Assembly (NCBI RefSeq): GCF_017115085.1
Contig: NZ_JABXKJ010000249.1
Span: 1 to 64,000, forward strand
Direction of reading: 5' to 3'
Length of the DNA: 64,000 nucleotides
Origin: Nostoc sp. NMS7
GTDB lineage: Bacteria; Cyanobacteriota; Cyanobacteriia; Cyanobacteriales; Nostocaceae
The position numbers and the translations under genes were made by a program. Below are positions 1-64,000 of this stretch, in pieces (position 1 is the first letter of the stretch; every line of letters begins with the position of its first letter). The notes below the pieces were generated by a model that was not told the origin of the DNA, did no database searches, and saw only the letters and a program-made list of their open reading frames with translations.

Positions 1-87
1 GTCGCGTGTCAAGGCTGCGCCCTGCCCGCTATTTGTGCCAGTTGCGTAAGTCCTGGATGTTTGAAAAGTCTAATTTATTACTCGCCA

Positions 88-184
88 GGCGACTAGAAGT
101 CGCGGCTATACAGACAAAACCCACTTCCGTGGGTTAAAAATCCTTGAATTTGTATTAGTCCACCTCCGTGGACTAAGCTTTGTG
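88..184. repeat. Dispersed intergenic repeat; inverted related copy at ~40896-41012
   Basis: cagacaaaacccac(t/c)tccgtgggttaa...ttgtattagtccacctccgtggact matches the reverse complement of ~40910-41000. Confidence 0.75.
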
Positions 185-202
185 TCCAAATGTAACAGAG
201 GC

Positions 203-457
203 TTAGACATTGTAAGCTGATTCGAGAGCTACTTCAGATGCGATCGCCTCATCGATTTCTTGCTGATGGACAGCATAAAAAGCCAGGGCTGCATTCACCT
301 GAGCCTCACTCAAATCATACTCAGCAGCGATTTGCTTTGCGGATAATCCCCATTGTTGAGATGCGACCGCCAAAGTCTGCACCCGCAAGCCAGTTCCATC
401 CAGTATTGGTACTGCTAAACCACTAGCACCCCGACGATAAGTAAGCTCAGGAAACAC
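203..457 (-). CDS. DUF433 domain protein (VapB-like antitoxin family)
   Basis: 84 aa; 'GASGLAVPILDGTGLRVQTLA...WGLSAKQIAAEYDLSEAQVNAALAFYAVHQQEID' matches the DUF433 pattern. Confidence 0.8.
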   Translation of the reverse strand: MFPELTYRRGASGLAVPILDGTGLRVQTLAVASQQWGLSAKQIAAEYDLSEAQVNAALAFYAVHQQEIDEAIASEVALESAYNV

Positions 458-630
458 AGGATAAATATATTCTTCCTAGCCAGCTAACAATAATATCTTG
501 CTAAACCAATCCTATCTTAACCTTTGCCATGAAAGTAAATCCTAATATAGGATTCCTATTTAATTTTTCAATTACGAATTACGAACTTGTACTGAGTTCA
601 GCCGTTGGCGCAGCCTCTCGTAGAGAAGTA

Positions 631-1695
631 TTACGAATTACGCTGTTTCTCCAACCATTGTAAAATCCGATTCCATGCCCACCACAGGTCAGAGTCTTGT
701 ACTTGGCGTTGACATTCTTTGCTACTCAAATAGCCAACATGACCGCCATACTGAGTGAGCAACAAATCTATTACGGGATTGCGATCGCAAGCTTCTTGTA
801 ATTCTGGTATGATCGCTGGGTCAAAAAGTGGGTCATCAGCAGCATATAAAATCAAAGTCGGTTTTGAGATTTGCGGCAATATTTGTAAAGCACTACTAGC
901 TTGGTAATATGCTTCTACAGAAGAGAAACCTAGTCGGTTAATTACCAATTCATGATCAAAACCCCAGATACTGTTCGCCCGTTCAATTGCTACTGGGTCA
1001 ATGCTTCCAGGATGAGCATCATGTATTCGCCATGCCAGTTTTTTTAAATTCTGTGCAATCCCTGCTTCCAAATATCTGCCCAAGGGCTTTGTAACTAGAT
1101 AAGATAGCGATCGCTCCGAATCCAAACTCGGACAAACTACCATACTACCGCCAATATCGCTATCTTCTAATCCTAAATCTCCATGCTCCCTAATCACCTC
1201 AAGAGCGACCTTTACCGCCCATAGCGCCAATTGCCCTCCTAAAGAATACCCTGTAAACCAAAATTTCCCTGGACATCCCATTGCCTTAGCAGCAGCAGCG
1301 ATGCGAACAAAATCTTCTCCCTCATACAGTCCATCAGAAGTTAGAGTCGGCGACAATTGGGCAGTTTTGCCGTGGGCACGCCAATCAAATAACACCACAG
1401 CGTATCCTTGAGCGTAGGCTTTACGTCCTAGCACTCTCAAAAACCATTCTGTCTCTAACTCTCCAGTAATGCCATAAGTACCAATAATCGTGCTATGAGC
1501 ATTTTCCGGGATAGCAACCAAGCCAAAAATTGGCACACCTTGGCCACCAACAAATATTTTCTGATGATAAGAAGGTTCTGGTAATTGAATAGTACTTTCC
1601 CAGTAACGTTTTCCCCACAAAGCGGTGTATACAGTCATCATCAGACCGTTTTGTAAAAACCAAGACGGATTGTAGGGGGGAGTATAACACATCAT
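631..1695 (-). CDS. alpha/beta hydrolase, YheT-like
   Basis: GYSLGGQLALW nucleophile elbow, 'VVLFDWRAHGKT', C-terminal 'GGHVGYL'. Confidence 0.8.
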   Translation of the reverse strand: MMCYTPPYNPSWFLQNGLMMTVYTALWGKRYWESTIQLPEPSYHQKIFVGGQGVPIFGLVAIPENAHSTIIGTYGITGELETEWFLRVLGRKAYAQGYAVVLFDWRAHGKTAQLSPTLTSDGLYEGEDFVRIAAAAKAMGCPGKFWFTGYSLGGQLALWAVKVALEVIREHGDLGLEDSDIGGSMVVCPSLDSERSLSYLVTKPLGRYLEAGIAQNLKKLAWRIHDAHPGSIDPVAIERANSIWGFDHELVINRLGFSSVEAYYQASSALQILPQISKPTLILYAADDPLFDPAIIPELQEACDRNPVIDLLLTQYGGHVGYLSSKECQRQVQDSDLWWAWNRILQWLEKQRNS

Positions 1696-1854
1696 AGACT
1701 ATAAGATTTCGTGTAGTTGAGTCTTGATTTCACAGTCATTTAATCTTAATATTTATGTAAGATTTAAAAACCTTTTCATAATCGACTCAAAAATCTTTGT
1801 ATCTATACAAAGGTTCTTATTTATCCTTAATCAAGTAGTAAAAATTTTTTAAGA

Positions 1855-2598
1855 ATGCCGAGGATTCTTGTCATAGACGATGATCCAGCGATTTCCGAAC
1901 TAGTTGCCGTCAACTTGGAAATGGCTGGCTACGATGTAAGTCAAGCTGAAGACGGCATTAAAGGTCAAGCGCTGGCTCTCCAGCTACAACCAGACTTGAT
2001 CATGCTCGATTTGATGTTGCCCAGAGTAGATGGGTTTACTGTTTGTCAACGCCTACGTCGTGACGATCGCACCTCTGAGATTCCGGTGTTAATGTTGACG
2101 GCTTTGAGCCAAACTCAGAACAAGGTGGAAGGCTTCAATGCTGGCGCAGATGACTACCTCACCAAGCCTTTTGAACTTGAAGAAATGTTAGCGCGGGTGC
2201 GGGCACTTTTGCGGCGTACTGACCGCATACCCCAAGCCGCAAAGCATAGTGAGATTTTGAACTATGGCTCACTGACTCTGGTTCCCGAAAGATTTGAGGC
2301 TATATGGTTCAATGACACGGTGAAATTGACTCATTTGGAATTTGAGCTACTTCACTGCTTGCTGCAACGCCACGGTCAAACGGTTTCCCCCAGCGAAATC
2401 CTCAGAGAAGTTTGGGGCTACGATCCCGATGACGACATTGAAACGATTCGAGTCCATATTCGCCACTTGAGAACCAAATTAGAACCAGATCCCCGTCACC
2501 CCCGCTATATCAAGACAGTGTATGGTGCTGGATATTGTCTGGAGTTACCCGGTATACCTCCATCAAATGAAGGGGCTTCAGTAACAGTCGTGGAATGA
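1855..2598 (+). CDS. nblR: OmpR/PhoB-family response regulator, NblR-like
   Basis: REC domain ([16 protein letters not shown]) and winged-helix C-terminus '[35 protein letters not shown]'; overall resembles cyanobacterial NblR. Confidence 0.65.
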
Positions 2599-2696
2599 AA
2601 TCACGCTAAATTCCCTTAAACTTTGCCATTACTTAGGCAAGAACTCTCAGAAACTCTATATTCCTTACCGTTTAGTTAAGGTTATTGGTGAGGTGT

Positions 2697-2725
2697 GTAG
2701 AGACGTTGCAATGCAACGTCTCTAC
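2697..2725. repeat. Perfect palindromic hairpin repeat GTAGAGACGTTGCAATGCAACGTCTCTAC
   Basis: Self-complementary sequence in an intergenic region. Confidence 0.8.
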
Positions 2726-2802
2726 TATTGACAAGGAAATTATTTTATGCCAAGGGTATTAGAGCTTATACTGATTTTTACCCTTGAGCTAAAACCTGCT
2801 AC

Positions 2803-3391
2803 ATGACTGTCAATAATATCCTCCAATACGAATCAAATATCTGGGCAACTGCCGATTTGCTAAGGGGTTGCGGCATCAAGGAGTCAGAATGGCCATCCTA
2901 TATGATGCCGTTTTTTCCGCTGGTGATGATTGAAAGCCGCTTGTTGAGGATGTTTGATGAATTAAAGGTGGAGATTGCACCCGAAGATTTGACCGAGCTA
3001 ATTGAGGATAAGGGGCAGGGAAACGTTAATTAAAGAGGCTTTGGGTAAGCAGGAAGCGTTAGGCTGCGGCAAAATTGTGGTGAAGGTTGCGTTTAAGAAG
3101 GGGAGGAAAACCCAGCCAAAAAGGATTGAAATTACGGTGGAATTAATGCCGGGTTATCAGAAGGATTATGAGATTATTCCTTTCCATCGGGATGAGGTGG
3201 CGAATCCGCGGCGATCGCAGCATTTATGGCAAAATATATTACGAAGCCTTAGAGTATTTGGAAAATGTGGTAGGGGTGGAGATTAATTTTAATAAGGTGT
3301 TTTATAAGCCGGAGAAATTGCGGACTGTTGAGGAGAAATTGCGGCTCTTGATGAGGAGTTGAGGGATCTAGAGCAGTTGATGATCTTATGA
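2803..3391 (+). pseudogene. Type I restriction-modification DNA methyltransferase (HsdM) remnant with internal deletion
   Basis: N-terminal 'NILQYESNIWATADLLRGCGIKESEWPSYMMPFFPLVMIESRLLRMFDELK' and C-terminal 'KDYEIIPFHRDE...YEALEYLENVVGVEINFNKVFYKPEKLRTVEEKL' fragments in different frames; the catalytic core (NPPF/Y) is missing. Confidence 0.8.
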
Positions 3392-3699
3392 AATCTTTGC
3401 AGGAGATCCAAAATGAATTACAGGCTGGAAATTTTGAATTTACGCGCCATGCTTTTAAGAGAGCGATCGAGCGCAATATTAGTGAAGCAGAGATCAGAGA
3501 AGCGAGTGTAACCGTGGAGGTAATCGAAGATTATCCAGACGATAAATATTCACCTAGTTGTCTAATTTTGGGATTTACCCAAAAAAACCGAGCTTTACAT
3601 ATTCAGGTTTCAAGGATCGAATCTGATGTAGTTAAAATCATCACACTGTATGAACCAGATCCTATGCAATGGACTGATTATAGAAGGAGAACTCACTAA
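3388..3699 (+). CDS. DUF4258 domain protein (putative toxin)
   Basis: 'FTRHAFKRAIERNISEAEIREA...VKIITLYEPDPMQWTDYRRR' pattern; overlaps the following zinc-finger gene. Confidence 0.8.
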   Translation: MKSLQEIQNELQAGNFEFTRHAFKRAIERNISEAEIREASVTVEVIEDYPDDKYSPSCLILGFTQKNRALHIQVSRIESDVVKIITLYEPDPMQWTDYRRRTH

Positions 3700-3935
3700 T
3701 GTTTAAATGTCATGTTTGTGGTTCAGAAGAGTCTTATACAGAATATGTCAGTGAAGTTTTTAATATTCAGGGAAAATTTCATTTAGTTGAAAATATTCCG
3801 GCTACTGTTTGCTCTCGCTGTGGAGAAGAGGTTTTTAGCCGGGAGACAACTGAACGAATTCGGGTAATGTTGCACAGTGAAGATAAACCGATCAGATCGA
3901 TTTATGTGGATGTTTTTTCTTATATTGATAGTTGA
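3699..3935 (+). CDS. YgiT-type zinc finger protein (MqsA-like antitoxin)
   Basis: CHVCG...CSRCGEEVFSRE double CxxC, 'IPATVCSRCGEEVFS'. Confidence 0.85.
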   Translation: MFKCHVCGSEESYTEYVSEVFNIQGKFHLVENIPATVCSRCGEEVFSRETTERIRVMLHSEDKPIRSIYVDVFSYIDS

Positions 3936-3967
3936 AAAATTTTTTTATAGTAATAATGAGGTGATTT

Positions 3968-4207
3968 ATGCCAATGTTGATACTTAGTAATGAGCAGGTT
4001 ATTGAAATTGTCAGACAGTTGCCAGCAGAACAACAGGCAGAGATTTTTCAATTTTTATTGCTGCAACAGTGGGGGCAATGGGAGTCGTTGTCAAGCTATG
4101 GAGCAGATAAGGTGAGGTTAGTTGCTCAAGAGCGTGGTTTCAATTGGGATACGATGACTGAGCCTGAGCGTGAGGCATTTATTGATGATGTGATTCACGA
4201 GTTGTAA
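3968..4207 (+). CDS. small antitoxin-like protein preceding a PIN-domain ORF
   Basis: 79 aa; its stop overlaps the ATG of the PIN reading frame (taATG). Confidence 0.55.
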   Translation: MPMLILSNEQVIEIVRQLPAEQQAEIFQFLLLQQWGQWESLSSYGADKVRLVAQERGFNWDTMTEPEREAFIDDVIHEL

Positions 4208-4613
4208 TGCGTTACGTCGTGGTTTTTGATACTAATATTTTGTTGTCTGCTTTGTTTTCTAGCAATGGTAGCCCTTTCGCTGTCTCGCTTTGGCAAAAAT
4301 TGGGCGGGTGGAGTCTGTGACTTGTCAAGCAATTTTGAATGAGTTTGCAGAAAAGCTATTGATGAAATTCAAATTTTCTCAGGAGAAGGTACAAGAATCA
4401 GTTGCAGAGGTGCAGGGTTTTTCCCGTCTAGTAGAAATTTCTGGAAATCTTAAGATAGTTAGTGCTGATCCTGATGATGATATGGTTGTGGAATCTGCGA
4501 TCGCTGGTAATGCAACTCATATTGTGACAGGAGATAAACATCTTTTGCACTTAGCAAGCTATCAGAATATTGTGATTATCAAAGCAGCAGAATTTATTAA
4601 TTTATTGTCTTAA
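4207..4613 (+). pseudogene. PIN-domain toxin, frameshifted
   Basis: Frame 1 from 4207: MRYVVVFDTNILLSALFSSNGSPFAVSL... ends at 4320; frame 3 continues LALAKIGRVESVTCQAILNEFAEKLLMKFKFS...ADPDDDMVVESAIAGNATHIVTGDKHLL. Confidence 0.75.
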
Positions 4614-4659
4614 TGATGCCAAGATAAATATATATGAAAAATTATCTTATATAAGTCGG

Positions 4660-4830
4660 TCAATATCCTGTTTATGGTGGTAACGGACTACGGGGCTATT
4701 TTTAAAAATATACAAATGAAGGAGATTATATTCTTATAGGTCGTCAAGGAGCCTTGTGCGGGAATATCAACTATGCGTACCTCCCCTATCCGAACAAAAA
4801 GCGATCGCAGTAATCGCAGCAGTAGAGCCA
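4660..4830 (+). pseudogene. HsdS (type I RM specificity subunit) remnant
   Basis: Translation 'YPVYGGNGLRGYF*KYTNEGDYILIGRQGALCGNINYA' then, in another frame, 'VPPLSEQKAIAVIAAVE': HsdS-type motifs with an in-frame stop and a deletion. Confidence 0.75.
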
Positions 4831-4896
4831 TTTGTGCCGTTGACTTTGCCGCCATTACCAAAACTGTTATTTACCAGTAATACTGGAATTTTTGCG

Positions 4897-6009
4897 TTAT
4901 TCCTTAGTTGGTTCTTCTAAAGCAGACCCAAGAAGATGCTGATTTGCCTGCCGGACTTTAGCTGCTGCTTCATCGTAGAGGAAAGGTAAATAGGCATACC
5001 GCCGTCCTTGAGTTATGGGTGTTGCTTCGTGTAACAGGGAACAGGAAAAGACGACAGCTCCACCCGTAGGCGGTTGATAGGTTTGCTGACCAAATTCTGG
5101 AAATCGCAAACATCCACCTTCGTATTCACCCGTATTCAGGTTCAATGACACCGCAAAGCAGCGATGAGCAGTCCCTTTGGTGGTATTGTCTCGGTGGCAT
5201 CTAAAGTGTCCACCGGTTTGGGCGTCATAGCAACCAACAATGTGGCGCTCCATTCGGGTCGCTTGAAACTGAAAGGCTTTGAAAATTTCGGGAATGAGGC
5301 GATCGTGAATTCGATGCATCGCCGCATTCCGCAGTTCCTCGTCGGTAATTTCCTGATCGCGCCGCCGTTTATGACCGTAATCGTACACGAGGACTGTACG
5401 ACCATCGACTTCTCGCATAAAGCCGGAGTCATATCCGCCATGCAAGTCATAGAACTGAATCAGCGCCCGACACAGTTTTGGTTCAAATACTCTGGGCACA
5501 ACCAAGACAGGTGCCTGAACTGCCGTCGGAACTTCTGACGGAATGGGTGGCAACTGAGCGAGGAATGCCATCAACTGAGGCACATGGCTTTCGGGTGACT
5601 CGTTAAACGGCAGCACCGCCAGCACCCGCAGACTATAATCCAGCACCAGCGTAAATTGTCTGTAATTCCCTGCGGGGGTAATGGCACCGTACTGCTGGCT
5701 AATGGCTGCATTAAAATCCCAGAAGAACCGGATGCCCGGAATATGCTCTTGAACTCGGCGCTGCTTCTCATCCTCTAGATCGACGCTCACGCCAAAGAAA
5801 CAGCAGTTTTGGTCATCGAAGACTGCCCGTTGGCTCCAGATGTCTTTAAGAATGCGCTGGCTGGTCTTCACTATTGCTGAACCGAAGAAGCACAACACAA
5901 TGTAACGACCCGCGATTGTGTCGAAGTGAAAATTAGCATTGGTTGTAGAAAGGGCTGTGAACCAGGGGGCTGGCTCACCGATCGTCAGGAGTCTCTGACG
6001 CATGGGCAT
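4897..6009 (-). CDS. AhpC/TSA-like (peroxiredoxin-fold) domain fused to 2OG-Fe(II) oxygenase domain
   Basis: N-terminal 'GEPAPWFTALSTTNANFHFDTIAGRYIVLCFFGS' thioredoxin-like; C-terminal 'GGHFRCHRDN...LNTGEYEGGCLRFPEFG...GAVVFSCSLLHEATPITQGRRYAYLPFLYDE' HxD...H...R. Confidence 0.8.
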   Translation of the reverse strand: MPMRQRLLTIGEPAPWFTALSTTNANFHFDTIAGRYIVLCFFGSAIVKTSQRILKDIWSQRAVFDDQNCCFFGVSVDLEDEKQRRVQEHIPGIRFFWDFNAAISQQYGAITPAGNYRQFTLVLDYSLRVLAVLPFNESPESHVPQLMAFLAQLPPIPSEVPTAVQAPVLVVPRVFEPKLCRALIQFYDLHGGYDSGFMREVDGRTVLVYDYGHKRRRDQEITDEELRNAAMHRIHDRLIPEIFKAFQFQATRMERHIVGCYDAQTGGHFRCHRDNTTKGTAHRCFAVSLNLNTGEYEGGCLRFPEFGQQTYQPPTGGAVVFSCSLLHEATPITQGRRYAYLPFLYDEAAAKVRQANQHLLGSALEEPTKE

Positions 6010-6198
6010 AGGTTTCTTCGAGTTCCTAGTCAGGCTGATTTTCAGATGTAGCCTTCTTTGAGGAAAGCGGCGTTAGTAAAATGTTATCCGGGTATGGCAA
6101 CGATTCATCAAAAATTCCGCCATTTGGCGTGAAATCCTGATTATGAATACTTTTTACCTAGAATAAATTGCGATCGCCTGCGGTGTACTGGAAGTCCC

Positions 6199-6990
6199 TT
6201 AGGCAATTTGAGTTACTTGCTGATTCACACGGGGACGGCCAAAGCGCTCCCAAGCACTCCCTCCTCGCAGAAACAGTTCTAAAAAGCGCAATGGTTCCCC
6301 GGAATCGCCTCTTGACCAACCGGAACTACCAGGAGCAAAGGCTAAAGTTCCTTCAGATACTTTGAAGCTGCCATCAGAATACACCGCATCACTGACGACA
6401 TCTCCAATTCGGATCACGATCTTGGTTTGAGGCTCAAAGTTAACTGTATGCGCCGCAATCGTTGTTTTGATGTTGCCGTAGCCATCAATCCAGGCAATTC
6501 GATCTGGTGGAACATCTGGGATTTGCTCACGAGAAAGGTGATCTCCCAGAAGGCTAAAATCTTCACCCATAATCGCCGCCGCCGCCGGAGGAAACACATC
6601 CCGTGAGCGAAACTGCGAACCACCACGAGAAACGTTGACTACTCGCAACTCCTTTGTATGGTCTTTGATAAAGGAGAGGGTGTAGCCCGCATTCACACCC
6701 ACTACTTTTACACCATTGGATAAAAGGGCATAAGTTAATCCTTCACCTTCATTGTCCCGACGGGCTTCGGGATCATCTTGACGAGGGGCACAGTTATGAT
6801 AAATTAAGCGATCGCCAAGCCCTGGATTAAGTCCCAGTTGGGCAATCCAGAATCCCGTTGCCAAGGTACTGAATGCTGGAACCGAAAGCAAATGAATTTG
6901 GGCATCGGGTAAAGCCATTAGCAGACGTTGTGTGACTTCTGTAAATGCCGGATCTCCTGTACCGTAATCTGCAATGACAGAGATAAACAT
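6199..6990 (-). CDS. SAM hydrolase / SAM-dependent halogenase-like (DUF62 family) protein
   Basis: 'FRSRDVFPPAAAAI' and 'IAWIDGYGNIKTTI' motifs of the SAM hydroxide adenosyltransferase family. Confidence 0.75.
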   Translation of the reverse strand: MFISVIADYGTGDPAFTEVTQRLLMALPDAQIHLLSVPAFSTLATGFWIAQLGLNPGLGDRLIYHNCAPRQDDPEARRDNEGEGLTYALLSNGVKVVGVNAGYTLSFIKDHTKELRVVNVSRGGSQFRSRDVFPPAAAAIMGEDFSLLGDHLSREQIPDVPPDRIAWIDGYGNIKTTIAAHTVNFEPQTKIVIRIGDVVSDAVYSDGSFKVSEGTLAFAPGSSGWSRGDSGEPLRFLELFLRGGSAWERFGRPRVNQQVTQIA

Positions 6991-7137
6991 TCTGTTCCTC
7001 CTTTGTTAGGGTAGTAATTTGCAATCAACCTAATTATGAATTATGAATTATTCAGTCATCATCTGATTAGAGAGTGAAATCAGCAGACAACTGTTCATTT
7101 CACCCTTATTAGTAACCTTAAAGTCTTAGTCAACACA

Positions 7138-8043
7138 ATGAAAACAATCACTTCACTTTTTAGCGAAGAACGCAAGCAACTCCAGACAGATATTGATAAC
7201 ACAACCAACATTGAGCAGATAGTTAAGCTGGTTCAGAACCGACTTGATGATCTTGAAAGAATTTACATTGAAAAGCTGAATCTGGGTCAAGTTCGTCTGG
7301 CTTCCTTTTTCCTGGATACGCTGCGACAGTCTATCGCCACTCTCGCTGCAACTAATTATCTTCAAGTTGCTCCCACAGACCAAAGGCAAATTACTAACCC
7401 AGGTACAAATTTTTTTGCCAACAGATTAATCTTGAAACTGCTACAGGGACTAATTTATATAGGTATCTTAGGTTCGTTATTCTCTTTAACTAAAACTACC
7501 CCAGGTGCATGGATGGCTATCTTATTAGCCTCTATACTTCTAGGACTAGAAGTTGTGCTTCAACTCGACTTAAACAACCAGCAAAATTCCATGTCTGAAA
7601 AGCTATTGGAATTACCTCAACCTATTCTCCGAGTTGATAGCAAAGTATTTTTAGATCACCTTGGCGATGCTCTCAACACTATCGATCTAGCAGTAGCTAG
7701 AGTAGAAGAATCGAATAAATATGAAGATGATTTAGCAATAGAAGAACTACCAGAGCTATTGAATTTTCTGCAAAGGCTAATGGGCGCATCAAAACTTGAT
7801 AAACCTCAAATGGCTTATGAACTTGCCAAACTTCTGCCACAGATTTTAATGTCTCAGGGAATTAACGCTCAAATTTACCGAGCAAATGATCCTCACAGCG
7901 ATCGCGGGTATTTTGACTTTGAGCCAAGTATCGACCCCGATACCAAAGATCACGTCACTCTAACTCCGGCTTTGTTGAAAGGCGATCGCTTAATTAGGCG
8001 CGGTCGGGTAATTGAGCCAGTATATTCCTCTTCTAGAGAATAA
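7138..8043 (+). CDS. membrane protein with possible GrpE-like C-terminal part, upstream of Hsp70-like gene
   Basis: TM hairpin around residues 90-145; coiled N-terminus; tail 'GYFDFEPSIDPDTKDHVTLTPALLKGDRLIRRGRVIEPVY'; 14 nt before the Hsp70-like ORF. Confidence 0.5.
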   Translation: MKTITSLFSEERKQLQTDIDNTTNIEQIVKLVQNRLDDLERIYIEKLNLGQVRLASFFLDTLRQSIATLAATNYLQVAPTDQRQITNPGTNFFANRLILKLLQGLIYIGILGSLFSLTKTTPGAWMAILLASILLGLEVVLQLDLNNQQNSMSEKLLELPQPILRVDSKVFLDHLGDALNTIDLAVARVEESNKYEDDLAIEELPELLNFLQRLMGASKLDKPQMAYELAKLLPQILMSQGINAQIYRANDPHSDRGYFDFEPSIDPDTKDHVTLTPALLKGDRLIRRGRVIEPVYSSSRE

Positions 8044-8057
8044 TAGACAATAAGGGT

Positions 8058-9980
8058 ATGGAAATTTTAGAAACAATCGGTTTTGATTTGGGACACGGGG
8101 AAACGGCTGTAGCTAAAGCGATAGTGGAAAGCATCGAACCTCCCCAAATGTTGGAGATTAATAACAAGAAGAACCAAATTACAGCTCTTGGTTGGCATCC
8201 CAAACTCGGTTATCTTGTCGGAGAACAAGCATTAATTCAAGCTGGCGTTACTCAACTGACAATCACTTTCAAGCAAAAACCAAACAACGATCCCAAATAT
8301 CGAGAAACAATTAGTACTTTTGTCGCCACCTACTACCGCCTTTTGAAAGAAAGCAAACAACTTGCAGGTGGGGAAAGTAGCTATTTTTACATTGGTTGCC
8401 CTTCAGGATGGTCAGTTAGCGATCGCTCCGAATACCAAAAGATCCTTCAAGAAGCTGGCATTCCCCGACTAAATGTTGTACCGGAATCGCGGGCTGCTTT
8501 CATGCAAGCCAAAGAAGCTGGGAAGCTGGAGTATGACAAACTTCTGGTATCAGTGCTAATTGTCGATATTGGTTCTTCAACCACAGATTTTACTCTGGTT
8601 AAAAGTTTAGAAGAAATCCCGATAGATTTCGGGAGTAATACTTTGGGAGCATCTCTAATTGACAAGGCAATTTTTGCCCGTACTCTCACCAACCACGAGC
8701 AAAAAACATTACTCGAAAAAGTATTTCAGGAATATCCGCATCACCAAGCTCGTTGTGAACTTGCTTGCCGCAAAGCTAAAGAAGATTACTTTTCTAATGA
8801 ACAACTATACAGCGATCCTGAATCCTTTGCGCGTGGCTTCGAGTCGATCAACGAACAGATTTATTTTATTCCCCAAGTTAATAAAGTGATCATGGAGGAA
8901 ATTTTAAATCAACCCTTGCCTGAACTGGGGCTTAATAGTTGGGTGCGATCGTTTCACGACTCTTTAAAAGAGGCGAAAGAAAAGGTGGAAAAACTTGGAA
9001 TCGTGCCGAAACTTGTGCTGATGACTGGCGGTGCATCTCGGATGAAATTTACGCACTTTCTTTGTCAGGAAATGTTTCCCGAACCAGAAACGCTGCTTCG
9101 CCCTGATCCGGAACCAGAACGGTGCATTGCAATGGGTTTAGCACGAGTAGGACGATGGGATCTGCGTGCTGCCGCTTTTAAACAAGAAGTCAACAAACTA
9201 TTTACCTCGAATCAGCTTAAAGGTTTGATTGAGAAGCATATCCCGGAGTTAATCAAATCACTAACTAAGCCTTTGACAGATGGTTTGATTGTCAACGCAG
9301 TTAAACCAGGTTTAAAAGATTGGCAAAAAAACAAAATACGGACTTTAGCAGATTTGGAAACATCTTTGATCAGTCGCGCAGAACAGTGGCTCAAAAGCGA
9401 TTTCGCTGTGCAGATAATTAATTATCAATGCGCTTCTTGGTTTAACAATAAAATACAACCTGATTTAGCCGCACAAACCGATCCAATATGTCGAAAATTT
9501 CAGATACCTAGAAGCAGCTTAAGATTTGAGGATAGCATTGACCCAAATTTTGTTAACCCAGAGCTACGAATTGGAGATGCGATCATTGCTGAGACAGTAG
9601 CGTTTATCGTCAATGTCATAATTGGTGGAGGCACTGTGGCTAGCATCATTACTTTAATACTAACTGGACATTTAACTTGGCCTATTGCACTAGTATATGG
9701 GGCTTCGCTTATGGCAGCAGGAATGGAGCTAAATCGCCAGAGTGTTCAAGAAGTAATCAAGACAAATGTGGATGTACCTAGTTGGATTCGTTCTAGTTTT
9801 TTGAGTGACAAAAAAATCGAGGATATGTGTGAGCAAATAAAGCCTGAGTTAGAGAAAGTTCTTCAAGAACAACTGATAGCGGATCAACAGGCTTTTGACA
9901 AACTGATTGACAAAGTTGAGCAGGGGCTTCAAAAAACCCTTTCCACCAAAGTTCAATCTTGCATAATTCTGATTCAATAA
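8058..9980 (+). CDS. Hsp70/DnaK-like ATPase (actin-fold) with C-terminal hydrophobic segment
   Basis: 'IGFDLGHGETAVA' phosphate-1, 'VLIVDIGSSTTDFTLV' phosphate-2, 'PKLVLMTGGASRM' adenosine motif; C-terminal hydrophobic 'IINVIIGGGTVASIITLIL...'-type region. Confidence 0.8.
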   Translation: MEILETIGFDLGHGETAVAKAIVESIEPPQMLEINNKKNQITALGWHPKLGYLVGEQALIQAGVTQLTITFKQKPNNDPKYRETISTFVATYYRLLKESKQLAGGESSYFYIGCPSGWSVSDRSEYQKILQEAGIPRLNVVPESRAAFMQAKEAGKLEYDKLLVSVLIVDIGSSTTDFTLVKSLEEIPIDFGSNTLGASLIDKAIFARTLTNHEQKTLLEKVFQEYPHHQARCELACRKAKEDYFSNEQLYSDPESFARGFESINEQIYFIPQVNKVIMEEILNQPLPELGLNSWVRSFHDSLKEAKEKVEKLGIVPKLVLMTGGASRMKFTHFLCQEMFPEPETLLRPDPEPERCIAMGLARVGRWDLRAAAFKQEVNKLFTSNQLKGLIEKHIPELIKSLTKPLTDGLIVNAVKPGLKDWQKNKIRTLADLETSLISRAEQWLKSDFAVQIINYQCASWFNNKIQPDLAAQTDPICRKFQIPRSSLRFEDSIDPNFVNPELRIGDAIIAETVAFIVNVIIGGGTVASIITLILTGHLTWPIALVYGASLMAAGMELNRQSVQEVIKTNVDVPSWIRSSFLSDKKIEDMCEQIKPELEKVLQEQLIADQQAFDKLIDKVEQGLQKTLSTKVQSCIILIQ

Positions 9981-10160
9981 CGGTGATGTGTGCCAGTAAA
10001 TTAGACTTTGACCTCTCTCCAAACCTCTCTCCTTTTAGGAGAGAGGCTTTGAATCTTACTTCCCTTCCCTACAAGGGAAGGGGTTGGGGGTTAGGTCTAT
10101 ATTGCATTAAACTGCAAACTGCTTATCAGTGAATTAAATATGTAAATTGCTCAAAAGTCA

Positions 10161-10985
10161 ATGATTAAAACAATAATTTTCTTATTCATCGTTGGGCTAA
10201 TTATCACTGGGATTTTAATCAATCCCATTCTAGTCAGAAGGCGAAGAAACCGTCTCAAAAATCGTCCTTTTCCCCCACTTTGGAATGCCATTATTGAGAA
10301 TAATCTACCCATTTATCCTTGTCTTTCTCCCGATGAACTCAGACGACTTCAGGGACATGTTCAAGTGTTCTTAGCAGAAAAGCAATTTATTGGCTGTAGA
10401 GGATTACAGGTGACGGAGGAAATGAAATTGACCCTTGCGGCGATCGCCTGTTTACTCCTACTAAATGAACGTGGGCAATACTTCCCCAGACTTCGTTCAA
10501 TTCTGGTGTATCCCAATGCTTATTTTGTTGAGGAAAGGACTTCCATCGGAAATTATGTTGTTGAAGAAAGGCGTGTGGCAAGACTGGGTGAATCGTGGAC
10601 AACTGACCAATTAGTAGTATCTTGGGAACAGGTGAAACTAGACAGCACTAATTGGAGAGATGGACATAACGTTGTACTTCATGAATTCGCCCATCAGTTA
10701 GATCAAGAAGATGGTAAAGCTGAAGGAGTTCCTATATTGCAACGCAACTCAGACTATCCTATTTGGGCGAAGGTAATGACAGAAGCATATCAACAACTTT
10801 GTAATGATGTTTTACAAGGTGTAAAAACGGTGATAGATAGCTATGGTGCAACGAATACCGCAGAATTTTTTGCCGTAGCGACTGAGACATTCTTTGAGAA
10901 ACCGCACCAATTGCTATCCAAGCATCCGGCACTTTATGAGCAACTGCAACGTTACTATCAATTAGATCCTGTGCTATGGGCGTGA
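10161..10985 (+). CDS. zinc-dependent peptidase, M90 / MtfA-like
   Basis: N-terminal TM, 'VVLHEFAHQLDQEDG' zinc motif, 'EFFAVATETFFEKP'. Confidence 0.85.
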   Translation: MIKTIIFLFIVGLIITGILINPILVRRRRNRLKNRPFPPLWNAIIENNLPIYPCLSPDELRRLQGHVQVFLAEKQFIGCRGLQVTEEMKLTLAAIACLLLLNERGQYFPRLRSILVYPNAYFVEERTSIGNYVVEERRVARLGESWTTDQLVVSWEQVKLDSTNWRDGHNVVLHEFAHQLDQEDGKAEGVPILQRNSDYPIWAKVMTEAYQQLCNDVLQGVKTVIDSYGATNTAEFFAVATETFFEKPHQLLSKHPALYEQLQRYYQLDPVLWA

Positions 10986-11037
10986 AGTAGATCCGATTGC
11001 AAGTTAGTGTTGCTTGAAGACTCATATAGTTTCATTT

Positions 11038-11538
11038 CTATCTCACCTGTTGATCGCAAAGCGCGATCGTCAGCAGTGCTGCTGCTGCCAGTGCTGCTAT
11101 TGTGCGAACGTGGTTCCAGATTGTCCAGTTGGTCAGGTATTTAGCCCATAGGTTAGCGCCTTCAGTGCTGTCCGGTTTGGCGATCGCCAGTGCATCATTC
11201 AGTGGCACATTGAACACGATCGTCAATAGAACGGTGCCAATGAGATAGATCAGACTCCCAACAAGCAAGTAGGCAGCACCACGTTGATGCCACTTTAACA
11301 CCGAGGAAACCGCTAGAAACATGCAAGCCGCAGCAGTTCCGAAAAGCGCTACCATAAATAGCGGATTGATCGCCGTGATATTAATGGATTGCATAGCGGC
11401 AATACCCTCCTTCGGTTGGAGTCGTGTAAGGGCATTCATCACAAAAGTCGAAAAGGCAAAGAAGACACCAGCCACCAGCCCGCAGCCTAGTGCCGAGAAC
11501 AGTTTCAATGTGAAAAGCAAGTGATTAGTGGTTGTCAT
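11038..11538 (-). CDS. DUF1772 (anthrone oxygenase-like) membrane protein
   Basis: Four hydrophobic segments; 'LFSALGCGLVAGVFFAFSTFVMNAL' and 'WNHVRTIAALAAAALL'. Confidence 0.8.
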   Translation of the reverse strand: MTTTNHLLFTLKLFSALGCGLVAGVFFAFSTFVMNALTRLQPKEGIAAMQSINITAINPLFMVALFGTAAACMFLAVSSVLKWHQRGAAYLLVGSLIYLIGTVLLTIVFNVPLNDALAIAKPDSTEGANLWAKYLTNWTIWNHVRTIAALAAAALLTIALCDQQVR

Positions 11539-11630
11539 AAAGCCTCCTGTAGATTACCGCCTCTTGCGCTACCGCAAAGCTATCTTCAAGCAGCCGATAA
11601 CGAGCGATTAAGCCAGCGTAATTGTTTGGC

Positions 11631-12299
11631 TTAATTCCGGTAAGCTATAACGGCATAAAACGGATCTCCTCCAGCTGCACCCAACCACTGTAAGAAATTC
11701 GGTAATGTTGACTTATGAACTATAACTTCTGCGGTTGTAAATCCTGGAACTGAAGCAAAGTAGGCTTTGACTAATTCCACTCGTTCTGCTTCTGAAGCCT
11801 CTCGCCAAGCTTGAATTGCCTTTTCAAAAAACATCCGGTTAGAAAAACTGATAATTGCCACACCACCGGGTTTCAGGATGCGGTAAATTTCGGAAAATAC
11901 TGCTTCTGGATATTGCACATACTGCACAGATACGCAATTGAGAACAGCATCAAAATCTTCATCTGGTAAAGGTAGCTGCGGATTTTCGTTAAGATTTTGC
12001 ACAAAGTAATGATTGAAGCGGGGATTACGTGCTAGTTCCTCAGCGTTGAGTCCATGTCCCTCCACATGGTCAAACTGCATCTCTTCTGGCAGATGAGACA
12101 CCCAACTGCTCATCATATCAAAAATGCGGGTGTCTTGTACTGAGCGTAGCCGAAGTATGGGTTTCAGGCGATCGCGATATAAATCCGTTAGCTGTTGAAT
12201 AAATCCTTCATCTACATGGGTGACGAAGCGGGGATAGGCATAGAATAGCTTATCGTCTTTGTCGTCTAATTTCAGGCGTTGATTCGGTCTTAACTGCAT
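11631..12299 (-). CDS. class I SAM-dependent methyltransferase
   Basis: 'FDAVLNCVSVQYVQYPEAVFSEIYRILKPGGVAIISFSNRMF'. Confidence 0.85.
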   Translation of the reverse strand: MQLRPNQRLKLDDKDDKLFYAYPRFVTHVDEGFIQQLTDLYRDRLKPILRLRSVQDTRIFDMMSSWVSHLPEEMQFDHVEGHGLNAEELARNPRFNHYFVQNLNENPQLPLPDEDFDAVLNCVSVQYVQYPEAVFSEIYRILKPGGVAIISFSNRMFFEKAIQAWREASEAERVELVKAYFASVPGFTTAEVIVHKSTLPNFLQWLGAAGGDPFYAVIAYRN

Positions 12300-12493
12300 A
12301 AATCTCTGTTTTGGAGAACTTTTTTGGAAAATTGCGGCAATTTCAGGTATTTTTTCACAATCATTATGTAATATATTTGGTTCTTCATTACTAACTATAA
12401 TTACTACTGAAGAAGCTTTTTTTTGTTAAGTCAAGTAATTTAGCAGCATTGCTATTTAAATTAGATAGCTTTGATTATAATTGGGCATTGTGT

Positions 12494-14230
12494 TCAAGTC
12501 TTGCTTAGGGTTTTGATACATTCTGTTTTGAGAAGGACTAAATTATCAGTCTCCAAAACTGCACAAGAGTTAATTAATGTCGCTAACACAGGTAAAGCTT
12601 TCTGTAACTTGGCATTCGCTTCTTGTGCTGCTGGCTGATATTGTTGTAGCCAAGTGTTTTTAGTTATATATTCTGGCATGAATGCAGAACGTTCTAATAG
12701 CCAGAAGGTTACGTGGTATTTTTGGATAAAGTCTTTAATCTGGATAATATCTTCAGTATATTGGGCATTAATCAGGTCAACCATCCTCTGGTGAATTTGA
12801 GCATAATATTTTGTATGAAACGGTAAAGCATATTCTTTACCCACCAAAATTGTTCTTTGAGCAAAGATAGGTATGTTATCTGCTTCCCCGGAAGTAGAGG
12901 CTATGACAATATTTGGTGGTTGCTTTTGCAAAAAATTATATAATCTTGGGACTTTGCCCTCTAGATAAGGGGTTTTAGGAAAAACTTTTAAGCTGAAGCT
13001 GCTAGGATACAAAACGAGTCCTGCACCAAAAATCATAATCGTCCCCAAGATGAAAATTTGTCTCCCATTTTTTCTCGACCATTGAAGTGTAGCATCTAAA
13101 ATCAAGGTAATAGAGATTGCTGCTGCGATCGCAAGTACCATCTTAAAAGTATGATGGGTGTAGCGGCTAGGCCAGTGCAGTTGAAAAGCTAAGGCATGGG
13201 CAATAAAAAACATTATTAAACTAGCTAATACTACCTGTAGTAATAGTTTGACTTCATCCTTTAGTTGCTTGGTTAGGAGAAAGTGAGACTGGAATTTCAG
13301 GATAATTGGTAATAATAAACCAAATAATAGTTGAGGAGGTGAAATTAAAGCAAGAAAACCACTATCTCTACCAAAAAGCCAATAATTAATAATATTATCA
13401 CTAAAATAGCTGACTCTTCCTCCATCCCAGTAGTCCGGCATAGTTCTCGCAACAGCAGCAGTAATTGCCGGACCAAATTGTGATGATTGAATGGCATAAG
13501 GTAAAATTCCAATACCAGCAATCATCATCGCTGCTGCAAATAAAATAAAATCTTTTCGCTTCTGAGAAATAGTTATCTGCCCATTTTGCCAGTGAAATAA
13601 TCTTAGAGCTAAAATTAATAAATCGACAAAACCTATTAAAGGGTATATTAAACATTGGAGTGCAAGTACAATTAATATACCTAACCCAGAAGACCGGATT
13701 AAATAATATATAAAAGCTAAAAATAGGGGATAAATAAAATCTCTAGGAGTAGCCGAAAATAGATCATCATGCATACAAAGACTTTGATTTAAAAGTAAAG
13801 ATGCGATAAACCCCACCATTGGCACTGGTAATATCTCCATACAGACTAGAAAGCAATAACTAGTTGTAATTAGTCCCAGTACTATTGGAAAAATTTTGCT
13901 AAAGAAAGTTAGATCGATATCTAAAGCCGCAATTATTTTATAAAGAATACCATATCCAATTGGTGTCACCGACTGAAAATAATCAGCGATTAAATCCCCA
14001 GGAAATAAATCTGGGTTAAAGTAACGATACATCCAAGAAATATATTCGCGTGCATCGTCGCTGACTATATATTTACTACTGAAAGCTTGTCGCAGCCCCA
14101 TAAGAATATAACCAACAGCAAAAGTTAAACTTAGACTGTACCAAAAGATGACAGTCAATCTAGATTGATTTTGTCTGCTATTTGGAATAATAGGTGTTGT
14201 TAAAACTTTTTGTAATTGGGGAATTAGCAT
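12494..14230 (-). CDS. multi-pass membrane protein (GT-C-like topology)
   Basis: 578 aa with many TM segments; 'ASTSGEADNIPIFAQRTILVGKEYALPFH'. Confidence 0.6.
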   Translation of the reverse strand: MLIPQLQKVLTTPIIPNSRQNQSRLTVIFWYSLSLTFAVGYILMGLRQAFSSKYIVSDDAREYISWMYRYFNPDLFPGDLIADYFQSVTPIGYGILYKIIAALDIDLTFFSKIFPIVLGLITTSYCFLVCMEILPVPMVGFIASLLLNQSLCMHDDLFSATPRDFIYPLFLAFIYYLIRSSGLGILIVLALQCLIYPLIGFVDLLILALRLFHWQNGQITISQKRKDFILFAAAMMIAGIGILPYAIQSSQFGPAITAAVARTMPDYWDGGRVSYFSDNIINYWLFGRDSGFLALISPPQLLFGLLLPIILKFQSHFLLTKQLKDEVKLLLQVVLASLIMFFIAHALAFQLHWPSRYTHHTFKMVLAIAAAISITLILDATLQWSRKNGRQIFILGTIMIFGAGLVLYPSSFSLKVFPKTPYLEGKVPRLYNFLQKQPPNIVIASTSGEADNIPIFAQRTILVGKEYALPFHTKYYAQIHQRMVDLINAQYTEDIIQIKDFIQKYHVTFWLLERSAFMPEYITKNTWLQQYQPAAQEANAKLQKALPVLATLINSCAVLETDNLVLLKTECIKTLSKT

Positions 14231-14500
14231 TGTGCGCGTCCATGTCTGAATAAATCGTGTTAATTAGGAAAATCAAAAGCTTTCTTGAATTTTTCTGATT
14301 GTAGAATCTTCAAGTACTAAGTAAATGTCACTGTAAAAGGGGTTCGGAAATATTCAGACTTCATGTTGGGTTTCACGTTGTTCTACCCAACCTACGAATG
14401 ATTAAATTCCATACCCGTTGCTTGCCCATGCTAGATTTCAGCTAGAACTTGTGCAAGGCTTTTCTGATCAGTCATAAGTTGATAATATATAATTATTAGC

Positions 14501-16159
14501 TTGAGCTACTTGATTATACTTAGATTTTGGTTCCCGATCGCCCTTAAAAAAACTTTGCGATTTACTTATTTTAGTTTGTTAGTTTGGATACTGCCCTTAT
14601 TACTATTTAATTCTGGGCACAATAGTCTAATGGCACATGATGAAGGGCTTTACGCATCGCGTGCGCGTCTGATGTTTGATTCTGGTGATTGGATAGCTCC
14701 TTGGGAAAAGCCACATCATAAAACTCCTGGCCCTTATTGGTTAATTGCCAGTTCTTACAAGCTGTTTGGTATCAGTGATACTAGTGCGCGTCTTCCTAGC
14801 ATGATTGCTGGCATTTTTAGCTTATGGCTTGTGTATGAAATCGGCAAAATTATGCTAGGCAAAAAATTAGCAAGGCTAGCTGCTGCAATTTTAAGTGTAG
14901 AATTTCTCTGGCTGCAATACTGTCGCTTAAGTACACCTGATGTACCGATGGTTTTCTTGGTACTTTTAGCGATTTGGTCTTTAATACAAACAGAATTACA
15001 TCCGAAATCTCGCTATTTTTGGAGTTTTCTAGCTGGTTTAAGTTTAGGTTTAGGCTTCTTAGTCAGAAGCTTTATGATTTTTTTGCCAATTATAGCTTTA
15101 TTCCCTTATTTAATTGGGGAACATCGCCGTCATCGTCATCTTACTAACCCAATTTTATATTTAGGCTTTTTCATAGGTTTAATACCTACTGCTGTTTGGC
15201 TATGGTTAAGCTGGCTGCGCTATGGAAATCAAAGTTTTGAAGAGTTGTTCAAGTTTGTTGTGCAGCTAAGTTCTGAGGATCGTTATAATAATGGTTCCCT
15301 GTTCTATATATGGAATATCCCTTTAATAGCATTTCCTTGGGCTTTTTTCGGGATTTTAGGTTTATTTTTGACTCTCCGTCGTCCCATTGTTCGCTACCAG
15401 TTAATATTAGTTGGCTTTCCACTTGTCTTATTTTGTGAACTTAGTCTTTTTACCACTCGTTTCCCTCACTATAGTCTTTCCCTTTGTCCGTTCATAGCTT
15501 GGTTGGCATCTGTGGGTTTAAACTGGTTAGGCAATATTTACCAAATAGAAATTCCCCCACAATTACCTTTTCAAAAGGCGAAAAAAAATATATTAAACCT
15601 TTTTGCAAAGAAGAATCTTCCTCGAAATCTCAGTTATGGCTTTGGTGGCTTAGGTGTTTTACTGGTAATAGCGAGTATTGGCGTTCTTACTTGGGGTGGT
15701 TCTGACATCCGCAAGTATGCAACTATTGGCTTGGCTATGGGCCTGGGTTGGTTAATTTTGCCTGTAGTGTGGATTAGTCGTTACCACTTTGGCAAAAAGT
15801 TTCTCACATCTGATTACTGGATTGCAGGTTGGTTAATTCCCTGTTGGCTAGCTTTGGCAACGATGGGTAGCATCGGTCTGTTAAGTGACTATAACCCGGT
15901 TTTGAGAACTTTTTTACAACAAAGCGCGATCGCCTCAATTATTCAAACTCATCCTATCTACTTTGTGGAAATAGACGCCAAAACCAAAGTACTGCTTAAT
16001 TTCTATTTTTATACTCGCCCCCAACCAGTAGCTTCTATTTCTCAAGTACCAGCTTTGGGCTATGTTTTGATCTATAATGATCAATCCCCGAAATTATCTC
16101 GCCCTCACCGGATTATTGGTACAGGAAAAGAGTATCAGTTGATTCAAGTTCTTCCCTAA
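14501..16159 (+). CDS. ArnT-like glycosyltransferase family 39 protein
   Basis: 'MAHDEGLYASRARLMFDSGDWIAPW...KTPGPYWLIASSYKLFG' N-terminal GT39 motif; TTG start in the ORF track. Confidence 0.85.
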   Translation: MSYLIILRFWFPIALKKTLRFTYFSLLVWILPLLLFNSGHNSLMAHDEGLYASRARLMFDSGDWIAPWEKPHHKTPGPYWLIASSYKLFGISDTSARLPSMIAGIFSLWLVYEIGKIMLGKKLARLAAAILSVEFLWLQYCRLSTPDVPMVFLVLLAIWSLIQTELHPKSRYFWSFLAGLSLGLGFLVRSFMIFLPIIALFPYLIGEHRRHRHLTNPILYLGFFIGLIPTAVWLWLSWLRYGNQSFEELFKFVVQLSSEDRYNNGSLFYIWNIPLIAFPWAFFGILGLFLTLRRPIVRYQLILVGFPLVLFCELSLFTTRFPHYSLSLCPFIAWLASVGLNWLGNIYQIEIPPQLPFQKAKKNILNLFAKKNLPRNLSYGFGGLGVLLVIASIGVLTWGGSDIRKYATIGLAMGLGWLILPVVWISRYHFGKKFLTSDYWIAGWLIPCWLALATMGSIGLLSDYNPVLRTFLQQSAIASIIQTHPIYFVEIDAKTKVLLNFYFYTRPQPVASISQVPALGYVLIYNDQSPKLSRPHRIIGTGKEYQLIQVLP

Positions 16160-16236
16160 GAGAGATGGAAAGCCACTCTTGCTAAATCTAATGAGTCCAG
16201 GTAAGATAATAGTACGTACCCTAACTATTATGGCAA

Positions 16237-16704
16237 ATGGTTTCTATATCTAATCACTCCCCAGGTTTAGAGTCGTGGCAGCAAAATCTCGCACCATACA
16301 ATTTGGGCTACAGAATCAAATTAGTCTCGCAACTGCTGAGTCGCAAGTTTACTGAGAGGCTAGAACCCTTTGGACTGACACCATTTCACTGGTTGGTGTT
16401 GTGTTGTCTTTGGCAAGAAGATGGTTTACCTACTTCTTGTATTGGGGACAAACTCAAACAAGTGGGAGGGACTTTAACAGGCGTATTAGATCGGATGGAA
16501 GAACGCGGCTTGGTGCGCCGAGAACGCGACACCCACGATCGCCGCATCTGGCGGATCTGGCTCACAGATGCAGGTAAGGAACTAGAAGCTGTCTTACCGC
16601 CAATCGCCGCAGCCGTGCGTGATGAAGCGATGGACGGTATTTCCTTTGCTGACCGGGAACTGTTTTCCCAAATCTTGAATCGCGCGATCGCTAATCTCTC
16701 CTAA
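16237..16704 (+). CDS. MarR family transcriptional regulator
   Basis: 'LTGVLDRMEERGLVRRERDTHDRRIWRIWLTDAGKEL'. Confidence 0.9.
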   Translation: MVSISNHSPGLESWQQNLAPYNLGYRIKLVSQLLSRKFTERLEPFGLTPFHWLVLCCLWQEDGLPTSCIGDKLKQVGGTLTGVLDRMEERGLVRRERDTHDRRIWRIWLTDAGKELEAVLPPIAAAVRDEAMDGISFADRELFSQILNRAIANLS

Positions 16705-16866
16705 AAGATTATCCCATAATCACCCGACCGGGTGAGGCACTGTGAAGATTTATTTTGAGATAATATTACGCATACTAAGGAAATAAAGTTTTTTTCCGGG
16801 AATATTACGCATTCTAAATAAACGAGTATCAATCAAATTATTCAACGAACAAGCGAGTTAACAATC

Positions 16867-18333
16867 ATGGGCACTAATACTTTGAACGGACGCAACGGAT
16901 ACAAAACCCCAATTTTAGAAAAAGAAGTGATTCCTGATTTAGAGACTTTAGAAGTTGTGACAGCAGAGACATCGGCAACAGCAGAAGCACCTGTTGTCAC
17001 TCCTGAGATCGAGAAAGAAGTTCCAGCTAAGCGGAAAAAACCGACTGGTTTAATTTTGGCAGGCTTAGGTGTGGGTGCGATCGCCGCAGGTATTTTTGGT
17101 TATCACTACTGGCAATATGCCTCCACCCACCAGGAAACAGACAACGCCACCGTAGCCGGAAACATTCACCAAATTAGTAGCCGCATTCCCGGAACTGTAA
17201 GTGAAGTGCTGGTGAATGATAACCAACTGGTGCAACCGGGACAATTGTTAGTCAAGTTAGATCCACGAGACTATCAAAGTAAAGTGCAACAAGCCGCAGC
17301 TGCGCTAGAAAATGCGCGTGGACAGGCGCAAGCCGCCCAAGCAAATATTGCCTTAACTTCACAAACCACCACTGGTAAGACAAGTCAAGCGCAGGGAGAT
17401 GTTAGCAGTGCTGTTGCAGCAATTTCTACAGCCCAAGCAGCAGTACAAGAAGCCCAAGCTGGGATACCGGCGGCGCAAGCTGAAGTCAGACTAGCCCAAG
17501 CGGGGATTCCTGCCGCCCAAGCGCAGGTAGCGCAAACAAATGCGAATTTGGAAAATGCCCAAGCAGATTACAATCGTTATAACGAATTGTATAAAACAGG
17601 TGCAATTCCTCGTCAGCAATTAGATACAGCCAAGGCAGCTTATGATGTGGCTACGGCACAAAAAAACGCGGCTATTCAGGGAGTGGAACAAGCCCAAGCC
17701 AAGTTATCCTCCGCGAAAGTTGGTGTCGCCAAAGCCCAGTCTCAACTAGCACAAGCGCAAGAAAATGTCACCAACGCCCAAGCTAAATTGGCAGCATCCA
17801 AGGGAGGATTGCAACAAGCTACCGCCGGCGGACAAGATACAACAGTAAAACGTAGTCAATACGATGCGGCAAAAGCGGCGATCGCGCAATCAGAAGCATC
17901 GCTCAAAGACGCACAATTGCAACTATCTTACGCCAATGTTACCGCCCCCAGTGCTGGACGAATAGGTAAGAAAAACGTGGAAGTTGGCAACCGAGTCCAA
18001 TCGGGAACACCATTAATGGCGATCGTGGATAACAACTATTGGGTAGTTGCGAACTTCAAAGAAACCCAATTAGAAAAGATGCGCCCAGGAGAACCAGTAG
18101 AAATCAAGCTGGATACTTTCCCTCATCATACCTTTGTTGGTCGTGTTGACAGTGTTTCCCCAGCTTCCGGCGCTCAGTTTGCTTTATTGCCACCGGATAA
18201 CGCTACAGGTAACTTTACTAAAGTTGTCCAACGCATCCCAGTAAAAATAGTTTTCGACCAAAAGAGCATTCAAGGGTACGAATCGCGGATTACACCTGGG
18301 ATGTCTGCGGAAGTTGCTGTGGAAGTCAAGTAA
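16867..18333 (+). CDS. HlyD/EmrA family membrane fusion protein
   Basis: N-terminal TM, biotinyl-lipoyl halves, Ala/Gln-rich coiled coil, 'ANVTAPSAGRIGKKNVEVGNRVQSG'. Confidence 0.9.
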   Translation: MGTNTLNGRNGYKTPILEKEVIPDLETLEVVTAETSATAEAPVVTPEIEKEVPAKRKKPTGLILAGLGVGAIAAGIFGYHYWQYASTHQETDNATVAGNIHQISSRIPGTVSEVLVNDNQLVQPGQLLVKLDPRDYQSKVQQAAAALENARGQAQAAQANIALTSQTTTGKTSQAQGDVSSAVAAISTAQAAVQEAQAGIPAAQAEVRLAQAGIPAAQAQVAQTNANLENAQADYNRYNELYKTGAIPRQQLDTAKAAYDVATAQKNAAIQGVEQAQAKLSSAKVGVAKAQSQLAQAQENVTNAQAKLAASKGGLQQATAGGQDTTVKRSQYDAAKAAIAQSEASLKDAQLQLSYANVTAPSAGRIGKKNVEVGNRVQSGTPLMAIVDNNYWVVANFKETQLEKMRPGEPVEIKLDTFPHHTFVGRVDSVSPASGAQFALLPPDNATGNFTKVVQRIPVKIVFDQKSIQGYESRITPGMSAEVAVEVK

Positions 18334-18359
18334 TACCATGTCCGCTAAATTACCGATAA

Positions 18360-18437
18360 AGAACCCCACCCCCAATCCCTAAGAGCCTGCGGGGAGGGGA
18401 GCTAAAAGCACAGCTTTGGCGGGGTGGGGTTCCAGGT
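18360..18437. repeat. Intergenic inverted repeat (GAACCCCACCCCC ... GGGGTGGGGTTC)
   Basis: aaagaaccccaccccc / ggcggggtggggttcc, downstream of emrA-like gene. Confidence 0.6.
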
Positions 18438-18483
18438 TTTATGGTTAATTGCCCGGACATCATTACAGGAGTTTTCATGTATT

Positions 18484-18542
18484 TGAACCACATCTGTCGT
18501 AGGGGCACAGCAATGCTGTGCCCCTAGCGCGTGGTCTATTTA
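18484..18542. repeat. Dispersed hairpin repeat TAGGGGCACAGCAATGCTGTGCCCCTA, copy 1
   Basis: Flanks 'tgaaccacatctgt' and 'cgcgtggtctattt' shared with the inverted copy at 63754-63813. Confidence 0.85.
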
Positions 18543-18690
18543 CCTGAAAATAGCTGTAAATACCAAATTTGCTGCAAACAGATGAAAAACCTCTTTCTAG
18601 CTGTGATATGTTTCTACATCTATGGAGAGGCACATAGAGATGAAGTGAGATGATATTTATGAAAGCAGATTGGTATAAAACAAACTTGAC

Positions 18691-19953
18691 ATGAAAAAAC
18701 CGCTACTACCTGCATTAAAGTCAAAAAATTACCAGTTGTTTTTTGCTGGACAAGGTATTTCCCTAATTGGGACATGGATGACCCAACTTGCGACGATTTG
18801 GCTAGTTTATGACTTAACAAAGTCCCCATTAATGCTAGGAGTTGTGGGATTTTCGAGTCAAATTCCTAGCTTTTTTTTAGCTCCCTTTGGCGGAGTGTTT
18901 GTAGATCGCTTTTCTCGGTATCGTACCTTAATTAGTACGCAAGTCTTAGCGATGATTCAATCGTTAACATTAGCAGTGCTGGCGCTCACTGGTGTGATTG
19001 AGGTATGGCACATCATCGTCTTGAGTTTGTTTCAAGGATTTATTAACGCCTTAGATGCACCAGCCCGCCAAGCTTTTGTGCCAGAATTGGTTGAACACAG
19101 AGAAGATTTAGCCAATGCGATCGCGATCAACTCTACTATGATCAACGGTGCGCGATTAATTGGCCCTGCGATCGGGGGTTTATTAATTGCTCGCGTTGGA
19201 ACTGGCTATTGTTTTTTAATTGATGGTTTGAGCTACATTGCTGTAATCGCCGCTTTATTGGCGATGCAAGTTAAACCTTGGAAAAATGTGATACCTGACG
19301 GTAATCCCTTGCAAAAAGTCAAAGAGGGATTTGTATATGCCTTTAGCTTCCCACCGATTCGATCTGTCTTATTGCTATCAGCTTTAGTTAGTTTTATGGG
19401 ACTGCAAAACACTATTCTCGTACCAGTTATGGCAGAACAAGTTCTCAAAGGTGGTGCAGAAACTTTGGGATTTTTGATGGCGGCATCTGGAGTTGGAGCC
19501 TTAACTGGTGGTATCTATCTAGCTACGCGCCAAACAATCTTGGGAATTGGGAAATTGATTGCCTTAGCTCCAGCAATTTTAGGAATTGGTCTAATTGCCT
19601 TTTCTTTGTCTCGATTTTTACCGCTTTCCTTATTTACAATGTTATTTGTTGGCTTGGGAACAATTCTTCAGATTGCTGCTAGCAACACATTTTTACAAAC
19701 AATTGTTGAGGACGACAAACGCGGACGATTAATGAGCTTATACACGATGTCATTTTTGGGGATGATTCCCGTGGGTAATTTATTAGGAGGTTTATTAGCA
19801 AGTCATATTGGTGCTTCTAACACTTTAATTATTGATGGTATAGCTTGTATTATCGGGTCGATTATTTTTAGCAGACAGTTGCCTGCTTTAAGGAAAATAA
19901 TGCGTCCAATTTATGAGCAAAAGGGCATTATTATCACGACTCAGGAAGTTTAA
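18691..19953 (+). CDS. MFS transporter (EntS-like)
   Basis: 'QGISLIGTWMTQLATIWLVYDLTKSPLMLGVVGFSSQIPSFFLAPFGGVFVDR'. Confidence 0.88.
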   Translation: MKKPLLPALKSKNYQLFFAGQGISLIGTWMTQLATIWLVYDLTKSPLMLGVVGFSSQIPSFFLAPFGGVFVDRFSRYRTLISTQVLAMIQSLTLAVLALTGVIEVWHIIVLSLFQGFINALDAPARQAFVPELVEHREDLANAIAINSTMINGARLIGPAIGGLLIARVGTGYCFLIDGLSYIAVIAALLAMQVKPWKNVIPDGNPLQKVKEGFVYAFSFPPIRSVLLLSALVSFMGLQNTILVPVMAEQVLKGGAETLGFLMAASGVGALTGGIYLATRQTILGIGKLIALAPAILGIGLIAFSLSRFLPLSLFTMLFVGLGTILQIAASNTFLQTIVEDDKRGRLMSLYTMSFLGMIPVGNLLGGLLASHIGASNTLIIDGIACIIGSIIFSRQLPALRKIMRPIYEQKGIIITTQEV

Positions 19954-20019
19954 GATAGTTAACCGCAATTAGATTTAGATTTAGATTTAGATTTATGTTA
20001 TACCAGTTTGCAGTTGAGT

Positions 20020-20190
20020 CAAATACAGACCTAACCCCCAACCCCTTACGCCAGATGCTACCCTGCGGGAACGCTAAGAGCGAACAAGTCGGCGGAGCCG
20101 CCCAACGCACTGGCTCCCCTACTAGCGTTGGGGAGTAAGATTTAAAGCCTCTCTCCTAAAAGGAGAGAGGAATGGAAGTGAAGTCAAAGC
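20020..20190. repeat. Dispersed intergenic repeat with internal insertion; related inverted copy at ~10005-10110
   Basis: 'acctaacccccaacccctt ... gcctctctcctaaaaggagagagg' matches the reverse complement of 'cctctctccttttaggagagaggc...aaggggttgggggttaggt'. Confidence 0.7.
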
Positions 20191-20325
20191 TGTATTGCAC
20201 CCAAGTGAGAACCTCTATAATGAGCTTTTATCGACTACTCATATTTTAATTTCGCCGCGCAGAGAGAAATAAAATATTTAATAATAACATTTTTTACTAC
20301 TTAACTTTGAAACAGGAAAAAGACT

Positions 20326-21906
20326 ATGGCTAACACAGGTGTAATTGGTCAGCAAGCACCACCAGAACGTGTACCGCTAAGAACTTGGATTGGTGTATTA
20401 GCCAGTATGCTTGGTGCATTTATGGCGGTATTAGATATTCAAATAACTAATGCTTCGCTGCAAGACATTCAAGCAAGTTTAGGAGCAACTCTAGAAGAAG
20501 GTTCTTGGATTTCTACAGCGTATCTGGTGGCAGAAATTGTGGTAATTCCTCTAACAGGATGGTTATCACGGGTGTTTTCTCTGCGACGTTATCTGTTAGT
20601 GAATACTGCCCTATTTATTTTCTTTTCTATATGCTGTGGTTGGTCGTGGGATCTCAATTCCATGATTTTATTTCGGGTCTTACAAGGTTTTAGTGGAGGA
20701 GTATTAATTCCCACCGCTATGACAGTTGTATTAACAACTTTACCTCAATCTAAGCAATCAATTGGGCTGGCGGCATTTGGGTTTAGTGCAGTTTTTGCAC
20801 CCTCAATTGGCCCAACATTAGGAGGTTGGTTAACAGAAAATTTTGGTTGGGAATACAACTTTTATATAAATGTAATTCCAGGGGTATTAATGCTGGCTGG
20901 CGTTTGGTACGGAATTAAGCAAGAACGACCCCAAATTAATTTACTAAAACAAGGTGACTGGTGGGGAATTATTGCAATGGCTATTGGATTAGGTTCCCTG
21001 CAAGTTGTTTTAGAAGAAGGTAGTCGCAAAGATTGGTTTAGTTCAACGCTGATTGTGCGCTTAAGTGCGATCGCAGTAATTTTTTTAGTCGTGTTTTTCT
21101 TTATAGAATTAACTCGTAAACAACCATTTATTAATTTACGGCTTGTGCTTAGGCGGAACTTTGGTTTAGCGAGTATTGTCAATGTGTCGCTGGGAATAGG
21201 ATTGTATGGTTCAATTTATATTTTACCTCTGTATCTCGCCCAAATTCAACAATACAATGCGCTGCAAATTGGTGAAGTATTAATTTGGGCTGGTATTCCC
21301 CAACTATTTATTATTCCCCTTATACCCAAATTGATGCAACGTATTGATGTGCGGTTAATGGTGGCTGTTGGTGTGACTTTGTTTTCTATCAGTGCGTTTA
21401 TGAACTCTGGAATGACTAATCAAACAGGATTAGATCAGTTACGCTGGTCGCAATTTGTGCGTGCAATGGGACAACCTCTAATTATGGTGCCGCTTAGTTC
21501 TATCGCCACTGCTGGATTGAGTCAGCAAGAAGCAGGTTCAGCGAGTGGTTTATTTAATATGATGCGGAATTTGGGCGGTTCTATAGGAATTGCATCTTTA
21601 GCAACTTTATTAACTAACAGAGAGCAATTTCACTCGAATAGATTGGGTGATGGAGTATCTTTATATAACCCAGAAACTCAACAGCGACTTGACCAAATGA
21701 CCCAGTATTTTATCAGTAGGGGAGCCGATTTGAGTACAGCACAAAATCAAGCGATCGCATCCATATCTAACATTGTCCGCCGGGAAGCATTTGTAATGGC
21801 TTTTAACGATTGTTTCTACTTTATTGGCATTGCTTTGTTACTCAGTGGCATTGCCATTTTATTCTTGAAAAAGGTGAAGCCAACTGGTGGCGCTGTCGCA
21901 CATTAG
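20326..21906 (+). CDS. DHA2-family MFS drug transporter (EmrB/QacA-like)
   Basis: 'ASMLGAFMAVLDIQITNASLQDIQASLGATLEEGSWISTAYLVAEIVVIPLTGWLS'. Confidence 0.9.
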   Translation: MANTGVIGQQAPPERVPLRTWIGVLASMLGAFMAVLDIQITNASLQDIQASLGATLEEGSWISTAYLVAEIVVIPLTGWLSRVFSLRRYLLVNTALFIFFSICCGWSWDLNSMILFRVLQGFSGGVLIPTAMTVVLTTLPQSKQSIGLAAFGFSAVFAPSIGPTLGGWLTENFGWEYNFYINVIPGVLMLAGVWYGIKQERPQINLLKQGDWWGIIAMAIGLGSLQVVLEEGSRKDWFSSTLIVRLSAIAVIFLVVFFFIELTRKQPFINLRLVLRRNFGLASIVNVSLGIGLYGSIYILPLYLAQIQQYNALQIGEVLIWAGIPQLFIIPLIPKLMQRIDVRLMVAVGVTLFSISAFMNSGMTNQTGLDQLRWSQFVRAMGQPLIMVPLSSIATAGLSQQEAGSASGLFNMMRNLGGSIGIASLATLLTNREQFHSNRLGDGVSLYNPETQQRLDQMTQYFISRGADLSTAQNQAIASISNIVRREAFVMAFNDCFYFIGIALLLSGIAILFLKKVKPTGGAVAH

Positions 21907-21953
21907 ATTGTTCTATGGGTTAAAATGTTTGATAAAACTACTAACGTACTAAA

Positions 21954-22538
21954 ATGGTAATTAGCCAAAATAAGTACTATATCTCTCCAAAATAATACTT
22001 AGAAAGCGAAAAAGTAAGTGAAATAAAACACGAGTATATTGATGGGCAAGTCTACGCAATGGCAGGGGCAAGTGATGCTCATGTCACAGTTAGCATGAAT
22101 GTATCTATGCTCTTGCGAAACCATCTCCGGGGTAGTGATTGCCGTGTCTATATGTTAGACATGAAAGCACAAATTGATGTCATAAATCGCTATTTCTATC
22201 CTGATGTGATGGTTACTTGTGATATACGAGATAAAGAATTTGAATATTTTAAGTGCTATCCTAGCTTAATTATCGAGGTGTTTTCTGAGTCAACAGAAGG
22301 CTATGACAGAGGGAAGAAATTTGCCAGCTACCAACACTTAGAATCACTACAAGAGTATGTGCTAATTTCACCAGACAGAATGAGTGTAGAATGCTTCCGC
22401 CGCAATGAGGAAGGAAATTCGGTACTTTACCTTTATGAAGAAGAAGTCTATTTAGCTAGCGTTGATTTCCGTTGTGCGATGCCTACGGCGGGCTACGCCT
22501 ACGCAGCTATATATGAAGATGTATTATTAGTAGATTAA
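21954..22538 (+). pseudogene. Uma2-family endonuclease with in-frame nonsense codon near the N-terminus
   Basis: Frame from ATG 21954: MVISQNKYYISPK*YLESEKVSEIKHEYIDGQVYAMAGASDAHVTVS...; TAA at 21993-21995; track ORF starts at 22059. Confidence 0.8.
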
Positions 22539-22576
22539 TTAACTTCTCCAATAGCAGATGCTGCACGTACCCTTTT

Positions 22577-23647
22577 ATGAAAGTTCCTGTTGTTTTGATT
22601 GTTTTTAATCGTCCTGATTATACTGCTCAAGTCTGGGAGTCCATCCGCCAAGCTCAACCTCAACAATTATGGGTGATTGCAGATGGGCCGCGTCCCCATG
22701 TTCCTAAGGATATTGAACAGTGTCAAGCTGCAAGAGCGATCGTCGAAACGGTAGATTGGCCTTGTGAGGTTATGAAAAATTATGCTAGTGAAAATTGGGG
22801 ATGTGGGAAAAGAGTATTTAGTGGATTATCTTGGGTATTTGATCAAGTTGAAGAAGCTATTATTTTAGAGGATGATTGTCTACCTAACCCGACTTTCTTC
22901 CCATTTTGTACAGAATTGCTCGCTCGCTATCGATTCGATCCTCGTATTTTGCTCATTAGTGGACGCAATGATCTCGGGCAGTGGAAAAGTGACCAGCAAA
23001 GCTACCATTTTTCTCATTATGGAAGCATTTGGGGTTGGGCAAGTTGGCAACGGGCTTGGAAACTCTGTGATCCCAGTTTAAAATCCTTTGACTCAACGAC
23101 CATTCTTCAAACTCTAAGTGAAGTCTTAGCGGACTCAGAACAGGTAAATTATCGCTTTTGGCTTTATGAGAATATTCTAAATGGGCGCATTGATACTTGG
23201 GATATTCAATGGGCTTTGGCTCGATTACTTGATCAAGGTTTAGAAATTGCTCCTTCTGTAAACTTAGTCAAAAATTTAGGCTTTGATCCTCAAGCAACTC
23301 ATACTAAAAAAGTAGATGATCTGCGCGCAGAGATTATTTCTAGTTCAATGCAATTTCCTTTACAACATCCTCCGGAAATATTTCAGAGTGATGATAACTT
23401 TGATCGTCAAACTTTTTTAATGCAACTAATGAGCACCTATAAACAAGTCCGGGCTTTGAAGGTCTTGCAACAAGCGATCGCTCAGGGGAAAACACCACCT
23501 CATTTAGAACCAGGAATTTTCCATGCACTCACGCCACTTTACCACTTGCAAGAAGCAAATTCAGTATTAAAACATATTTTACAATGGAATCCTAGCCATA
23601 AAGCGGCTAATTTACTTTGCCAGGAATTTCAAAAATTTTTACACTGA
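22577..23647 (+). CDS. glycosyltransferase (GT2-like, HlpA-type)
   Basis: 'VPVVLIVFNRPDYTAQVWESIRQ...WVIADGPRP...AIILEDDCLPNPTFFPFC...HYGSIWGWASWQRAW'. Confidence 0.8.
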   Translation: MKVPVVLIVFNRPDYTAQVWESIRQAQPQQLWVIADGPRPHVPKDIEQCQAARAIVETVDWPCEVMKNYASENWGCGKRVFSGLSWVFDQVEEAIILEDDCLPNPTFFPFCTELLARYRFDPRILLISGRNDLGQWKSDQQSYHFSHYGSIWGWASWQRAWKLCDPSLKSFDSTTILQTLSEVLADSEQVNYRFWLYENILNGRIDTWDIQWALARLLDQGLEIAPSVNLVKNLGFDPQATHTKKVDDLRAEIISSSMQFPLQHPPEIFQSDDNFDRQTFLMQLMSTYKQVRALKVLQQAIAQGKTPPHLEPGIFHALTPLYHLQEANSVLKHILQWNPSHKAANLLCQEFQKFLH

Positions 23648-24856
23648 TCACGCCTCAGATTTTAAGACTAAGCTGATCGACTTGTGGAGCATTCGCCATC
23701 CTTTTTGTAGCAATATCCCTGGCAGTTGCCAGACATGATCTAATTTCCATTGATGCTTTAAAAATTCCAAGAATCCTTCAGAATAACCAGACTGCTCATA
23801 CTGGCACTTTAAGGAATATTCCTCATATCGATACTGTAAACTTAAGTAGTAGTCTAACATTACTGAAGTTGCCTTGATTCGCGGAAAAGGTTGAAGTTGG
23901 TGTTCATATAGAATCTTTTCGTTTAAGGAATTAGATATTTTTGCTAATTTTTCTAAAACTTCTACAGGAATTGGGGCATTCAAAACAAACTTTAAATAGC
24001 CAAGAGTATCGTACAAAGGTTGATTAAGATGAAATTGCTCGGCGAAATTGACGAGTCTTTGCCAGTCTAAATCAGGTGATTGCTGTAAAATAATCCAAGC
24101 ATCTACAGCCCAACGGAGTGGGGGTAAAGAATTCCATCGCGCACCATGAATACAAACATGAAATAGCTGATCGCTAGGATTGAGAATCTTGACTGTCCCA
24201 CCACGAATTTGTAGCGATTCAGAAGCTTGCCAAAAAGCTGCATCTAACTCTGGAATACATTCGTGAAGAATATGCCAATGAAGATCAAGTTCTAAGCCAC
24301 TTTCGTTGATAAAAGTTTGAGCGTGCCGTATTGAAAGTAAATGCTTTGAGCGAGAATAAGATTCACCTGGCTTTTCGTACCATTGAAGGTTTTCCAAGAC
24401 TTGAACTGCAATCTCCACTTGTTCAGAGGACACTAGTAAATCTAAATCATTCATGGAGCGACAGCCAATATTTTGATAGTAGCGTGAGATTAATGCCACT
24501 CCCTTTAACAACAACGTTGAAATCCCTGCTCCCTCAAAGGCTCGAATTACTTTTTCTAGCTGATGTAGAAGTAACTGATTTTTATACCAAATTTTGCAAT
24601 AAACGCCTTTTAGTTTAAGTAAAATTGGATCTTCAATCGGATGACTTCTTAGGTTGTAATAAAGCTGGGATAGAAGACGATAAGAACCACTATCAATACT
24701 GTCAAAATCAACTGTATTTCTCCACTCTCGCCAAACAAGTAGGCTTTCTTGTCCCTGCCATAAAGCCGCCTTCAAAAGCAGTTCTTGGAATGAATTTGGC
24801 CAAGGGCCTTGTGGGTAACGAAGCAAAAGAGACGCATCATAATTCTTCTGAGTCAT
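23648..24856 (-). CDS. nucleotidyltransferase family protein (NTP_transf_5-like)
   Basis: 'GISTLLLKGVALISRYYQNIGCRSMNDLDLLV' and 'ELDLHWHI...FHVCIHGARWNSLPPLRWAVDAWIIL'. Confidence 0.85.
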   Translation of the reverse strand: MTQKNYDASLLLRYPQGPWPNSFQELLLKAALWQGQESLLVWREWRNTVDFDSIDSGSYRLLSQLYYNLRSHPIEDPILLKLKGVYCKIWYKNQLLLHQLEKVIRAFEGAGISTLLLKGVALISRYYQNIGCRSMNDLDLLVSSEQVEIAVQVLENLQWYEKPGESYSRSKHLLSIRHAQTFINESGLELDLHWHILHECIPELDAAFWQASESLQIRGGTVKILNPSDQLFHVCIHGARWNSLPPLRWAVDAWIILQQSPDLDWQRLVNFAEQFHLNQPLYDTLGYLKFVLNAPIPVEVLEKLAKISNSLNEKILYEHQLQPFPRIKATSVMLDYYLSLQYRYEEYSLKCQYEQSGYSEGFLEFLKHQWKLDHVWQLPGILLQKGWRMLHKSISLVLKSEA

Positions 24857-25188
24857 TTAAAGACACCTAAAACTTTACAAAAGTACCAAAGAATTTAAAA
24901 AACTTAAGGCTCAATAACTGTTTCAGGGAGATGAGCTAAGGAAAAAGCCTAAAAGGGTTGTTGAACCAAAAGTGATCCAAGTGCTGAAGATATCCGGGGC
25001 TGAAAGTAAAGAGCAGCATATATTTCAAGCGCTTCTCTCCAAATCCCTCCCCGAAAACCCTATAGAGCCAAACTTAAAACTACTTATGCTTACTGCATCT
25101 ATCTCCCAAGAAATCCGTATTGTTACTGAGACCTAAACCTGGTTTAACATTGTACACTCTTTGGAGCGAATAATAGAGTATAGAATTT

Positions 25189-25647
25189 ATGAATTACAAG
25201 ACTTGCTTTAAGTTTAGAGATTCCCAGATTGTATATGAGTTTTTTGATGATGAGGTCATTTTAATTGATTTCAACAATGGTAGCTATTATCACCTAAACG
25301 GAGTAGGACTGATTATTTTGAAGGGAGTTGAAGAAGAAAAGTCACTGCTGGAAATTATTCAACTTCTTTTACAAAATTTTATAAATTGTCCTCCAGATTT
25401 ACAGCAAGTTGTCACAACTTTTTTAGAGGAGTTACAACGAGAATCTCTTATTGTTGTTAACACTGAAGCTTTAGACAATGGCAATAATACGGAAGCTAGC
25501 CAGAACGATCCATCTTCTGAGTCACTGCCAGTATTTCAGCTTCCCTCTCTCAAAAAATATACTGATATGCAAGATTTACTCTTACTTGATCCCATTCATG
25601 ATGTAGATGATGCAGGCTGGCCTGTACGTTTACCCTCATCCAGGTAG
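25189..25647 (+). CDS. PqqD-like (RiPP recognition element) protein with C-terminal extension
   Basis: 'VYEFFDDEVILIDFNNGSYYHLNGVGLIILKGVEEEKSLLEIIQLLL' PqqD-like; extension 'LPSLKKYTDMQDLLLLDPIHDVDDAGWPVRLPSSR'. Confidence 0.8.
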   Translation: MNYKTCFKFRDSQIVYEFFDDEVILIDFNNGSYYHLNGVGLIILKGVEEEKSLLEIIQLLLQNFINCPPDLQQVVTTFLEELQRESLIVVNTEALDNGNNTEASQNDPSSESLPVFQLPSLKKYTDMQDLLLLDPIHDVDDAGWPVRLPSSR

Positions 25648-25666
25648 TCTTTGTTTTTCTTTCTTT

Positions 25667-26689
25667 ATGGATGCGAACGCGTATTTTAGTGCGGCCCACA
25701 AAGCATTTTGCCAAGCTCAAGTTCAGCAAGGGAATATTGAGTACTGGTACAAAATCGGCGGATATATCATCTGTCAGCGTTTTGCTGGACAAGCTTTAAT
25801 TCCTCAAATGACCGAGGCTTTATCTCACTTGCAAATTTCTCCTTGTTCCTCAGCAGATTTGACAATTTGTCTTTGGGACAGTTCTTCTACAGGCATAGCC
25901 ATGCCTTCTCCCCCTTGGTCGGTTTATGATTACGGCGATCGTGGATTAGTAAATGGCTATAATTGCGATCGCTTTTGTACCCTGTTTCAAGTTGGACCTG
26001 ATGTTTTGCACCTTTTTGATCGAGATCGTCAGCTAGCTCTGTATTGGGTTAAAACAGCAGCGCAAATTCCTTATTGGGAACATAGTTTTCCATTGCGGAT
26101 CGCGCTACATTGGTGGACTCGTTCTTTTCCACTCCAATTAGTTCATGCAGGAGCAGTAGGGACGCAGACGGGCTGTGTATTACTGACAGGTAAAAGTGGT
26201 TCCGGAAAATCAACAACGACCTTAGCTTGCCTAGAAGCCGGGCTGCTATATCTAGGAGATGACTACGTAATGATACAAACTGAACCGATTTCTAGTGTTT
26301 ATAGTCTTTACAATACTGCCAAACTGGAAGCTAGTAACCTATGGCGCTTTCCCAATCTAGCCAATAATGTTAGTAATTTGGAACGATTAAACTGCGAAAA
26401 AGCCTTAATATTTTTACACAATCACAGACCGGAACAGTTAATATCTCATTTACCTATTCGGGCTGTTTTAACACTTGAGATTAGCCATCAGGAAAATTCT
26501 TCACTCCAGAAACGCTCCCCCTCAGAAAGTTTTGCCGCTTTAGCTCCCACAACGACTTTCCACCTCCCCCGATATACTAAAGTTATTACTCAAAAAATTG
26601 CTGCTTTAGTTAATCAGGTACCCAATTACAGATTAATCTTAGGTACTAATTTAAAACAAATTCCTGAAGCTGTTTTGAGTTTGCTCTAG
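25667..26689 (+). CDS. HPr kinase-related (HprK-like) protein
   Basis: 'FPLQLVHAGAVGTQTGCVLLTGKSGSGKSTTTLACLEAGLLYLGDDYVMI' P-loop; start at ATG 25667 preferred over 25607, which overlaps the PqqD ORF. Confidence 0.8.
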   Translation: MDANAYFSAAHKAFCQAQVQQGNIEYWYKIGGYIICQRFAGQALIPQMTEALSHLQISPCSSADLTICLWDSSSTGIAMPSPPWSVYDYGDRGLVNGYNCDRFCTLFQVGPDVLHLFDRDRQLALYWVKTAAQIPYWEHSFPLRIALHWWTRSFPLQLVHAGAVGTQTGCVLLTGKSGSGKSTTTLACLEAGLLYLGDDYVMIQTEPISSVYSLYNTAKLEASNLWRFPNLANNVSNLERLNCEKALIFLHNHRPEQLISHLPIRAVLTLEISHQENSSLQKRSPSESFAALAPTTTFHLPRYTKVITQKIAALVNQVPNYRLILGTNLKQIPEAVLSLL

Positions 26690-26949
26690 TCAGAAATTCA
26701 TGGAAGTAACGCTCTTTTATCACTCTCATGAAAGAATAAATGATATGTCGTAAACGCTTTGCTAGACTATGTTTGGCAAAATTCCAGCAATCTCCTTTCT
26801 CTAATTACTTAAAAGTACATTGGTTCTGTTTTTTTTAACAAATGACCACAGAGCCGATATTCTATTACTTGCTTCCTAGAATATATTTTGTTCTCCTCTA
26901 GCAAAAGCACACTCCTTTGACTCACAATCTAAAAGATTAAGTAGCTAGA

Positions 26950-27660
26950 ATGAAACCAACTCTAAGCATTATTATTCCCATTTATAATGGTGCAAAATTT
27001 TTGTCTCAAGCTGTTCATTGTATTCAGCAGCAGGAAGAATTACCTAAAAATACAGAAATCTGGCTGATTGATGATGGCTCTACGGATGATACGGCAGCGA
27101 TCGCCCAACAATTTTCTGTAAATTATTATTATCAACCTCGGCAAGGTTCTGCCTCGGCTCGGAATCAAGGAATTTTAATCACTCAAGGTGAATTTATTGC
27201 CTTTCTAGATGTAGATGATTTGTGGTCACCTAATAAATTAAAAACTCATCTCGCTGTGTTATTAGCTCAACCTGAAATTTCTATTGTTAAAGGTTTGATA
27301 CAGGAAATGCATTTAAATCAGTCCTCTGATATCAGGGGCAATCAGGAAAATGATATCGATTTTGAATTCAAAGGTAAACCCTATGAAAGTTTTCATTTAG
27401 GAGCTACAACCTTTCGGCGGAGTATTTTTGAGCAGGTCGGTTTGTTAGATGAAACATTTTGGTATGGGGAGGATGTAGAGTGGTTTGTACGAGCTAAAGA
27501 TAAGGGTGTGACCTCTGTAGTAGTACCTCAAATCTCTCTTTACTACCGTCGTCATTTAAATAGTCTAACCATGCAATGTAAACAGCAACCTCTGGGATTA
27601 ACCAAAGCATTACATAAACTATTGACACAGCGTCAACTTTTGAATTCTCCCTTTGGTTGA
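26950..27660 (+). CDS. glycosyltransferase family 2
   Basis: 'LSIIIPIYNGAKFLSQAVHCIQQQ...LIDDGSTDDTAAIAQ...SARNQGI...FLDVDDLW'. Confidence 0.92.
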   Translation: MKPTLSIIIPIYNGAKFLSQAVHCIQQQEELPKNTEIWLIDDGSTDDTAAIAQQFSVNYYYQPRQGSASARNQGILITQGEFIAFLDVDDLWSPNKLKTHLAVLLAQPEISIVKGLIQEMHLNQSSDIRGNQENDIDFEFKGKPYESFHLGATTFRRSIFEQVGLLDETFWYGEDVEWFVRAKDKGVTSVVVPQISLYYRRHLNSLTMQCKQQPLGLTKALHKLLTQRQLLNSPFG

Positions 27661-27694
27661 GTTTTTAATTAAGTAATCTTTATTATTTGTACTT

Positions 27695-28384
27695 ATGAAT
27701 ACTTCTAACCTCGTTAGTATTATTGTGGTTGTCAAGAACGGTGAACGTTATTTGAAAGCAGCCTTAGATAGTATTCAACAGCAAAACTACTCCAATTATG
27801 AAACTATTGTGATTGATGGAGCTTCAACGGATCGAACAGCCGAAATTGCTCAGTCTTACTTAGGTATGATTTATCAACAACAAGATGGGAAAGGATTAGC
27901 CCAAGCACGGAATACTGGAATTTCGGTAGCGCAGGGAGAATTAATTACCTTTCTAGATCATGATGATTACTGGGAAGTCAATTCCTTAAGTCAACGGGTA
28001 AATTCTCTCTTATTGGAACCACAGATCCAGGGAACTGTAGGATATTTAGAAAAATTTTTTGAATCTGATTATAAAACTACGGAATCACTTAAAGATGAAG
28101 AAGCTTTTAAGCCCATCATTGGTTATACACCTGGTACTCTTTTAGCTAGACGAACACTTTTTGAACAGGTGGGAGGTTTCAATTCAGAATTTAAGATTGG
28201 ATGCGATAGTGAATGGTTTGCACGAGTTCAAGACCAGGAAATTTTACTAAAAGTTTTACCGATATTAGTCTTGTACAAACGTTTACATAATAATAATCTT
28301 TCTTCTCAAAAAGAAGTTTATCGCCAAGAAATTTTTATTTTATTGCAACAATCTTTGAAGCGTCGTCAGGCTTATAAACGATAG
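27695..28384 (+). CDS. glycosyltransferase family 2
   Basis: 'VSIIVVVKNGERYLKAALDSIQQQNYSNYETIVIDGASTDRTAEIA...FLDHDDYW'. Confidence 0.92.
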   Translation: MNTSNLVSIIVVVKNGERYLKAALDSIQQQNYSNYETIVIDGASTDRTAEIAQSYLGMIYQQQDGKGLAQARNTGISVAQGELITFLDHDDYWEVNSLSQRVNSLLLEPQIQGTVGYLEKFFESDYKTTESLKDEEAFKPIIGYTPGTLLARRTLFEQVGGFNSEFKIGCDSEWFARVQDQEILLKVLPILVLYKRLHNNNLSSQKEVYRQEIFILLQQSLKRRQAYKR

Positions 28385-28461
28385 ATAAAGCGAAAATAAC
28401 ACCTATAATTTATAATCCAATTTGGCGTTACTAAGTCAACCTTTTAATCCTGATTATTGAG

Positions 28462-29916
28462 TTGCTAACTGTGACATTACATATCTTACATATTATTAAT
28501 CGATTATCTGGAGACGGCCCAACGCGATCGCTTTTAGCAATGGTGAAGTATTCTAAGTGCCTTGGTCTTGCTCAAGAACATCGAATTTTAGCCTTGCAAG
28601 AAGCAGCCTCTGGGCTAGCTCGTTTACTAGCAAAGCAAGTTGGAGTTCCCTTTTTACTAAATCCTTCTATAGAGGAAGTTGAAGCAGAGTTATCTAGGGC
28701 TGATATTGTTCAACTTCACTTTTGGAATTGCCCAGAAAATTATGAGTTTTTGAGAGGGGATTGGCCACCTATTCGGTTATTAATTTGGTCAAAAATTTTA
28801 GGTGATCAAGCACCTCAGATTATTACTCAAGATATTATTGCTGTTTCAGATTTTTTTGTGGCCACAAATTCTTTAACCCTTGATTTAATGGTTTTTGAAT
28901 TCTCTAAAATAGAACTACAATCTCGACAAAAAATAGGATTGGTTTCTGGAGTTGCAGATTTTGATCGATTGAGTAATTTTCAAACTCAACTTCATAGTAC
29001 TTTTAATGTTGGCTATATTGGCACTGTCAATTTTGCTAAAATGCACCCTGATTATATGTCCATGAGTGCTGCTATTCAGATTTCTGATATTCGTTTTATT
29101 GTTTGTGGCGGTGGAATTGAAGCAGAGTTGAAACAACAAGCTGCAACCTTAGGGGTAACAGAAAAATTTAACTTCCGAGGATATGTCGAAAATATTCGGT
29201 CTATCCTATCAATTTTAGATGTTTTTGGGTATCCCCTTTGCCCAGAAACCTATGCGACGAGTGAAAAATCTTTGCAAGAAGCAATGTATGCTGGAATTCC
29301 TCCCGTCGTTTTTCCCTATGGAGGTGTTAAATCTTTGGTACAACATCAAGAAACTGGGCTAGTGGTTGAAAATGAGCGAGAGTATCAACAAGCCATCGAG
29401 TATCTTTATCACAATCCGCAAGAACGACTCAAATTAGGGTATAACGCTCAACAGTATATTCGTCAGCACTTTGATGGAAAAAATTTAACCCGGAAAATGC
29501 ACCAAATTTATGAACAAATGATGCGATCGCCAAAACGGCTCCATCCTTGGCCAGATGATTTGTCTTCTAAAACTTCTGCCGAAGGATTTGTGAAATCTTT
29601 AGGCAATGCAGGATCTCAATTTGCGATTAGTTTACAGCCTCAAAGTTTTGAGGAAGCTGTACAAGGAGATCAATTAATTGCTCGTTCTTCAATGCTTTTA
29701 GCCCAAGGAGAAGGAGGAATTGTTCATTATCGTAACAAAAATCCCCAAGATGGTTTTTTACGCTTTTGGACAGGGTTAGTTTTTTATCATAAACAACAGT
29801 TTTCTAAAGCTTTAACAGAATTTGAAGCAGCGATCGCTTTGGGCTGTGATTACAGACAAGTAAATTGGTTCATTGAAAAAGTCTTGCATCAAATAGATCA
29901 AAAGGGCAAATCTTAG
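28462..29916 (+). CDS. glycosyltransferase family 4 with C-terminal TPR-like extension
   Basis: 'LHIINRLSGDGPTRSLLAMVKYS...SEKSLQEAMYAGIPPVVFPYGGVKSLVQHQETGLVVEN'; C-terminal 'RFWTGLVFYHKQQFSKALTEFEAAIALG'. Confidence 0.85.
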   Translation: MLTVTLHILHIINRLSGDGPTRSLLAMVKYSKCLGLAQEHRILALQEAASGLARLLAKQVGVPFLLNPSIEEVEAELSRADIVQLHFWNCPENYEFLRGDWPPIRLLIWSKILGDQAPQIITQDIIAVSDFFVATNSLTLDLMVFEFSKIELQSRQKIGLVSGVADFDRLSNFQTQLHSTFNVGYIGTVNFAKMHPDYMSMSAAIQISDIRFIVCGGGIEAELKQQAATLGVTEKFNFRGYVENIRSILSILDVFGYPLCPETYATSEKSLQEAMYAGIPPVVFPYGGVKSLVQHQETGLVVENEREYQQAIEYLYHNPQERLKLGYNAQQYIRQHFDGKNLTRKMHQIYEQMMRSPKRLHPWPDDLSSKTSAEGFVKSLGNAGSQFAISLQPQSFEEAVQGDQLIARSSMLLAQGEGGIVHYRNKNPQDGFLRFWTGLVFYHKQQFSKALTEFEAAIALGCDYRQVNWFIEKVLHQIDQKGKS

Positions 29917-29944
29917 AAAAATTTATTTATATAAGAATATTACT

Positions 29945-31561
29945 GTGTGGCACTATTATCTCAATCTATATCAACTCGATCGAATTCGTTTAGGGTTGGT
30001 AATTTTAGCCGTTATTAGTCAATCCTTGCTCCTGATTCCTTTTGCAGGTCTAATTCGTTCAATGTTTGATATTGTCATTCCCAATTTCAATATCTCTCAA
30101 CTTTTAATTAATACTTGCTTATTGCTAGGTTTATATTTAATTCAACAATTATTGGCATTTTGGTCTGAGTATACAATTACAGAAATTACTTTGACTGTTT
30201 CCCAAAAATTGCGAGAAATAATTTTAAAAAAACTATATACCTTTTCTTGGCATTATCACAATCAAATTAATCTAGGAAACTTTCATGCCAGCCTTGTTCA
30301 TGATATAGGTCATGTAGAAACCGTTAGTAAGCTTTTAATTGCCCGTTGGCTGCCTGCCCTAGTTACTATTGCTTGCTTAAGCTTCATTTTAATAATTTAT
30401 AACTGGATTTTATTTCTGGTTATGATTGTTTCAGTTCCATCCTCTATCTTAATGGGGAAGAGACTCAAAAATCGCATCAAAAGTAATTTTGCTCTCAAGC
30501 GCCAAGCAATTATAGATTTTAGTGATCTTACTCTAACAGCCCTCAAAACTATTGAATTAACTCGGATTCAAACGGCAGAGCTACTTGAGATTGAGAACCA
30601 ACAAAATCAACTATCAATTCTTAAATCTACCAGCTTAAATTTTACTCGATTGCAAACGCTTTATAATGTACTCCAGCAAATTATTGTGACTTTGGCTAAG
30701 TTATTACTGCTTGTTGTCGGCAGTTTACTGATTTATTTGCATCAATTAACCCTCGGGTCATTGATTGCTTTTTTTGTTGCGGCTAGTCAATTTAATTCTG
30801 CTTTCAATGAGTTAAACACTGCTTTGCCTAATTTTCTAACGATGTCTCAATCCTTAAAGGCTTTGATGCAAATTATTCAAACTCACGATACAGAGCCTTA
30901 TTCTGGAAAATTACAGATTGCATTTCAAGGAAATCTTAGTTTTAAGAATGTTAATTTTCAATATGATGATCGCCCTGTTTTACAAAATTTAAACTTAAAA
31001 ATTCTTCCCCAATCCATCGTCGCTATTGTCGGGGATAATGGTGTCGGTAAAAGTACCCTGATTCGTCTGATCTTAGGATTTTATATCCCCACACAAGGAG
31101 AGATTTTAATTGATCACTATCCTTTAAGCCAACTAGATATTAGTTATTGGCGAAAAAACTTAGGAGTTGTGACTCAAAACTCAGTTTTTATTCCCGGAAC
31201 AATCTGGGAAAACTTAACCTATGGTTGCCCTCATTTATCAATGGCAGAGGTAATTGAAGCGACAAAAATATCTGCGGCTCACGATTGGATCTGTCACTTA
31301 CCTAAAAGCTATCATACTTTGATTGGTGAAGAAGCGAATTGGCTATCGGGCGGGCAACGTCAAAAAATTGCGATCGCCAGAGCTTTGCTCCGTCGTCCCA
31401 AATTTCTGATCTTTGATGAACCAACTAATCATCTGGATCAAACTACTATTACTACCATTATGCAAAACTTAACAATACTTCCCGATCGTCCAACCATTTT
31501 ATTAGTAAGTCATGATCCAACTGTGATTGCTTATGCCCATCAGGTTTACAGAATTTCCTAG
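29945..31561 (+). CDS. ABC transporter, fused permease and ATP-binding domains
   Basis: TM domain; Walker A GDNGVGKSTL; signature LSGGQRQ; Walker B FLIFDEPTNHLD; H-loop. Confidence 0.92.
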   Translation: MWHYYLNLYQLDRIRLGLVILAVISQSLLLIPFAGLIRSMFDIVIPNFNISQLLINTCLLLGLYLIQQLLAFWSEYTITEITLTVSQKLREIILKKLYTFSWHYHNQINLGNFHASLVHDIGHVETVSKLLIARWLPALVTIACLSFILIIYNWILFLVMIVSVPSSILMGKRLKNRIKSNFALKRQAIIDFSDLTLTALKTIELTRIQTAELLEIENQQNQLSILKSTSLNFTRLQTLYNVLQQIIVTLAKLLLLVVGSLLIYLHQLTLGSLIAFFVAASQFNSAFNELNTALPNFLTMSQSLKALMQIIQTHDTEPYSGKLQIAFQGNLSFKNVNFQYDDRPVLQNLNLKILPQSIVAIVGDNGVGKSTLIRLILGFYIPTQGEILIDHYPLSQLDISYWRKNLGVVTQNSVFIPGTIWENLTYGCPHLSMAEVIEATKISAAHDWICHLPKSYHTLIGEEANWLSGGQRQKIAIARALLRRPKFLIFDEPTNHLDQTTITTIMQNLTILPDRPTILLVSHDPTVIAYAHQVYRIS

Positions 31562-31645
31562 AATCTATCCCACTAATATTATTTTGTTAATCCATATGTG
31601 GTTGGTAGCGAGGTCTTCAATTTCCATTCAACAAGCTAATATTAG

Positions 31646-32935
31646 TTACAAATTTGCTTTCGACAGTTTTTCAATTTGCCCAGTAAAGTATACTTCCTCA
31701 TATTTGAGTTGTTGCGCTAGTTCTAACCCTTTTTTAAAAGCTGTTAGTGCTTGCGAAAACTCTTTGCGTTCTAGATACAATTGCCCAATTTGATCATAAG
31801 CTTGCATCATCCCGTAAAAGTTGGCGGCTTGCGTCTGTGTCTGCACAAGAATTTGGCTAGCCTGCAAAGCCGCGTCTGTTTGTCCTTGAGAACGGTAGAG
31901 CGCAATTAACTTCTGCAAAGCCTCACCAGCACGAACATATTCCTGTAATTGCCAAGCAGTGGTATAAGCTTCTTGATAATTTTTAAAAGCTTCTAACAGT
32001 AAGTTAGGATCTTTCTTGGCTAGAGATTCATAATCTGAAGCGATCGCTAGCTTTAATTCTGGTATTTCAGTAAGATTATTTTCATTGACGTAAATTTCTG
32101 CTAGTTTATTAAGTACATTCAATGACTGCTGCGGTTGGTTTGTCTGCTCGTAAATGTCAGCCAGTCGTTGCAGATATGTTACCTCGTTTACACGTTCGCC
32201 TTGGGAAGTCGCTAAACCTAACAATTCCTCGTAGATTGGGGCGGCTTTGCGATAATCAAACCAACTCAAATGTATTTCCCCAATTGTCTTGAGGATTTCT
32301 ACTACTGCTGTGGGATTTTTTTGCTGTCGCACCACTAACAAAACTTGGTTGTAAGCTTCTAGAGCTAGTTTAGGCGATCGCACATTTTGGTAAGCTTGTC
32401 CTAGCGATCGCCACAATTCTAGATCAATTTCGGCAGTTGTTTTCTGAGATTCTGCCTGCTTTTGAATTGCTTGCAATCGCTGCGTAATATATTGTACTTC
32501 TGGGCTGTCGTTTTGATTCCAGGCGATCGCCCCGACTCGTGATAATGCTTGCACCTCTGCTAATGAACCTAAAAAGCGTCGCAAGCGCAGTTCCCGGTTC
32601 CAAATTTCCAACGCCGCCACTTGATCCCCTGCTTGCAGTTTCACCCCTGCTTCTTGGTTTAAGGCATCCAGCGCTGGTTCTAACTTTTGCTGTTCTTCGA
32701 GAGTTAACGGCTGTTTATCCTTGGGCAAACGTGGCAGCAGTGGATCGGGTGTGGTAATTTCTAGGGGACTAGGAGGAAATTTATCCGGTGGTATGGGCTT
32801 TTTACTCTCTGCCAGCGTCAAGGAACTGTTAAAGAGTATAGCGGCAGTAACAATCACAATTAAACGCCTGAGCATGGGTACTTTACTTTGCCTTGAGTTA
32901 GTTGTGTGAGTTGACCTTAAATACCACATTAGCAT
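31646..32935 (-). CDS. TPR-repeat protein
   Basis: Signal-like N-terminus; repeated 'ALEAYNQVLLVVRQ', 'ALTAFKKGLELAQ' TPRs. Confidence 0.85.
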   Translation of the reverse strand: MLMWYLRSTHTTNSRQSKVPMLRRLIVIVTAAILFNSSLTLAESKKPIPPDKFPPSPLEITTPDPLLPRLPKDKQPLTLEEQQKLEPALDALNQEAGVKLQAGDQVAALEIWNRELRLRRFLGSLAEVQALSRVGAIAWNQNDSPEVQYITQRLQAIQKQAESQKTTAEIDLELWRSLGQAYQNVRSPKLALEAYNQVLLVVRQQKNPTAVVEILKTIGEIHLSWFDYRKAAPIYEELLGLATSQGERVNEVTYLQRLADIYEQTNQPQQSLNVLNKLAEIYVNENNLTEIPELKLAIASDYESLAKKDPNLLLEAFKNYQEAYTTAWQLQEYVRAGEALQKLIALYRSQGQTDAALQASQILVQTQTQAANFYGMMQAYDQIGQLYLERKEFSQALTAFKKGLELAQQLKYEEVYFTGQIEKLSKANL

Positions 32936-33204
32936 AACTTATGCAAGCGAAAATCTCTGGAAGATAATAACTAAATAAATATACTGAGTAATTTAAAAAA
33001 ATTTATTATTTGTCTTGCGATGACTCCGAAAATATACGCTCCCAATAATTAACTAATGTAGATATCCTTTATGAAAGGTTGTTTTAAAAGCCCCACAAGG
33101 TATAATTTTGCCGTTCTGACTTAGGTCAACTGCGACGAAAAAACAAGGTTTCAGCCGTGTACTGAGATGCTTCGCCGTACTCACCACCAGAGCAAAAGAC
33201 CCTT

Positions 33205-33298
33205 AGGACTTACGCAAAACTACAGGCATTCAGGGGGAATTCCTGATTTGCCCCTAACAAGAAAATCATTCTTTTCAGCTATTCTTTGCGTAAGTCCT
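33205..33298. mobile_element. 94-bp MITE-like element with perfect 14-bp terminal inverted repeats and 7-bp target duplication
   Basis: AGGACTTACGCAAA ... TTTGCGTAAGTCCT, flanked on both sides by GACCCTT (33198-33204 and 33299-33305). Confidence 0.85.
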
Positions 33299-33642
33299 GA
33301 CCCTTTTAAAACATCCTTTGAGGACTAATTCGCTCTCGAAGTTAAGAAAATTGGTATCAGTTCCCAGGACTATGAGGAGTAGTACGGTAAAAAACTTTTG
33401 GCATTGCTTAGAGTATGAATCCAGATGTAGAGATGCCATATATCGCGTCTCTACATGGGTTTTGACATCAAATAAAATCATTTTCATACTTTTTATTCAG
33501 CAAGCCAATTTTTTCATGCCTGGGTGCTGTTTGCTGGAACGAAGATATAGCCCTTTCGATTGGGGCTGCTAGTTACCCTTTTTCTTCTCTACGAGACGCG
33601 CAAGAGACGGGTATAATTCAGACAGTTCAGGATCAGCAGATT

Positions 33643-34446
33643 ATGGAGGACATCCGAATGCTCACGACAGTTAGGGATAACGAAGAGAATGAGTTCTTGA
33701 AACAGCTGTTAATAGAGGCGAACACCAGCACTCATCAAACAAATTTGCTGATTATTTTTGGCAGCATGATAGCTTCTATTATCGTCGCTTTAGCACGTAA
33801 ACAATCAGAGGAGCAGATTAAAGCATTGCTTCAAGAAAAAGAAGTGCTATTAAAAGAAATTCATCACCGAATAAAAAATAATTTGCAGATTATTTCTAGT
33901 CTGCTAAGTTTGGAAGCAGAGTATCTCAAGGAGAATCGAGCAATTGAAGTATTCAAAGATAGCCAGAACCGGATTCAATCAATGGCTCTAATCCACGACA
34001 AACTGTATCAATCTAAAGACCTGGCAAAGATTAATTTTGCTGACTATATCCAAGACTTAATAACTAATTTGTTGCATTCATACAAACTTAATTCTACTAC
34101 TATTACCTTGAAAATCAAGGTTGAGGATGTTTTCCTAGTCAGTGATGCAGCTGTTCTTTGTGGCTTGATTATCAATGAACTTATTTCAAATTCTCTAAAA
34201 CACGCCTTTCACCAAAGAGACTCAGGAGAAATTTGTATTGAATTCTGCTCACTAAAAGCAAATTTATTTACACTTACTATTAGTGATAATGGCGTTGGTT
34301 TTGCCAAAGACTTTGACTTTCAGACTACAGAATCATTAGGTCTGCGATTAGTAAAGGGTCTCACAAATCAGCTAAAAGGGAACATTGATTTTAGCAGTCA
34401 TAACGGAGTAGAGTTTAAAATTACATTTTCGACTAAAAATTTATAA
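33643..34446 (+). CDS. sensor histidine kinase, HisKA_2 type
   Basis: 'KEIHHRIKNNLQIISSLLSLEAEYL...SQNRIQSMALIHDKLYQS'; HATPase 'ISDNGVGFA...LGLRLVKGLTNQL'. Confidence 0.9.
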   Translation: MEDIRMLTTVRDNEENEFLKQLLIEANTSTHQTNLLIIFGSMIASIIVALARKQSEEQIKALLQEKEVLLKEIHHRIKNNLQIISSLLSLEAEYLKENRAIEVFKDSQNRIQSMALIHDKLYQSKDLAKINFADYIQDLITNLLHSYKLNSTTITLKIKVEDVFLVSDAAVLCGLIINELISNSLKHAFHQRDSGEICIEFCSLKANLFTLTISDNGVGFAKDFDFQTTESLGLRLVKGLTNQLKGNIDFSSHNGVEFKITFSTKNL

Positions 34447-34467
34447 TTCCCTCAATCAAAGGAAATC

Positions 34468-36945
34468 ATGAGCAAGGTAAATATATTAATTGTTGAAGAT
34501 GAATTCATCGTAGCAATGGATATACGAAATCGGCTACAAAAACTTGGATACACTGTTTTTGGGCTTGTCGACTCTGGAGAAGAAGCAATTGAGAAAGCAG
34601 CAGATGATTCTCTAGATTTAGTTTTAATGGATATTATTCTCAAGGGAAAGATGGACGGTATAGAGGCCGCCGAGGTAATTTATAATAATTTTAATATTCC
34701 AGTAATTTATCTTACTGTTGATTCCGATGAAACAACATTAGAGCGAGCAAAAGTAACTGAGGCGTTTGGCTACATTATCAAACCTTTCAAAGAAAAAGAA
34801 TTAAAGTTTAATATTGAAATTACTCTATCCAAACATCGGATGGAAACAAAATTAAAACAGAGTGAACAATGGCTGAATACCGTACTCAAAAGTATTGGTG
34901 ATGGGGTGATTACTAGCGACGCATTAGGAACGGTGACTTTTATGAACCCTGTAGCGGAGGTAATAACGGGTTGGAAATATTCAGATGCCTTTGGTAAAGA
35001 AGCAACAGAAGTATTTAATATTGCTCATGAAAAGACGCGGATAAAAATTGAAAATCTTATAAAACAAGTCCTTGAGTCTGGCGTTACTGTCCATTTACCA
35101 GAAGAAACGATACTTGTTACTAAAAACGGTGCAGAAATACCAATTGATGATAGTATTGCACCGATTAAAGATGACGATGGTAACATTACAGGTGCAGTTT
35201 TGGTCTTTCAGGATATTACCGAACGTAAGCAGATATTGGAGACACTAGGACGCCGCGAGCAAGAATTCAAAGCACTAGTTGAAAATGCACCTGATATTAT
35301 TTCCAGATTTAACACTCAATTGCGCTACGTTTACGTTAATCCAGCTATTGAAAACATTACAGGAATATCAGCCAAAACATTTATCGGCAAAACAAACGTA
35401 GAGTCAAATCTGCCGTCAGAATTTTGCCAGATATGTGATCATCACCTCCAGCAAGTTTTCCAAACTAAGCAAGAGGTGGACTTTGAATGCAGTTTAACGA
35501 TCGCTTGGGAAACAAAACATTACCATACCCGTCTTGTGCCGGAATTGGCTAGCGATGGTTTAATATATTTTGTTTTGAGTATCGCTCGCAACATTACTCC
35601 TCTAAAAGTTGCCCAGGAGCAATTAGTTTATAATGCCTTTCACGATCTACTAACCGGTCTGCCAAACCGCGCCAGATTCATGGAACGCGTAGAACGTGCG
35701 CTGATGTCGGCAAAACGACGTGTGGACTATACATTCGCTGTTCTCTTTATAGACCTAGATCGCTTTAAAGTAGTCAACGATAGTCTCGGTCATCTGATTG
35801 GTGATCAACTACTAACTGCGTTTGCTCGCATATTGGAAAGTTGCCTGCGCGGTGGAGATACAGTTGCCCGTCTAGGGGGAGATGAGTTTACAATTTTGCT
35901 TGATGATCTCAAGAACATTAATGACATAACAACCGTAGTTGAGCGGATACACCAAGCTCTGAAATCTGCGTTCAAACTCAGTGGGAATGAGGTATTTACC
36001 ACCGCCAGCATTGGTATTGTCCTAAGCAATCCTAGTTACACCCGACCGGAGGAACTCCTACGCGATGCTGACATTGCCATGTATCAGGCTAAGAGATCGG
36101 GTAAAGGATGCCATAAGATATTTGAGTCAGCCATGTACACCCAAATAACGAAGCTATTAGAGTTAGAGATGGATCTACGACGAGCAGTTGAACGCCAGGA
36201 GTTTCAGATTCACTATCAGCCAATTGTTTTGTTAGAAACTTACAAGATTATTGGCTGGGAGGCTCTGGTTCGTTGGCAGCACCCGCAACAGGGATTAGTT
36301 TTTCCAAACAATTTTATTCAACTGGCAGAAGAAACTGGGCTGATTATCCCTATTGGTTATTGGGTACTCCGCGAGGCTTGTCGTCAGATGCACGCTTGGC
36401 AAATACAATTTCCGGCTGACCCACCTTTGACAATCAGTGTAAATATTTCCACTAAACAGTTTTTACAACCTGATCTGATTGAAGGAATTAAGCAAATTCT
36501 CCAAGAGACTGGACTCGAAGCCAGGAATTTAAAACTGGAGATTACCGAAAGCGTACTTATGGCAAATACTCAATTAGCAAGTTTTATGATTTTGCAACTG
36601 CAAGAGATGAATATTCAATTACACTTAGATGATTTTGGCACAGGCTATTCATCTATGAGTTACCTGCACCGTTTTCCAAGTACTATCTTGAAGATTGATC
36701 GTTCTTTTATTACCAAGATGGGCGCTAATGGAGAAAACTTAGAGATTATTCAGGCGATCATCAGTCTAGCCGAAAGTCTAAATAAAGATGTAATAGCAGA
36801 GGGCGTAGAAACGGGGGAACAAGTAGCACAACTTAAAGCGATGAAATGCAAGTACGCACAGGGATATTATTTCTCCCAAGGCATGGATAGCAAGTCGATA
36901 GAAAGATTAATGGCACTGCAAAAGTTGAACAGCAGTCAACTTTAG
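34468..36945 (+). CDS. response regulator with REC-PAS-PAS-GGDEF-EAL architecture
   Basis: REC 'LVLMDIILKG'; 'DALGTVTFMNPVAEVITGW'; 'RLGGDEFTILL'; 'GWEALVRW...LDDFGTGYSSMSYLHRFP'. Confidence 0.93.
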   Translation: MSKVNILIVEDEFIVAMDIRNRLQKLGYTVFGLVDSGEEAIEKAADDSLDLVLMDIILKGKMDGIEAAEVIYNNFNIPVIYLTVDSDETTLERAKVTEAFGYIIKPFKEKELKFNIEITLSKHRMETKLKQSEQWLNTVLKSIGDGVITSDALGTVTFMNPVAEVITGWKYSDAFGKEATEVFNIAHEKTRIKIENLIKQVLESGVTVHLPEETILVTKNGAEIPIDDSIAPIKDDDGNITGAVLVFQDITERKQILETLGRREQEFKALVENAPDIISRFNTQLRYVYVNPAIENITGISAKTFIGKTNVESNLPSEFCQICDHHLQQVFQTKQEVDFECSLTIAWETKHYHTRLVPELASDGLIYFVLSIARNITPLKVAQEQLVYNAFHDLLTGLPNRARFMERVERALMSAKRRVDYTFAVLFIDLDRFKVVNDSLGHLIGDQLLTAFARILESCLRGGDTVARLGGDEFTILLDDLKNINDITTVVERIHQALKSAFKLSGNEVFTTASIGIVLSNPSYTRPEELLRDADIAMYQAKRSGKGCHKIFESAMYTQITKLLELEMDLRRAVERQEFQIHYQPIVLLETYKIIGWEALVRWQHPQQGLVFPNNFIQLAEETGLIIPIGYWVLREACRQMHAWQIQFPADPPLTISVNISTKQFLQPDLIEGIKQILQETGLEARNLKLEITESVLMANTQLASFMILQLQEMNIQLHLDDFGTGYSSMSYLHRFPSTILKIDRSFITKMGANGENLEIIQAIISLAESLNKDVIAEGVETGEQVAQLKAMKCKYAQGYYFSQGMDSKSIERLMALQKLNSSQL

Positions 36946-37515
36946 ATCAGCAAATACAAGCGTTGCGATCGCGCTATCCCCTACATACACCTTCTCCTCA
37001 TAAAAACCCTCTACCCATTCCAGAACTGTGACTCGCTGTTGTATCGGATCAACAATCCAATACTCAGCAATACCCCGCGCTGCATACTCAGATCGCTTAT
37101 AGCGATAATCACGACTGCTCTGATTGGGACTCACCACTTCAACCACCAATAACGGCGGTGGCATCTCTGGCATCACCGTAGATCGTTTAGCCCCCTCCAT
37201 CGCAGTCGCCAATTCCTCAGAAAACACCACCAAATCAGGAACACGCACCTGTGAGCCAGTGGTCACAATTTCCATTTTCATCGACAGCCGATAAGCAGGA
37301 ATACCCAGTTGCACAAACCAGACAAGGATAAACATGGCAATTCGTCGATTTATCTCACTCTCAGCCGTGATCAGAAGCAATTCTCCATCTTCAAACTCAT
37401 ACATTGCATCTGTACCATCGTCATAATTAAAGAACTGCTCAAGAGTCATATTTCCAGATGCAGCTTTATCTAATGTGATTGCCATAATCACCTTACCTTC
37501 TGGTAAAAACATCAT
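36907..37515 (-). CDS. Uma2-family endonuclease
   Basis: 'RVPDLVVFSEEL...PPPLLVVEVVSPNQSSRDYRYKRSEYAARGIAEYWIVDPIQQRVTVLEW'. Confidence 0.88.
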   Translation of the reverse strand: MMFLPEGKVIMAITLDKAASGNMTLEQFFNYDDGTDAMYEFEDGELLLITAESEINRRIAMFILVWFVQLGIPAYRLSMKMEIVTTGSQVRVPDLVVFSEELATAMEGAKRSTVMPEMPPPLLVVEVVSPNQSSRDYRYKRSEYAARGIAEYWIVDPIQQRVTVLEWVEGFYEEKVYVGDSAIATLVFADLKLTAVQLLQCH

Positions 37516-37707
37516 TAGCTTGATCTATTATCGCAACAGCCCCTCCAAATCTTTCATCCCATCCTGAATCTCGACTTCCAACCTTGCCAAATCAGCAAGG
37601 ATGTCTTTATTGCAATCAGTCCACTAGCGTTTTGCCCTCATCCCCTAACCCCGAATCCCAAGTTGGGATTCGGGGAACTAGAGAATTTGCTCCCCTCTCC
37701 CAAAATT

Positions 37708-38106
37708 GCTACGGTGTACACACAAGTCGGAAAAACTTCTCCACCAAAGATTTGCGGTGAAGCAGCGCTGCGGGAGGGTTTCCCTCCGCAGGCGACTGCT
37801 GAACCCGAAGGGTGCGTTACGCTGGCGTGACAAAGCTAAATTTTTGCAATCATGGCGATGCCTACGGCTGGCTACGCCTACGCATTTGTTAATAGTTAAA
37901 CTGTCACACTCACCGACATCCCGCCCAGAACTAAAGTTCAGGGCTAATAGCTGAAGTCCACTTAAGTGGACTAAATTGATCGTTCGTTGAGTCCACTTGG
38001 ACTTCAGCTATGAGACTCGGAATTCATTCCGAGGCGCGATAGAAACGGAGTGCGAGATTTATTAATAAAGATATGACTGCGACAAGACTTGTGTGTACAC
38101 CGTAGC
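37708..38106. mobile_element. ~400-bp MITE-like/composite element bounded by 21-bp perfect inverted repeats
   Basis: GCTACGGTGTACACACAAGTC at 37708-37728 and its exact reverse complement at 38086-38106; outer flanks are also imperfectly inverted (CCCCTCTCCCAA...). Confidence 0.75.
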
Positions 38107-38357
38107 CCAAAATTGGGAGAGGGGCTGGGGGTCAAAAGAGGCAGGGGAGCAGGGGGAGGGACTGAGACGGAGCTTGGACTCGCGGCTTGCGTCAAAGCGC
38201 CCTTCCAGGGCGGGGCTTCTCTACGAGACGCTCCGCGAACGTACCCATGCTCCGCTCCGCTCCGCGCAGAGGGGAAGGGTTTGCTCCCCCCGCTCCCTGC
38301 TCCCTTCCCCTCTGCCTCTTCGGTGAGGGTCAAACCTCGAAAGCTTATTGGGTGATG

Positions 38358-38858
38358 TTAGCTAGCCCCTTGTCTCCCTATCTCCTTGTCGCCTTGTCCT
38401 CTTGGGTCTTTTTCTCCTGCGGCTCGTTCGCGTGTCAAGCTATCAATAGCATCACCTAAAGCAGTAGTTAGGCTATTGCGGGTTTGGGCGTGGTTATCCT
38501 GCTCAGTTTTCAAAGCTTGCAAGAGGCGATCGCGTTCTTTGATCACGGTGATCAGTTTAGCTTGTAAGTCCTCCACAGATTTTAGTTGTTCTATTTCTTG
38601 TTGGTTTGCTGTTACTGCTGTCCCAGTAGCCATTTCGACCTTAAGACCCTGGAGTTTATGTATGTCTGCCTTCAGCGATGCGATCGCCTGTTGGGACAGT
38701 TGGGCATCTGTGCGGCGTTGTTCTGCTTCTGTATTATAAAGCTGACGCCATTTTTGGGCACTTTCCCAAGCAGCATTGCGATCGTGTTGAAGTCCCGCCA
38801 TCTGCTCTTTGAGTACCTGGATTTCTGTCAACCACTGTTGTGTTAAATCTTGATTCAT
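38358..38858 (-). CDS. coiled-coil hypothetical protein
   Basis: 166 aa, helix/coiled-coil composition; no recognised family. Confidence 0.6.
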   Translation of the reverse strand: MNQDLTQQWLTEIQVLKEQMAGLQHDRNAAWESAQKWRQLYNTEAEQRRTDAQLSQQAIASLKADIHKLQGLKVEMATGTAVTANQQEIEQLKSVEDLQAKLITVIKERDRLLQALKTEQDNHAQTRNSLTTALGDAIDSLTRERAAGEKDPRGQGDKEIGRQGAS

Positions 38859-39070
38859 AAGTCATTAGTCATTAGTCATTAGTCAGAAACTCTACCTTTG
38901 CTTCCTGACTCCCAGCAATTTTAGGTTAGTGGAGTACTAGTGAAAGCCAAAAGCATTTACGTAATTTTTTAACTTGAGATTCAAAAGTACTTTAAGTTAT
39001 TTAAGGCATCAACCGCTACCCACTTTTATGGTTAGCGCTAGGATAGCTATGTGTTTTTTAAAGTATAAAT

Positions 39071-40693
39071 ATGGCTAAAACTTTTTACGTAAATCCAGTC
39101 ACAGGCAGCGATACCAACCTTGGTAGCCAACAAGCCCCTTTCAAAACTATTACTCAAGCCCTCAAGGTAGCTACAGATAACACTAAGATTCAACTGGCAG
39201 CTGGAAATTATAATGCTGCTAGCGGTGAAGTCTTTCCGCTAACTATTCCATCTGGGGTTATAGTGGCGGGTGATGAAGCAAACAAAGGCGATCGCATTTT
39301 GATTGAAGGAAGTGGTAACTACCTAAGCCGTACTTTTGCTGGTCAGAATGTCACATTTGTGTTGCTGGATAAAGCCGAACTCCGGGGAGTCACTGTCACA
39401 AATCTGGCTAGCCGTGGTAGTGGTGTCTGGATTGAATCAACTGCCCCTACTGTTGCTAATAGCACCTTCACCAACTGTAAACGGGAGGGAGTATTTGCTA
39501 CAGGTGAGGCTAACCCAGTTATTCTAAGTAATGTGTTTAGTCAGAATGCAGCCAATGGAATTGCGATCGCTAAAAATTCTAAAGGTCAAATTCAAGGTAA
39601 CACTTGCTTCAAAACAGGTTTTGGTGTTGCTATTAGTGATACTGCATCACCCACACTTATAGATAACAAAATTTCTGAAAACCGTTCTGGGATTATCATC
39701 TCTGGTAATGCTCGTCCCGTATTGCGTAACAATGTCAGTGAAAATAATACCGACGATGGGATCACAGTGATTGCTACTGCCCTACCAGATATCGGCAGTA
39801 CCAATAACCCAGGCGGCAATACTCTACGCAATAACGGTAAATTTGATTTGCAAAATGCTAGTTCCAACAAGCTGGTTTCCGTGGGAAATAAAATAGATGC
39901 GTCTAAAGTCACAGGAAATGTAGAGTTTGCAGATAGTTCGGTTCCAACACCCACGCCCACGCCTACGCCTACACCTACACCGATACCCACTCCCACTACG
40001 CCTACACCTACACCGATACCCACTCCCACTACGCCTACACCTACACCGATACCCACTCCCACTACGCCTACACCTACACCGATACCCACTCCCACTCCGA
40101 CACCTACGCCTACTATCGAATTAACCGATATTAGTAATCATTGGGCAGGTGGGTTTATTCGGGAATTAGTCAAATTAGAGATAGTTAATGGTTTTCCCGA
40201 TCGCACATTTAAACCAGATGCGACAATGACACGGGCACAATACGCCGCATTACTGGTAAAAGCTTTCAACCCATCGCCAAACCGCCCCGCGATCAAATTC
40301 AAAGATGTACCAGCAGACTTTTGGGCATCTAAGGTAATTCAGCAGGCATATCAAGGTTCATTTCTCTCTGGTTTTCCTGACAATAGCTTCAGTCCCAACA
40401 AAAATATCCAGCGCGTGCAAGTGATTGTCTCCCTAGTGAATGGATTGGGGTTATCTGCTGATAGTGCAACCGCCATCAAAACTTTCGATGACCAAGCAAA
40501 GATTCCCGAATATGCCAAGGATGAAGTAATCAAGGCTACTCAAAAAGAGATTATCGTCAATCACCCAAATCTCAAACAACTTAATCCTACCCGCGATGCT
40601 ACACGCGCTGAGGTAGCGGTGATGGTATACCAAGCCTTGGTAGATGCTAATCGTGTAGCAGCGATCGACTCGCCTTATATTGTGACTGCTTGA
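39071..40693 (+). CDS. DUF1565/parallel beta-helix protein with PT-repeat linker and SLH domains
   Basis: 'KTFYVNPVTGSDTNLGSQQAPFKTITQALKVA' start; TPTPTPIP repeats; C-terminal 'DISNHWAGGFIRELVKLEIVNGFPDRTFKPDATMTRAQYAALL' and 'VPADFWASKVIQQAY...GFPDNSFSPNKNIQR' SLH. Confidence 0.9.
   Translation: MAKTFYVNPVTGSDTNLGSQQAPFKTITQALKVATDNTKIQLAAGNYNAASGEVFPLTIPSGVIVAGDEANKGDRILIEGSGNYLSRTFAGQNVTFVLLDKAELRGVTVTNLASRGSGVWIESTAPTVANSTFTNCKREGVFATGEANPVILSNVFSQNAANGIAIAKNSKGQIQGNTCFKTGFGVAISDTASPTLIDNKISENRSGIIISGNARPVLRNNVSENNTDDGITVIATALPDIGSTNNPGGNTLRNNGKFDLQNASSNKLVSVGNKIDASKVTGNVEFADSSVPTPTPTPTPTPTPIPTPTTPTPTPIPTPTTPTPTPIPTPTTPTPTPIPTPTPTPTPTIELTDISNHWAGGFIRELVKLEIVNGFPDRTFKPDATMTRAQYAALLVKAFNPSPNRPAIKFKDVPADFWASKVIQQAYQGSFLSGFPDNSFSPNKNIQRVQVIVSLVNGLGLSADSATAIKTFDDQAKIPEYAKDEVIKATQKEIIVNHPNLKQLNPTRDATRAEVAVMVYQALVDANRVAAIDSPYIVTA
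39946..40110. repeat. 33-bp tandem repeat encoding TPTPTPIPTPT linker
   Basis: acgcctacacctacaccgatacccactcccact repeated 3-4 times in frame. Confidence 0.9.
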
Positions 40694-40850
40694 TTGGGAA
40701 ACTAGTTGATTTTGCAAAATCGGATGATTTTTGTCGGGGCAATTCATGTAGCTTTAGCTGACCGCAGGGTATTGCCCCAACAAAAAGGGTTCTAAATTAG
40801 AGGCAAATTCATACTTACAGCAGTTTTCATGTATTTGAACCACATCTGTT

Positions 40851-41040
40851 ATAGGGGCACAGAAAAAGCTCATGCGTGTCAACTTAGAGCCAGGGCGAAT
40901 GGAATTCACGGCTACACAAACAAAGTCCACCTCCGTGGACTAATACAAAATCAAGGGTTCTTAACCCACGGAGGTGGGTTTTGTCTGTGTAGACGCGGTT
41001 TCTAACCGCCCTTTTAACCTTAAGTTGACTGTGCCCCTAC
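40851..41040. repeat. Hairpin repeat (ATAGGGGCACAG / CTGTGCCCCTAC) split by a ~165-bp insertion
   Basis: Arms at 40851-40862 and 41029-41040 match the dispersed hairpin at 18501 and 63767; the insert has gtcaactta...gggcg / cgccc...taagttgac ends. Confidence 0.7.
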
Positions 41041-41831
41041 TGAGGCAAATTATTCGGGTCAATACCCTGAGATTGTAAATAAGCAATCAGTCGTTCTTTT
41101 TGCTGGCGTTCTTGTTCGGCGCGTTGGCGTTCTTGTTCGGCGCGTTGGCGTTCTTGTTCAGCGCGTTGGCGTTCTTGTTCAATCTGTTCCCCAGCCCACG
41201 GTAATAAATTACCAGCTTGATCCCACCAGCGTAACCAATAACCAGTGTGAGCTTCTTTTGTTCCTTGCCAAGTTCCCAAAAATAAGCCCATTACATCAAT
41301 CCAATGACGGCCATTTTCGTCAGGTAGCTTTAACTCATAGCGTTTATTTTCCAGTTGATAATATTCTAATAAACCGCCATCTGGTTCAAAAATTATGTAG
41401 ATGGGAATCTGCAAAATTTGCTCGTAGAAAAACCATTTTCCTGGTGGATAAGTTCGCTTTACCGAATATTCTCCCCCCTCAGTCTCGGATAAAAATTCGA
41501 TGGCGATCGCTGGGATATTTCCTTCTAAATTGGGTGTATAACTTTTGCGATTACCCAAAACTTGATTAACCGACTGCACATAAACCCAGTCAGGTGCTTT
41601 GGCAATAAATTGCCCGTTGATTGTCGCACAAAGACCAAAGTTTGAAGCGATCAACATCTGGGGTTGGATGAATCCACTGATTTCTAGGCTTTCACGCAAA
41701 GCACCAGCCAAAAGTGGCTGACCGGTATTCTCCACTGGTTCATCCTCTAGTTGAAAATCCTTGGGCAAAGCTTCCCAAGAGATTACCAGTTTTTGGGATT
41801 TGGCTTCACTGAGTTGGGTTGCCATAAACAC
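41037..41831 (-). CDS. Uma2-family endonuclease with C-terminal EQERQRA repeats
   Basis: 'SYTPNLEGNIPAIAIEFLSETEGGEYSVKRTYPPGKWFFYEQILQIPIYIIFEP'; 21-bp tandem repeat encodes RAEQERQ. Confidence 0.85.
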   Translation of the reverse strand: MFMATQLSEAKSQKLVISWEALPKDFQLEDEPVENTGQPLLAGALRESLEISGFIQPQMLIASNFGLCATINGQFIAKAPDWVYVQSVNQVLGNRKSYTPNLEGNIPAIAIEFLSETEGGEYSVKRTYPPGKWFFYEQILQIPIYIIFEPDGGLLEYYQLENKRYELKLPDENGRHWIDVMGLFLGTWQGTKEAHTGYWLRWWDQAGNLLPWAGEQIEQERQRAEQERQRAEQERQRAEQERQQKERLIAYLQSQGIDPNNLPQ

Positions 41832-41930
41832 AACATGAATTTATTTTTGATCTTATCGCTTCCAGGACGGCTATATATATAAGAATATCAAGAAAATCCA
41901 GATAAAAATTTTGTTTTATTAACAAAAACC

Positions 41931-44168
41931 ATGCAGTTGAATCGAAGTAATTTCCTCAGATTTCTGATCCAGTCAGAGCCAGGAAAACCAGCAATATCTA
42001 ACGGCTTGCGAGCCGTGTTAGCGTTGGGGGTTCCCATGCTAATTGGGCAACTGATCAACCAAAGGGAAAGCGGGTTATTTATCGGTTTAATAGCTTACTT
42101 TGTCAACTTAGCGAATATTGGTGGCCCTTACCGGATCAAAGCTAGGGCGATGGTAGCGGCTACTTTGGGAATAGCTGTTTCAGTATTTGTGGGTACTTTA
42201 GTCGCCAGAGTTCCAGCCCTAACTGTGGTGCTAACATTTCTCTGGGGACTTGCTTCCGGTTTGGCGTCGCTGTACGGTAATGCTGGTGCAAATGTCGGTC
42301 TGGTGATAGGGATATCATTTATTTCTACGATCGCACAGCCAGGAAACTTGGAAGTCGCACTCATGCGATCGCTGCTATGTCTAATTGCAGGTGGATGGGC
42401 GATGCTACTTTCTTTAGTAATGTGGCCTTTTAAACCTTATGATCCACTACGGATAGCTGTGGCTGCTTGCTTCAGTGGGTTGGCGCAGCCCACCGGAGGT
42501 ATCGCCAACTACATTCAGGCATTTGTCGCTAAAGTAGCAACACCTGAAAATATTTTCCTAATCAGACAGGCATTAGAGACAGCACGCACTACTTTAGGTA
42601 CATTACGGATTGGACAGTCGGCTCGAAGTTGGATGAATGAGCAGTTATTGGTGCTAATTCAGGATGGCGATCGCTTACTTGGCTCAGTTATTGGCTTAAT
42701 AGAATTACTAGAAACTTACTGCCAACAACAGCAATATCACGCAGTCCAGCAATTAGTAGACGATGCACTCGCACAAATATCAGTTATTCTTCAAGCCATA
42801 GCGAAAGCCATATCTGGTAAGCCTAGCAGCATCGATCTGGGAAATCTCAACCGCATCTATGAGGCACTCAAAGAACAAGAAAGTCTGCAAAGAAAAGCAA
42901 TTGCCGGGAGTGAGACAGATTATACAACTCTGGTTGCTCTCAGTAACCTAGTGCTGATGATCGAAAAGATAATCAAGCAATTGCAATACACTGCTCAGAC
43001 AGCTAAATCTCTGGCCGATCATAGCACGATCAGTCAACGTGATGTAGATAGACTTCTTTTAGTTGCAGACGAACAGCGATCGCTCTTAAATTTACTCAAA
43101 GAAAACCTCACCTTAGACTCAGCAATCTTTCTCCATGCTCTCCGCATTGCTGTAAGTCTAACTTTTGGCGTAATATTATACAGCATTACCAATTTACCAA
43201 TGGGGTATTGGGTGACACTGACGATCATGATAGTCCTCAAACCGAACTTGGGTGCAACTTTTCAGAGGTTTTTCCAGCGAGTTGGCGGGACTATCTTGGG
43301 AGCTGTGTTAGCTGCTGTTTTACTTGCAACCATCACGAGTAAGCTTGTATTAGACACAATTATTCTGCTAACAGTATTTTTTGGCGTTTCTCTGATCCGT
43401 TTCAACTATGGGTATTCGGTGGTTTTCTTATCAATATTTGTCTTACTGATTATTGATATTGGTCATCCCATTGGTTGGGAATTTGCTGGCTTTCGGGTGT
43501 TGAATACATTAATTGGGGCGGGACTGGCTTTTGCGAGTCATTACTTTATCTGGCCAAATTGGGAACGCGATCGTTTACCCAGTCAACTCGCCACAGCGCT
43601 ACGAGAATGTCACAAATACTTTAGCGATGTTATGGCTGTTTACCAGGGAAAAAAGGAGCCTGACTCTACCATTATCAGTCAACGGCGACAAACTGGACTG
43701 GCAATTGGCAATGCCCAAGCCTCATTCCAAGGATTACTGCGCGAACCGCAAATGCACAAAGAATTAGTAGAACCAGTGATGACGCTGCTGATATACATGG
43801 GACGTTTTACTAACGCCGTGACAGTTTTGGCAGTACATCTGGAACATTTTCGAGGAACAGTGCCACTCCCAGAATTAGAAACCTTTGTTTGCCAAATTTC
43901 GCTAGTCTTAGAACAGTTAGCTGATTCAGTACAGCAGGAAATTGCCCCACCGCCCTTACCTGACTTGGAACAAACGCTGCAAAAAATCCAACCGCACCTA
44001 CAAGCACTGCGTACAGCCCGGATACAAGAGTTAGCTGTCAATCTAGGACATACACCGATTCGTCAGGCAGTGATTGATTACAGCATATTAGATTTGGAGA
44101 TTGATCAGATTGTACGGCGGTTGACTGCTATGCACTCAGCGATGGTACGGCTAACATCAGGTAATTAA
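41931..44168 (+). CDS. FUSC family / aromatic acid exporter-like membrane protein
   Basis: Two blocks of TM segments; 'ALRIAVSLTFGVILYSITNLPMGYWVTLTIMIVLKPNLGATFQRFFQRVGGTILGAVLAAVLL'. Confidence 0.88.
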   Translation: MQLNRSNFLRFLIQSEPGKPAISNGLRAVLALGVPMLIGQLINQRESGLFIGLIAYFVNLANIGGPYRIKARAMVAATLGIAVSVFVGTLVARVPALTVVLTFLWGLASGLASLYGNAGANVGLVIGISFISTIAQPGNLEVALMRSLLCLIAGGWAMLLSLVMWPFKPYDPLRIAVAACFSGLAQPTGGIANYIQAFVAKVATPENIFLIRQALETARTTLGTLRIGQSARSWMNEQLLVLIQDGDRLLGSVIGLIELLETYCQQQQYHAVQQLVDDALAQISVILQAIAKAISGKPSSIDLGNLNRIYEALKEQESLQRKAIAGSETDYTTLVALSNLVLMIEKIIKQLQYTAQTAKSLADHSTISQRDVDRLLLVADEQRSLLNLLKENLTLDSAIFLHALRIAVSLTFGVILYSITNLPMGYWVTLTIMIVLKPNLGATFQRFFQRVGGTILGAVLAAVLLATITSKLVLDTIILLTVFFGVSLIRFNYGYSVVFLSIFVLLIIDIGHPIGWEFAGFRVLNTLIGAGLAFASHYFIWPNWERDRLPSQLATALRECHKYFSDVMAVYQGKKEPDSTIISQRRQTGLAIGNAQASFQGLLREPQMHKELVEPVMTLLIYMGRFTNAVTVLAVHLEHFRGTVPLPELETFVCQISLVLEQLADSVQQEIAPPPLPDLEQTLQKIQPHLQALRTARIQELAVNLGHTPIRQAVIDYSILDLEIDQIVRRLTAMHSAMVRLTSGN

Positions 44169-44318
44169 CAATTCAAAATTCAAAATTCAAAATTAAAGAC
44201 GGACTTTAAGAAGTTCCCCCCCTTAAAAAGGGGGGCTAGGGGGGATCAATAAGTGCCTAAAGTCACAGCGAAACACTTTTTAAACAACCTCTAAGGGGAT
44301 CTGTATTCCATTGCTGGC

Positions 44319-46865
44319 TCAAAATTTTACGTGGCTGTAGAATATATGTTTAACGCTTTCGGCTGCGATGATATAAAATGCGACGATCGCTCCTAATACA
44401 AGCACAAAACTCAACGGCAACGGTTGAAATCCGAGCAGGGTTGCCAACGGTGTCCAGGGAATGATGATTGTCACTCCAATAGTTGCCAGCGTAGCCATTA
44501 ACAAATATTTTCCTGGCTTACTGTTGAGAATGGATTGGCGGGTACGAATGACCAGCACAACCAGCGAAGCAGAGATTACAGATTCCAAAAACCAACCGGT
44601 TCTAAACTGTTGTGGTTGAGCGTGCAGCAGCAACAGCAGCGCCCCAAACGTGAGATAATCAAATACTGAACTCAGCAAACCAAACACGATCATAAAGTTG
44701 CGGATAAACTTGATATCCATCCGCCGAGGTTTGTTAGTTAACTCCTTGTCTACCCGATCTGTAGCGATCGTCAATTCCGGGAAATCAGTTAGTAGGTTCG
44801 TCAGCAAAATCTGACTGGGCAGCAACGGCAAAAAGGGCAGAACCAGAGAAATTCCCGCCATGCTAAACATATTGCCAAAATTGGCGCTAGTTGCCATAAA
44901 TATATATTTTAAAGTGTTGCCAAATGTCACCCGTCCTTCTTTTACGCCTTCGATAAGGACATTTAAATCTTTTGCCATCAACACAATATCAGCAGCTTCC
45001 TTAGCAACATCAACTGCGCTCTCCACTGAGATGCCGACATCGGCAGCATGAAGCGCAGAAGCATCGTTAATGCCGTCTCCCAGATATCCAACTACATTCC
45101 CGGCTTTTTTCAGGGCGATGATGATCCGCTCTTTTTGATTTGGCTCTACCTCGGCAAAGACATTTGTCTGTTGGACTTGCTGCATCAAGGCTTCATCACT
45201 GAGTTTCTCTAGTTCCGAACCGGTCATTGCCTTTGGTTCAGGCAATCCTACCTGCTGAATAATACTCATAGCAACCGCCTTGCTATCTCCGGTAATCATC
45301 TTCGGGGTAACTCCCAGCAGTTGCAACTCTTTGAGGGTGTCAGCAATGCCAGCTTTTGGCGGATCGAACAGAGCAAGGTAGCCGAGAAATGTCATGTTCG
45401 TTTCATCATCTTTGCTGAAAGAATCTTGATTAAAATCACGATAAGCCACACCCAAGGTTCTAAATCCCTTACTGCCCAGATCTTCAGCCTGTTGGTGGAG
45501 TTTTTGTCGCTGGTCTACAATGTTGATCGTTTTCCCCTCAGCAGTTTCAACGGTTGAGCAAACATCCAGAATATTTTTTAGTGCGCCTTTAGTAATAATT
45601 AGATGCGTACTCTCTTTCTTGAATAGAATGCTTAGACGTTTGCGGTTAAAGTCATAAGGCACTTCATCTAGCTTTTGATAGCTTGAAATATCGAATGTTT
45701 TGTATTCACGAATTGCTGTATCGATCGCATTCACATAACCTGACTCAGATGCAGCATTCAAATAAGCGTAAAGTAGAACGCGATTCGCCTGCGGGGAGTC
45801 TACGCCAACGCTTTCTTTTCCGTCTACATCAACCGCAGAGTGAATTTTCACCTCTCCTTCGGTCAGCGTACCCGTCTTATCGGTGCAAAACACATTCATA
45901 CTGCCAAAGTTTTCGATCGCGGGTAAGCGCTTGACGATCACCTGCTTTTTCGCCATTTTCTTAGCACCACGAGCCAGATTAACACTAACGATCGCAGGGA
46001 GCAGTTGGGGAGTCAAACCGACAGCCAGCGCCAGAGAAAACATAAAGGATTCCAGCACTGGGCGATGCAGGTAGACATTGGCGACAAAAATTAAAACTAC
46101 CAAAATTAGTGTTACTTCCATGAGAAAGTAGCCAAACTTGCTCAGTCCCCTTTCAAATTCCGTTTCGCTCGGTCTGAGTTTTAGGCGTTCCGATACTTTG
46201 CCGAATTCAGTTTCTTTTCCGGTATGAACAACTACTGATAAAGCCGTTCCACTAATTACATTGGTTCCCATATACAGAGAATTGGTGCGTTTGGCCAGTC
46301 CAGTTTCTGCAGCCAATACGCCACTTAGCTTATCAACCGGATAGGTTTCTCCTGTTAGTGCTGCTTCATCCACCGATAAATCTTTCGACTCTAAAACTAG
46401 ACAGTCGCCCGGAATATTTTTACCTGCACAAAGCAATACAATGTCACCAGGAACAACTTCCTCATTGGGGATTTCTTGAGATTGACCATCCCGCAAAACA
46501 GTTGCTTTAACTTGCACTAATGCTAATAATTTTTCGACGGCGTTTGAGGCTCCTCGCTCTTGCCAAAATCCTAATAGCCCACTGATCAGAACGATCGCTA
46601 AAATGATCGTGGCATCTGCCGCATCTCGAAGAAAAATCGACAGCACCGCCGCAAAAATCAGAATCAAGATAATCGGACTCTTGAATTGATTCAGCAACAG
46701 CATCCATGCGCTAGATTTGTGTTTTTGTTTGAGGCTGTTTGCGCCATACTCGCTCAGACGTTGTTTGGCATCTTGACGGCTTAACCCTGCGGTTGTAGAG
46801 TGCGTCTGCTGAAGCACCTGATCTGTGGGTAAGCTCCAAAATGTGGAAAGTTGGGGATTCATCAT
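44319..46865 (-). CDS. mgtA: magnesium-translocating P-type ATPase (MgtA-like)
   Basis: 'NVFCTDKTGTLTEGEV' phosphorylation site, 'LTGETYPVDK', 'VVGYLGDGINDASALHAADVGISVESAVDVAKEAADIVL', MgtA-like C-terminus. Confidence 0.9.
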   Translation of the reverse strand: MMNPQLSTFWSLPTDQVLQQTHSTTAGLSRQDAKQRLSEYGANSLKQKHKSSAWMLLLNQFKSPIILILIFAAVLSIFLRDAADATIILAIVLISGLLGFWQERGASNAVEKLLALVQVKATVLRDGQSQEIPNEEVVPGDIVLLCAGKNIPGDCLVLESKDLSVDEAALTGETYPVDKLSGVLAAETGLAKRTNSLYMGTNVISGTALSVVVHTGKETEFGKVSERLKLRPSETEFERGLSKFGYFLMEVTLILVVLIFVANVYLHRPVLESFMFSLALAVGLTPQLLPAIVSVNLARGAKKMAKKQVIVKRLPAIENFGSMNVFCTDKTGTLTEGEVKIHSAVDVDGKESVGVDSPQANRVLLYAYLNAASESGYVNAIDTAIREYKTFDISSYQKLDEVPYDFNRKRLSILFKKESTHLIITKGALKNILDVCSTVETAEGKTINIVDQRQKLHQQAEDLGSKGFRTLGVAYRDFNQDSFSKDDETNMTFLGYLALFDPPKAGIADTLKELQLLGVTPKMITGDSKAVAMSIIQQVGLPEPKAMTGSELEKLSDEALMQQVQQTNVFAEVEPNQKERIIIALKKAGNVVGYLGDGINDASALHAADVGISVESAVDVAKEAADIVLMAKDLNVLIEGVKEGRVTFGNTLKYIFMATSANFGNMFSMAGISLVLPFLPLLPSQILLTNLLTDFPELTIATDRVDKELTNKPRRMDIKFIRNFMIVFGLLSSVFDYLTFGALLLLLHAQPQQFRTGWFLESVISASLVVLVIRTRQSILNSKPGKYLLMATLATIGVTIIIPWTPLATLLGFQPLPLSFVLVLGAIVAFYIIAAESVKHIFYSHVKF

Positions 46866-47030
46866 TTGGGTTTTTGGGGTTAGTCAAGCGACAAGGGTTA
46901 ACCACATTTATCGTAAGCATCTGCAATCTAACCGCAGATGCGATCGCTAAACCTGTGTAATTGATTTTGAGACTGATTCACTGATTCGTTATAATATTAG
47001 ACGATAAACTTTGCTAAAGAGGGGAAATGC

Positions 47031-47240
47031 ATGACTAGCCGCGAGCAGCTTATCCAAGAACTTGCAGAGGTTCCAGATGAATTAATTAAAGTAATCTTAG
47101 ATTTTTTGCATCGGGTTCAGACAACGCGTAGGCATCATCCTCTAGCGAAATTTGCTGGTATTTTGAGTGATGATGAGGCGGCTGATTTACAGGAAGCAAT
47201 TCAAGCTGATTGTCGTCAGGTTGATTTAAATGAGTGGTGA
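47031..47240 (+). CDS. putative antitoxin of PIN-type TA pair (DUF2281-like)
   Basis: 'LIQELAEVPDELIKVILDFLHRVQ...HPLAKFAGILSDDEAADLQEAIQADCRQVD'; overlaps PIN gene by 11 nt. Confidence 0.75.
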   Translation: MTSREQLIQELAEVPDELIKVILDFLHRVQTTRRHHPLAKFAGILSDDEAADLQEAIQADCRQVDLNEW

Positions 47241-47619
47241 GATTGCATTAGATACTTCTGTTGCAATACGTTTTTTGAATGGTGATCCTGATGTTGTTTC
47301 AAGGGTGTTGGCGTTACCAGAAATATTTTTGTCGGTGGTAGTAGCGGGAGAGTTACTGTTTGGGGCTGAGAACTCGACTCGACCGTTGAAAAATCTTCCT
47401 CGATATTTCGAGTTTATGGAAGTTTGTACGGTTGTGCCTGTGGAAAAGAGAACGGCAGTTATCTATGCTCAGACTCGTTCAGTTTTGAAGCGCAAAGGAC
47501 GACCAATTCCTATGAATGATGTTTGGATTGCAGCGCATTGTCTGGAACATGGTTGGGTGCTTGTGACCGATGATTCAGATTTTGATTATGTGGATGGATT
47601 GGTTATAGAGCATTGGTAA
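47230..47619 (+). CDS. PIN-domain VapC-like toxin
   Basis: 'IALDTSVAIRFLNGDPDVV...RPIPMNDVWIAAHCLEHGWVLVTDDSDFDYVDGLVIEHW'. Confidence 0.9.
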   Translation: MSGEIALDTSVAIRFLNGDPDVVSRVLALPEIFLSVVVAGELLFGAENSTRPLKNLPRYFEFMEVCTVVPVEKRTAVIYAQTRSVLKRKGRPIPMNDVWIAAHCLEHGWVLVTDDSDFDYVDGLVIEHW

Positions 47620-47673
47620 TGATGGCTATTATGTTTTGCGATCGCCTCTTCCCATCATCTCAATGCGCGATAA

Positions 47674-49092
47674 TTTAAGTCTGCAATAGAAATAGATGTC
47701 AATCTAAGTGATGGCAATACAATAAAGGTAACTATAAAAAGAGGTCGAAATGGCAACATAAACGTCACTATATTAAATACAGAATCTGCAAAGTCGATAG
47801 CATCTCTCTCTGAACCTTTCACTATCTATTCTCCTGGATTAGCTGGAATAGCCAGACATGAAACATATATGTCTGATGGAGTACTTCTAAGAACTATTGC
47901 AAGGGGGGACGCAAACCTCGCATTTCGCAATGTTCTCCTTCGATTATCTGCACAATCCCGAAAAGATAATTGGGATTCATTTATTGGTGATCTCCAAGAA
48001 ATTTTCTCAAACATCTCTATAAAAGTAGATTTTAATGAAAAAACAGATGAATATATTTTGGTGACTATTGATTCTGGTGCAGGTAAAGATATACCTGTTG
48101 AACTCGCTGGTACTGGCATTCTTCAAGCTGTACAAATTCTTGCTTATGTACACTATTTTCATCCATCAGTAATTATCTTGGATGAGCCAGATTCTCATCT
48201 TCATCCAAATAATCAAAGATTATTATGCCGCCTTCTCCAGTCAGTTTCTGAAGATCGCTCAACACAAGTAATTCTAACCACACATTCACGTCATGTCGTT
48301 GATGCATTAAGTGGGCAGGCGATGTTTTTATGGATAAGATCTGGAACCGCCGAGAGATTTGAGCAAGATCATGACCTAGCTGTGCTGCTAGATATTGGTG
48401 CATTAGATATCAAAGAGATGGTTTCACATTCCAACTCTAAGCGTTGTATTGTATTAACCGAAGATACTCATAAACGCACACTTGAGAAGGTTCTATGGTC
48501 GTCAGGTATCCCAGAAAGCGATACATTAGTTCTTGCATACCACGGATGTACTTCTCCACAAAGCCTTCGACCTCTTATAGATTTGATACGAGCTGGCAAC
48601 TCTCATGCAACTATCGTTGTACATCGTGATCGTGATTACTTTAATGAGATAGAAGCTGAGGAATGGCAAAAACAAATTAGGAACTTGAAAGCCAAACCAT
48701 TTCTTACAAAAGGAGTTAATATTGAGTCACACTTCTTATGCCATCGACATATTGCTAATCTAAATAATATTGCTGAGATTGATGCCAGTGAACTAATTAC
48801 TCAAGCAACTAAAGACTCGAAAGACTTATGTATTAAAAAATATGTTAACGGAAGATATGACATTGAAAGGAAATCAAGTGGTTATGGAAAACTTGATTTT
48901 GGGGAATTAGCTGTTGAAGCACCTAAAATCCTAGATGATGATCCTGAGAGATATCGACATTCTAAGACAATTCTCAAAAAGGTTCGATCTTTATTTCAAG
49001 AGAAGTACAATCGTAACATTAAAATTATTGAGCAATCAGAATTTATCAAGGATCTATCACTAGAAGCGATTGCTAATTCGCTTCCAATATGA
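47674..49092 (+). pseudogene. 5'-truncated OLD-like AAA ATPase/TOPRIM nuclease-like protein
   Basis: Same frame is open from 47674 (SAIEIDVNLSDGNTIKVTIKRG...FTIYSPGLAGIARHETY) upstream of ATG 47869; Walker B 'VIILDEPDSHLHP' and H-switch 'TTHSRHVV' present, Walker A absent; C-terminal 'VHRDRDYF' TOPRIM-like. Confidence 0.7.
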
Positions 49093-49208
49093 TGCTAATA
49101 AATTTTGCGCTATCCTTTTCAAAGCCTACAACCGCTTCCTAACAGAATAGTAACAGTAATCGCTTTTGATTTGATGAAAATTGAACTAGCGATCGCAAAG
49201 CAAAATAA

Positions 49209-49607
49209 TTACCAAATAATTGTTATCAACTTTGCAGCAAAAATATTTTGATCGCAAGTTAATAAAGCTACTTGATTTCCTTGACTCTCTACAACTAAAG
49301 CTGTTGATACAATTTGGCGATCGTGCATTTCATTGATAGAGGTTAGTTCTACACTTTTTTCAATGACATCATAATCCAGTGGATGTATAAAAACTCGTTT
49401 ATCATTCTTAACAACCTTTAACAAGGCATCAACAGAAGGAATCGAAGTTTTACCACGACTAACGATCCATACCGACTCCGCCAAGGCGATCGCAGGCAAA
49501 ATTAATTCACTGGTTGCATCGGAAAGAATAGCTTTTACAATAGGGCTTAAACGAGAATTACCTTCTAAAAACCAGATTAGAGCATGGGTATCAAGTATAT
49601 ATTTCAT
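49209..49607 (-). CDS. PIN-domain toxin (VapC-like)
   Basis: 'YILDTHALIWFLEGNSRLSPIVKAIL...EMHDRQIVSTALVVESQGNQVALLTCDQNI'. Confidence 0.9.
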   Translation of the reverse strand: MKYILDTHALIWFLEGNSRLSPIVKAILSDATSELILPAIALAESVWIVSRGKTSIPSVDALLKVVKNDKRVFIHPLDYDVIEKSVELTSINEMHDRQIVSTALVVESQGNQVALLTCDQNIFAAKLITIIW

Positions 49608-49623
49608 GTTGATAGATTTATAT

Positions 49624-49851
49624 CTAACTCAGAGCCTCATCAGCATCGCCATGAAACTCAGCATCTTTGAAATCAGACTCAGTGGATTGCTGAGAACCTG
49701 AAAACATACCAAAAGACATAAGTTGACTATCTAAACTGACTGATTTAGAAGTTAAAAAAGTTACAAAAACTTGGCTTTCAGTAATATTTTGTGGCACTTC
49801 AGCTAATTCGATTTTGCCGTTCCTGTATATTCCTTGAATTGTTTGTAACAT
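49624..49851 (-). CDS. antitoxin-like small protein paired with PIN gene
   Basis: 'MLQTIQGIYRNGKIELAEVPQNITESQVFVTFL'; directly upstream of the PIN gene. Confidence 0.75.
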   Translation of the reverse strand: MLQTIQGIYRNGKIELAEVPQNITESQVFVTFLTSKSVSLDSQLMSFGMFSGSQQSTESDFKDAEFHGDADEALS

Positions 49852-50125
49852 AATGGGTTGCGTTGAGTAACTTGAGCGATCGCTAATAAATCACGGCACT
49901 AGAACATTTTAGCTAAAATTTGACGGACTCAAAACCTTCAGCGCGATCAGCCTGACGGCATGGCTACGCTTACCACCATGCACGAAAAACCTATGCTGTA
50001 TAGCATTCGCTATCGTCCCAATTACAAGATTGCGATCGCAGCATAAAGCATATAAAAAATCAGAAAGTTGAAAAATATCCAGATTGCAGTGTAAATAATT
50101 TTAATCAGCGTCAATTTGGTTTCAC

Positions 50126-50293
50126 TATTTGGGTACTTCAAAATGATATTTGGGTACTTCAAAATGATATTTGGGTACTTCAAAACAATATTTGGGTACT
50201 TCAAGACGATATTTGGGTACTTCAAAATGATATTTGGGTACTTCAAAACGATATTTGCGTACTGCAAAACGATATTTGGGTACTTCAAAACGA
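50126..50293. repeat. 21-bp tandem repeat, ~8 units (ATTTGGGTACTTCAAAAYGAT)
   Basis: TTTGGGTACTTCAAAA recurs every 21 bp from 50128 to 50275 with a few substitutions. Confidence 0.92.
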
Positions 50294-50297
50294 GACG

Positions 50298-50547
50298 ATT
50301 GGGGATTTCCAAGAAATAAATTATCCAATCTTGTGGGTTGGGCAGCGTTCGATGGTTCCTGAGCTTGCCTGCCCTGAGCCCTTCGACAAGTGTTACCCTG
50401 AGCTTGTCGAAGGGCTCAGGGTAACACCTGTCAAAGGGTCGAAGGACTGAGCGCTCACGCCGAAGTCTTGCCCGCCTTTCGTTGCTGGGTGGGCGAGACG
50501 CCCACCCCACAATAAATAATTGGATATTTTTTTATTTGTCAGTCCCT
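50298..50547. repeat. ~250-bp dispersed intergenic element, copy A (partner at 62068-62340)
   Basis: Near-identical run 'aaattatccaatcttgt...gcagcgttcgatggttcctgagcttgcctgccctgagcccttcgacaagtgttaccctgagcttgtcgaagggctcagggtaacacctgtc...gtcagtccctt'. Confidence 0.9.
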
Positions 50548-50829
50548 TGCAGCAGTGATGACACAATAGGGTTCGGTTAAGCTGCACAGTCCTTCAAAAT
50601 CCCCCTTAGTCCACGCCAGGTCCTTCAAGTCGGGAAACCCGCCCAACGGACTGGCTCCTTTTAAAAAGGGGGAAATAGAGCCATTTTTAGCCCCCCTTTT
50701 GAAGGGGGGTTGGGGGTGGGGTGTTAGGGACTTTTGCAAGAGGTCTAATCTTCAATTCCATTATCCAAAATTTCAAATCTAAAATTCGGTGAATTCAAAC
50801 CCTTTCCCCCCTAACCGAAAAGTTGTCTG

Positions 50830-51498
50830 TCAAGTTTTCGGTAGAAAAAGACGATAGGATTCGCTATCCATCAGAATTCTGTAACCCAGCCACATCAGCA
50901 CGAAGGGGAAAATCTTGCGAGCATAACGGCTGAGTATCAAAGCAATACCAGGTAGATGTGTCAGACTATAGGACATAAATAGCCAGCACAAAACAATTAA
51001 ATAGCAAACAGGTATGATTACAGACAGATTTTGGATTGAGCTAGTGGCAAACAGGGGAATATAGATCCCAAGATTGTTACCGCCGTTAGAAATTGTAACC
51101 GCAGACACGCGATAGGTCTGCGGATCGCGGATTACGTCCCAGAGCGATCGCTTTCTAGAATCAAATCCTCGAATTTTAGAGTTTCTTTTTAGATTGGCTG
51201 ATTTATCTTCGGCTGAGTCATCCTTATTAAGGTTGAGCAAATTATTAATGCCAATCAGTATCGGCAGAATCCCCAGTAGCCCCGTCCAAGTTGACGGAAT
51301 CACTAGCCCCAGTAAGAAACCAACCAAACTTACGATCACTAATGCCGTGAACCCTAGAAGCTCACCAACCACAACGTGTTGAGGACGAAAAGTACGATTA
51401 ATCTCACTGAAGAAGGCAGTCAGATAAATATTGTCGTCAAAGGTTGTTGCCACAGCCGTAGCTAGCCCGATCTTAATTGTTGCAATTAACCAATTCAT
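50830..51498 (-). CDS. cadmium resistance transporter-like (CadD family)
   Basis: 'ATAVATTFDDNIYLTAFFSEINRTFRPQHVVVGELLGFTALVIVSLVG'. Confidence 0.85.
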   Translation of the reverse strand: MNWLIATIKIGLATAVATTFDDNIYLTAFFSEINRTFRPQHVVVGELLGFTALVIVSLVGFLLGLVIPSTWTGLLGILPILIGINNLLNLNKDDSAEDKSANLKRNSKIRGFDSRKRSLWDVIRDPQTYRVSAVTISNGGNNLGIYIPLFATSSIQNLSVIIPVCYLIVLCWLFMSYSLTHLPGIALILSRYARKIFPFVLMWLGYRILMDSESYRLFLPKT

Positions 51499-51721
51499 TA
51501 CTATCCCTCACTCAGCACCTATCTGATTACCAAAACTAGCGATCGCTCAACCGTTGTAGAGAATTCCCACAATATCGATATGATAATGTGAGTATCCCAT
51601 ATTGGGTGTAATTCAGAGCAAATCTGGTAGTTTATACATATCAAGTGGTGCTTTGACTTTATCTTCTATCTGCAATTCATCCGGCAATGTCCATCACCTA
51701 TATGTATCAAAGGAGTAATTT

Positions 51722-52999
51722 ATGATTAGCCGTTTGATTGACCTTCTGCCTAGAGGCACAGGTCAAAACATCTTACGGTCGCTCAGATCAGCCACTCGTA
51801 GATCGGCTACCTACAGGTTTGCAGTTAGATTTTGCATCGGACTTGTCTCGATTTTGGTTTTGACTCTAGTTTCTAACGGTCATGTTATTGCGGCTTCTGA
51901 ATCTAGCAATCAGATATCCTCTCTAATGAATCAGTTCAACCTACCCAAAAACTCAATAATGCAGTTATTGGAAACTGTGGGACTATTTATAGGAGGCATA
52001 ATTTTCTGTATAGTTTTGGATCGCTGGTTTTCTAGCCGTTCGGGTCAATCTAGCAACACGCCCTTAGCCGAGCAAGCGCGGCGGCTCAAGCAACTCAAAA
52101 TGGGATATCCAGAGGGGATGACAAATTTAGAAGTTCTCCGTACTCAAGGCTTGCTGGAAACGCGTTTGCGACCTTATGGGCTGAGTGTCACCTGGACAAG
52201 TTTTTTATCAGCATCTTCTCTGATCGAAGCACTTAGCAACGGGACGATTGACTTTTGCGGCGGCGGTGGTACAGCCAGCATCTTCTCTCAAGCGGCGGAT
52301 CATGTATTTGTGCGAGTAGCTAAAGAAAAATATACCTCTCCCAAGGGTCAAGCGATTCTGGTACCGGAAAATTCGCCGATTCAGACGCTTGCCGATCTCA
52401 AGGGTAAGAAGATCGCTTTTGACAAAGGCTCAAGCGCACATTATATACTTGTGCGATCGCTGGCAAAAGTCGGACTCGATTTTAGCGACATTCAGCCAGT
52501 TTATCTAACACAACCGGAGGCGCTGCCCCTATTTCGCCGGGGTGAGGTGGATGCTTGGGTGATTTGGGTTCCCTACACAGCAACTCAGGCGCGAAGCGCT
52601 TACCCAGGGCGCTCGATTGCCGGACTAGAGAGCATATTTGGTGACAAAGCCTCCGTAGAAGTTCCGACCTATTACTACGCGATTCCAGAGTTGGTACGCG
52701 ACTATCCCGACTTGCTCAAGGTGATTTTAGAAGAGGTGAATGAAGCTGGAACTTGGGCTAAAAGACAGGAATTAGAAGCTGTTCAACGATTGACAGAACA
52801 CCATCAAATCGATCCATCGATCGTCGAAACTTTACACAAACATAGTGGCGAACGCGCCATCATCCCCATTGACGACCAATCGCTCAATGCCTTGCAGCAT
52901 CAAGCAAATATATTTAGAGATTTAAATCTGATTCCTGAGCGGGTGAATGTGAAAGATGGAACCTATAGCTTGCAGACCAAGCAAAATTGGACTTATTAA
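51722..52999 (+). CDS. membrane-anchored SsuA/TauA-like substrate-binding protein
   Basis: Two N-terminal hydrophobic segments, then 'SASSLIEALSNGTIDFCGGGGTASIFSQAADHVFVRVA...PENSPIQTLADLKGKKIAFDKGSSAHYILVRSLAKVGL'. Confidence 0.85.
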   Translation: MISRLIDLLPRGTGQNILRSLRSATRRSATYRFAVRFCIGLVSILVLTLVSNGHVIAASESSNQISSLMNQFNLPKNSIMQLLETVGLFIGGIIFCIVLDRWFSSRSGQSSNTPLAEQARRLKQLKMGYPEGMTNLEVLRTQGLLETRLRPYGLSVTWTSFLSASSLIEALSNGTIDFCGGGGTASIFSQAADHVFVRVAKEKYTSPKGQAILVPENSPIQTLADLKGKKIAFDKGSSAHYILVRSLAKVGLDFSDIQPVYLTQPEALPLFRRGEVDAWVIWVPYTATQARSAYPGRSIAGLESIFGDKASVEVPTYYYAIPELVRDYPDLLKVILEEVNEAGTWAKRQELEAVQRLTEHHQIDPSIVETLHKHSGERAIIPIDDQSLNALQHQANIFRDLNLIPERVNVKDGTYSLQTKQNWTY

Positions 53000-53558
53000 T
53001 CCGATTTTCTACCTGTATGTTTGGCGGAAAAACGCCATTTAGAAAAACGTGCAGAAATCGAAAGGAATAAAACTCGTATTATTGCTCCTGGTGGTGGACT
53101 TAGCATAAATAGTTGTACTATCAATTTGCTGCGCGTTGATATGCCGTTGGTTCGTCTTTCTAACTGAGATCCATGCTTCTTTCCTAGCACTGCCTTTATT
53201 GAAGCAATACAAAGTCTTAAGCATACAGCAACAGAAGGCGGCCAGAAAATTTCTGCTTGCTTGTGCATTAACTTATTTACGCTCCTCAGCTATAGACCGT
53301 CTGTTTGCTTGAATTTTTGAGTAGAAAGTTTGCACTTACTCGATTTTCATAAAAGATATCAGTAGGAATCTGTTTGCGCCGCACGCGATCGCCGAAGGCG
53401 GGGCTTTGCCTTAAACTCATTGGATAAAGCTGAAGCTATAGTTCTTGAACTGAGTAATTGGTGCAAGATATATATGAGATAGTTAACCCCAATTTAAGGA
53501 GCTGCAAGCAACATTGCTTCTGGCTATCCAGGGAATAATTGGTCTATCTCAGGAGTGA

Positions 53559-53876
53559 TTAAAATTCCCGGCTTTCGGATTGATGAGACTGATACACTTG
53601 TAACTGTGCCCGTAATTGGGCAATTTCCTGAGCCATATCTAGCACCATTGCGGCTCCGACTAAGTTCAGCCGCAAATCTTGACGCAAACGCTGAATCTGA
53701 GCAATTCGAGCAATCTCGCGGGGATGCAGCAGGTCGCCGATCGGTTCAATTACGCCTAATTCAGCATAAAACTTCACAAGCGTAATTGAAGTCTCAGTGA
53801 TCAAAGCGGCATATTCAAAGGTGTAGAGTTGCTCACCTTCGAGTGAAACCACAGTTTTTGAAAGGCTGGAAGTCAT
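53559..53876 (-). CDS. CbpM-like chaperone modulator
   Basis: MerR-like '[62 protein letters not shown]'; overlaps the DnaJ-type gene. Confidence 0.8.
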
Positions 53877-54820
53877 AACTTAATCTCCTCTAACTGGGCA
53901 CGCGGGTTAAAGCTAGTATTTGCCTGGATTTTTTCGTAGTATTCTTGCTCGATCGCACTGAGGTCTTTCGGCGTGACAATCTGAAGTTTGGCGAATAAAT
54001 CACCTCGTCCCCCTTTTGGCAATGTCCAGCCTTTGCCACGCAGTCTGAGCGATTGCCCCGATCGCACCCCTTTAGGAACTTTCATCGTCACGCCCCCATC
54101 GGGGGTTGGTACGCTAATTTGTGCGCCTAAAACCGCTTCATCGGGGCGAATTGGAATGTCACAAACGAGGTTATCGCCCTCAAATCGGAAGAAGGGATGG
54201 GGCAACACCTCGATGGTAAGATACAAATCACCGCCCTGTGGAGAGAACGGACTAGCACGACCTTTACCTTTGAGCCGAATTCGACTACCTGATTTTGCGC
54301 CTGCGGGAATGCGGACGTTGATCATTTCCTCGTCCAGTTGCAGTCGCTTCTGCACACCGTGAAACGCTTCAGAAAATGTCAGTGCGATCGCAGCTTCAGT
54401 ATCCGGTGCGGGAGCTTGAGAACGAAATCCACCATTAAAATCATCAAAGCCACCAGTGGAGGTTTGACGTCTCGATCGACCCAACAGATCGTTGATAAAC
54501 GAATCAAAATCGCCGTACTGATCGAAGTCGCCTGTCCCAGCATTAGTTCCGTTAGGTGGCGGCGCTTCACTGTAACTAGGATGATTCCAGTGCTGACCAA
54601 AGCGATCGTACTTCTGCCGCTTCTCTGGATCAGATAGTACTTCATTCGCTTCGTTCAGGTCTTTAAACTTTGCCTCTGCACCTTTATCTCCAGGATTGAG
54701 GTCAGGATGATACTTACGGGCAAGCTTGCGGTAAGCCCGTTTGATTTCTTCAGGGGTTGCGGTTTTGCTCACTCCCAAGATGGTGTAATAGTCCTTAAAG
54801 TCCGTTGCAGCTGGCATCAC
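53873..54820 (-). CDS. CbpA-like DnaJ-family co-chaperone
   Basis: J-domain '[37 protein letters not shown]'; DnaJ C-terminal domain; no zinc finger. Confidence 0.92.
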
Positions 54821-54969
54821 TGACCTCTCGATTGCGGGTTATTTTGGGGTGGGTAGTAAGCTACTCCCGATTCTCAAAATCTTATAATCTTATAATGTCC
54901 AGTTCTTCAGCCTGTTGGTGGAGTTTTTGCCGTTAGTCTGCAATGTCGTTGGTAAAGCCTCGACCTAGT

Positions 54970-55008
54970 AGAATCAAGATACCTCAACTATTGAGGTATC
55001 TTGATTCT
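54970..55008. terminator. 18-bp perfect stem hairpin downstream of PPOX-family gene
   Basis: AGAATCAAGATACCTCAA-cta-TTGAGGTATCTTGATTCT; no clear T-tract, so terminator function is inferred. Confidence 0.6.
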
Positions 55009-55463
55009 TATTGACTGCTGACTCCATCAGTGGTTCGTCCACTCATCTCGCTGGGATGGATGCGGTAGAGCGCCATGACCTCCGCACGACCCCAAGCATC
55101 AATCCAGGTTCGATTAATCGCGGGCGAAAGCGTTGGATTTTGCGTTTTGACAAATTGCATCACGCGATCGATGTCTTGCTGAAGAGTGATGTGTTCGGCT
55201 CGATCGGTCACAGTAACGCTGCGCCAATGCTTTAGATCGTGCACTTCTTCAACTTGCAAACAGACTTCTGGATTCGCGTCCATATACTTGGTCTTCATCC
55301 CCAGCGTCGTGAAAATGTAGATGTTTGGCTCTTCAAAATAATAGTGCATAGGCACAACATAGGGATGTCCTTCAAGCGCACAACCTAAGTGTCCATGTCC
55401 TACTTTCTGCAAGAGATCATACATCTCTTTTGTACCCATTTCATCAATATCTAACATAGTCAT
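55008..55463 (-). CDS. pyridoxamine 5'-phosphate oxidase family protein
   Basis: 'LLQKVGHGHLGCALEGHPYVVPMHYYFEEPNIYIFTTLGMKTKYMDANPEVCLQVEEV'. Confidence 0.88.
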   Translation of the reverse strand: MTMLDIDEMGTKEMYDLLQKVGHGHLGCALEGHPYVVPMHYYFEEPNIYIFTTLGMKTKYMDANPEVCLQVEEVHDLKHWRSVTVTDRAEHITLQQDIDRVMQFVKTQNPTLSPAINRTWIDAWGRAEVMALYRIHPSEMSGRTTDGVSSQ

Positions 55464-55835
55464 TCTCCAGAATAAAGATTTAATTGATTAATCTAGTTGC
55501 AAATGTGTTGTTGCTCAAGACTTAGATCACCATGTCTAGCGACATCACCCAAAATCCTTTGAGCGATCGCACATCAAGGCTGTTGTCTTATTGATTTTCC
55601 TACAGCATGACAGGGTACTGTTTGATTTATGGGGTTATTTGTTTAACTGCAATATAAAAATTAATATAAGTGTGGCAGTTGCTCAAATACTGAGTTATCA
55701 TTATCTACTGGTTAACTTATACACCTGCCGTATTTTCTCGTAGTATTGTTCCCAAATCAAATAAGAATTCTATAAAAATATGGGGTTTAAATAGATGAAA
55801 ACTGCTGTAGTTAATAAAGCGATACCTACGGTAAG

Positions 55836-56672
55836 CTACGCTAACGCATGGTGGCGGATATGATCTTCAATAAAACTGGCAATGAAATAATAACTGTGGT
55901 CATAGCCTTCTTGGTAACGCAAGTTTAACGGCTGGTTAACATCTGCACAAGCTTGCTCAAACACCTCTGGCAGTAATTGTTCAGCTAAAAATTTATCAGC
56001 AGTTCCTTGGTCAATCAGAATTGAACTGTGATATCCTAGTTCTTTGACTAATTCACTAGCATCATAAGCACGCCAACTTTCTTGATTGTTGCCAAGATAC
56101 GCACTGAAAGCCTTTTCACCCCAAGGACAACGCATAGGTGCAGCGATCGGTGCAAAGGCTGATACTGATTTGTAGAGTTGTGGGTTTCTCATCGCACAGA
56201 CAAGCGCCCCATGTCCCCCCATCGAATGACCGAAAATACCTTGTTTCTCAGGTTGGGTGGGGAAATTTGCGGTAATTAAAGCCGGTAATTCCTGGACGAC
56301 ATAACTATACATTTGGTAGTGTTGACGCCACGGTTCCTCTGTAGCATCAACATAAAAGCCCGCACCCGTGCCAAAGTCCCAGCCATCATCCTCACCTGCA
56401 ATCCCAGTATTACGTGGACTAGTATCTGGTGCAACCAATATCAAACCGTACTCAGCCGCAAAGCGCTGCACTCCCGCCTTTACCATAAAATTCTCTTCAG
56501 TGCAAGCCAATCCAGAGAGGAAATAGAGAATCGGCACCGGTTTTTGAGTTGCTTGTGGTGGTTGATAGACAGCAAAGCGCATTTCACCGTTACAGGTGGA
56601 GGAGTCATGACTGTAAAAGCCGAGTTTGCCACCAAAGCTTTTATATTCTGAAAGGAGGTTGAGGTTAGCCAT
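55836..56672 (-). CDS. fghA: S-formylglutathione hydrolase
   Basis: '[41 protein letters not shown]', '[20 protein letters not shown]', '[20 protein letters not shown]'. Confidence 0.93.
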
Positions 56673-56759
56673 TGATTATATTCTCAATCCTTGAGCGACT
56701 GTCGGAGAATGACTATTTTAGTCTAAGTTAATATTATGCAGGTAGCGATCGCATCTCAA

Positions 56760-57548
56760 TCAATCCTGCAACGCCGGTAACTTAGTCCCGCATCTTTTAC
56801 AGAACCCAGCATCTAGATCATGGAAAGTCAAACCACAACCTAAACAAACTGTTTCTACCTGATTAGCAGTTTTCACAACTCTCTTAATTAAGTCTCCCAC
56901 TTGCCAAGGAATCAGCGCAATTCCGGTAAAAATCATTAATACTGTTAGCAAGCGCCCTAATTCAGAAATTGGAATAACATCGCCAAATCCGACAGTTGTC
57001 ATTGTGACAACGGAAAAATAAAAGGCATCCAAAAATGTACCGTAATTTTGAGGATTAACTGGATGTTCGACTTGATAAATTAAACCAGAGTAAATAAAAA
57101 CAATTGCAAATAATGTAAATAATATTCGCGCAAAAATCATTCCATCTTCGGTGCTGATAGTGGCGAATAAAAATTTTCTATCTATAAATCTGATTAATCG
57201 TAAAATCCGAAACCATCTGAGTAGGCGGATAAAGCTAATATCCATCATTCCTAGAAAGAATGGCAAAATTGCTATTAAGTCAATAATCGAATAAAAGCTA
57301 AAAATATACTTAATTTTGTTTTCCGCACTCCACAGGCGGAGTGAATATTCCACCGCGAAGATGATTACGATCGCAATATCGACTAGATTCAACTTAAACC
57401 GTACAGAATCAGGAATATTATAAGTTTCTGCCACAAAAATTCCTGATGATAGTAACACCATAACGGCAAGTGTTAAATTAATCGCTTTACCGATTGGTGT
57501 TTCCAGGTCTTTTAAATAAAATTCTGTTTCTTGTCTGCTGAGTAACAT
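56760..57548 (-). CDS. voltage-gated potassium channel-type ion transporter with C-terminal zinc-ribbon
   Basis: 'VVTMTTVGFGDVIPISELGR' selectivity filter (TVGFGD); S4-like 'IRLLRWFRILRLIRFIDR'; C-terminal CxxC pair 'CLGCGLTFHDLDAGFCKRCG'. Confidence 0.9.
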   Translation of the reverse strand: MLLSRQETEFYLKDLETPIGKAINLTLAVMVLLSSGIFVAETYNIPDSVRFKLNLVDIAIVIIFAVEYSLRLWSAENKIKYIFSFYSIIDLIAILPFFLGMMDISFIRLLRWFRILRLIRFIDRKFLFATISTEDGMIFARILFTLFAIVFIYSGLIYQVEHPVNPQNYGTFLDAFYFSVVTMTTVGFGDVIPISELGRLLTVLMIFTGIALIPWQVGDLIKRVVKTANQVETVCLGCGLTFHDLDAGFCKRCGTKLPALQD

Positions 57549-57636
57549 ATTCGACCGTTAATTAATCTTAATTCTCAGTTATAACATTAGAAATACGATA
57601 TTATTAACCATTATCCTTATATTAACTTTAGCTTAT

Positions 57637-58062
57637 ATGAACCCAGAATATTTTATGCGTTTAGCTTTGGCAGAAGCAAAAGAAGGCGATGCGCCTTACG
57701 GTGCCGTCATTGTTAAAAATAACGAAATCATGGCCGTAGCTCATAACACTGTTAGTAGAGACAACGATCCATCAGCCCATGCAGAAATTAACGTCATTCG
57801 CAGTTTAACAGCTAAACTAAAAAATCCTTCTTTAGAAGGTTATAGCATATATACAACTGGCGAACCTTGCCCGATGTGTGCAACTGCTTGTGTTTGGAGT
57901 GGGTTATCAGAAATTGTATATGGTGCTTCAATTCAAGATTTAATCTCGTTAAATCAATCACAAATTAATATATCTTGCGAAGAGGTGATCGCTAAATCAT
58001 TTAGAAACATCAAAGTCACAAAAGGCGTTTTAAAAAATGAATGTTTGGAGTTATTTAAATAA
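57637..58062 (+). CDS. nucleoside deaminase (CMP/dCMP deaminase family)
   Basis: 'DPSAHAEINVIRS...GYSIYTTGEPCPMCATACVWSGLSEIVYGAS'. Confidence 0.92.
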   Translation: MNPEYFMRLALAEAKEGDAPYGAVIVKNNEIMAVAHNTVSRDNDPSAHAEINVIRSLTAKLKNPSLEGYSIYTTGEPCPMCATACVWSGLSEIVYGASIQDLISLNQSQINISCEEVIAKSFRNIKVTKGVLKNECLELFK

Positions 58063-58111
58063 GCAACGCACTGGCTAATTTATAGCAATTCTGAATCATT
58101 CGTAAGAAACA

Positions 58112-58144
58112 AGATCCCCGACTTATTAAAGAAGTCGGGGATCT
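58112..58144. repeat. Hairpin repeat AGATCCCCGACTT...AAGTCGGGGATCT
   Basis: 13-bp perfect inverted repeat in a convergent intergenic region. Confidence 0.75.
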
Positions 58145-58211
58145 GCGGGTTGCAATTCTCATGAATCAAATAGAATTACTATAGAGGTGATAATTATAAA
58201 TTACGAATTAT

Positions 58212-58877
58212 TTAACTTGGCTCATTCAAATATGATAAATATGTATTTGCCCAAATTGCAGCTTGAGTGCGATCGCGCAAATTTAATCTGTTTAAAATAT
58301 TTGTAACATGATTTTTTACCGTTCCTTCAGAAATATAGAGTTGGTGAGCAATTTCCCGGTTACTAGCGCCTGTAGCAATTAACTGCAAAACCTCTTTTTC
58401 TCTAGGAGTAAGTTCAGCTAAACTAGATGGTACAGGCAATGACTGGGTTGGTGTCGGATGAGAAAACTGAGTCAACAGTTTTTTAACTATACCTGGGCCT
58501 AGTTGAGTGTATCCTTTATGAACAGCACGAATAGCAACAGCTAATTCTTCTGATGGTGTATCTTTCAATAAATAACCCATTGCTCCATTTTGCATCGCTG
58601 CTGACACATATTCATCATCATCAAAAGTCGTCAGTACTAAAATCTTCGTTTTACCAAAACGTTTTTGAATCTCCCGCGTGGCTGCAACTCCATCCATAAT
58701 CGGCATTCTGATATCCAACAATATTACATCTGGCTGTAATTGGGCAACTAAATTAATCGCTTGTTCACCATTTTCGGCTTCTCCCACTATCTCTATATCT
58801 GGTTCTAGTTCCAATAAAGCTTTTAAGCCTTGACGAATTAAACTTTGGTCATCTACCAGCAATACTTTAATCATCAT
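58212..58877 (-). CDS. NarL/LuxR-family response regulator
   Basis: REC '[14 protein letters not shown]'; HTH '[52 protein letters not shown]'. Confidence 0.93.
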
Positions 58878-60145
58878 GTCAACCTCATTAAGGGAATATT
58901 AACTGTAATTTTGCAACCAGAACCAAGAGCGCTATTAATATTAAACTCACCGCCTAATGCTAAAGTGCGATCGCGCATACTATGAAGTCCAAAACCGGTA
59001 GTATTTTGCCCTAAATCAAAACCTCTACCATTATCCTGAATTATCAATCGTAAATTATCTCTTGTCGTAGTCAGTTCTAATTTAATCTCGGTTGCAGAGG
59101 CATATTTAGATATATTTGTCAAAGATTCTTGAGTAATCCGGTAAATAGCAGTGTTGATTTCAGGAGGCAGAGAATATTCCAGGTTGATTTGATAAATTGG
59201 TAAAATGCCATTGGAGTGATGAAAGTTTTCTGAAAGACTAGCGATCGCTAGTTCTAAAGACTGCTCTTGTAAGGGATTAAAACGCATAGTAGAAACTGAT
59301 TGACGGACATCTTTTAGCGCTTTTGAACCTAATTCTTTTGCTGTTGCTAGAAATGTTTCAGCCCTAATTGGGTTAGATTGCCACAGTTTTAAAGCAGTTT
59401 CTAATTGCAGATTTAAAGCAGTTAGAGAGTGTCCTAATGAATCATGAATTTCACGAGCAATGCGGTTACGTTCTTCCAAGGTAGCTTGATTTTCAATTCG
59501 CATGGCATATTGACGGAGTTTTTCGTTAGCGATCGCTAGCTTTTCTCGACTGTGCCGTTCAGATAATACTGCATTCATCATCAACAACACAAAAACTAAA
59601 CTTAAGCCAAATACTAGCGACCAATTCAAGCTCAGAAATCGAGATCGTTCTTGTGCTTGTGGTGATGCTTGAAAATTGAATAACTGGTATTTGAGTTGTG
59701 TAGTAAATAGAAACAAGGTAAATGATAGACTTGTAACGAATAAACGCCCAGGTAACTTAAAAATTAAGCAACTCCGAGTAACTAAAATTATGTATAGAAA
59801 TGGGAAAAGGCGAGCATATCTCTCACCAAAAAGTCCAGTCATTAAAATCAGTAAAATTTCAATGGCTGTGTAGATTACCTTAGTTAGCTGGTTACTCCTG
59901 GGTAATCTTAAGCCCATTAACGCAAAAATAATCAGACCATAAATTGACAGTTGTGGCAATATGTTACAAACTGACAAGTCTGGAAATGCACCACAAATTG
60001 ATAGTTCTGGAGGTGGAGGCTTATGACGAAATTGGCGTAACGGAGGTGGTATAACTGCTGTCAATGCAGTAATCACTAGTAGTGTCCACTCCAGATAAAG
60101 CAGAGACGGAAAAGGATGTTTCTTAATTTGAATTAGACGACTCAT
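58874..60145 (-). CDS. NarX/DesK-type sensor histidine kinase
   Basis: HisKA_3 '[25 protein letters not shown]'; HATPase '[23 protein letters not shown]'; overlaps the regulator gene. Confidence 0.93.
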
Positions 60146-60473
60146 CAGTTGCTTCGCTCCAGTTATGGATTAGTTAAAAGTTAGGAGTTAGGAGTTAGAA
60201 GTTAGGAGTTCCGAATATTTGAGCCGCGTTAAACAAAATAACTTTTACAACTCAGATAGGATTGCTATATAAATCAATCATAATAAAAATCTTGCTCATT
60301 CCAAATTCCTAACTCTTAACTTTCAACTCCCCACTCCTTATTGTCAATCACATTTGTCAAAATTGAATCATGACTTTAGTCATGGGTAAAACCATGACTT
60401 TCTCCTCATGTGACTACTAAAGATAAGTTCTTATGATAGTGGCATCCAACCAGGAAAAACCACCAGACAAGTA

Positions 60474-60986
60474 ATGAAACTCAAAGCATTATCGCTAGTC
60501 GCTGGAGCGATCGCCTTAACTTTAACCGCAACCTCCTTTTCTGTTAACGCCCAAACAGCCTCTCCTTCACCCGTGCTACTTGCACAAAATCCCCAAGGAG
60601 ACCCTTGGAAAAACTTGGGTCTAACAGGTATACAAAAAGCCCAAATTAAGACAATTCACGAAAATACCTGGAAGCAAATTGAAGATAACGTTTTCACCCC
60701 AGACCAAAAAACACAGTTCGAGACAGCGAAACAAGCGCATCGGGCTGAGTGGGAAGCGCGTAAGGCTCAGGGGCAAACAGGTCAACAGCAACCAGGTCAA
60801 GGTCAGCATCGTCATCATCGTGGCGGAAAAGGTTTTGCTAAGTTAAATCTGAGTGAAGCACAGAAAGAGCAAATAAAAGCACTTCGGAAGTCAGAGAAAG
60901 AACAGATTAAAGCAGTCTTGACCCCTGCACAGCAGCAACAAATACAGCAATGGCATCAAAATCGTCAACAAAACAATCCCGGATAA
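60474..60986 (+). CDS. Spy/CpxP-like periplasmic protein
   Basis: Signal peptide; 'LGLTGIQKAQIKTIHENTWKQIEDNVFTPDQKTQFETAK' and 'LNLSEAQKEQIKALRKSEKEQIKAVLTPAQQQQI'. Confidence 0.75.
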   Translation: MKLKALSLVAGAIALTLTATSFSVNAQTASPSPVLLAQNPQGDPWKNLGLTGIQKAQIKTIHENTWKQIEDNVFTPDQKTQFETAKQAHRAEWEARKAQGQTGQQQPGQGQHRHHRGGKGFAKLNLSEAQKEQIKALRKSEKEQIKAVLTPAQQQQIQQWHQNRQQNNPG

Positions 60987-61211
60987 TCCCCAATCTTTCA
61001 AAAAATACTTAATAAGTCTGAGGTGGGCAGTCCTGCCCATCTCATCCCAAAATAAGCATTGTTTTCCATAGCTAAAAATTAATAGACTTCTTGCAGAAGA
61101 TGCGGAAAGGGGAAAAACTTCATCCCCTTTCCCTTTCCCTATTTATTCCCATGCCCAATTTAGTAGACTTTAAGCTAGTTATGAGTTATGAGTTAATTCA
61201 AAACTCCTAGC

Positions 61212-61463
61212 TTGATTAACATGTCCAAAGAATTTGCAATTGGTAGTAAAGTCCGTGTCGTGGCACTACCAGCCTACGTCAAAACTGCTGAACCTATGCC
61301 CATGCTACGCCCACCCGATGTAATTCACATTGGCGAAGAGGGTATAGTCATTGACCGCAGACCGGGTGGATATTGGGGTATTCGCTTCGCTAGGGGAGCC
61401 TTTCTCCTAGATAGCCAATACATCGAAAGCACAGATACCCCTGAGATTAGTAGTGACCAATAA
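61212..61463 (+). CDS. sipA: regulatory protein SipA
   Basis: 'EFAIGSKVRVVALPAYVKTAEPMPMLRPPDVIHIGEEGIVIDRRPGGYWGIRFARGAFLLDSQYIE'. Confidence 0.85.
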   Translation: MINMSKEFAIGSKVRVVALPAYVKTAEPMPMLRPPDVIHIGEEGIVIDRRPGGYWGIRFARGAFLLDSQYIESTDTPEISSDQ

Positions 61464-61471
61464 TTGTAAAC

Positions 61472-62059
61472 TTGTGTAAAGTTGTGATTCTGGTTTACAC
61501 CATGATTTCCCGCCGCACTTTTTTAAGCATATTATTTGCCAGCTGTATTTCTATCATCAGCTGGCTGAATTTTACCCCTGCTGCTGATGCTCTTGGTGGT
61601 AAACTTCCTGCAATTAATCAACCCGCGCCAGAGTTTACTTTGCCAACCAACACAGGTGATGGTAAAATTTCCCTCTCTGACTTGCGCGGTAAGTGGCTAG
61701 TCCTCTACTTTTATCCTAAAGACTTCACCTCTGGTTGTACTATAGAGGCTCGTCGTTTTCAGCAAGACTTAGCCCAATACCTGCAAAAAAACGCCCAGAT
61801 TATTGGCGTAAGTGCTGATGATATTGATTCTCACGCCAAATTTTGTGATTCAGAGGGACTAAAATTTCCCCTGTTAGCTGATACTGATGGTTCAGTGAGT
61901 AAAGCTTATGGTTCGTGGCTCGGCTTTCTATCTATGCGCCACAGTTTTATCATCGATCCTCAGGGCGTCTTGCGCGAGACTTTTGTCAAAGTCAACCCAA
62001 CTATTCACAGTTCAGAAGTGCTGGTACGACTAGAAAAATTACAGTCCGCAACTTCTTAG
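61472..62059 (+). CDS. peroxiredoxin Q/BCP family, exported
   Basis: Signal-like N-terminus (ATG at 61502 also possible); 'LVLYFYPKDFTSGCTIEARRFQQD'. Confidence 0.9.
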   Translation: MCKVVILVYTMISRRTFLSILFASCISIISWLNFTPAADALGGKLPAINQPAPEFTLPTNTGDGKISLSDLRGKWLVLYFYPKDFTSGCTIEARRFQQDLAQYLQKNAQIIGVSADDIDSHAKFCDSEGLKFPLLADTDGSVSKAYGSWLGFLSMRHSFIIDPQGVLRETFVKVNPTIHSSEVLVRLEKLQSATS

Positions 62060-62067
62060 ACCTCAAT

Positions 62068-62340
62068 TAGGGATTTCCAACAAATAAATTATCCAATCTT
62101 GTAGGGTGAGCAGCGTTCGATGGTTCCTGAGCTTGCCTGCCCTGAGCCCTTCGACAAGTGTTACCCTGAGCTTGTCGAAGGGCTCAGGGTAACACCTGTC
62201 GTTCGCGTAGCGTCTCGTAGAGAAGGGTCGAAGGACTGAGCGCTCACGCCGAAGTCTTGCCCGCCTTTGGCTATGGGCAAACGAGACGCCCACCCCACAA
62301 TAAGTAGTTGAGTATTATTTTTTATTTGTCAGTCCCTTAA
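62068..62340. repeat. ~270-bp dispersed intergenic element, copy B, carrying an extra ~22-bp insertion
   Basis: Same as 50298-50547 except for 'gttcgcgtagcgtctcgtagag' inserted after 'acctgtc'. Confidence 0.9.
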
Positions 62341-62381
62341 CTACATAAGGGGCTTAAGCCCCTTGTTATCTGCATTCTTCT

Positions 62382-63176
62382 TTAAGGTACAATAAACCCA
62401 TCTTTTTTGAGTACAGCTTTGACTTGACTACCAGATAGAAACTCGACAAACTCTTTGGCAGCAGAGGTATTTTTACTGCTTTTAATTATTGCTACCGGAT
62501 AGACAATCGGTGAGTGAAACTTATCATCAGCAGCGACTACGACTTTTACCTTGTTGGAAATTTTGGCATCAGTGGCATAAACTAAACCGGCTTCGGCGTT
62601 ACCACTTTCTACTGCTGCTAAAACTTGACGCACATTGTTAGCAAAAACCAATTTTGACTTGACCCGATCATAAAGTTTCAATTTCTTTAAGACTTGCTCC
62701 CCATATTGACCGGCGGGTACACTTCTGGGTTCACCGATCGCAATTTTTTTAATCTTACTATCTGTTAAATCGTAGAAGCTAGCGATGCCAACAACATCCT
62801 GAGCCACAATCAAGACTAGACGGTTATTTGCTAGGTTAGTACGGCTACCTGTTAGCAACAGTCCTTTTTCTTCCAAGGCATCCATTTGTTTTTTCCCAGC
62901 AGAAATAAAGATATCTGCTGGCGCCCCTTGCTCAATCTGTTGCTGTAAAGCACCAGAAGCCCCAAAGTTATAACTAATATTCACATCTGATTTACTTTGT
63001 TGGTAAAGAGGCTTAATTTCTTCCAGCGCCTCTTTTAAGCTGGCGGCCGCGGACACGAGTATGCTGGTGTTTGACTGTGCTATTACAGGAGAAGGAGTAA
63101 CCAACGGTAAACCAATTGCTAGCAGCAAGCCAGCAACCGCTATACCCAGAAAGCCAAAAAGTTGTCTTCTTTTCAT
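62382..63176 (-). CDS. modA: molybdate ABC transporter substrate-binding protein
   Basis: 'ILVSAAASLKEALEEIKPLYQQSKSDVNISYNFGASGALQQQIEQGAPADIFISAG'. Confidence 0.92.
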   Translation of the reverse strand: MKRRQLFGFLGIAVAGLLLAIGLPLVTPSPVIAQSNTSILVSAAASLKEALEEIKPLYQQSKSDVNISYNFGASGALQQQIEQGAPADIFISAGKKQMDALEEKGLLLTGSRTNLANNRLVLIVAQDVVGIASFYDLTDSKIKKIAIGEPRSVPAGQYGEQVLKKLKLYDRVKSKLVFANNVRQVLAAVESGNAEAGLVYATDAKISNKVKVVVAADDKFHSPIVYPVAIIKSSKNTSAAKEFVEFLSGSQVKAVLKKDGFIVP

Positions 63177-63270
63177 AAAAAAGCTGCTTGAGAGGTTTTT
63201 TTTCTAAAATTGATGCTAGGTAGAATCCTAACAATAATACCAAAATTTCCCCAACTATATCGGTAAAATT

Positions 63271-63714
63271 ATGCCTAGAAAAGAACAAGGGTGGGTTACA
63301 TTCCAAACCTCAGAAGAGGAGCGAAAGATTTTGGAAGACTTTTGTGGACAGTCTCAGCGAACCAAGACGGAGATTCTTCGGGAATTGGTACGTGGTCTTA
63401 ATCAACACTCTTCACCATCCAACTCGCAACCAACCATAAACACAGAAGAGGAAGATATCTACACTCAAAAGCCTGAGAGAGAAATTAGTATTCAAAAGAA
63501 ACCACTCAAAGTTAGCTCCCGCAATATTCTAAAGGGTGTTGTTAAACGAGTTGTCACTGGAGCCGTTAATAGTGAGGTGACGCTGGAGATTGTTCACAAA
63601 GTTATGTTAACTTCGATTATCACCAGAGTATCGGTTGAAGAGTTGGGTTTGTCTGAAGGGAAAGAGGCTTATGCCGTTATTAAGTCCAATGATATAGTTA
63701 TTGCCAGTGAATAG
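63271..63714 (+). CDS. RHH-like N-terminus fused to Mop/TOBE molybdate-binding domain
   Basis: N-terminal 'WVTFQTSEEERKILEDFCGQSQRTKTEILRELVRGL'; C-terminal 'SSRNILKGVVKRVVTGAVNSEVTLEIVHKVMLTSIITRVSVEELGLSEGKEAYAVIKSNDIVIA'. Confidence 0.85.
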   Translation: MPRKEQGWVTFQTSEEERKILEDFCGQSQRTKTEILRELVRGLNQHSSPSNSQPTINTEEEDIYTQKPEREISIQKKPLKVSSRNILKGVVKRVVTGAVNSEVTLEIVHKVMLTSIITRVSVEELGLSEGKEAYAVIKSNDIVIASE

Positions 63715-63753
63715 GCTGTGGCGATCGCTATTCTGACAGAAATTTTCGTCTTA

Positions 63754-63813
63754 AATAGACCACGCGGTAGGGGCACAGCAATGCTGTGCCCCTACAACAT
63801 CTGTGGTTCAATT
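63754..63813. repeat. Dispersed hairpin repeat, copy 2 (inverted relative to 18484-18542)
   Basis: GTAGGGGCACAGCAATGCTGTGCCCCTAC perfect palindrome-like hairpin with shared flanks. Confidence 0.88.
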
Positions 63814-63857
63814 AAATTAAAACTGAAACAGCTCTGCCTTAACCCAATCCGCTTGGG

Positions 63858-64000
63858 TTAAATTTTGTCATACTCTATTTGTCCATAGTCAAGTTTGATA
63901 ATTCGGTTTGCTAAATGAAAATAGCGATCGTCGTGGCTAATCACCAGCACTGTTTTGCCCCGCGATCGCAGTTCTGGTAAAAGTTGAGTGTAGAATATTT
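63858..64000 (-). CDS. C-terminus of an ABC transporter ATP-binding protein (runs off window)
   Basis: Reverse translation ends '...LLPELRSRGKTVLVISHDDRYFHLANRIIKLDYGQIEYDKI*' (cyclic-peptide-exporter-like tail). Confidence 0.75.
   Translation of the reverse strand, partial: IFYTQLLPELRSRGKTVLVISHDDRYFHLANRIIKLDYGQIEYDKI

Follow-up and report, generated by a model that had tools for sequence, protein, structure and literature searches.

We propose that a gene cluster of Nostoc sp. NMS7 encodes an RRE-directed phospho- and glycosyl-modification system in which a self-loaded RRE, the PqqD protein, presents an invariant peptide to a kinase/nucleotidyltransferase/glycosyltransferase module. We put the probability of this reading at about 0.55. 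The cluster lies at 22577-31561 of the window, the whole 64,000-nucleotide stretch analysed here, and comprises genes for an NTP_transf_5 nucleotidyltransferase (NTase), the PqqD protein, a kinase of the HPrK/PEPCK fold (KIN), two GT2 and one GT4 glycosyltransferases, a weak GT2-like protein and an ABC half-exporter (Table 1).

Table 1. Genes of the cluster and segments of the PqqD/RRE protein, with positions in the window.
Feature	Position	Strand	Evidence
GT2-like protein, C-terminal TPR-like end, accessory	22577..23647	+	Pfam Glycos_transf_2 15.5 bits, under cut-off
NTP_transf_5 nucleotidyltransferase, divergent from PqqD	23648..24856	-	PF14907 156 bits, cut-off 31.2
PqqD/RRE protein with conserved peptide tail	25189..25647	+	PF05402 40.4 bits, cut-off 23.4
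RRE (wHTH) domain, aa 7-90	25207..25458	+	AlphaFold pLDDT 91-97
Variable linker, aa 91-113	25459..25527	+	0.81 bits/column; pLDDT about 66-74
Leader-like motif FQLPSL ([F/Y/W]xxPx[L/V/I/M]), aa 116-121	25534..25551	+	high-confidence strand in model
Invariant peptide DMQDLLLLDPIHDVDDAGWP, aa 126-145	25564..25623	+	3.7 bits/column; pLDDT low, about 60
HPrK/PEPCK-fold P-loop kinase KIN (probable start)	25667..26689	+	listed ORF opens at 25607
GT2 glycosyltransferase	26950..27660	+	PF00535 103 bits
GT2 glycosyltransferase	27695..28384	+	PF00535 94 bits
GT4 glycosyltransferase, TPR end	28462..29916	+	PF00534 73 bits
ABC half-exporter, MsbA/type-I secretion type	29945..31561	+	PF00664 and PF00005

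The C-terminal end of the PqqD protein, past its RRE domain and linker, reads [F/Y/W]xxPx[L/V]xK[Y/F][T/S]DMxDLLxLDPIHxVDxxGWP. This conserved C-terminal peptide was missed by the original prediction, and it is the strongest clue both to the mechanism and to the source of the RRE's peptide ligand. Across 74 members, the segment corresponding to DMQDLLLLDPIHDVDDAGWP averages 3.7 bits per column, against 2.32 for the RRE domain and 0.81 for the linker. The leader-like motif has F, Y or W in all 74 members, P in 73 of 74 and L, V, M or I again in all 74, while G-W-P is invariant in 74/74 tails. The tail motif was present in 7 of 7 full-length matches from a whole-protein search, as well as in 80/80 loci of a wider scan, in whose selection the aromatic-xxP-xL and GWP columns played no part. 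The first part of the tail matches the motif of lasso and linear polyphosphorylated peptide (LPP) precursor leaders, [Y/W]xxPx[L/V], published as [Y/W]xxPx[L/V/I/F/A] (PMC13381572), except that Phe is found at the first position.

The assignment as a PqqD-like protein, already predicted, holds by profile and by fold, with a PF05402 score over the cut-off and a wHTH fold in the model. By both measures, the nearest proteins are RREs solved with a bound leader, the closest solved folds being TbiB1-leader (5v1v/5v1u; Foldseek TMt 0.86 to 5v1v) and TfuB1 (6jx3). In the AlphaFold model, the leader-like motif is a strand (pLDDT about 94) that follows the low-confidence linker, and the DPIH..GWP segment stays at low confidence. 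Residue 74 of the RRE pocket, which we aligned by eye to LppB Asp70 and PbaB1 Gln79, is A, G or S in 58/74 members, mostly beside Phe; a small residue would be expected at this position if the ligand were Phe.

The kinase had been described as an HprK-like P-loop kinase. Its family profile matches the HPrK structure 1jb1 (E 6e-6), and its AlphaFold model (pLDDT 95) matches PEPCK (E 4e-11), a fold common to HPrK, although its Pfam HPrK score of 21.8 bits falls under the cut-off of 33.3. The family conserves an upstream His, the Walker A motif (P-loop) and a downstream Asp-Asp (DD), so that KIN has the P-loop, His, Asp-Asp and fold that characterise the HPrK/PEPCK superfamily. The listed ORF opens within the 3' end of PqqD; because homologues begin near 25667, we place the probable gene at 25667-26689, where it does not overlap PqqD. 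Among the other genes, the divergent NTP_transf_5 gene, the two downstream GT2 genes and the GT4 gene were correctly predicted, and both GT2s, the GT4 and the ABC protein score far over their Pfam cut-offs. The supposed fused ABC transporter is an ABC exporter, but an ordinary TMD and NBD half-transporter, and the upstream gene resembles GT2 only weakly, although its relatives adjoin the same cluster in five loci (L016, L030, L053, L083 and L164). The NTP_transf_5 protein, the PqqD protein and the tail each give a single match in the assembly, so that the first two are the sole copies in the genome.

The gene neighbourhood is not due to chance. We count 220 genome contigs with the system; more than 10 phyla are represented in the best 80. 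In 81 homologous loci, KIN is found in 68, GT2 in 66, the NTase in 61, the ABC protein in 34 and GT4 in 15, all lower bounds because contigs end. This neighbourhood comparison, which the original prediction had called for, places NTase, PqqD and kinase beside glycosyltransferases and the ABC protein across many phyla. To that extent the predicted RRE-guided kinase, nucleotidyl- and glycosyl-modifying pathway stands, but its placement in the HPr-rel-A context does not: HPr-rel-A likewise combines a kinase with a PqqD-like protein, yet KIN scores 24 bits against TIGR04352 (cut-off 200) and the TIGR04353 PqqD model matches 2 of 74 members.

Co-occurrence and natural fusion establish KIN as the partner of the tail. 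Among 386 cyanobacterial-phylum genomes, the two occur together in 29/29 and apart in 0/357 (p 2.5e-44, treating genomes as independent), and in 28 of the 29 they share a contig and lie no more than about 6 kb apart. RRE distances correlate with KIN distances (r 0.72). PqqD, tail and KIN form a single ORF in one genome (G342), where the tail is internal, and KIN is fused to GT2 in 8 loci; two long kinase ORFs (L082 and L085) look like frame extensions and were left out of this count. One named plasmid copy, in Crinalium epipsammum PCC 9333, was found, while a search for near-identical DNA in plasmids gave none and the viral contigs searched held no relative.

In the mechanism that we favour, the PqqD protein would be an RRE carrying its own leader. 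The motif, the strand assignment and the model confidence suggest that the aromatic-xxP-x-L strand of the tail fills the leader groove of its own RRE. This would hold out the segment that follows, a short capped helix and then DPIH[ED]VDxxGWP, as an invariant peptide and offer it to KIN and, with KIN, to the NTase and the GT2s, through physical contacts that we infer. Judging from the enzyme families, PsmK/PsmN and LppK, the module may phosphorylate, glycosylate and extend an acceptor and, where the ABC exporter is present, the product may be sent out. The groove-filling step would not be universal, since one deep family of the cyanobacterial phylum (f47) retains DPIHEV..GW and KIN but has a degenerate aromatic-xxP-L motif. 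Release of a core peptide seems to us slightly less likely than a role of the tail mainly in docking, the acceptor then lying elsewhere or on the PqqD protein itself.

Alternatively, the tail could itself be the substrate of a RiPP pathway, a possibility that we hold only tentatively. The groove would be occupied by the leader-like strand, and phosphate and sugar would be added to the DPIH..GWP core, which would then be excised for export or retained as a glycoprotein. Such a system would work like LPP, except that a single chain would combine RRE and precursor. The presence of a leader motif and an invariant core in a single chain is consistent with this, as are the low confidence and apparent exposure of the core in the model and the tandem repetition of GWP in 3 loci. 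There is also precedent, since kinase and NTase pairs phosphorylate and then hexosylate lasso peptides (PMC9266682) and LppK phosphorylates LppA (PMC13381572). Moreover, among short ORFs around the 81 loci, no family of candidate separate precursors occurs in more than 3 loci, and the few in 3 or fewer are antisense- or repeat-like. However, the tail has no invariant Ser, Thr or Tyr. Thr125 was judged unlikely to be a phosphorylation site because this position is T, S, N or D in 110 of 112 distinct tails (A once, V once), as in a helix N-cap. In addition, no peptidase is found among the recurring families, which cover 141/241 neighbouring ORFs, and in the G342 fusion release would cost one kinase per peptide. 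If this alternative were nevertheless true, it would define a RiPP class with recognition element and precursor as one chain in more than 10 phyla, and the near-invariant core would be converted into a conserved phosphoglycopeptide or peptide-derived cofactor.

An ordinary exopolysaccharide cluster, in which the kinase would act on a sugar or regulator and PqqD would have an accessory or regulatory role, appears improbable to us. Glycosyltransferases, SDR, lactonase-like proteins, epimerases and TPR proteins do surround the loci, and LPP loci also occur in capsule regions (PMC13381572), but no partners other than PqqD-tail, KIN, GT2 and NTase are constant, the recurring neighbour families do not include Wzx/Wzy-type genes, and an accessory role gives no reason for a tail conserved more than the RRE domain. 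It is very unlikely that the RRE's true substrate is a separate short peptide, unlinked or unannotated, with the tail serving as a self-inhibitory pseudo-leader: the RRE fold is retained and the tail could conceivably be displaced in trans, but the short-ORF result above argues against it. Two further identities were rejected, namely a defence system, with no PADLOC match except generic ATPase matches to the ABC protein, and a SynChlorMet cassette (ScmD 32/100 bits; ScmC matching 2/48 kinases, weakly).

RREs are known to bind the leaders of separate precursors. An RRE that carries a leader-like motif and an invariant peptide in its own chain, as proposed here, would organise such enzymes differently. 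The tail sequence can serve as a search tag for a pathway that is widespread and apparently undescribed, as we found no published description of this gene set. The system also connects the kinase/NTase pairs of lasso and LPP clusters with the assembly of glycans outside Bacillota, and it makes it possible to test, with few genes, what phosphorylated peptides receive from NTP_transf_5 proteins.

The closest known system is the LPP clusters of Bacillota, lppA-K-B-S-D-N (PMC13381572, Nat Commun 2026). Both have a discrete-type RRE, an HprK-like kinase, an NTP transferase and an MsbA-like exporter, all of them side by side in the window, and both combine the [aromatic]xxPx[L/V] leader motif with glycosyltransferase-rich surroundings and no cyclase. 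In LPP clusters the motif is carried by a separate LppA (YxxPxVLxHQxIxFETxxS), whereas here the RRE itself carries the leader-like peptide as a fusion, the motif begins with Phe and the segment that follows is DMxDLLxLDPIHxVDxxGWP instead of HQxIxFETxxS. Furthermore, neither an SpI peptidase nor a separate LppA is recurrent here, the window operon has no archaeal-type signal peptidase I (LppS), the GT2s belong to the core, and the system is found in many phyla outside Bacillota. The paeninodin/pseudomycoidin lasso clusters (PMC9266682) share the RRE, the HprK-like kinase and the nucleotidyltransferase, which there act on a leader-guided peptide. In contrast, and in agreement with the original prediction, an asparagine-synthetase-like lasso cyclase and a B2 protease are absent from the window operon and from the recurring neighbour families, and no lasso precursor is present; KIN also has a longer N-terminal region than the lasso kinases, HprK-related models matching it only around the P-loop. 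Finally, the RREs of TbiB1, TfuB1 and PqqD share with this protein the fold and the leader-binding groove, but their ligand is a separate peptide bound in trans, whereas here the motif lies in cis.

Our analysis identified a conserved tail on the PqqD-like protein of the 22577-31561 cluster, a feature overlooked in the original prediction. This protein is 152 aa long; its RRE (a winged-helix domain) stops near residue 90 and is followed by a variable linker and then by the leader-like FQLPSL (aa 116-121) and KYTDMQDLLLLDPIHDVDDAGWP, the invariant core peptide of the tail (aa 126-145) ending in DPIH..GWP. Whole-assembly searches found one PqqD, one NTP_transf_5 and one tail in the window's genome. 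A whole-protein search among its relatives found the same ending in 7, and a genome-wide scan retrieved 220 relatives. The best 80 of these 220 were retained, and their labels, mostly of MAGs, so that any single assignment may be wrong, cover cyanobacteria, Chloroflexota, Nitrospirota, Deltaproteobacteria, Acidobacteria, Bacteroidetes, Ignavibacteria, Lentisphaerae, one gammaproteobacterium, one betaproteobacterium, Candidatus Anammoxibacter, Candidatus Bipolaricaulota, Bacillota and Thermoleophilia. In a 74-row alignment, the leader-like motif has F/Y/W in 74/74, P in 73/74 and L/V/M/I in 74/74 rows, and GWP is kept in all 74; since TDM..L and LDPIH were what the scan picked loci by, part of the conservation of those two stretches follows from the selection, in which the aromatic-xxP-x-L and GWP columns played no part. 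Mean column information in this alignment is 2.3 bits for the RRE, 0.8 for the linker and 3.7 for the core peptide. The tail end is duplicated in L035, L048 and L060 (SGWPN..xKGWPTR or DWPTR), possibly as a repeated core or docking unit. One deep cyanobacterial-phylum family (f47; L105-L124) diverges from the others: it carries DAQELLLADPIHEVKEETGWTPEKDSIGYT and a ~500-aa kinase, and its leader-like motif is degenerate and its core retained.

Window annotation and profile searches bore out the predicted gene list, including the nucleotidyltransferase (NTase; PF14907, 156 bits), the PqqD-like protein (PF05402, 40.4 bits) and two GT2s, one GT4 and the ABC protein, all far above cut-off; the latter is a half-exporter rather than the fused transporter described originally. 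The kinase (KIN) is of HPrK type by family profile and a PEPCK-like model but falls below curated cut-offs, and the upstream GT2-like gene is present, although its resemblance to GT2 is weak. A profile built from 48 KIN relatives matched the HPrK structure 1jb1 (E 6e-6), and the AlphaFold model of KIN (pLDDT 95) has a predicted fold matching PEPCK (E 4e-11), a fold common to HPrK. The KIN gene most likely starts at 25667, since homologue alignments begin there. Just upstream of the cluster lies a Uma2-family putative endonuclease gene (22059-22538; PF05685, 92.6 bits), and, as read from the sequence, an HlyD-like adaptor with two major-facilitator transporters (16867-21906) forms an apparent efflux cassette that is unrelated to the RRE-tail finding.

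The predicted association recurs across 81 homologous loci, in which ORF clustering gave the order PqqD-KIN-GT2-GT2-(GT2)-ABC-NTase; partners number at least 68 (KIN), 66 (GT2), 61 (NTase), 34 (ABC) and 15 (GT4), all lower bounds because contigs end. An alternative cyanobacterial order includes SDR and SMP-30-like genes, and this SDR and SMP-30/gluconolactonase-like pair recurs between the GT2s and the NTase in loci such as L022, L028, L029, L033 and L045. The tail profile matches 29 of 386 genomes of the window's phylum, and strong KIN matches (E < 1e-15) occur in the same 29 and none elsewhere, with both on one contig within ~6 kb in 28 of them (Fisher p 2.5e-44 for co-occurrence, which overstates independence as the genomes are related). 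This pairing extends to the distant f47 (genomes of 1.6-2.5 Mb), rearranged as GT2-NTase-KIN-PqqD-GT2, and RRE and KIN distances are correlated (Mantel r 0.72, p 0.001). Fusions also link these partners: a complete-looking genome (G342) has, beside its NTase, a single ORF in which the RRE and tail are followed by another RRE-like stretch and KIN, and KIN-GT2 fusion proteins of ~600 aa occur in eight loci. The gene set, annotated gene by gene, is also present on the mobilizable 44-kb plasmid pCRI9333.04 of Crinalium epipsammum PCC 9333 (L167, NC_019735.1), and plasmid carriage could be a cause of its patchy spread.

Fusion ORFs at homologous loci
Feature	Location	Strand	Remarks
G342 fusion ORF	L159:8174-10120	(-)	also L104
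KIN-GT2 fusions	L047, L048, L051, L055, L060, L061, L072, L076		titled Nitrospirota/Thermodesulfovibrionia or Deltaproteobacteria/Syntrophaceae

The tail motif, FQLPSL in the window, resembles [Y/W]xxPx[L/V/I/F/A], the motif of lasso and linear polyphosphorylated peptide (LPP) leaders that sits in the RRE groove (PMC13381572), and hydrophobic substitutions have been noted in such motifs (PMC12710340). The RRE is nearest by profile to TbiB1, then PbaB1, TfuB1 and LppB, and by predicted fold its closest matches are the leader complexes of TbiB1 and TfuB1. Its AlphaFold model has high confidence for the RRE and FxxPxL region, with a predicted strand at 121-124, and a confidence of 60-66 for the linker and DPIH..GWP. 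The leader Tyr is bonded by Asp70 in LppB, and the leader Trp by Gln79 in PbaB1; RRE position 74, which aligns by eye with both residues, is Ala/Gly/Ser in 58/74, mostly beside Phe. Because Phe has no hydroxyl to bond, this pattern fits a tail strand that may lie in its own RRE groove.

The more probable reading is that the RRE-tail protein acts as a hub, in which the tail strand would fill the groove and the invariant segment would be presented to KIN and its partner enzymes, which may build a phospho- or phosphoglycan product. Alternatively, the tail could itself be the acceptor of the modification, as its leader-core layout, apparently exposed invariant core and GWP duplication would suggest. 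However, it has no invariant hydroxyl (position 125 is T/S/N/D in 110/112 tails, as would be expected of a helix cap), it is internal in the G342 fusion, and no peptidase appears among the recurring neighbour families. Around the homologous loci, neither a lasso cyclase nor a leader peptidase nor a separate precursor is a recurring neighbour; the Pfam tally took in 141 of 241 qualifying neighbouring ORFs and the 25 commonest families (SDR, GT4, SMP-30, radical SAM, epimerase and TPR among them) and may therefore overlook an uncommon peptidase, and no family of short ORFs occurs in more than 3 loci. Weighing these points, we give the hub a probability of about 0.55 and regard a tail modified in cis as rather unlikely.

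As for known systems, the HPr-rel-A context proposed originally was rejected, as was SynChlorMet membership, since the cluster did not match the models of either. No description of the RRE-tail fusion or of this gene set was found in the literature searched, which took in a minority of subscription papers and no bioRxiv preprints. The nearest known system is LPP, whose enzyme set works like that of the cluster; however, two of the features by which LPP is defined, an SpI peptidase and an LppA encoded separately, were looked for here and not found, and thus the cluster is not classed as LPP. In lasso clusters, PsmK puts phosphate on the peptide and PsmN puts hexose on that phosphate (PMC9266682), and these two enzymes, together with LppK, provide precedents for the proposed phospho/phosphoglycan step.
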